This document shows, piece by piece, positions 1 to 36,546 of a stretch of DNA of 36,546 nucleotides. The notes beneath the pieces were generated by a model. The model had not been told where the DNA came from. It did no database searches and worked only from the letters and a program-made list of their open reading frames with translations. The stretch is taken from positions 1 to 36,546 of the forward strand of contig CACIVL010000003.1 of NCBI GenBank assembly GCA_902590125.1. Reading direction: 5' to 3'. The position numbers and the translations under genes are program-made. Each line of letters starts with the position of its first letter. The first letter of the stretch is position 1. This DNA is from an uncultured Pelagibacteraceae bacterium (GTDB lineage Bacteria; Pseudomonadota; Alphaproteobacteria; Pelagibacterales; Pelagibacteraceae).

Positions 1-2
1 TA

Positions 3-821
3 ATAAAAAGCACTCCCAAAAAAAATGAATTAGTTAAAAATGCAATAAAATTTTTGGTAGAGCAATTCATTATTAATGGAACAATTGAAAAAAAAGATAT
101 AATTTCATCGGTGAACAAATTTATGATTGATGAAAAAATAAACAATTTTGGAAAAAATATTGAATATATTATTAAAACTCCAAAAAAGTCTGTGATTCCG
201 AGATCAGAAAAACAGAAGAAATATGTAAGAGCACTTAAACAAAGTGAAATAATAATATCTACAGGTCCAGCAGGTACAGGAAAAACTTTTTTAGCTGTTG
301 CTGTTGCTTTAACTATGTTGCTTGATAAAAAAATTGAAAGAATAATATTATCTCGACCAGCTGTTGAAGCAGGAGAAAGATTAGGATTTTTACCAGGCGA
401 TATGCGTGAAAAAGTAGATCCATATCTTAGACCATTATATGATTCTCTTTATGATCTTTTAGATTTTGAAAAAATACAAAAAAGAATTGAGATAGGAGAT
501 ATTGAAATAGCGCCTCTTGCTTTTATGAGAGGAAGAACACTAAAAAACTCTTTTGCTATTCTAGATGAAGCTCAAAATGCAACGGATACTCAAATAAAAA
601 TGTTTTTAACTAGAATTGGAGAAAATTCAAAAATTGTTGTTAATGGAGATCCTTCCCAAATTGATTTACCAAACAAATCTTCATCAGGACTTAATCGATC
701 AAAGAAACTATTAGGTCATATGAAAGAAATTTCGGTTATTGATTTTGATCATACTGATGTAGTCAGACATCCTTTGGTATCAAAGATAGTTAAGGCTTAT
801 TCAGATCAAAGTAATGATTAA
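3..821 (+). CDS. phoH: PhoH family protein (PhoH-like ATPase), 5' end truncated by the window
   Basis: Walker A GPAGTGKTFLAVAVAL, SRPAVEAGERLGFLPGDMREKVDPYLRPLYD and LDEAQNAT motifs typical of PhoH. The frame stays open from position 3 to the listed TTG at 54, so the true start is probably outside the window. Followed by ybeY as expected. Confidence 0.93.
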   Translation: MKSTPKKNELVKNAIKFLVEQFIINGTIEKKDIISSVNKFMIDEKINNFGKNIEYIIKTPKKSVIPRSEKQKKYVRALKQSEIIISTGPAGTGKTFLAVAVALTMLLDKKIERIILSRPAVEAGERLGFLPGDMREKVDPYLRPLYDSLYDLLDFEKIQKRIEIGDIEIAPLAFMRGRTLKNSFAILDEAQNATDTQIKMFLTRIGENSKIVVNGDPSQIDLPNKSSSGLNRSKKLLGHMKEISVIDFDHTDVVRHPLVSKIVKAYSDQSND

Positions 822-1260
822 AGCCAATATAGTTTTAGATACCCCTATCTGGAAAAAAAGAATAAAAAGACCAAATATTTACATCAAAAAAAGATTAAAT
901 TTACTTTCTAAATTGAGTCCTTTTAGAAATAAAATACATGAATTTACTATTCTTCTTACAAATAATAAAAAAATGAAAAATTTAAATAATCAGTTTAGAA
1001 AAAAAAATAAGGCAACAGATGTTCTTTCATTTCCATTTAATCATAAATTTACTAAAAATTCCTATTTAGGTGATATAGCCATAAGTTATGAAATTGTTAA
1101 TAAGAGATCAAATAAGTCAAATTTTTTTTTAGAATTTGATAAAATGTGGATACACGGATATTTGCATATACTTGGATATGATCATGATAAGTTAAGAAAT
1201 TTTAAAAAAATGAATAAAAAAGAAAATTTAATATTAAATTATTTTTACAAAAAAAATTGA
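814..1260 (+). CDS. ybeY: Endoribonuclease YbeY (rRNA maturation factor)
   Basis: LNNQFRKKNKATDVLSFPF and HGYLHILGYDHD metal-binding motif; phoH-ybeY-lnt order. Confidence 0.92.
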   Translation: MIKANIVLDTPIWKKRIKRPNIYIKKRLNLLSKLSPFRNKIHEFTILLTNNKKMKNLNNQFRKKNKATDVLSFPFNHKFTKNSYLGDIAISYEIVNKRSNKSNFFLEFDKMWIHGYLHILGYDHDKLRNFKKMNKKENLILNYFYKKN

Positions 1261-2798
1261 AATCAATATTAATTCATAAACTTTTAATTTATATAATACC
1301 TTTTTTTTTAGGTGTAATTACATCATTTAGTTTACCACCTTATAACTTTTTAATAATAAATTTTATAACATTTCCATTATTATTATTTTTTTTTATTTGT
1401 AATTTTGAGAAATCAAAATGGATTTCTTTCAAAATAGGATGGTTATTTGGTTTTGGTTATTTTCTTTCAAATCTTTATTGGATAACTCATGCTCTTACAT
1501 TTGAGGAGATTTTTAAACCTTTAATTCCTTTTGCATTAATTCTTATTCCTTTATTTTTAGGAATTTTTTATGGATTTATCACGCTAATTTGTTCATTTTT
1601 TAATTTAAAAAAAAATTTTTCAACAGTTTTAATTTTTGCAATAATTTTTTCTATAATTGAATATATTAGAGGTTTTGTTTTAGGAGGTTTTCCTTGGAAT
1701 ATAATTGTTTATAGTTGGACCAATTATTTAAATTATATACAAATACTTTCATTAATTGGAACTTATTCCTTAAATTTGATATCAATAACTATATTTTTAT
1801 TACCTTTTTTAATTTTCTTTAAAAAAGAAATAAAATTTAAAATATTTGTATTTTTACTTTTTGTATTAATTTGTAATGGTTTTTATGGACATATAAAAAT
1901 AAAAAAAGATGAAAAATTATATACAGAACTTAAAGATTTTAAAATAAAGATAGTTTCTCCAAAAATATCTATTAATAGATTTTTTCAGCCTGACAATGAA
2001 GATATTATAATTAAAGAATTGATTGAATTAAGCAATCCTAATGGTTTGATTAATACAATATTTATTTTTCCTGAGGGAGCTTTAGCAGGTGTTAATTTTA
2101 ATAAATTAAAAAGTTTTAAAGATATATTTTTAAAAGAATATTCAGAAAAACATAAAATTATAATGGGAATAAATACTGAAAAAAAAATAGAAAATTCTTC
2201 TAAAATATATAATTCGATGGTTGTTTTAGATAATAAATTGAATTTAATAAACGAATATAACAAAATTAAGTTAGTTCCTTTTGGTGAATTCTTACCTTTT
2301 GAGAATTTTTTTAAGAAATTTGGTTTAAAAAAAATTGGTTATGGTTATCAATCATTCAGTGGTGGCAATGAAAGAAAATCCATACCTTTTGGATTTAATA
2401 ATTTAAATTTTATTCCATTAATTTGTTATGAAATAATTTATTCTGGCAAAGTTAGTTTGTTACCAGATGATGTTAGTTTTATTATTAATATTTCCGAAGA
2501 TGGTTGGTTTGGAGAATCTATAGGTCCACATCAACATTTTTCACATACTATTTTTAGAGCTATAGAAGAAGGGAAAAATATAATTAGATCAGCAAACAAT
2601 GGTATTTCTGCTTATATTGATAGTAACGGGATTATAATTTCTAAGCTTGAGTCAACTAAAAGGGGAGTAATTGAAATAAATAATTATAAAAAATTTAATG
2701 AGACTCTTTTTTCAAAATTTGGTAACAAGATATTTTTTTATATACTATTATTTTATGTTATTACAATTTTTTTAGTCAAAAGATGGGAGAATAAATGA
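1257..2798 (+). CDS. lnt: Apolipoprotein N-acyltransferase
   Basis: N-terminal multi-TM region, then nitrilase-like domain ([46 protein letters not shown]). TTG start overlaps the ybeY stop. Confidence 0.92.
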
Positions 2799-3958
2799 AG
2801 AAAGACTATCTATTTACAAGTGAATCAGTTTCAGAGGGGCATCCAGATAAAGTTTGTGATAGAATTTCAGATATGGTTGTTGATACTTATTTAAGTTCAG
2901 AACCACAGTCAAGAGTGGCCTGTGAGACTTTAACAACTACAAATAAAGTTGTTTTGGCAGGTGAGACTCGAGGCCCAAATATTAATAAAGATGATTTAAT
3001 TTTAAAGGTAAGAGAATGTATTAAAGATATTGGTTACGATCAAAAAGGTTTTACTTGGAAAGAAGCAACTAAAATAGAAAGCCATCTTCATTCGCAATCT
3101 GCAGACATTGCTATGGGAGTAGATTCATCTGGAAATAAAGATGAAGGAGCAGGAGATCAAGGTATAATGTTTGGTTATGCGTGTAATGAAACAGACGTTT
3201 TAATGCCAGCACCAATTCATTATTCACATAAAATTTTAAGACTTATGGCAGAAGACAGAAAGTCGGGAAAACTAAAAAATATTGAACCAGATTCTAAAAG
3301 CCAAATTACAATCGAATATAAAGATGGAAAACCTGCATCAGTTAAATCAGTTGTTATTTCAACACAACATTCAGCTGATATAAATCAATCTCAAGTAAGA
3401 GAATTAGTTAAACCTTATATTGAAAAATCAATTCCAAAAAACTTAATTAATGGATTAGATGATACAGAGATTTATGTTAATCCAACTGGTAATTTTGTAA
3501 TAGGAGGGCCAGACGGGGATAGCGGATTAACAGGAAGAAAAATTATTGTTGATACTTATGGAGGTGCAGCACCTCATGGCGGTGGAGCTTTTTCTGGAAA
3601 AGATCCAACAAAAGTTGATAGATCAGCGGCCTATGCCGCAAGGTATCTTGCAAAAAATGTTGTAGCTTCAAAAATTGCAGATAAATGTTTAATTCAGCTC
3701 GCGTATGCTATTGGTGTATCTAAACCTCTTTCCATTTATGTTGATCTTTTTGATAATGATGAAGAAAAAAATAAACATGTAGAAAAATTGATTAGTGAAA
3801 ATTTTGATTTAAGCCCAAGAGGCATAAGAGAAATGTTAGGTTTAAATAAGCCAATATATCAAAAAACAGCAGCTTATGGACATTTTGGAAGAAGTTCAGA
3901 ATCAGATGGATCTTTTTCTTGGGAAAATACTGATAAAAAGGGTGTTTTTAGTAAGTAA
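2795..3958 (+). CDS. metK: S-adenosylmethionine synthetase
   Basis: [55 protein letters not shown] signatures; ATGA overlap with lnt. Confidence 0.97.
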
Positions 3959-3962
3959 TGAG

Positions 3963-3990
3963 TTGAAAAATAAAAAAAAATAAATATATT
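3963..3990 (+). promoter_or_regulatory. Candidate sigma70-type promoter upstream of nusA (-35 TTGAAA 3963-3968, 16-nt spacer, -10 TATATT 3985-3990)
   Basis: Motif and spacing read by eye in the metK-nusA gap; AT-richness makes chance matches common. Confidence 0.45.
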
Positions 3991-4012
3991 CACCATACAT
4001 TGTTGAAATTTC

Positions 4013-4039
4013 AAAATGGGCCTAGGCCCATTTTTTTTT
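4013..4039 (+). terminator. Intrinsic terminator/attenuator: AAAATGGGCCT|AGGCCCATTTT followed by U-tract, directly upstream of the nusA SD
   Basis: 22-nt perfect palindrome (4013-4034), T run 4031-4039, then GGAGG starting at 4040. Confidence 0.8.
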
Positions 4040-4054
4040 GGAGGCAACAAAAAT

Positions 4055-5608
4055 ATGTTAAATAAAAGAGCAGATAAATTAGAACTATTAAGAATAGCTG
4101 AAGCTGTAGCTTTAGAAAAATCTATAGATAAAGAATTAATCATAAATTCAATGGAAACAGGGATAGCAAAAGCTGCAAAATCAAAATTTGGTCAAGATAA
4201 TGAAATTAAAGTTTTAATTAATAGAGACAGTGGAGATATTGGAATTTTTAGAAAATTAATAATTGTTGAAAAACCAGAAAATATAAATACGGAAATAAGT
4301 CTTCAAAATGCAATCACTTTAAATGAAGAAAATAAAACCAAAAAAGTTGGTGATGAAGTTTTACAATCATTGCCTTCCTTTGATTTTGGAAGAATTGCCG
4401 CACAAACAGCGAAACAAGTAATTAATTCTAGTGTCAGAGAAGCTGAAAGAGAAAGACAATATAATGACTTTATAGATAAAAAAGAAACAATTCTTAGTGG
4501 TATTGTAAAACGTTTAGAATTTGGAAATGTTATTGTTGATCTCGGAAAAGCTGAAGCCATAATTCAAAAAAATGAGATGATACCAAGAGAAAATATAAAA
4601 GCTGGAGATCGAATTAAAGCTTATTGTTATGATGTTCGAAGAGAATCTAGAGGTCAACAAATATTTTTATCTAGAGCTCATCCTAAATTTATGGAAAAAT
4701 TATTTATTCAAGAAGTTCCTGAAATTTATGATGGATTAATTGAAATTAAATCATCAGCACGAGACCCTGGAAGCAGAGCAAAAATTTGTGTTAAAGCAAT
4801 AGATACATCTTTAGACCCTGTCGGTGCATGTGTTGGTATGAGAGGCTCAAGAGTTCAAGCAGTAGTTAATGAATTGCAAGGAGAAAAAATTGATATTGTT
4901 AATTGGTCAGAAGATCCAGCCATTGTAGTTTCAAATGCATTATCTCCCGCAGAAGTACAAAGAGTGAATGTTGATATTGATTCAAAAAAATTAGATGTAA
5001 TTTTAACTGAAGAAAATTTAAGTAAAGCAATTGGTAGAAGAGGTCAAAATGTAAGGTTAGCAACTAAATTAATGAATTATGAAATTAACATAATGACTGA
5101 TCAAGAGGATTCTGAAAGAAGACAAGTAGAATTCAAAGAAAAGACAGAAAATTTCGTAAAAAATTTAGAATTAGATGAAACATTAGGTCAGTTACTTGTC
5201 GCTGAAGGTTTTTCTTCAATAGATGATATTAAAGATAGCTTACCAGAAGCTTTAACAAAAATTGAAGGAATTGAAGAAGAAACAGCAAAAGCATTAATTG
5301 AAAGAGCAAATGAATTTTACCAAAAAGACCAAGAAGAAATTTCAAAAAGAATTAAAGATTTAGGATTAGAAAATGAGTTAATAAATCATGAAGGATTAAC
5401 GCCAGGTATGCTAGTTACACTCGGTGAACAAAAAATTTTAAAATTATCAGACTTTGCAGATCTTGCGTCTGATGAATTAACTGGAAGTTATGATATAGTT
5501 AAAGGTGAAAGAATTAAAATTAAAGGATATTTAGAAGAATTTGCTTTGTCAAAAAATGAAGCAGATGAATTAATTATGTCAGCAAGAAATAAAGTTTATA
5601 AAGATTGA
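4055..5608 (+). CDS. nusA: Transcription termination/antitermination factor NusA
   Basis: NusA S1/KH motifs (SRDPGSRAKICV-like SSARDPGSRAKICVKA, DPVGACVGMRGSRVQAVVNELQGEKIDIV, GRRGQNVRLA). The listed ORF start at 4016 reads through the terminator; ATG 4055 after GGAGG is the probable start. Confidence 0.95.
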   Translation: MLNKRADKLELLRIAEAVALEKSIDKELIINSMETGIAKAAKSKFGQDNEIKVLINRDSGDIGIFRKLIIVEKPENINTEISLQNAITLNEENKTKKVGDEVLQSLPSFDFGRIAAQTAKQVINSSVREAERERQYNDFIDKKETILSGIVKRLEFGNVIVDLGKAEAIIQKNEMIPRENIKAGDRIKAYCYDVRRESRGQQIFLSRAHPKFMEKLFIQEVPEIYDGLIEIKSSARDPGSRAKICVKAIDTSLDPVGACVGMRGSRVQAVVNELQGEKIDIVNWSEDPAIVVSNALSPAEVQRVNVDIDSKKLDVILTEENLSKAIGRRGQNVRLATKLMNYEINIMTDQEDSERRQVEFKEKTENFVKNLELDETLGQLLVAEGFSSIDDIKDSLPEALTKIEGIEEETAKALIERANEFYQKDQEEISKRIKDLGLENELINHEGLTPGMLVTLGEQKILKLSDFADLASDELTGSYDIVKGERIKIKGYLEEFALSKNEADELIMSARNKVYKD

Positions 5609-5618
5609 GTAATGAAAT

Positions 5619-7835
5619 ATGGCAAACAAAAAAACAAAACTAACACTTTCTGGAATTGCCAAGAAATCTATACAAAATATTGAGTTAGCTAAAACTCAGA
5701 GCAAAAATACTGTAGTTATTGGAAAAAAAACTAACAAGTTTGTTGGCAAAAGCTCATTTAATAGATCTACTGACCAAAGTAATAAATCACAAAAAAAATC
5801 TTTTTTATCACCAAGGCCAACTGGATTTGCTAAGCCTCCAATCCCTGGTATTAATAATTTTGAAAAACGTAAACTTGCTGAGCAGAGAGCCACTAGAAGA
5901 GTTAAAGGTGAATTATCACCTAAAGATCAAAAGTTAAAAATAGGATCAAAAAAAAGAGAACTAAAACTTACAGTTTCTAGAGCTTTAAATGATGAAGTTG
6001 AAACACGATCAAGGAGTTTAGCTTCTCTAAAGAGAGCAAAACAAAAAGAAAATAGAGGTCTTAAAAAAGAAGAAAATCAGGAAAGTTTTAAACCAGTAAA
6101 AAGAGATGTAAATATTCCTGAGTCAATAACTGTTAGAGATTTAGCAAATAGAATGGCAGAACAATCTAGCAGCTTGATTAAACATTTGCTTGGAATGGGT
6201 GTTACGGTAACAATTAACCAGAGTCTTGCAGCTGACACGGCTGAATATTTGGTTAAAGAGTTTGGACATAATCCAATAAAAGAAACTAAAGCAGAAGAAA
6301 TTATACAAAAAATTAAAGAATCTAGATCTGAAAATTTAAAAAATAGACCTCCAATTGTTACAGTAATGGGACATGTAGATCATGGTAAAACGTCAGTATT
6401 GGATGTTTTAAGAAGTGCAAATGTTGTGTCAGGTGAATTTGGCGGAATTACTCAACACATAGGTGCTTATCAAATTGAACATAAATCAAATAAATTAACA
6501 TTTATCGATACTCCAGGTCATGCTGCTTTTACAGAAATGAGAGCACGAGGATCAAAATTAACAGATGTTGTTGTATTGGTAGTTGCAGCAGATGATGGCG
6601 TTAAACCACAAACAATTGAATCTATAAAACATGCTAAAGCAGCAAAAGTACCAATAGTTGTAGCTATTAATAAATGTGATTTACCAGAAGCAGACCCACA
6701 AAAAGTTAAGAATCAATTATTGGAACATGAATTAATTGCTGAAGAATTATCTGGTGATACTTTAATGGTTGAGATATCTACTAAAACAAAAAAAAATTTA
6801 GATAAACTTATTGAATCTATAGTTTTGCAAGCTGAAATTTTAGATTTAAAAACTAATTTTGAGTCAAAAGCAACAGGTGTAGTTTTAGAATCAAAAATTG
6901 ATACAGGAAGAGGTCCAGTTGCAACAGTTATTATTACTTCAGGAACATTAAAAAAAGGCGATTATTTTGTAAGTGGTTTAAAATGGGGAAAAGCTAGAGC
7001 GCTTATAAATGATTTAGGAAAAAATACTAATGAAGCTTTGCCAGCATCACCAGTTGAAATACTTGGAATTAATGGAGCAGCTAAAGCTGGAGACGATTTT
7101 TTAGTTTTGGATAGTGAAAAAGAAGCTAAATCTTTGACTGAAGCAAGAATTCAAGAAAGTCAGGATGGAAAAAATCCTTTGACATTCGCAACTCAAGAGT
7201 CAGCTTTTAAAGATAAAGTTTCAGAAGAACTCAATATAATTGTAAAGTCCGATGTCCATGGATCATCGGAAGCTATAAAAGGAGCAATCTCACAAATAAA
7301 ACATGAAGAAGTTAAATCAAATATTATATTGTCTGATATTGGAATGGTTACTGAAACAGATGTTACTTTAGCTAAAGCATCTAATGCTGTTTTAATTGCA
7401 TTTAACGTTAAACCAACAAAAGAAGCGAAACAATTAGCTGAAAAAGAAAAGATTGCAATTTCTTCATACAATATAATTTATGAAGTTTTAGATTTTATAA
7501 AAAAAAGAATGTCTGGATTACTGTCACCAGATGTAAGTGAGCAAATAGTAGGATCAGCTGAAATATTACAGATATTTAAAGTTTCGAAAGCCGGAAAAGT
7601 TGCAGGATCTAGGGTCACTAATGGTGAGGTTTTAAGTACATCTAGTGTACGATTGATAAGAGATGGTGCAATTATTTATACAGGTAAAATAGCGTCTATT
7701 TTCAGGGAAAAAAATCAAGTTAAGCAGGTAACTGAGGGACAAGAATGTGGAATAACATTAAAGGATTTTAATGATTATCAAAAAAAGGACATAATAGAGG
7801 CATTTAACTCAACCATAACAGCGAGAATGATATAA
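5619..7835 (+). CDS. infB: Translation initiation factor IF-2
   Basis: GHVDHGKTSVLD, DTPGHAAFTEMRARG, NKCDL G-domain motifs; basic N-terminal region. Confidence 0.97.
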   Translation: MANKKTKLTLSGIAKKSIQNIELAKTQSKNTVVIGKKTNKFVGKSSFNRSTDQSNKSQKKSFLSPRPTGFAKPPIPGINNFEKRKLAEQRATRRVKGELSPKDQKLKIGSKKRELKLTVSRALNDEVETRSRSLASLKRAKQKENRGLKKEENQESFKPVKRDVNIPESITVRDLANRMAEQSSSLIKHLLGMGVTVTINQSLAADTAEYLVKEFGHNPIKETKAEEIIQKIKESRSENLKNRPPIVTVMGHVDHGKTSVLDVLRSANVVSGEFGGITQHIGAYQIEHKSNKLTFIDTPGHAAFTEMRARGSKLTDVVVLVVAADDGVKPQTIESIKHAKAAKVPIVVAINKCDLPEADPQKVKNQLLEHELIAEELSGDTLMVEISTKTKKNLDKLIESIVLQAEILDLKTNFESKATGVVLESKIDTGRGPVATVIITSGTLKKGDYFVSGLKWGKARALINDLGKNTNEALPASPVEILGINGAAKAGDDFLVLDSEKEAKSLTEARIQESQDGKNPLTFATQESAFKDKVSEELNIIVKSDVHGSSEAIKGAISQIKHEEVKSNIILSDIGMVTETDVTLAKASNAVLIAFNVKPTKEAKQLAEKEKIAISSYNIIYEVLDFIKKRMSGLLSPDVSEQIVGSAEILQIFKVSKAGKVAGSRVTNGEVLSTSSVRLIRDGAIIYTGKIASIFREKNQVKQVTEGQECGITLKDFNDYQKKDIIEAFNSTITARMI

Positions 7836-8203
7836 TGAGAAATAAGCTAGGAAAGCCCATAACTCAAAGACAACTTCGTGTTGGAGAGATGATAAAACAA
7901 TCATTAGGAATGATTTTTGTTAAAAATGAAGCTAAGGTGCCTAATTTAGAAACAAATGATATTACAGTAACTGAAGTAAAAATGAGTCAAGATCTTAAAA
8001 TTGCAAAAGCTTATGTTCTTCCTTTAGGTGGGAAAGATGCTGACGAAAAAATTAAAATATTAAAAGATTATTCATTTTTAGTTAGAAAAACTTTATCTAA
8101 GAAAATTTTTATGAAATTTTTACCAAAAATAATTTTTACTAAAGATGATTCATTTGAATATGCAGAAAAAATTGAAAACTTAATAAAACAAACTAATAAA
8201 TAG
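7835..8203 (+). CDS. rbfA: Ribosome-binding factor A
   Basis: QRQLRVGEMIKQSL ... VTEVKMSQDLKIAKAYVLPLGG; overlap with infB stop. Confidence 0.9.
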   Translation: MRNKLGKPITQRQLRVGEMIKQSLGMIFVKNEAKVPNLETNDITVTEVKMSQDLKIAKAYVLPLGGKDADEKIKILKDYSFLVRKTLSKKIFMKFLPKIIFTKDDSFEYAEKIENLIKQTNK

Positions 8204-8216
8204 GAAAATATATAAA

Positions 8217-8465
8217 ATGATAAAAAAAGCAAAAGAATTAGCAATGCATGAAAAAGATACTGGCTCTTCAGAAATTCAAGTAGCATTGCTTACTGAAAAG
8301 ATTGAAAATCTTTCAAAACATATTAAACAATTCAAAAAGGATAAGCATTCATCAGTTGGATTGTTAAAAGCAGTAAATAGAAGAAAAAAATTGTTGGATT
8401 ATTTAAAAAAAAATAAAATAGATTCATACAAAAATGTATTAACTAAATTAAATTTAAGAAAGTAA
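8217..8465 (+). CDS. rpsO: 30S ribosomal protein S15
   Basis: DTGSSEIQVALLTEKIENLSKHIKQFKKDKHSSVGLLKAVNRRKKLLDYLKK. Confidence 0.96.
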   Translation: MIKKAKELAMHEKDTGSSEIQVALLTEKIENLSKHIKQFKKDKHSSVGLLKAVNRRKKLLDYLKKNKIDSYKNVLTKLNLRK

Positions 8466-10538
8466 ATGTTTAAAATATCAAAACAAGAAATAGAAGTTGA
8501 CGGAAAAAAAATAACTTTAGAAACAGGAAAGATAGCAAGACAAGCAGATGGTGCGGTTATTGCGACTTCCGGTGAAACAGTTGTAATAGCAACTGCTGTT
8601 GGAGCAAAAAATGTTAATCCAGATGTAGATTATTTTCCATTACAGGTAAGTTATCAAGAAAAATACTATGCAGCAGGAAAAATTCCTGGTGGATACTTTA
8701 AAAGAGAAGCAAGACCTACTGAAGCTGAAACATTAATTTCAAGATTAATAGATAGACCTATTAGACCATTGTTTCCTGAAGAATTTAGAAATGAAGTGCA
8801 AGTTTTACCAACAGTACTTTCTTATGATGGAATAAATGAACCAGATATATTAGCAATTATTGCATCTTCAGCAGCTTTAGCAATATCAGGAATGCCTTTT
8901 CAAGGGCCTGTTGGAGCATCAAGAGTTGGGTATATAAATGATAAATATGTTTTAAATCCAACAAAAGAAGAAATTGAAAATTCAAAATTAGATTTAGTAG
9001 TTGCAGGAACTAAGGACGCAGTACTTATGGTAGAATCTGAAGCTTCAGGTTTGTCAGAAAAGATTATGTTAGATGCTGTTAAATTTGGTCATGAAAAATT
9101 TGTTCCAGTAATTGAGGCAATTGAAAAGTTAGTAAAAGATTGTGCAAAAGAAAAGTGGGTAATTGAAAAGAGAAACTTATCAGATTTAGAAAAAAAAATT
9201 TCAGAAGAATTTACAAAAAATTTAAAAGAAGCATTTGCTATTAGAGATAAACAAAAAAGATCTAATTTAATTGCTGAAATCACAACAAAATGTAAAGAAA
9301 TGTTTGAAAAAGATGAGGCATATACTGATTTAGATGTCTTAATGGTTTTAAAAAAACTTGAAAAGAAAATTGTTAGAACTGATATTTTAAAAAATAAATC
9401 AAGGATTGATGGCCGTTCATTAACAGATGTAAGACAAATTAATTGCGAAGTTGGTCTTCTTCCAAGAACACATGGTTCTGCTTTGTTTACTAGAGGAGAA
9501 ACGCAAGCCCTAGTCACTTTAACATTAGGCACTTCTGAGGATGAACAGAGAGTAGAAAGTCTTGATGGATTAAAGCGTAATAGGTTTATGCTTCATTATA
9601 ATTTTCCACCATTTTCTGTTGGAGAAGTTGGAAGAATTGGAACAGGAAGAAGAGAAATTGGTCATGGAAAATTGGCATGGAGAGCACTTAAATCGTCTTT
9701 ACCAAAACAAGAAAAATTTCCCTATACTTTTAGAATAGTTTCAGAAATTACTGAATCAAACGGATCATCTTCGATGGCAACAGTTTGTGGATCTTCTCTA
9801 GCACTAATGGATGCAGGAGTTCCAATGAAAGAATCCGTGGCAGGAATTGCAATGGGATTAATTAAAGAAGGAAAAAACTTTTCAGTTCTTACTGATATTT
9901 TAGGAGATGAAGATCATTTGGGAGATATGGATTTTAAAGTTGCTGGAACAAAAGATGGTATTACTTCTTTGCAAATGGATATTAAAATAACTGGAATAAC
10001 TTTTGAAATTATGGAACAAGCATTATCTCAAGCTAAAGATGGTAGAATTCATATCTTAGATGAGATGGCAAAAGCATTAACTGCTTCAAGAAAAGCAGTT
10101 TCTAAATACACTCCAAAAATTGAAACTGTTATGGTAGATAAAAAAGATATTGCTGCAGTAATTGGAAAAGGCGGTGCAACAATAAGAGAAATTGTTGAAT
10201 TATCAGGAGCTAAAGTTGATGTAAAAGATACTGGTGAAGTAACTGTAGCGGCACCAGATGAAGAATCAAGACTTAAAGCTATGAACATGATTAAAGATAT
10301 TATCGCTAAACCTGAAATAAATAAAATATATAAAGGTAAAGTAATTAAGATTATGGATTTTGGAGCTTTTGTTAATTTTTTAGGTAAGCAAGATGGTTTA
10401 GTTCACATATCAGAACTTGCCACTAAAAGAGTAGCTAAAGTTTCTGATGTTGTTAAAGAAGGTGATGAGGTTACAGTTAAAGTAATTGGATTTGATAGAG
10501 GAAAAGTAAAACTATCTATTAAACAAGCAGTTGCTTAG
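8466..10538 (+). CDS. pnp: Polyribonucleotide nucleotidyltransferase (PNPase)
   Basis: RNase PH domains, KH ([15 protein letters not shown]) and S1 ([28 protein letters not shown]) motifs; follows rpsO. Confidence 0.97.
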
Positions 10539-10545
10539 TCAATTT

Positions 10546-10571
10546 GGGGCACCTGGCAACAGAACGCCCCT
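10546..10571 (+). repeat. Repeat A copy 1: GGGGCACCTGGCAACAGAACGCCCCT (5-bp GGGGC/GCCCC stem, 15-nt loop)
   Basis: Perfect 26-nt identity to 11833-11858; 8 nt after the pnp stop. Confidence 0.9.
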
Positions 10572-10628
10572 CTCTAATTTAATATTTTGTAGGTTTTATT
10601 TGGTTAATTTTAATCAAGATTGTTTTTG

Positions 10629-10647
10629 ACCGCACTAGTACCGCACT
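10629..10647 (+). repeat. Repeat B copy 1: ACCGCACTAGTACCGCACT (internal tandem of ACCGCACT)
   Basis: 17/19 match to 11756-11774. Confidence 0.8.
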
Positions 10648-10668
10648 GAAAAAGGTGAAATGTTTTAG

Positions 10669-11013
10669 CTATTCATACTCTGCTTTAAACGAATAAGGAT
10701 TTTTTTTAAATTCTTTTTCACATTTTTTAAAATTCATATTGAATTGATCATTCATGTGCATTTTATGTTTTAAAGATTTTGTACGATAATTTTCATAAAG
10801 TTCTACATTTCTTTTATGTTGTTTTATTCCAATTTTATCATCACTTGCAATGGCACTATCCAATAATTTTTGATACATTTTTTGTCTATCCCACCAATGA
10901 CCTGCAGTGGCTTGATCTGCACAATTCTCAATTGCTTTTGTATTTTTATCTTTATTTTGCTCGCAACTAGCTAAAAAAAAACAAAAAATAAAAATTCCTA
11001 AAAGCTTTTTCAT
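10669..11013 (-). CDS. Small putative lipoprotein, unknown function
   Basis: Signal peptide with lipobox FLASC, 114 aa; no family recognised. Confidence 0.7.
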   Translation of the reverse strand: MKKLLGIFIFCFFLASCEQNKDKNTKAIENCADQATAGHWWDRQKMYQKLLDSAIASDDKIGIKQHKRNVELYENYRTKSLKHKMHMNDQFNMNFKKCEKEFKKNPYSFKAEYE

Positions 11014-11040
11014 TTAATAAACTTTTTTTTGGTATTTATC

Positions 11041-11622
11041 TCATTCTTTGAGCAATAAAGCTAGATTATCAGATTCGGTTCCAACCCAGTCATTATCTAA
11101 AATTTTTTTAAATTCTTTTTTACGCTCCACTTCATCTTTTGAACCATTTATTAGTTTAAAGCCTAAAGTATTATATTTAAGTATTCTTAAAGCTTGTTTA
11201 TTTATTTTGTCATCGCGTTCTTCCAGTACATCATATTCATTTCCAAACCAGAATTTATTAAATTCATCAAGCAAAGCAGGATCATACCAATCTAGATATG
11301 TCATATAATACGCTAGCAAATAATAAATTCGATCTGACTCTGTAAGATTAAAATCTAAGTTTTTTTCAAAATTCCACGGATGAATTTTTTGTTCTATACT
11401 TTCTCGAAAGTGATTAAATAGTTGGTTTCTGTCTTCTCCGGAAATATCTTCATCAAAACTTTCAGACGAAAAATTTTTTTCTATAGAAGCAAAATATTCA
11501 TCTTTAGACATTTCTTGCTTATTTTTGGTATTATCAACCACTAAAGTTGGCTCTTGTTTATTTATTTCTTTACTCTTAATACCAAATAACCTGTTAATTA
11601 AATCTTTTAGAATACGTAGCAC
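11041..11622 (-). CDS. Hypothetical protein, unknown function
   Basis: 193-aa uninterrupted ORF, 27 nt upstream of and codirectional with the lipoprotein ORF; no family recognised. Confidence 0.65.
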   Translation of the reverse strand: MLRILKDLINRLFGIKSKEINKQEPTLVVDNTKNKQEMSKDEYFASIEKNFSSESFDEDISGEDRNQLFNHFRESIEQKIHPWNFEKNLDFNLTESDRIYYLLAYYMTYLDWYDPALLDEFNKFWFGNEYDVLEERDDKINKQALRILKYNTLGFKLINGSKDEVERKKEFKKILDNDWVGTESDNLALLLKE

Positions 11623-11755
11623 TTTATTTTATCTTTGGAGAATCCTTTATACATTATTTAACTTTATCATGACAGTTTAAAGTTTTTTTTGGTTAGATGG
11701 GGTAAATTTTAAATGTCAAGTGATAAAATAAAATTTTAAAAAAAATAAAAATTAA

Positions 11756-11774
11756 ACCTCACTTGTACCGCACT
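11756..11774 (+). repeat. Repeat B copy 2: ACCTCACTTGTACCGCACT
   Basis: 17/19 match to 10629-10647, same orientation. Confidence 0.8.
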
Positions 11775-11804
11775 CAGAGTTGAATTTTTCACTTTTCAAT
11801 TCAA

Positions 11805-11820
11805 ATTATTCGCGAATAAT
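11805..11820. repeat. Perfect 16-bp palindrome ATTATTCGCGAATAAT
   Basis: Self-complementary by inspection. Confidence 0.85.
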
Positions 11821-11832
11821 GGTACAAAGTTC

Positions 11833-11858
11833 GGGGCACCTGGCAACAGAACGCCCCT
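11833..11858 (+). repeat. Repeat A copy 2: GGGGCACCTGGCAACAGAACGCCCCT
   Basis: Perfect 26-nt identity to 10546-10571. Confidence 0.9.
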
Positions 11859-11889
11859 TAAAAAGTTAAAAAAATCCTTTAGACATTTT

Positions 11890-12675
11890 TTAGGAAATAT
11901 TTTTTGGATCAGGCATCCCTACTTTATTATAACCAGCATCTACATAATGAATTTCACCAGTAACGCCGCCTCCAAGATCGCTCAATAGATATAAAGCTGA
12001 ATTTCCAACATCATGGATATCTACGTTTCTTTTTAAAAATGAATGGTCTTCATTCCATTTATATAAAAATTTAGCATCTCCAATAGCTGAAGCCGCAAGA
12101 GTTTTAATTGGTCCTGCGCTTATTGCATTTATTCTAATTCCTTTTGCTCCCAAATCTCTTGCTAGGTATTTAACACTTGCTTCAAGTGCAGATTTACAAA
12201 CACCCATTACATTATAATTTGGAATAGCCTTATTAGACTCATAAGTTAAAGTAAGCATACTTCCACCTTTATTCATTATTTTAGAAGCTTCTTTTGCAAC
12301 CTCTGTAAATGAAAAACATGAAATTAACATACTTCTTAAGAAGTTTTCTCTTGTAGTATTTAAATATTCTCCTGATAGTTCTGATTTATCTGAAAAAGCA
12401 ACCGCATGAACAACAAAATCAATTTGGCTCCATTTTGATTTTATATCTTCAAAAAGTTTTGTTACTTCTTCTTTTTTTTCAACATCGCAACTAAATGTTA
12501 TATTTGAATTTAGTTTTTCTGCTAAAGGAATAACTCTTTTCTTTAATGCATCTCCAAGATAAGTAAATGCTAATTCTGCACCAGCTTCAGCTAATTTTTG
12601 AGATATACCCCAAGCAATAGACCTCTCATTTGCTACTCCCATTATTAAACCTTTTTTTCCTTTCATTAAGCTCAT
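11890..12675 (-). CDS. fabI: Enoyl-[acyl-carrier-protein] reductase (NADH)
   Basis: MKGKKGLIMGVANERSIAWGISQ, KYLARDLGAKGIRINAISAGPIKTLAASAI. Confidence 0.96.
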   Translation of the reverse strand: MSLMKGKKGLIMGVANERSIAWGISQKLAEAGAELAFTYLGDALKKRVIPLAEKLNSNITFSCDVEKKEEVTKLFEDIKSKWSQIDFVVHAVAFSDKSELSGEYLNTTRENFLRSMLISCFSFTEVAKEASKIMNKGGSMLTLTYESNKAIPNYNVMGVCKSALEASVKYLARDLGAKGIRINAISAGPIKTLAASAIGDAKFLYKWNEDHSFLKRNVDIHDVGNSALYLLSDLGGGVTGEIHYVDAGYNKVGMPDPKNIS

Positions 12676-13887
12676 TTAAACCTTCTCAAAAAGCAAAGTT
12701 GCATTAGTTCCACCGAAACCAAAGCTATTAGACATTATTGAATTTAAAGTAACATCTTTTTCAACTTTTGTTACTATTGGATATTTTTTTGCTTCATCAT
12801 CCATATCGGTTATATTTACAGAAGCAGAAATAAAATTATTTTTCATCATTATTAGACTATAGATAGCTTCGTGCGCAGAAGTAGCTCCTAAAGAATGACC
12901 AGAAAGTGATTTTGTTGAGCTTATTTTAGGAATAGAGTCTTTAAATACTTCACCAACTGCTTTAAGCTCAGTGATATCGCCTACAGGCGTTGAAGTTCCA
13001 TGTGTATTTATATAATCAATTTTGTTTTTGCTTGTACTAAGAGCCATTTGCATACATCTTACTGCTCCTTCCCCAGAAGGCGCAACCATATCATAGCCAT
13101 CTGAAGTAGCTCCATAACCAGTTAATTCTGCATAAATTTTTGCACCTCTTGCTTTAGCATGTTCGTATTCCTCTAAAACTAAAACACCTCCCCCACCTGA
13201 TATTACAAAACCATCCCTGCTTTTATCATATGGTCTAGAAGCTTTTTCTGGAGTGTCATTATATTTTGATGATAAAGCTGTCATTGCATCAAACATTGCT
13301 GTTAATGCAAAATGAACCTCATCACTGCCACCAGCAAAAATTATTTTTTGTTTTCCTAGTTGTATTAATTCCATTGCATTTCCAATGCAATGTCCACTGG
13401 TAGCACATGCAGAACTGATGGTATAATTTATACCTTTTATTTTAAAAGGAACTGCTAATGTTGCTGATGCAGTACTCGACATGGTTCTTGGAACAATAAA
13501 TGGTCCCATTTTTTTTGGATTTTTTTCTCTTGTTTTATCAGCAGCTAAAATAACATTTTGAATTGATGGACCGCCAGATCCCATAATCATACCCGTTAAA
13601 ACATTACTTACATCTTTTTCTTCCAGTCCTGAATCTTTAACAGCTTCAACCATAGAGATATAATTATATGCAGAACCTGGACCCATAAATCTAATAAATT
13701 TTCTATCAACATGATCTTCAAGTTTAATATTTGGTTTACCATGAATATTACTTTTTAAGTTATATTCTTTGTATTCTTCAGAGAATGAAATTCCAGATTT
13801 TGAATTAAGTAAAGATTTATAAACTTCTTCTTGGTTATTACCCAAACAAGAAACGATTCCAATACCTGTTATAACAACTCTTTTCAT
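12676..13887 (-). CDS. fabB: Beta-ketoacyl-ACP synthase I (FabB)
   Basis: KAS fold motifs [53 protein letters not shown]; fabA-fabB-fabI order. Confidence 0.93.
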
Positions 13888-14390
13888 TATTTAAATAATC
13901 CTACTTTTAAATTTTCAGCTGAATATATTTTTTTTCCATCAGCTTTAAGGATACCATTTGCTAAACCGACTGTAGTTCCTTCTTTTATAAGAATTCTTTT
14001 CATGTCTATTTCATAAGTAGCTAGTTTAACTTTTTTTAGTACTTCACCAGTAAATTTTACAGTATTAACTCCCAATGCTCTTCCCTTTCCAGGATTTCCA
14101 AGCCATCCTAAATAAAAGCCAACTAGTTGCCACATTGCATCTAAACCTAAACAACCTGGCATAACTGAATCATCTTTAAAGTGACATTCAAAAAACCACA
14201 AACTGTCTTTAATGTCTAGTTCAGCTTTAATTAATCCTTTTTTATATGCACCCTTATTTTCGCTAATTTCTGATACTCTGTCAAACATCAACATTGGAGG
14301 GAGAGGTAACTTTGCATTTCCTGGCCCAAAAAGTTTACCATTTCCACACTCAATTAGTTCTTTGTAGTTGTATGATGATTTTTTTTCCAT
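13887..14390 (-). CDS. fabA: 3-hydroxydecanoyl-ACP dehydratase (FabA)
   Basis: [42 protein letters not shown]. Confidence 0.95.
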
Positions 14391-14471
14391 AAATTTAGTT
14401 ATTTATTACTTTATTTAAGATAATTTTATAATATACAAATTGTTTAAAATAGTTATAAATTTGGCCAAAAA

Positions 14472-14894
14472 ATGAAAAATAATAACGTTTTTTTAGAGAA
14501 ATTAAGGTCTTCAGGTTTAATACTGACTAAACAGAGAATAGAAATTTGTAAATTTTTGTTTGATAGAAAAGAAACTTTTCATTTCACAATTAATGATTTG
14601 CAAAGTATTTTAAGAAAAAGATCTAATGAAAAAATATCACTTGCAACAATCTACAACACTGTCCATACTTTTAAAAAAAAAGGTTTTTTAAAAGAAATTT
14701 TAATAAATAGTAATAGTAATAGTAATAGTAATTATTTTGACACAAATGTTTCAAATCACCACCATTTTTTCGATGAAAGCACTAATGAACTTATAGATTT
14801 AAAAGATAGTGATGTAGGTGATATAAAAATAAAAAAAAATATTACAAAAAAAAAAATTAAGTCCATAGAAGTTCTAGTTAGACTTGCAAAATAA
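14472..14894 (+). CDS. irr: Fur-family regulator, probably Irr (iron response regulator)
   Basis: Fur winged-helix (LTKQRIEICKFLF, ISLATIYNTVHTFKKKGFLKEI) and NHHHFFDESTNELIDL; located next to fabA, an Irr-associated neighbourhood in Alphaproteobacteria. Confidence 0.8.
   Translation: MKNNNVFLEKLRSSGLILTKQRIEICKFLFDRKETFHFTINDLQSILRKRSNEKISLATIYNTVHTFKKKGFLKEILINSNSNSNSNYFDTNVSNHHHFFDESTNELIDLKDSDVGDIKIKKNITKKKIKSIEVLVRLAK
14706..14732 (+). repeat. AATAGT hexamer microsatellite, 4.5 copies, encoding NSNSNSNSN in the Irr-like protein
   Basis: Direct reading of aatagtaatagtaatagtaatagtaat. Confidence 0.95.
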
Positions 14895-14899
14895 ATTAG

Positions 14900-14916
14900 A
14901 TTAGAATAATTCTAAT
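14900..14916. promoter_or_regulatory. Candidate Irr-binding iron control element: ATTAGAATAATTCTAAT
   Basis: Perfect 17-nt palindrome matching the TTAGAA-N3-TTCTAA core; between irr-like gene and katG, 16 nt upstream of a TATAAT at 14932-14937. Confidence 0.6.
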
Positions 14917-14950
14917 ATATTGACTCTACTTTATAATATTTATAGACTAG

Positions 14951-17170
<2,220 letters not shown>

Positions 17171-17173
17171 GAT

Positions 17174-17623
17174 TTACTTAATATTTCCCCATATATTATT
17201 AGTTTTAACCCAACCAAAGTAATTTTCAGTTCTAACTTTACACCATTCTTTTTTACATTTTTTTACTAACAAAAGTCTTCCTTTAGCAATTTTTATTATT
17301 GGTTTTGAATATTTGGTAGGATTAGTAAATAATATTTGATCTTCTAATAAAATAAAAGATTTACCCTTTTTTAATTGTGTGTCGTGTATCCATCCGCTAT
17401 TTTTTTTTAAATCAATAATTTTCTTCCACTCCCATGATTTATCAATAATCTTTACAGGTAGATTTTTTTTTTTATAAACGTATTTAACTGGATAATCAAA
17501 ACCAGGTCCATATCTAACATTAACTTCATTATTTTTCAAAATTAAGTAATAATCTTTTTCGTTAGCAGAAAGTATGTTTATAAAATATAAAGTAAAAAAT
17601 AAAATACTAAAAATTATTCTCAT
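17174..17623 (-). CDS. Secreted bacterial SH3-domain protein
   Basis: Signal peptide, LKNNEVNVRYGPGFDYPVKYVYKKKNLPVKIIDKSWEWKKI and repeat-like SH3 half (W-C-K-V-R-T-xxx-GWV). Confidence 0.8.
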   Translation of the reverse strand: MRIIFSILFFTLYFINILSANEKDYYLILKNNEVNVRYGPGFDYPVKYVYKKKNLPVKIIDKSWEWKKIIDLKKNSGWIHDTQLKKGKSFILLEDQILFTNPTKYSKPIIKIAKGRLLLVKKCKKEWCKVRTENYFGWVKTNNIWGNIK

Positions 17624-18366
17624 TTATTACATATACATGTTTTGTTTTTATTTATTTTAACTTTTCTAAAATTTAAATCTAATAAATTTAATATAAAAAT
17701 ATATCCATTTAGGTTTGTTCCAATGTTTAATATTTTTTTTAATATTTCGTTTGCTTGAATAGTTCCTACAATTCCTGCTACTGTGCCTAAAATTCCTTCA
17801 GATTCACAATTTAACAAATCATCAGAAAGTTTTGTTTCTTGAAAAAAACATCTTAAGCAAGGTGTTTTTTTATTTTTAAAATCAAAACTAAAAATATGAC
17901 CATCAAATTTACTAATTGCTCCTGAGACTAGAAACTTTTTATATTTTAAACAAAAATCATTTAATAAAAATTTCGTTTTAAAGTTATCTGATCCATCAAC
18001 AATATAATTATATTTTTGAATAATTTTTTTGAAATTTATATTGTTTAATTTTAGATTATAGGTTTGAACTTTTGTAGTAGGGTTAATTCGATTTAATATT
18101 TTTTTTACAATTAAAACTTTAGATTTATCTATATCAGATTTTTCATAAAGGCTTTGTCTATGTAAATTTGAAAGACCAACTTTATCATAATCAACAATAC
18201 CTAATGTACCTATGCCAGCTCGCGAAAGAAACTCTGCCGCAGGACATCCAAGACCTCCTGCTCCAACAACTAAAACTTTTGAAGATAAAATTTTTTTTTG
18301 ACCTATAATTCCAACGTTTTTTAATACAATCTGTCTAGAAAATTGTTCGATTAATTTTTTTTTCAT
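17620..18366 (-). CDS. moeB: ThiF/MoeB/HesA-family adenylyltransferase
   Basis: VLVVGAGGLGCPAAEFLSRAGIGTLGIVDYDKVGLSNLHRQ. Confidence 0.85.
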   Translation of the reverse strand: MKKKLIEQFSRQIVLKNVGIIGQKKILSSKVLVVGAGGLGCPAAEFLSRAGIGTLGIVDYDKVGLSNLHRQSLYEKSDIDKSKVLIVKKILNRINPTTKVQTYNLKLNNINFKKIIQKYNYIVDGSDNFKTKFLLNDFCLKYKKFLVSGAISKFDGHIFSFDFKNKKTPCLRCFFQETKLSDDLLNCESEGILGTVAGIVGTIQANEILKKILNIGTNLNGYIFILNLLDLNFRKVKINKNKTCICNK

Positions 18367-18800
18367 TTACCTGTTGAGCCAAATCCACCTTTTCCTCTTA
18401 TAGAGTTTGGTAAATCTTCAACTTCTTCAAAATTAATTTTATGTACTGGCATCAAAACCATTTGAGCTATTCTATCGTTATTTTTAATAATAAAATCATC
18501 ATTTCCATGATTAAAAAGTATTATTTTAATTTCTCCTCTGTAATCGCTATCGATTGTTCCAGGTGTATTTAAAACAGAAATATTATTTTTTGCAGCTAAA
18601 CCAGATCTAGGTCTTATTTGGATCTCATAATCATTTGAGATTGCAACAGAAATGCCTGTTGGTACTAAACAAGATTTTTTTGGTGCTAATTTTATTGGTT
18701 CTTCAATAAAAGCCATTAAGTCCATTCCAGACGCGCCACTGGTTTTATAAGTTGGTGTTTGAACTGCTGCGTTTAATTTTTTAATTAGTACTTTTACCAT
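18363..18800 (-). CDS. dut: dUTP diphosphatase
   Basis: SGASGMDLMAF, RPRSGLAAKNNISVLNTPGTIDSDYRGEI, RIAQMVLMPV, GKGGFGSTGK. Confidence 0.96.
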   Translation of the reverse strand: MVKVLIKKLNAAVQTPTYKTSGASGMDLMAFIEEPIKLAPKKSCLVPTGISVAISNDYEIQIRPRSGLAAKNNISVLNTPGTIDSDYRGEIKIILFNHGNDDFIIKNNDRIAQMVLMPVHKINFEEVEDLPNSIRGKGGFGSTGK

Positions 18801-18806
18801 TAAATC

Positions 18807-20012
18807 TTAGTTTAATTGGCTAAAAACTCTATCAACAATTTCTTCTGCAATTTCTGATTTTTTTTTCATGTAGAGTTTTTCATCTTTAATTTTTTTATTT
18901 TTATATAAAATTGTAACTTCATTGAAATCTGAGTCAAAACCAATTGATTTATTTGAAACATCATTTGCAATAATCCAATCACAGTTTTTTTCCATTAATT
19001 TTTTTCTGGAATTTTCTTCTATCTTATTAGTTTCAGCAGCAAAACCAATAACAAGCTTTGGTCTTAGAGAATTATGATTTGAAATATAATTTAAAATGTC
19101 AATATTTTTTTCTAGATTTAATTTTATATGGTCTTGTTTTTTTATTTTTTCTTTTTTTCTTTCTTTAATTTTGTAATCTGCAACAGCTGCAGAAAAAATA
19201 GCAACATCAACTGGTAAATTATTTTGAGTTAATTTGAACATTTCTTCAGCTGTTTCTACTTGAATTAAATTTATATCATTACTAATTTTTAGATTTGTTG
19301 GACCTGATATTAATGTAGTTTCAAATCCTTTTTTTGATAATGCTTTTGCTAATTCAAAACCTTGTTTACCACTTGATTTGTTGGTAATAAATCTAACAGG
19401 ATCAATATATTCATAAGTAGGCCCTGCTGTTACTAAAGCTTTAAACTTTTTAGTTTTTTTAAAATTAAGAAAATACACTTCGATTTGTTTCACAATTTCA
19501 TTAGGTTCTGTCATTTTCCCTTCGCCAAATTCACCACATGCCATATCACCTATTTCTGGGCCAATTATTTTATAACCATATTTTATTAATTTATTCAGAT
19601 TTTCTTTAGTTGAAGGATGTTCCCACATTCTAACATTCATAGCTGGAGTTAAAAAAATATCTTTATCTGATGCTAACATTACAGTTGAAGCTAAATCATC
19701 AGAGGATCCCACACTTAACTTTGAAATAGTATTTGCAGTTGCCGGTGCAACTAATATTAAATCAGACCATCTTGAAAGTGATATATGGTCCATTTCCGCC
19801 TCATTTTCTGCATTAAATAAATCATCATAAACTTTTTCTTGGGAAAGTGATGAAACTGATAACGGAGTAACAAATTCTTTAGCACTTTTTGTAAGTATGG
19901 TTTTTACAATAGCGCCTCTTTTTTTTAATAACCTTATAACTTCAAGACTTTTATATGCTGAAATTCCTCCGCAAATTATTAGTAGTATTTTTTTTTTATC
20001 AATATTATTCAT
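18807..20012 (-). CDS. coaBC: Bifunctional phosphopantothenoylcysteine decarboxylase/synthase
   Basis: Flavoprotein domain (ICGGISAYKSLEVIRLLKKRGA, TPAMNVRMWEHPSTKENLNKL) and CoaB (TAGPTYEYIDPVRFITNKSSGKQGFELA). Confidence 0.95.
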   Translation of the reverse strand: MNNIDKKKILLIICGGISAYKSLEVIRLLKKRGAIVKTILTKSAKEFVTPLSVSSLSQEKVYDDLFNAENEAEMDHISLSRWSDLILVAPATANTISKLSVGSSDDLASTVMLASDKDIFLTPAMNVRMWEHPSTKENLNKLIKYGYKIIGPEIGDMACGEFGEGKMTEPNEIVKQIEVYFLNFKKTKKFKALVTAGPTYEYIDPVRFITNKSSGKQGFELAKALSKKGFETTLISGPTNLKISNDINLIQVETAEEMFKLTQNNLPVDVAIFSAAVADYKIKERKKEKIKKQDHIKLNLEKNIDILNYISNHNSLRPKLVIGFAAETNKIEENSRKKLMEKNCDWIIANDVSNKSIGFDSDFNEVTILYKNKKIKDEKLYMKKKSEIAEEIVDRVFSQLN

Positions 20013-20020
20013 AAATGGAA

Positions 20021-21589
20021 TTAAAATACCAATAGACCTAAAATTACAAGCAATAATAAACCAATTACCGTCTGATTTCTTGTAGTTATCATTTCTGATT
20101 TTTTTTCATTTAAAGACAAGTAGGAATTTGAATTTTGTGGTATTTGACCACTTGCAAAATAAGTTAAAGCTTGATTTGCTTTATCCATAATTTCAGGCAA
20201 TTCTGGTAGACGCTTAATGACTTCAGAAGTATTTTCAATAGTTTCATTTAAATAATTTATGGGATCTTTTGTTTCTTTTAACCAATTTTCTAAAACTGGT
20301 TTTGAAGTTTCCCAAATATTAGTTTCTTGATTTAATTGTCTTGCTACACCTTCTACAACTACCATTGTTTTTTGAAGTAACAATAATTGTGGTTGTGTTT
20401 GCATATTAAATTTATCTGTAATTTCAAAAAGCTGTTTAAGCAAGTTACCCCCAGAAATATCTTTAACTGATTGTCCAAAAATTGGTTCACCAATTGATCT
20501 TAAAGCTTGAGCAAATTCATCAATTGAAACATTTTTTGGAACTAAACCTGCTATTAAATGAACTTCAGCTACTTTTTTATAATCTCTCTCTACAAAGCCA
20601 AATAAAATTTCTGCTAAGTATCTTTTATTTAATTTATCTAGTCTTCCCATTATTCCAAAATCAACTGGGATAATTTCTCCGCTTTCATTTACAAATAAAT
20701 TACCTTGGTGCATGTCTGCATGAAAAAAACCATCTCTAATAGCATGTCTTAAAAAATGTTGAATCACATTTGATGCAAGCATTTTGGTATCTATATTTCT
20801 TTTTTCTAGTTCTTTTTTTTCTCTAATAGAAATTCCATCAATCCATTCCAACGTTAGAATATTTTCGCTTGTAAAATTCCAAAATATTTTTGGAACATTA
20901 AAACCAACATCATTTTTTGTATTTTCTAGAAATTCATTTGCAGCGGCAGCTTCAAATCTTAAATCTAATTCAAGATTTGTAATTTCTTTCAGAAGAAATA
21001 CAACTTCAACCAGTTTTAATCTTTTAGTTTTTTTTATTGTTCCTTCAATTATAAAAGCTAACAACATTAGAGCATCAATTTCTTCATTAAAAATTTTTTT
21101 TATGTTTGGTCTTAATATTTTTATAGCTATATCTTTTATTGTTCCATTGTCATTTAATTGAGCTTTATGAACTTGAGCTATTGATGCTGCAGCTATTGGT
21201 TCACTTATATTAATTAAGGAACTATAATTTTTTTCTCCTATCTCATTTTTCAAAATTTTTTTTGCTTTATTTGAAGAAAATGGTGGTAGTTTATCTTGAA
21301 GTTTTTCTAATTTTTTTGCTACTTCATTTCCAATTATATCTGGTCTAGTAGATAAAAATTGTCCAAGTTTAATAAAAGTTGTTCCCATTTCTTGGATTGA
21401 ATTACATAACCTTTCCTCTTCATTTAAATTATTGCTTTCTTTTTTTTGATTAGAAAAAGAAAAAGACAATAAATATGAAAAAAATTTCACTATTTTTGGA
21501 GGTTCATGAAATTTTGAAATTATTTTTAAAGCTTCAGATTGAGATAGTTTTCTAGCTATTTTAATCAATGTTATAATTTTATTAATCAT
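20021..21589 (-). CDS. ubiB: Ubiquinone biosynthesis kinase-like protein UbiB
   Basis: ABC1/UbiB motifs: GTTFIKLGQFLSTRPDIIG, KLQDKLPPF, AAASIAQVHKAQL, FFHADMHQGNLFV, PVDFGIMGRL. Confidence 0.93.
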   Translation of the reverse strand: MINKIITLIKIARKLSQSEALKIISKFHEPPKIVKFFSYLLSFSFSNQKKESNNLNEEERLCNSIQEMGTTFIKLGQFLSTRPDIIGNEVAKKLEKLQDKLPPFSSNKAKKILKNEIGEKNYSSLINISEPIAAASIAQVHKAQLNDNGTIKDIAIKILRPNIKKIFNEEIDALMLLAFIIEGTIKKTKRLKLVEVVFLLKEITNLELDLRFEAAAANEFLENTKNDVGFNVPKIFWNFTSENILTLEWIDGISIREKKELEKRNIDTKMLASNVIQHFLRHAIRDGFFHADMHQGNLFVNESGEIIPVDFGIMGRLDKLNKRYLAEILFGFVERDYKKVAEVHLIAGLVPKNVSIDEFAQALRSIGEPIFGQSVKDISGGNLLKQLFEITDKFNMQTQPQLLLLQKTMVVVEGVARQLNQETNIWETSKPVLENWLKETKDPINYLNETIENTSEVIKRLPELPEIMDKANQALTYFASGQIPQNSNSYLSLNEKKSEMITTRNQTVIGLLLLVILGLLVF

Positions 21590-22293
21590 TAAATTTTCCA
21601 GCCAGAGTGTATTGCAACAATACCTCCACTTAAATTTCTATATGAGCATTTAATAAAATTGTTTTTTAAAATTAATTCATTTAATTTCTCTTGGTTTAAA
21701 AAATTTTCTATACTTTTAATTAAATATTCATAAGGTTCTTTTTTTCCAATAACTATTTTTCCAATATGTGGAATTATTTTACTGTAGTTTTTGTAAAACA
21801 TATTTAAATGAGAATTTTGAACCTTTGAAAACTCTAAGCACATAAATCTTCCGCCTGGTTTTAAAACTCTAAAAGCTTCTTTTAAAGATTTATTAATATT
21901 TTTAGTGTTTCTGAGTCCAAAACTAATTGTATAGTAATCAAAATAATTGCTTGGAGTAGGAATTTTTTCAGCATAACCTTTTTTCCAAGTTAAGTTTTTA
22001 TATTTTTTTAATCTTTTCTTTCCTTTTTTTAGCATTCCAGAATTTGGATCAAGGCATAATACTTTTCCTGTTAAGTTAGTATTTTCTAAAAAAAGTCTTC
22101 CTAAATCGCCAGTACCACATGCTACATCAATTAATTTTTTGTTTTTTGAAGGTGCCATCCAATGAATAAGATCTTTTTTCCACAATCTGTGGATTCCTAA
22201 AGACATAAAATCATTCATTAGGTCATATCTGTCATAGACGTTTGTAAAAACATTTTGAACAAGTCCTTTTTTATTTTGAAGATATTGCTGCAT
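21589..22293 (-). CDS. ubiE: Ubiquinone/menaquinone biosynthesis C-methyltransferase
   Basis: VFTNVYDRYDLMNDFMSLGIHRLWKKDLI, DVACGTGDLGRLF. Internal ATG at 22293 preferred because the upstream extension overlaps divergent mutM. Confidence 0.92.
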   Translation of the reverse strand: MQQYLQNKKGLVQNVFTNVYDRYDLMNDFMSLGIHRLWKKDLIHWMAPSKNKKLIDVACGTGDLGRLFLENTNLTGKVLCLDPNSGMLKKGKKRLKKYKNLTWKKGYAEKIPTPSNYFDYYTISFGLRNTKNINKSLKEAFRVLKPGGRFMCLEFSKVQNSHLNMFYKNYSKIIPHIGKIVIGKKEPYEYLIKSIENFLNQEKLNELILKNNFIKCSYRNLSGGIVAIHSGWKI

Positions 22294-22331
22294 ATTAATT
22301 AAATTATTTATATGTAATAATATAATACTAA

Positions 22332-23189
22332 ATGCCAGAATTACCAGAAATTGAAATTGTAAAACAATCACTAGATAAGAACATAAAATTTGAAAAAATT
22401 AAAAAAGTGGTTGTAAGAAACAGAAGTTTAAGATTTAAAATTCCTAAAAATTTTGAAATTACTTTAAAAAACAAAAAAATTAAAAAAATATCCAGAAAAT
22501 CAAAATACATAGTACTTCATTTAGAAGATATTTATTGTGTGTTTCATTTAGGAATGTCAGGAACTATTCACTTAATCAATAAAAAAAAATACAACAAAAA
22601 TACTAACACAAGTTTTTATAGTTCATCAGATTTACCAATAAAACACAATCATATTGAATTTTTATTAAATAATTATCAATTAATTTATAATGATCCTAGA
22701 AGATTTGGTTTTTTTAAACTATTTAAAAAAAAAGATTTATCAAATTTTTTTAAAAATGTTGGGCCAGAGCCATTAAATAAAAGTTTTAACATAAGTTACA
22801 TATATAATTATTTTATAAATAAAAAAAAAAATATAAAAAATTTTCTTTTAGATCAAAAGTTTGTTTCTGGGATTGGTAATATTTATGCAAGTGAAATTCT
22901 TTTTTATTGTAAAATACATCCTTTGAAAAAAGCAAAGAATCTCACAAAATTAGATATTAAAAAAATCAAGCATTTTTCAAAATTGATATTAAATAAAGCA
23001 ATAAAAAAAGGGGGATCAAGTATTAGAAATTTTAAAAATGCAGAAGGAAGAAATGGAAGTTATCAGAATCAATTTAAAGTTTATCAAAGGGAAAATTTAA
23101 ATTGTTTAAATGGATATTGTAATGGAAAGATTAAGAAAAAATTTATTTCAAAAAGGTCAACTTTTTTTTGCAATAAGTGTCAAAAATAA
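22332..23189 (+). CDS. mutM: Formamidopyrimidine-DNA glycosylase
   Basis: MPELPEIEIVKQSL N-terminus, LGMSG, NDPRRFGFF, QKFVSGIGNIYASEILF, C-terminal zinc finger. Confidence 0.96.
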   Translation: MPELPEIEIVKQSLDKNIKFEKIKKVVVRNRSLRFKIPKNFEITLKNKKIKKISRKSKYIVLHLEDIYCVFHLGMSGTIHLINKKKYNKNTNTSFYSSSDLPIKHNHIEFLLNNYQLIYNDPRRFGFFKLFKKKDLSNFFKNVGPEPLNKSFNISYIYNYFINKKKNIKNFLLDQKFVSGIGNIYASEILFYCKIHPLKKAKNLTKLDIKKIKHFSKLILNKAIKKGGSSIRNFKNAEGRNGSYQNQFKVYQRENLNCLNGYCNGKIKKKFISKRSTFFCNKCQK

Positions 23190-23239
23190 ACAATTATTTT
23201 ATTGACCACTCTATATTCTCCAGCTATATAACTGGCCCT

Positions 23240-23500
23240 ATGGCAAACACAAAATCAGCTATTAAAAAAATTAGAAAAATTTCAAGACAGACAACCATTA
23301 ATAAAGTTAGAAAAAGTAAATTTAAAAATGTAATAAAAAAAATGAATTCATTATTGGATTCAAAGAAAAAAAAAGAAGCTTTAGCTTTTTTACCAAAATT
23401 AAATTCAGAATTAATGAAAATTTCTAAAACTGGAATTATAAAAAAGCAAAACGCGTCAAGAAATATTTCAAGAATTACAAGAAAAATTAACGCACTATAA
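23240..23500 (+). CDS. rpsT: 30S ribosomal protein S20
   Basis: MANTKSAIKKIRKISRQTTINK...; ATG 23240 is the canonical start, not the ORF-track start at 23177. Confidence 0.94.
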   Translation: MANTKSAIKKIRKISRQTTINKVRKSKFKNVIKKMNSLLDSKKKKEALAFLPKLNSELMKISKTGIIKKQNASRNISRITRKINAL

Positions 23501-23784
23501 CATCTACTCAAAGTTGATTTAATAAGTTAACTACTCTTAGTTGTTTGTAATATTTTAATTTCAACTTAAGATATTTATACCAAATATAATTTTTTTTTTA
23601 ATATCAACACAATATATAGAAATTTTTATTTTTTATTTTTTATTTTTTTTATTTTTAAAATTATTTTTTTATAATTTAATTTTAAATATAATTGATTCAC
23701 TCACAGATTTTATTTATTTTTTAATTTTAAAAAAATTTTATTGCTTTAATTATATTATAGTCTTAAGTGGAATTTCTTCACATC

Positions 23785-25209
23785 ATGAGTAAAAAAAATG
23801 CATTAAATAAGGAAAATGAGAATTTTTCTCCTAGTAAATTAGATTGGAATATCATTCAAGCTGAGATGAAAAATAAATTGGGTACAGATATTTACGAAAG
23901 TTGGCTTCGAAAAATAGAATTTGTTGAAGAATTAAAAAATTATGTATTGTTATCGGTATCAACGAGATTTATTAGAGACTGGATTACATCAAGGTATTTA
24001 GATCAAATATTACAGATTATAAAAATACATAGGAAAGATATTAATAGAATTGAATTAAGAATTGATGAAAAAAAAGTAAAAGATGTTGATCAAATATCTA
24101 ATACAGATAATAATTCATTAGAAAATAATCAAAATATATCGTTTATAAAAGATTCTTATTTACGATATAATAGAATTGATCCAAATAAAAAATTTGACAA
24201 CTTTATAATTGGATCTAGCAATAAACTTGCATTTGAAGCATCGAAAAAAGTATCTGAAAACATTTCTTATTATAACCCACTGTATATTTATGGTGGTGTT
24301 GGTATGGGCAAAACTCATTTGCTGAATGCCATAGGTTTAAGTTTGAAAGGCAAAAATAAAGTAATGTTTATTTCAGCGGAGAGATTTATGTATCAATTTG
24401 TTAAATCAATTAAATCAAATGATATGGTTAAGTTTAAAGAATATTTTAGAAATACAGACATTCTATTAATTGATGATATTCAATTTATGAATGGTAAAGA
24501 AGCAATGCAAGAAGAGTTTTTTCATACTTTTAATGCTTTATTAGATAAAGGATCACAAGTGGTTATTTCAGCAGATAGGCCCCCAAACAAATTGTCTAGA
24601 ATTCAAGAGAGAATTAAATCAAGATTTGCAGGAGGTTTAGTAGTAGATATTCAAAAGCCCGATTATGATCTTAGAAACAAAATAGTAAAAAATAAAGTTA
24701 ATGAATTAAATGTTTTTTACTCAAATGAAGTGAATGTTTCAAATGAAATACAAAAATTTATTAGTTCAGAAATTAAAACTAGTATAAGAGAATTAGTAGG
24801 TGCTATTAACAGAATTGTATCTTTTTCAAGAATTTACAATAAAATTCCGAATGTATCTGAAACAAAAGTAATTTTAAAAGATTTGTTAAATTTGTCAGAA
24901 AATAGAGTTACAATTGATCTCATTCAATCAACAGTATGTAAATTTTTCAAAATAAGTAAAAATGAAATGTTATCTTCACGAAGATCAAGATATTTGGTAA
25001 GACCTAGACAAACAGCTATCTATTTAACCAAAATTCTCACCTCAAAATCATTGCCAGAGATTGGAAGAGAATTTTCAAATAGAGATCACACAACAATAAT
25101 ACATTCTGTAAAAACTATAGAGAAATTAAAAGCGGAAGATGCTGAATTAAGTGCTAATATTGATAAATTAAAAAATCAAATTCTATATAATAAAGAAAAT
25201 GAAATTTAA
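23785..25209 (+). CDS. dnaA: Chromosomal replication initiator DnaA
   Basis: NPLYIYGGVGMGKTHLLNAIG, DILLIDDIQFMNGKEAMQEEFFHTFN, GREFSNRDHTTIIHSVKTIEKL. ATG 23785 likely; an upstream GTG at 23767 is also possible. Confidence 0.96.
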   Translation: MSKKNALNKENENFSPSKLDWNIIQAEMKNKLGTDIYESWLRKIEFVEELKNYVLLSVSTRFIRDWITSRYLDQILQIIKIHRKDINRIELRIDEKKVKDVDQISNTDNNSLENNQNISFIKDSYLRYNRIDPNKKFDNFIIGSSNKLAFEASKKVSENISYYNPLYIYGGVGMGKTHLLNAIGLSLKGKNKVMFISAERFMYQFVKSIKSNDMVKFKEYFRNTDILLIDDIQFMNGKEAMQEEFFHTFNALLDKGSQVVISADRPPNKLSRIQERIKSRFAGGLVVDIQKPDYDLRNKIVKNKVNELNVFYSNEVNVSNEIQKFISSEIKTSIRELVGAINRIVSFSRIYNKIPNVSETKVILKDLLNLSENRVTIDLIQSTVCKFFKISKNEMLSSRRSRYLVRPRQTAIYLTKILTSKSLPEIGREFSNRDHTTIIHSVKTIEKLKAEDAELSANIDKLKNQILYNKENEI

Positions 25210-26311
25210 CGTTAATCAACATGATTTACAAAAATCATTAAATTATTGTCAAGGGGTAATAGAAAAAAGAAGCACTTTACCAATATTATCAAATGTTCTT
25301 TTAGATGCTAGCAACTCAAAACTTACTGTTACAGCCACAGATCTCGATTTAATTTTTATTCATGAAATAGATAATGTTGAAATAATTGAGGAAGGTAAAA
25401 TTACTGTAACATCTTCAATAATGTATGATATAATAAGAAAGTTTTCTTCCGGAAAAAAAATTAATTTGTCATTAAGTGATAAAAATAAATTACAGCTTGA
25501 ATCAGAAAAATCTATTTTTCATCTAAATTGTATAAATGCATCAGAATTTCCATTGACTAACGAAAATTTTAACCAAAATGAATTTTCAGTAAAATCTAAA
25601 CAATTATTAAAATTACTTAATAAATGTAAATTTTCGGTATCAAATGACGAAACTAGACATTATTTAAGTGGAGTTTTTTTTCACCAAACACAAATCGAAA
25701 ATAAAATATTTTTAACTGCAGCAGCAACTGATAGCCATAGAATGTCTATATCTAAACTAAGATTGAATGAAAAAATTGAATTTGAACCAATAATTTTACC
25801 TAAAAAAACTATATTTCAACTATGTTCTCTCCTAGAAGATTATGAAGGTGACGTTAAAATTTCTAATATAAAATCTAAGATTAAATTTGAATTAAATAAT
25901 TCTATATTAATTTCAAAACTAATAGATGGTAAATTTCCAAATTATGTTCAAGTGATACCAAAAAATAATCAAAAAAAACTGGAGACTGATTTAAAACTTT
26001 TTTTAGGTTCTGTAGATAGAGTGGCCTCAGTTTCTCTTGATAAAAAAGATGGTGTAAAATTTGACTTATCAAAAGATACATTAAATTTATCAGTCAATAA
26101 TGCTAATAGTGGTGATGGAAAAGAAAGTTTAAATGTTAAATTTGATCATGATTTGCAAATAAGTTTTAATTCAAGATATTTAATTGATGTAGCCTCTCAA
26201 TTAGATGGAGATAAAATTGAGATGTTTTTTAATGATACTGGTTCACCAGCATTAATTAAGGATCCTTCTGATTTTGATAGCATTTATGTTGTAATGCCTA
26301 TGAAAGGTTAA
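25199..26311 (+). CDS. dnaN: DNA polymerase III beta subunit (sliding clamp)
   Basis: KRSTLPILSNVLLDA, TATDLDLIFIHEI, C-terminal VVMPMKG; follows dnaA. Confidence 0.95.
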   Translation: MKFNVNQHDLQKSLNYCQGVIEKRSTLPILSNVLLDASNSKLTVTATDLDLIFIHEIDNVEIIEEGKITVTSSIMYDIIRKFSSGKKINLSLSDKNKLQLESEKSIFHLNCINASEFPLTNENFNQNEFSVKSKQLLKLLNKCKFSVSNDETRHYLSGVFFHQTQIENKIFLTAAATDSHRMSISKLRLNEKIEFEPIILPKKTIFQLCSLLEDYEGDVKISNIKSKIKFELNNSILISKLIDGKFPNYVQVIPKNNQKKLETDLKLFLGSVDRVASVSLDKKDGVKFDLSKDTLNLSVNNANSGDGKESLNVKFDHDLQISFNSRYLIDVASQLDGDKIEMFFNDTGSPALIKDPSDFDSIYVVMPMKG

Positions 26312-27018
26312 TTTAAGCTATCTAATTCAAAATAAATATTATCTTGTAATTTTTGTAAAAAAATATCTTTATTCATTCCACTGTCTATATGTTTTAAAAT
26401 TGAAATAGTTAGATTTTTATTTGTTTTCAATTTACCTTCTTTAGGCCAAACGTTTCCAGAATTAATTGCAACAGGCTGACATTTAATTTTTAATTCATCA
26501 TAAATTCTACTTGCGCCTTTTTTAAAAGGAGCTCTATCATTAGGCGCTAATCTTGTACCTTGAGGAAAAATTATTAAAGGTCTATTTGATGATTTTGATA
26601 AATTGGAAATTTGTTCAAAAAAACCAAGATTTTTTTTAGTTGTTTTATTTCTATCAATATAAATTGAGCCAATTTTTTTTAAATACCATCCAAATACTGG
26701 TATTTTTAACAATTCTTTTTTTAAAATAAATACTGGTGAATTAAATATAGTTTGTAAAAAAAATGTTTCAAACATGGATTGATGTGAAGAAGCGATGAAA
26801 AATTTTTCATTTTTAATTATGTTTTCTTTTCCTTTAATAGTTATTTTTGTAGATAAAAAAATTTTGAGACAAATTGCAGACCAATGACCCATAATTTTTC
26901 CACCAAATAAGACAATTTTTTGCGGTAAAAAAAGAGATGGCAAAAAAATGATGCAAATTAAAACAATTCCTGAAAAAAAAAAAATTGAAAATAAATAATT
27001 TCTTATCATTTGAATCAA
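26308..27018 (-). CDS. plsC: 1-acylglycerol-3-phosphate O-acyltransferase (PlsC family)
   Basis: SSHQSMFETF (HX4D-like region) and FPQGTRLAPNDRAPFKKGA. Confidence 0.88.
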   Translation of the reverse strand: MIQMIRNYLFSIFFFSGIVLICIIFLPSLFLPQKIVLFGGKIMGHWSAICLKIFLSTKITIKGKENIIKNEKFFIASSHQSMFETFFLQTIFNSPVFILKKELLKIPVFGWYLKKIGSIYIDRNKTTKKNLGFFEQISNLSKSSNRPLIIFPQGTRLAPNDRAPFKKGASRIYDELKIKCQPVAINSGNVWPKEGKLKTNKNLTISILKHIDSGMNKDIFLQKLQDNIYFELDSLN

Positions 27019-27021
27019 AAA

Positions 27022-28236
27022 CTAAATTAAATCGATTAATTTTTGCCTTTTTTTAATAATATTAATTTTGGATCCTTTAATCAAAATTTCTATTGGTTTT
27101 GGTCTAACATTATAATTTGAACTTAAAGACATTCCATAAGCACCTACATCGCAAATTATTATCAAATCCTTTTCTTTTAATTTTTGAAAATTTTTTGAAG
27201 TTAAAAATTTATCAGTACTTTCACATATTGGTCCTACAAATTCATAAGTTTTTTTAGAATTACTATTTTTTTTAATTACAGGTATTATTCTGTGATTTGA
27301 ACCATAAAGTGCTGGTCTCATTAAATCATTCATTCCACAATCTAATATAATAAAATCTTTGTCTTTAGTTTTTTTAATATAGATTACTTTTGATATAATT
27401 ATACCAGTGTCACCGATAATAGATCTTCCTGGTTCAAAAATAATTTTAGAATTATGATTTTTCAGAAATTTTTTTATTGAAATATTATATTTTTTATAAT
27501 TTAATTTTTTTGTTTTATTATTGTAGACAATTCCAATGCCGCCACCTAAATCAATAAATTCAAATATTTGATTTGATTTTTTTATAATTTTATCAATTAC
27601 TTTAAGCATTTTTTCATAAGGAAGATTATTGACGATTTGGCTTCCTATATGAACACTAAGACATTTAAGATTAATGTATTTAGAATTTTTTGAATATTTT
27701 ACTAATTCAATGAAATTTTTTTCAGTTAGACCAAATTTGTCTTCTTTTTTTCCAGTAGAAATTTGATTTATAGTTTTAGCATCTGTATTTGGATTTAATC
27801 TAATTCCAATATTTACTATTTTTTTTTTAGATTTAGCTATTTTTTCAATTTCAATTACTTCACTTTTAGATTCAGCATTTATCAATAATATATTTTTATT
27901 TATTGCATAATCTAACTCTCTCGTAGTTTTTCCGACTCCTGAAAAAACAATTTTTTTTACACTTATTCCTGCTTTTAAAGCTATCATTAATTCTCCTATT
28001 GAAACAACATCAGCTCCACATCCTAATTTTCTTATTTCTCGTAATAAATTTAAATTTGCGTTTGATTTAACGGAAAAACAAATCAACGGATTAAAAGATT
28101 TAAAATTATTTTTAAATTTAATAATATTTTTTTTTAATTTTTTATATGAGTAACAATAAATGGGTGTGCCGAATTTTTTTGCTAAATATTCTACCCTAAC
28201 ATTTTCTACTGAAAAACTTTTATTTAAATATTTCAT
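27022..28236 (-). CDS. lysA: Diaminopimelate decarboxylase
   Basis: PIYCYSYKKLKKNI, CFSVKSNANLNLL, SVHIGSQI, DLGGGIGI, FEPGRSIIGDTG, GPICESTDKF. Confidence 0.95.
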   Translation of the reverse strand: MKYLNKSFSVENVRVEYLAKKFGTPIYCYSYKKLKKNIIKFKNNFKSFNPLICFSVKSNANLNLLREIRKLGCGADVVSIGELMIALKAGISVKKIVFSGVGKTTRELDYAINKNILLINAESKSEVIEIEKIAKSKKKIVNIGIRLNPNTDAKTINQISTGKKEDKFGLTEKNFIELVKYSKNSKYINLKCLSVHIGSQIVNNLPYEKMLKVIDKIIKKSNQIFEFIDLGGGIGIVYNNKTKKLNYKKYNISIKKFLKNHNSKIIFEPGRSIIGDTGIIISKVIYIKKTKDKDFIILDCGMNDLMRPALYGSNHRIIPVIKKNSNSKKTYEFVGPICESTDKFLTSKNFQKLKEKDLIIICDVGAYGMSLSSNYNVRPKPIEILIKGSKINIIKKRQKLIDLI

Positions 28237-28352
28237 TAAATTTTTGTAATAAAGATATTATTTTTTTTTGCTTTATATTCTGGATCTCCTTTTTTTCCAC
28301 ATGCAAATAAAAAAAATAAGCACGAAATTATTATTATTGTTTTTTTTCTCAT
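28236..28352 (-). CDS. lptM: Small lipoprotein, LptM (YifL)-like, 38 aa
   Basis: Manual translation MRKKTIIIISCLFFLFACGKKGDPEYKAKKNNIFITKI*; lipobox LFAC followed by GKKGDP; fits exactly between argH and lysA; below the ORF-track cutoff. Confidence 0.82.
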   Translation of the reverse strand: MRKKTIIIISCLFFLFACGKKGDPEYKAKKNNIFITKI

Positions 28353-28353
28353 T

Positions 28354-29742
28354 TTAAGTTTTTTTATATTTAGTTATCATCTTTTTGATATTATCAAAAG
28401 ATGTTCCGCCGTAAGATTTTTTAGAGTTAACTGAGTACTTTAAGTCAAAAACCTTTAATACATCTTTTGTTAGCTTTGGTTCTATTTTATTCAATTCATT
28501 TATATTTAATTCATGTAGTTTTTTTTTCTTTTTTTCTGCATAATTAACAATTTCAGCTGTAACTTGATATGCTTTTCTAAAAGACATTTTGTGATTTTTT
28601 ACAAGATAGTCTGCTAGATCAGTTGCGGTGATATATCCAATATTAGCTAGTTCTAACATTTTTTTTTTGTTTGGACTAAAATTTTTTAAAACTTCATTAA
28701 GTATTTGAATACAATTAATCAATGTTTCATTTGATTTAAAAACTATTTCCTTATCATCTTGAAGATCTTTAAAATAAGATAATGGTAGAGCTTTTAATAT
28801 TGTTAGCATTGAAAATAAATTTCCAAAGCTAATACCTGATTTACCTCTTAGATATTCTAATGGGTCAGGATTTTTTTTTTGGGGCATTATTGAAGAACCA
28901 GTAACTACATTGTCAGAAAGATTAATAAGACCAAATGCATCCGAATTCCATATTATGAGTTCTTCAGCTATTCTTGAAATGTGTAAAGAACATACTGAAA
29001 TACAATATAAAAAATCTAAAACAAAATCTCTATCAGCAACAGTATCAATTGAATTGTTTGTTGGCTTTTTAAAGCCCAATTTTTTTGTTGTAAAGTTTCT
29101 ATCTATATTAAATGAAGTTCCAGTTAATGCAGCCACACCCAGCGGATTTTCAGATAAGCTTTCTAAATTATTAATAAATCTTTTTTTATCTCTTTTAAAC
29201 ATTTCGACATAAGCCAAAAGATAGTGAGCAAAAGATACTGCTTGCGCATTTTTTAAGTGGGTAAATCCAGGCATAATTGTTGTTACATTTTTTTCTGCAA
29301 CTTTTAAAATTATTCTTATGGTGTTACTTAAATTATTATTTATTTCATTTGTTGTTGATCTTAACCATATTTTAAAATCCGTAATAATTTGATCATTCCT
29401 AGATCTTGCAGTGTTAATATAACCAGCTTCTTCACCAATTAATTGAAATAATCTTTTTTCAATATTTATATGAATATCTTCATATTTTTTGCTGTATTCA
29501 AATTTTTTTTTTATTATTTCTTTTTCAATTTTATTTAAACCATAAATAATTTTATTTTTTATTTTAAATGATATTATTTTTTGTCTAAACAACATTTCAA
29601 CATGAGCAATAGATCCGAAAATATCTTCTTTATAAAGTTTTTTATCTATATCTATAGATGTACCAACTTTTTGAAATGCTGTTGAAACTCTCTTTTTAAT
29701 ACGTGTATTCCAGATTGTTTGGTTGTTTTTATTTTTGTTCAT
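28354..29742 (-). CDS. argH: Argininosuccinate lyase
   Basis: TARSRNDQIITDFKIWLR, TGSSIMPQKKNPDPLEYLRGKSG; followed by lptM-lysA. Confidence 0.96.
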   Translation of the reverse strand: MNKNKNNQTIWNTRIKKRVSTAFQKVGTSIDIDKKLYKEDIFGSIAHVEMLFRQKIISFKIKNKIIYGLNKIEKEIIKKKFEYSKKYEDIHINIEKRLFQLIGEEAGYINTARSRNDQIITDFKIWLRSTTNEINNNLSNTIRIILKVAEKNVTTIMPGFTHLKNAQAVSFAHYLLAYVEMFKRDKKRFINNLESLSENPLGVAALTGTSFNIDRNFTTKKLGFKKPTNNSIDTVADRDFVLDFLYCISVCSLHISRIAEELIIWNSDAFGLINLSDNVVTGSSIMPQKKNPDPLEYLRGKSGISFGNLFSMLTILKALPLSYFKDLQDDKEIVFKSNETLINCIQILNEVLKNFSPNKKKMLELANIGYITATDLADYLVKNHKMSFRKAYQVTAEIVNYAEKKKKKLHELNINELNKIEPKLTKDVLKVFDLKYSVNSKKSYGGTSFDNIKKMITKYKKT

Positions 29743-29791
29743 GATACTTAACTATACTCATTTGGTATAAAATTTTTAGTATTAAATTCTT

Positions 29792-30448
29792 ATGGCATTC
29801 TGTCTTAAAACAATAATTTTAAAACCGGAAAAAGATATTCCAATTAATAATGCAGTAATATTACTTCATGGATATGGAGGTGATGGAAAAGATATAAGTA
29901 TGTTAACTTTAAATTGGAAAAGGTCTTTGCCAAATACTGTTTTTCTTTGTCCGAATGCTGATGAAAGATGTTCAGTAAATCCTAACGGATATCAATGGTT
30001 TGATCTAGCCAAAGATGAACCACAATATATTTTAGATCAATCAATAAAAGCTGAAAAAAAAATTTATCAATTTATTAGTGAAGTTAAAAAAGAATTTAAA
30101 TTAGAAAATTCCAATATTTGTTTATGTGGTTTTAGTCAGGGGTGTATGATGTCAATAAATTTGGGTTTAACTAGCAATGAAAACTTTAATTGTATTGTTG
30201 GTTTTTCTGGAAAAATTATAAATAAAGAAAATCTTTCAAAAAGAAAAGTTTCTAGTACTAAAATGCTATTATTGCACGGAGATCTTGATGAAATTGTTCC
30301 TTCCGTATATTCATTGGAAGCTAAAGATTTTTTAGTAAGAAATAATATAGAAGTAGAAATAAATTTAATAAAAAATTGTGGTCATCATATTTCAGTTGAA
30401 GCCTCAAGCTTAGCTTTAGAATATATAAAGAAAAACTTAAAAATTTAA
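29792..30448 (+). CDS. Phospholipase/carboxylesterase (alpha/beta hydrolase)
   Basis: VILLHGYGGDGKD, LCGFSQGCMMSINLGL (GxSxG), LLHGDLDEIVP, CGHHIS. Confidence 0.88.
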   Translation: MAFCLKTIILKPEKDIPINNAVILLHGYGGDGKDISMLTLNWKRSLPNTVFLCPNADERCSVNPNGYQWFDLAKDEPQYILDQSIKAEKKIYQFISEVKKEFKLENSNICLCGFSQGCMMSINLGLTSNENFNCIVGFSGKIINKENLSKRKVSSTKMLLLHGDLDEIVPSVYSLEAKDFLVRNNIEVEINLIKNCGHHISVEASSLALEYIKKNLKI

Positions 30449-30503
30449 TAAAGATTTACTCCTATTGATTAATAAAATAATTTAAGTTAGTCTTAGTTTA
30501 CAT

Positions 30504-31070
30504 ATGACCTTTATTGACGAAAATATTTCACTAGAAAAGTGCCCAGCGTTAGTTCTAAATGCTGATTATAGACCTTTAAGTTATTATCCTTTATCACTTT
30601 GGAGTTGGCAGGATTCAATTAAATCAGTTTATCTTGACAGAGTTATAATTGTAAACAGCTATGACCGAGTAATAAGAAGTCCTTCGTTTTCTATGAAGTT
30701 GCCAAGCGTAATTGCATTAAAAAGTTACATCAGTCCTCAATCAAATCCAAACTTTACTAGATTTAACGTTTTTTTAAGAGATAAATTTTCTTGTCAGTAC
30801 TGTGGAAGCAAAAACGAATTAACATTTGATCATTTACTTCCAAGATCAAAAGGTGGAAAAACTGATTGGAATAATGTTGTAACAGCTTGTTCAAGTTGCA
30901 ATGTTAAAAAGGGTGGCCGTCTTCTCAATCATTCTGAAATGATATTAAGTCAAAAACCTTACCAACCATCAACAGAAGACTTACATAAAAATGGAAAAAA
31001 TTTCCCTCCAAACTTTCTTCACAAAAGTTGGATGGACTATTTGTATTGGGATGTAGAGTTAGAACCTTAA
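30504..31070 (+). CDS. HNH endonuclease family protein
   Basis: CQYCGSKNELTFDHLLPRSKGGKTDWNNVVTACSSCNVKKGGR. Confidence 0.9.
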   Translation: MTFIDENISLEKCPALVLNADYRPLSYYPLSLWSWQDSIKSVYLDRVIIVNSYDRVIRSPSFSMKLPSVIALKSYISPQSNPNFTRFNVFLRDKFSCQYCGSKNELTFDHLLPRSKGGKTDWNNVVTACSSCNVKKGGRLLNHSEMILSQKPYQPSTEDLHKNGKNFPPNFLHKSWMDYLYWDVELEP

Positions 31071-31604
31071 TTAAATTTTTTTCGATATATTTATAGCTAC
31101 TTTTGAGCCTGTTTTAATAATTTTATCTAAAAGTTTATATAAACCTTTTTTGGTTGCGCCTTTTTCATAAGCGATATCTTTATGATGCAATTCGTCTAAT
31201 CTGAATTTTTTAATATTTTCTTTTAATATTTTTTCATCAGATTTTAATTGATTTATTTGCTTTTGATAATGTTCATCAATAACTTCTTCAACAGATGCAG
31301 TACAGAGCATTGCAGCTTTTTTTCCCAGTAATGTCGAGCTAAAACCAAGACCAACACCTAATAAATCCCATAAAGGCATTAATTTTGTAGGTTTAATATT
31401 TCGTTTTTTTATTTCATTTTCAAAATAATTACAGTGTTCTTTTTCTTGGACTTTCATTTCCTGGATTGTTTTTTTTAAGTTCTCGTCTTTTACTAGAGTT
31501 TCTAATGCCAGCAATTGTCCTTCATATATTTTTATAGCACCACGTTCACCAGCATGATCAACTCTTATAAACTCTTCAACTTTAGTTTTATTTGTTTTTT
31601 TCAT
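31071..31604 (-). CDS. coq7: Demethoxyubiquinone hydroxylase (COQ7/CAT5 family)
   Basis: FIRVDHAGERGAIKIYEGQ, MKVQEKEHCNYFE, LDELHHKDIAYEKGA di-iron motifs. Confidence 0.93.
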   Translation of the reverse strand: MKKTNKTKVEEFIRVDHAGERGAIKIYEGQLLALETLVKDENLKKTIQEMKVQEKEHCNYFENEIKKRNIKPTKLMPLWDLLGVGLGFSSTLLGKKAAMLCTASVEEVIDEHYQKQINQLKSDEKILKENIKKFRLDELHHKDIAYEKGATKKGLYKLLDKIIKTGSKVAINISKKI

Positions 31605-32073
31605 AATTCAAAAAAAGTTTAATATTTATAACACTTAATATTAAAGATATAATTGTATTTATTGTAGCAAGCGAGAAACCAAAAATTCTAAAACTAACAT
31701 CTTTACAGCTAATAGTTTCTTTTTGTAGTTCTTTTAACAGATCATCTTTAGATAAATTAGCAATATTATTGTCTAATTTGCAAACTAAAGATTCTTCAAA
31801 AAACCCCTGTTCGATCCCAAAATGATAAAATGATATAATAGTTGCGACTACAAAAATTAAGATTAGAAAAATAATTATATTTTTCTCGAATTTTTTTAAA
31901 ATTAATCCTAAAGAAATAATTATTATTGCAAGAATATAAGGCAATCTTTCAATTAGACAAAGATTACAAGGTTTGTGACTCAAAACGTATTCAATAAAAT
32001 ATGCTGTAGTTAAAGCAAAAATACTAAATAATAAAATTAAAATAAGTGTAGTTTTATTTTTTATTTGAGACAT
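31588..32073 (-). CDS. dsbB: DsbB-family disulfide bond formation protein
   Basis: Multi-TM, HKPCNLCLIERLPYILAI CxxC motif and paired periplasmic cysteines. Confidence 0.85.
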   Translation of the reverse strand: MSQIKNKTTLILILLFSIFALTTAYFIEYVLSHKPCNLCLIERLPYILAIIIISLGLILKKFEKNIIIFLILIFVVATIISFYHFGIEQGFFEESLVCKLDNNIANLSKDDLLKELQKETISCKDVSFRIFGFSLATINTIISLILSVINIKLFLNYEKNK

Positions 32074-32074
32074 T

Positions 32075-32671
32075 TTAATAAATAATAAAATATATAATCA
32101 TGGCAATGGCCACCAAAGCAACACCTATAATTGAAAACCATATTGCGCCCTTTTTTTCTATAAAAGATTCAAAAGTTTTGCCAAATTTTACTGAAAAAAA
32201 AGCCACAATATAAAACCTTAATCCACGTGAAATTAGACAGATAAAAAAGAATATAATTATATTAAAACCTATTATTCCGCTTGTTATTGTGAATACTTTA
32301 AAAGGTAATGGAGTAAAACCTGCAAGAAATAATGTTCCTAACCAAAATATAATACCGCTTTTACTAGACATTTTATTTTGAAGATCTAAAACTTTTTCTT
32401 CATAACCATAAAATTCAATAACTGTAATTGATAATTCTAAAAAGGCTGAACCAATAAAATATCCAAATAGACCACCCAAAGATGAAAATATCGTAGCAAT
32501 TAAAAATATTTTTAAATAATCATTTTTTTTTGCTATTACCATTGGAATAATCATAATGTCCGGTGGTATTGGGAAAAAAGAGCTTTCAATAAATGAAACT
32601 ATACCTAAAAAAACTTTTGAACTTTTATGTGCTGCTAATTTTAAAGATTTTTCATATAATTCTTTAAACAT
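32075..32671 (-). CDS. DedA/YqaA-family (SNARE-associated/VTT domain) membrane protein
   Basis: FIESSFFPIPPDIMIIPMV, GGLFGYFIGSAF, FTPLPFKVFTITSGI. Confidence 0.88.
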   Translation of the reverse strand: MFKELYEKSLKLAAHKSSKVFLGIVSFIESSFFPIPPDIMIIPMVIAKKNDYLKIFLIATIFSSLGGLFGYFIGSAFLELSITVIEFYGYEEKVLDLQNKMSSKSGIIFWLGTLFLAGFTPLPFKVFTITSGIIGFNIIIFFFICLISRGLRFYIVAFFSVKFGKTFESFIEKKGAIWFSIIGVALVAIAMIIYFIIY

Positions 32672-32767
32672 TTTTTGGTTTTAATATAATTTGAGTTCTT
32701 ATACTATTTAATTGTGTATTTTAATGGCAATTTTGATGGATAGTTGTCAAAACAAAAGTTAATATAA

Positions 32768-32852
32768 GGGCGAATGGCGGAACTGGTAGACGCGCACGAC
32801 TCAAAATCGTGTTTTGCAAGAAGTGAGAGTTCGATTCTCTCTTCGCCCACCA
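32768..32852 (+). tRNA. tRNA-Leu (anticodon CAA), CCA encoded
   Basis: Acceptor GGGCGAA/TTCGCCC, anticodon stem CACGA/TCGTG with loop CTCAAAA, long variable arm, T-arm GAGAGTTCGATTCTCTC, CCA end. Confidence 0.95.
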
Positions 32853-32861
32853 AAAAATATT

Positions 32862-34592
32862 ATGAATTTAGATAATTTTAACAGTTTAATTGAATTATTT
32901 TTTTATCAGTCAGAAAAACAGAATCCTAAAAGTGTTTTTTTGCAATGGTTAAATCCAAATAATAAAAAAAAATTTACTTGGGAAGAAACTAAAAAAAATA
33001 TATTTAAAATTTCAAAAACAATAAAAGAAAATGTTAAAGAAGGTGATAGATGTCTTTTAGTTTCAGAAAATAGGCCTGAATGGTTTATTTCAGATTTAGC
33101 TATCATGTTGTCCGGTGCAATTACAGTGCCTGCATATACAACTTACACAGAAGAAGATTATAAATATTTGATAGAAGATTGCGAACCAGCAATTGTTATT
33201 GTTTCAAACAATGAAATGTTAAAAAAATTAAATGTAATAATTAATGAAAAAAATTTCATAAAAAAAATAATTACTTTTGATGAATTAGAAAAAGTACTAA
33301 ATAATTTAAATATAGATAATAAGGAAAAATATTTAGATTTTAATTCTATATTAAAAAATGATTTATCTGAAAAAGACAAAATACAAAATATAAATTTAAA
33401 AAGATCATCAACAGCTTGTATAATTTATACTTCTGGAACGGGAGGCAATCCTAAAGGTGTAATTTTAAGTCACGGTGGTATTTTGAATAACCTTGTGGGA
33501 GCATGTGAAATTATGAAACCATTAATTGATTCAAGACCAGTTTTTTTAACTTGGCTACCTCTTTCACATTCATATGAACATTGTGTGCAATTTGCACAAA
33601 TAGCAGTAGGAGCTAAAGTTTTTTATGCTGAAAAAATAGAAAAACTTTTAGATAACATTTCTGAGGCTAAACCAACTATTATGACGGCAGTTCCAAGATT
33701 CTATCAAAATCTTTATAACAAAATTAATATTAATATAAAAAAACAGACTGGTTTTAAAGCTAAGTTAATTAGTGCAACTATTAGATTAGGAAAAAAAAAA
33801 TTACTGAAAGAGAAAATGACTTTTTTTGAAAAACTTATAAATTTACTAGTTGATTTATTGGTCAGAAAAAAAATAAAAAAACAATTTGGTGGAAATTTAA
33901 AAGCTTTTATTTCTGGAGGAGGTGCCCTGGATAAAGAAATAGGTGAATTTTTAAATGCTATTGGACTTCCTACTCTTCAAGGATATGGTTTGACCGAAAC
34001 CTCTCCTGTTGTTAGCTGCAATCCCATTCACAAAATAAAAGTTGAAACAGTTGGACCTCCTTTTAAAGGAAATAAAGTTAAAATTGCTGGAGATGGAGAA
34101 ATATTAGTTAAAGGAGAAAATGTAATGTTGGGCTATTGGAATAAAAAAGAAGAAACAGCAAAAGTTATTAAAGATGGTTGGTTACACACTGGAGATATAG
34201 GAGAAATTGATAGTCAAGATGGTTATCTTAAAATTACTGATAGAAAAAAAGATATTATAGTTAGTGCTGGAGGAGATAATATTTCACCAGCAAAAATTGA
34301 AAATATGATCACTAATGCAATAGAAATTGATCAATGCATGGTTTATGGAGATAAAAAAAATTATTTAGTTGCTCTAATAGTTCCAAATAAAGAATTTTTA
34401 AATGATAAAGAAAAAATTAATAAAACAATTGAAATTATAAATAAAAAATTAACTTTAGTTGAAAAAATAAAAAAAATTCAATTAATAGATGAAAATTTTT
34501 CTATAGAAAATGGTTTGTTAACGCCAACTATGAAAGTAAAAAGAAAAAAAGTAACTGAAAAATATAAAAAAGAGTTAGAAAATCTTTATTAA
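32862..34592 (+). CDS. AMP-dependent synthetase / long-chain acyl-CoA ligase
   Basis: IYTSGTGGNPKGVILSHGG, GYGLTETSPVVS, GWLHTGDIGEID, TDRKKDIIVSAGGDNISPAKIE. The ORF-track start (32814) lies inside the tRNA; ATG 32862 preferred. Confidence 0.93.
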   Translation: MNLDNFNSLIELFFYQSEKQNPKSVFLQWLNPNNKKKFTWEETKKNIFKISKTIKENVKEGDRCLLVSENRPEWFISDLAIMLSGAITVPAYTTYTEEDYKYLIEDCEPAIVIVSNNEMLKKLNVIINEKNFIKKIITFDELEKVLNNLNIDNKEKYLDFNSILKNDLSEKDKIQNINLKRSSTACIIYTSGTGGNPKGVILSHGGILNNLVGACEIMKPLIDSRPVFLTWLPLSHSYEHCVQFAQIAVGAKVFYAEKIEKLLDNISEAKPTIMTAVPRFYQNLYNKININIKKQTGFKAKLISATIRLGKKKLLKEKMTFFEKLINLLVDLLVRKKIKKQFGGNLKAFISGGGALDKEIGEFLNAIGLPTLQGYGLTETSPVVSCNPIHKIKVETVGPPFKGNKVKIAGDGEILVKGENVMLGYWNKKEETAKVIKDGWLHTGDIGEIDSQDGYLKITDRKKDIIVSAGGDNISPAKIENMITNAIEIDQCMVYGDKKNYLVALIVPNKEFLNDKEKINKTIEIINKKLTLVEKIKKIQLIDENFSIENGLLTPTMKVKRKKVTEKYKKELENLY

Positions 34593-34713
34593 TAATTAAA
34601 CTAATTAAAAAATTTCAATGATCAATTAAACAAGCAAAACAAAGCATTTTTAACTAAATATAATTTTAATTAAAAAATAAAAAAAAATTTAAAAAAAATA
34701 AAAAATTAAATAT

Positions 34714-34742
34714 TTGACATAACTAATTAAAAAAAATAAAAA
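34714..34742 (+). promoter_or_regulatory. Candidate promoter (-35 TTGACA 34714-34719, 17-nt spacer, -10 TAAAAA) for the small basic peptide gene
   Basis: Consensus -35; weak -10. Confidence 0.45.
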
Positions 34743-34753
34743 ATAGTAACTAA

Positions 34754-34770
34754 CGAATCATTATGATTCG
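34754..34770 (+). other. Leader inverted repeat CGAATCA-TTA-TGATTCG
   Basis: Perfect 7-bp stem, 3-nt loop, between the candidate promoter and SD of the small ORF. Confidence 0.75.
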
Positions 34771-34792
34771 AAACAAAAAAAGGGAGCTAAAG

Positions 34793-34861
34793 ATGGCTAA
34801 AAGAAGAAAAAAAGCTAAAAAAGGAAAAAAGAAAGCTAAAAAAAGAAGAAGAAGAAGATAA
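34793..34861 (+). CDS. 22-aa extremely basic peptide MAKRRKKAKKGKKKAKKRRRRR
   Basis: ATG preceded by AGGGAG SD, TAA stop, followed by a strong terminator; not in the supplied ORF track (below length cutoff). Confidence 0.7.
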   Translation: MAKRRKKAKKGKKKAKKRRRRR

Positions 34862-34885
34862 CAAATATTCTTTTTTTAAAAAAAG

Positions 34886-34923
34886 AACGCTTCTTATAAG
34901 AATTTATAAGGAGCGTTTTTTTT
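34886..34923 (+). terminator. Intrinsic terminator AACGCTTCTTATAA-GAAT-TTATAAGGAGCGTT + T-tract, probably bidirectional (convergent with carD)
   Basis: 14-bp stem with one G-T wobble, 4-nt loop, T run; A run on the other side. Confidence 0.9.
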
Positions 34924-35743
34924 ATTCTGATATTGCTGCTACAGGTTCTTTAGATACCGGTTCTACTTTAGGTGTTTGAACTTCTAAGTTTCTTTTAAGA
35001 GCTTTGTCTAATTTTTTTTTTGTTTCTTCTAATGATAATCCCATAACTATCTGAAACTCAGATAATATTCTTTCATATGCTTTTTCAAAAAGTTGTCTTT
35101 CACTATATGATTGGTCTACCATTAAATCATCACCTTTGTTCAAGTCTCTAACAACTTCAGCTAAATCATAAATTTTTCCAGAAGTAATTTTTTGTTCATA
35201 TTCTTGTGCTCTTCTACTCCACATTGATCTTTTAATTTTTGGTTTACTCTTTAGTATTGAAATAGATTTATTTACTTGGTTGATTGTGGCTAGAGATCTT
35301 AAATTAGATTGCTTGTTAATTGGAAGTAGACCTATTGCTTTATCTTTTTCGAATTTAATATCATAACATTGAACTTCGATACCACCTATAGTTCTTGAAC
35401 TTATAGATAAAATTTGTCCAACACCATGTTTTGGATATACTACATAATCTTTAGTTTTATATTCTTTTTTTTCAGTTTCTTGTCTTTTAATTTTTTTGAT
35501 TTCTGGTTTTATTTCATTAGTTTTAGGAATTCTTAAGTTTTCAGTTTTATTTTCTTCCTTAATATTTTTTTCATTTTTAATTGATAACTTAATTTTTGAT
35601 TTTATAGTTTTTTTATTTTTACTTATTTTTTTGGAAACTCTAATTTTTTTTGAGATCTTATTTTTTTTGTTTTTATTTTTTTTACTCGATTTTTTTTTTT
35701 TAAACGTTTTCTTTAAAATATTTTTCAAATTTATTTTCTTCAT
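34922..35743 (-). CDS. carD: CarD/CdnL-family transcriptional regulator with long Lys-rich N-terminal extension
   Basis: [37 protein letters not shown] ... [33 protein letters not shown]; located next to ferredoxin, as is common in Alphaproteobacteria. Confidence 0.9.
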
Positions 35744-36026
35744 TTTCGTGCTCTTTACTATCTTTTGGTGGATCTTTTTTTTTGACTATATTGGGCCAAA
35801 TTTCCGAATATTTTTTGTTTAATTCTAACCATTTTTCATTATCGGTTTCAGTGTCAGGAACTATAGCATCTATGGGACACTCAGGTTCACAAACGCCACA
35901 ATCTATACACTCATCAGGTTTAATTACAAGCATATTTTTTCCTTCATAAAAACAATCAACAGGACAAACTTCAACACAATCAGTCAATTTACATTTAATG
36001 CATTTTTCATTTACGATATAAGTCAT
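35700..36026 (-). CDS. fdxA: Ferredoxin, 7Fe/FdxA type
   Basis: [21 protein letters not shown] and [16 protein letters not shown] cluster motifs. Confidence 0.94.
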
Positions 36027-36457
36027 TTAGTTAATTTTTTTTTTACTTTTTCTTTTATTTCACCCATAATTTTGTCATCTAAGTATAATAAACCTCCTAA
36101 TCTTCTCATTAAATTAGTCTCATACATATCCGACTCTTTGTTTGAATATATAATATTCCACAAAACTTCAATAATTTTAGTTTTAAATTCATTATCAGCA
36201 TTTTTAATTTCTTTTGTAAAATCTAGTATTTGATTTGATTTTTCTTCATTAATTTCTGCAGTTGACATTATTTTATCTGTTTTAGATTCATCTACTCCTA
36301 GCTGAATTAAGGTTTTTTTTATAATTTCTTTTTCCTTGCTAGTGTAATTTTCATCAATTTTTGCCGCATGAATGAATAGTGATACAGTTTTAGATAATAA
36401 TTTGTCATAATTTTTTATGTCATCTTTCGATTCATTTTTCTTAAAAAAATTAAACAT
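36023..36457 (-). CDS. TerB-like (tellurite resistance/co-chaperone helical) domain protein
   Basis: [25 protein letters not shown] ... [30 protein letters not shown] pattern. Confidence 0.7.
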
Positions 36458-36546
36458 TACTTAAAATTAATATTTTTTAACACACTAAACGGATTATCTC
36501 TATTGCTACTTTTGTTAGCAAATTTTTTAATTTTTGTTTTAGATGG
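36457..36546 (-). CDS. C-terminal fragment of upstream gene, probably SUV3/DEAD-type helicase (truncated by window)
   Basis: Open minus frame ...PSKTKIKKFANKSSNRDNPFSVLKNINFK*; stop overlaps the TerB-like ATG; NPFSVL tail plus neighbourhood suggest helicase. Confidence 0.45.
   Translation of the reverse strand, partial: PSKTKIKKFANKSSNRDNPFSVLKNINFK

Follow-up and report, generated by a model that had tools for sequence, protein, structure and literature searches.

A 1.3-kb two-gene cassette with attachment-type ends at a copy of the tmRNA gene end between pnp and fabI of a SAR11 bacterium

SAR11 bacteria are among the most abundant bacteria of the ocean and have streamlined genomes. In an uncultured member of the Pelagibacteraceae (SAR11), of whose genome 698 kb was examined (about 56% complete), a 1.3-kb patch bracketed by nested direct repeats lies between the genes pnp and fabI, within a stretch of 36,546 nucleotides that is referred to here as the window. 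The original prediction had left two readings of this patch side by side, a small mobile or decayed island with att-like ends and a pair of structured RNA or terminator elements placed 3' of core genes. We asked which of the two applies, where the repeats come from and how the genes between them may have reached this position.

Structure of the patch and its empty site

The outer repeat A, of 26 nt, is present as two exact copies on the + strand, A1 (10546-10571) and A2 (11833-11858), which enclose the copies of repeat B, B1 (10629-10647, +) and B2 (11756-11774, +), identical at 17 of 19 positions. The A-B spacers calculated from these coordinates are 57 and 58 nt, and two minus-strand ORFs lie between the repeats. 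All of this agrees with the original prediction, including the common orientation of the copies, and neither repeat was recovered in dinucleotide shuffles (0 matches in 100 shuffles for A). B itself consists of two 8-mers of the ACCGCACT type at an exact 11-bp step, arranged as ACCGCACT-AGT-ACCGCACT in B1 and as ACCTCACT-TGT-ACCGCACT in B2, the putative left and right arm-site pairs. A motif common to the right end of many cassettes adjoins A2 (11805-11832, +) and is formed by the palindrome ATTATTCGCGAATAAT (11805-11820) followed by TACAAAGTTC (11823-11832).

The first of the two ORFs (10669-11013, − strand) encodes 114 aa with a lipoprotein-like N-terminus, MKKLLGIFIFCFFLASC; it gave no Pfam or PHROG match of weight, and weak relatives were found in four other genomes of the genus. 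The second (11041-11622, − strand), designated ORF193, encodes a 193-aa protein of unknown function whose predicted structure was of low confidence (mean pLDDT 63). Its relatives were restricted to two other genomes of the genus, 85% and 61% identical, at other A-flanked places. The suggestion that the patch is decayed was not supported for this locus, in which the two ends, the two arm pairs and the ORFs are all intact; several related cassettes, though, have degenerate left arms.

The left chromosomal flank is pnp (8466-10538, +), identified by sequence as a polynucleotide phosphorylase ORF of 690 aa, and the right flank is fabI (11890-12675, − strand), an enoyl-ACP reductase ORF of 261 aa. 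Farther to the right, a 737-aa ORF resembling a KatG-type catalase-peroxidase (14957-17170) was noticed beside a Fur-like regulator ORF (14472-14894), both by eye only.

Comparison with the relative bearing the most similar fabI (99% at the amino acid level) revealed pnp, one A and fabI in this order, the island being absent and only a short stretch separating A from fabI. Both A copies of the window align to this single A, whose last bases differ, and the alignment gave 92.5% nucleotide identity for the left flank, from pnp through A1, and 93% for the right flank from position 11878 onward. A second filled/empty pair was found with G035, where an additional element separates A from a sodB-like gene; in G032 and G016 A directly adjoins the sodB-like gene, without that element. 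Furthermore, the left end, the arms and the ORF193 gene of the window were matched in genome G224 (86% over 137 bp and 92% over 722 bp), where the copy sits behind rnhA with another second gene and a lost right end, and in genome G270 an ORF193 relative is located in an element with other arms. From these placements, the window unit, or parts thereof, has occupied more than one A site. The predicted small mobile island with att-like ends is thus supported by the single-A empty site in a close relative, by the recurrence elsewhere of its left end together with its arms and ORF193, and by tens of islands with the same ends.

Origin of repeat A and the cassette family

Complete permuted tmRNA genes of relatives (Rfam alpha_tmRNA, 218-235 bits) terminate at A, and the 3' end of the same Rfam model also aligns to A2, with a score under the gathering cutoff. 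These sequence matches identify A as the 3' end of ssrA, the permuted tmRNA gene in this SAR11 genus, specifically its 3'-terminal, G+C-rich hairpin (GGGGC/GCCCC). This identification, like the resolution of B into two units 11 bp apart, goes beyond the original prediction, whose structured RNA or terminator element proved partly apt for the origin of A. The ssrA gene is absent from the examined ~56% of the window's genome, and the link to it runs through relatives. A reading of the patch as the remnant of an ssrA gene at pnp was discarded, there being no tmRNA body beside either A, and weak Rfam snoRNA-type matches inside the patch were taken as chance.

Allowing up to three mismatches, A was found in 32 of 61 genomes searched, the window's genome included, with 1 to 6 copies each; no third copy was detected at this threshold in the 698 kb (about 56%) available for the window's genome. 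Many of the copies end ssrA, and others are in tandem or follow pnp, rnhA or a gene of a small periplasmic type. Copies of A at unrelated gene ends had been named as evidence that would refute an island; several such copies do exist, but they act as insertion sites, with islands between them. The sequence ACAGAACGCCCC (10559-10570 in A1) is common to the island families seen. Since the bases upstream vary by family while ACAGAACGCCCC is constant, we place the crossover, by inference, most likely within this sequence or beside it. For A behind pnp, early secondary integration is the likeliest route, again by inference. Islands targeted to ssrA are expected to have a boundary repeat equal to the ssrA 3' end and to be located at ssrA itself; the window cassette has the former and not the latter, being at a secondary A site behind pnp.

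TACAAAGTTC plus A, derived from the right end next to A2, was used as a probe. With up to two mismatches it was present in 64 of 349 genomes of the genus (about 18%), and the exact probe was found in 85 GTDB genome stretches, all titled Pelagibacteraceae, Pelagibacterales or Pelagibacter. Analysis of 80 of these loci together with the window provided 84 right ends, for 67 of which the locus also contains a left core. The resulting 67 cassettes measure 403-3136 bp (median 1175 bp) and carry mostly one to three genes, and 36 of them adjoin ssrA by a simple context rule. Their cargo is oriented nearly always against the core (20,250 aa vs 1,407 aa) and includes endonucleases (GIY-YIG, HNH and others), restriction-type proteins, some of them MrcB-like, methyltransferases, pilin-like proteins and many proteins of unknown function. 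No integrase was present in 75 cargo proteins among the matches listed (the first 25 of 45 Pfam and 25 of 62 PHROG families). A 129-bp stretch by ssrA in G036 (L058:7191-7330) contains a right end and an arm-bearing left end but no cargo; it is either a minimal element or a deletion product.

Pairs of 8-mers at a lag of 11 were detected in 42 of the 67 left ends and 56 of the 67 right ends, with 0-2 at other lags from 6 to 20; pairs scoring below 7/8, degenerate or missing, accounted for 25 left and 11 right ends. The B pairs lie about 45-60 bp inside each end, in two offset classes one 11-bp step apart on either side (about 46 or 57 from the core on the left, about 50 or 61 from the right-end motif on the right). 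The arm words vary between cassettes (GGCACA, TACGGGAT, TTCGGAAT, GGTCGGC, ACTCGTCC, CCGCACT and others). Within a cassette, left and right words agree, with a total agreement of 613 compared with a permuted mean of 495 (sd 7.8), a value reached in none of 5000 permutations. This comparison should be taken as a guide only, without an exact probability, as the cassettes are not independent and include a few near copies. Given the lag-11 pairs and words that differ between cassettes and match within them, B looks like the arm-type sites of a tyrosine integrase, an inference from position and pattern alone, without binding data.

Proposed mobilisation by integrases encoded elsewhere

Altogether, we interpret the patch as a non-autonomous, CIME/CALIN-like integrative cassette mobilised by the integrases of ssrA-targeting, satellite-like elements, a reading to which we assign a probability of roughly 0.8. 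There is strong evidence that the patch is an inserted cassette with ends of the att type; its mobilisation in trans at the present day has good support but is an inference, excision not having been observed. On excision, the circle would carry an attP of the form B-58-A-57-B. Arms on both sides of a core are the usual arrangement, and by sequence alone the circular form would have the expected arm-type direct repeats on either side of the core. The integrase would act from outside the cassette, in trans or, once elements have accreted in tandem, in cis; its source would be larger ssrA elements with an integrase and a primase-like protein. Each integrase lineage would read its own 8-bp arm word, which would explain why words differ between cassettes and agree within one; the two ORFs would be passengers. 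Against mobility counts the fact that no excised circle, attP junction or movement has been observed.

Two larger elements adjacent to ssrA, L267 and L273, have cassette-type ends, a PF00589 tyrosine integrase at the left end and arm words similar to those found in some cassettes. At L267, ssrA is followed by the A core, an imperfect arm pair and a 332-aa integrase beginning ~100 bp inside; small ORFs and a 733-aa protein that matches DUF5906 and primase families occupy the interior, and a cassette-type right end lies 6.17 kb on. L273 starts as L267 does, with an integrase 52% identical to that of L267 and arms TTGGCGTCATGGTGGCGTCAC; a right end with related arms on another contig of the same genome (L306) may be the other half of this element. 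The right arms of cassette L068, TTTGGCGTCATGGTGGCGTCATTTG, have a word in common with L273. Only these two helper-type elements were found, and no one-to-one code between words and integrases can be proved from two.

Other candidates were rejected or remained unconfirmed. Remoter integrases (about 30%) have no A adjoining, several being located by tRNA-Met or tRNA-Leu. Extra integrases in G028, G001, G010 and G378 were discarded as helpers, having no A core nearby, and the only near-match, in G028 (L264:3602), is one base off the core and lacks the rest of A. No viral relative of the L267 integrase was confirmed, no viral contig with either of the two right-end motifs was found, and phage records with right end and core yielded only weak chance matches in unrelated phages. 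A looser core pattern was matched in eight viral contigs; the one inspected was high-GC, coding-like sequence, and the match was taken as chance. Exact A is present in eight viral contigs, and a permuted tmRNA gene was found in all four that were checked; A there being a tmRNA end, these copies were not accepted as helper evidence. The alphaproteobacterial-type permuted tmRNA genes ending in A lie at L035:10556-10850, L036:9767-10060, L039:1437-1728 and L041:3343-3644, one of these contigs being 243 kb long. Phages may in this way bring their own ssrA, and hence a further attachment site.

The alternative that survives best, although we consider it unlikely, is that the small islands are relics, that is, autonomous ssrA islands after loss of the integrase and core genes, none of which moves now. 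The two integrase-bearing elements with the same ends are possible parents, some cassettes have degenerate arms or lost ends, as the right end in G224, and the G036 stretch is reduced to ends only. However, left and right arm words stay in agreement while differing between cassettes, and the cassettes are compact units whose intact cargo points one way. In addition, many different cargoes share one end type and the same unit occurs at different loci; independent deletions would not be expected to yield such uniform units.

It is far less probable that a conserved chromosomal SAR11 tyrosine recombinase of ~325 aa moves the cassettes. A search for PF00589 proteins in 61 genomes of the genus identified mostly one recombinase per genome, of this size and often the only such protein found, but it is located among glycosyltransferase genes, away from A; none lay near A in the places compared by eye, and no PF00589 protein was found in the examined ~56% of the window's genome. 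In the one recombinase tested, the SAM-like core-binding domain starts at residue 19, with little room for an arm-binding domain, and so many different matched arm words would be unexpected from a single conserved enzyme. Its location resembles that of SAR11_0551, the 'probable phage integrase' in HVR2 (PMC2217521), and a conserved recombinase of ~320 aa, often the sole PF00589 protein found in a SAR11 genome, was noted among glycosyltransferase genes at L271:6644-7600. The weakest alternative, that A is a dispersed terminator or structured-RNA element spread by homologous recombination, with the genes between copies swapped likewise, has in its favour a hairpin found behind several genes, but we regard it as scarcely tenable since it leaves unexplained the arm pairs at fixed distance, the element-specific words, the common right-end motif and the integrase elements with the same ends.

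Relation to known systems and other A-bounded units

Returning to the cassette interpretation, its closest parallels differ in their parts. CIMEs (cis-mobilizable elements) of ICE families, for example in streptococci, are att-bounded cargo without an integrase, often in tandem. The term appears in PMC5704250 and PMC7563491. The window cassette meets the same criterion, with both att ends present and no integrase inside, and SAR11 cassettes share with CIMEs the bounding of cargo by the att sites of an integrative element and the frequent tandem arrangement; however, they are much smaller, are found at several secondary sites and differ in their arm words, and the search revealed no relative that is conjugative. 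The ssrA islands of Dehalococcoides are tandem, lie between direct repeats of the ssrA 3' end, of which a genome has several, and carry strain-specific cargo, some without the integration module, a six-gene module with a CcrB-like serine recombinase whose site lies in the tRNA-like T-loop (PMC2764846, PMC3146451). Repeats, tandem islands, strain-specific cargo and the occasional absence of the module are alike in SAR11, whereas the SAR11 side has tyrosine recombinases, a permuted ssrA end and ~1-kb units with arm pairs; no serine-recombinase integration module was found in the two cassette ORFs, and the window cassette is not of the Dehalococcoides type in this regard.

Integron cassettes and CALINs are likewise one- to few-gene units in one orientation whose integrase comes from elsewhere (reviewed in PMC11389934), but SAR11 ends consist of a duplex core plus arm pairs, and each unit has its own arms. 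The larger element L267, with its 6.17 kb, integrase and primase-like protein, resembles marine satellites (tycheposons, VEIMEs and PICMIs, named in PMC11389934 and PMC10803314); the cassettes, in contrast, are reduced to ends and cargo, and their ends were found in no viral contig. An early study of SAR11 hypervariable regions reported no clear integron-type signature (PMC2217521), and we found no account of such ssrA cassettes in SAR11 in the open-access literature, although an earlier description is not excluded.

The cassettes would give SAR11 a site-specific gain and loss of one to three genes at a time. A broader proposal, which we hold only tentatively and judge somewhat less probable than its opposite, is an integron-like SAR11 cassette system built from phage-type parts, in which a shared pool of mostly one- to three-gene units would use tmRNA-derived sites and be addressed by arm words to matching integrases. 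If it is true, rare helpers and common cassettes would constitute a gene-exchange route in abundant ocean bacteria. The arm words are also a natural data set on specificity change in integrase arm-binding domains, and they make helper assignment directly testable.

Further units bounded by A were observed in the genus. Five A copies in a row in G028 (L070:4945-11980) delimit at least four small islands arranged in tandem, and they bear the variant core of that genome's own ssrA, located on another contig. A second right-end family, with AATCAAGGGACGAGAA beside ACAGAACGCCCC, marks other islands at ssrA (L058:7320, L068:9644 and L072:8963) and was in no viral contig searched. Finally, a 343-bp single-gene unit encoding a small periplasmic-type protein lies between two A copies (L064:8614-8981 and L061:2352-2720), at ssrA in one genome and behind the right end of another island in the second, and genes related to that of this unit end in A in further genomes.
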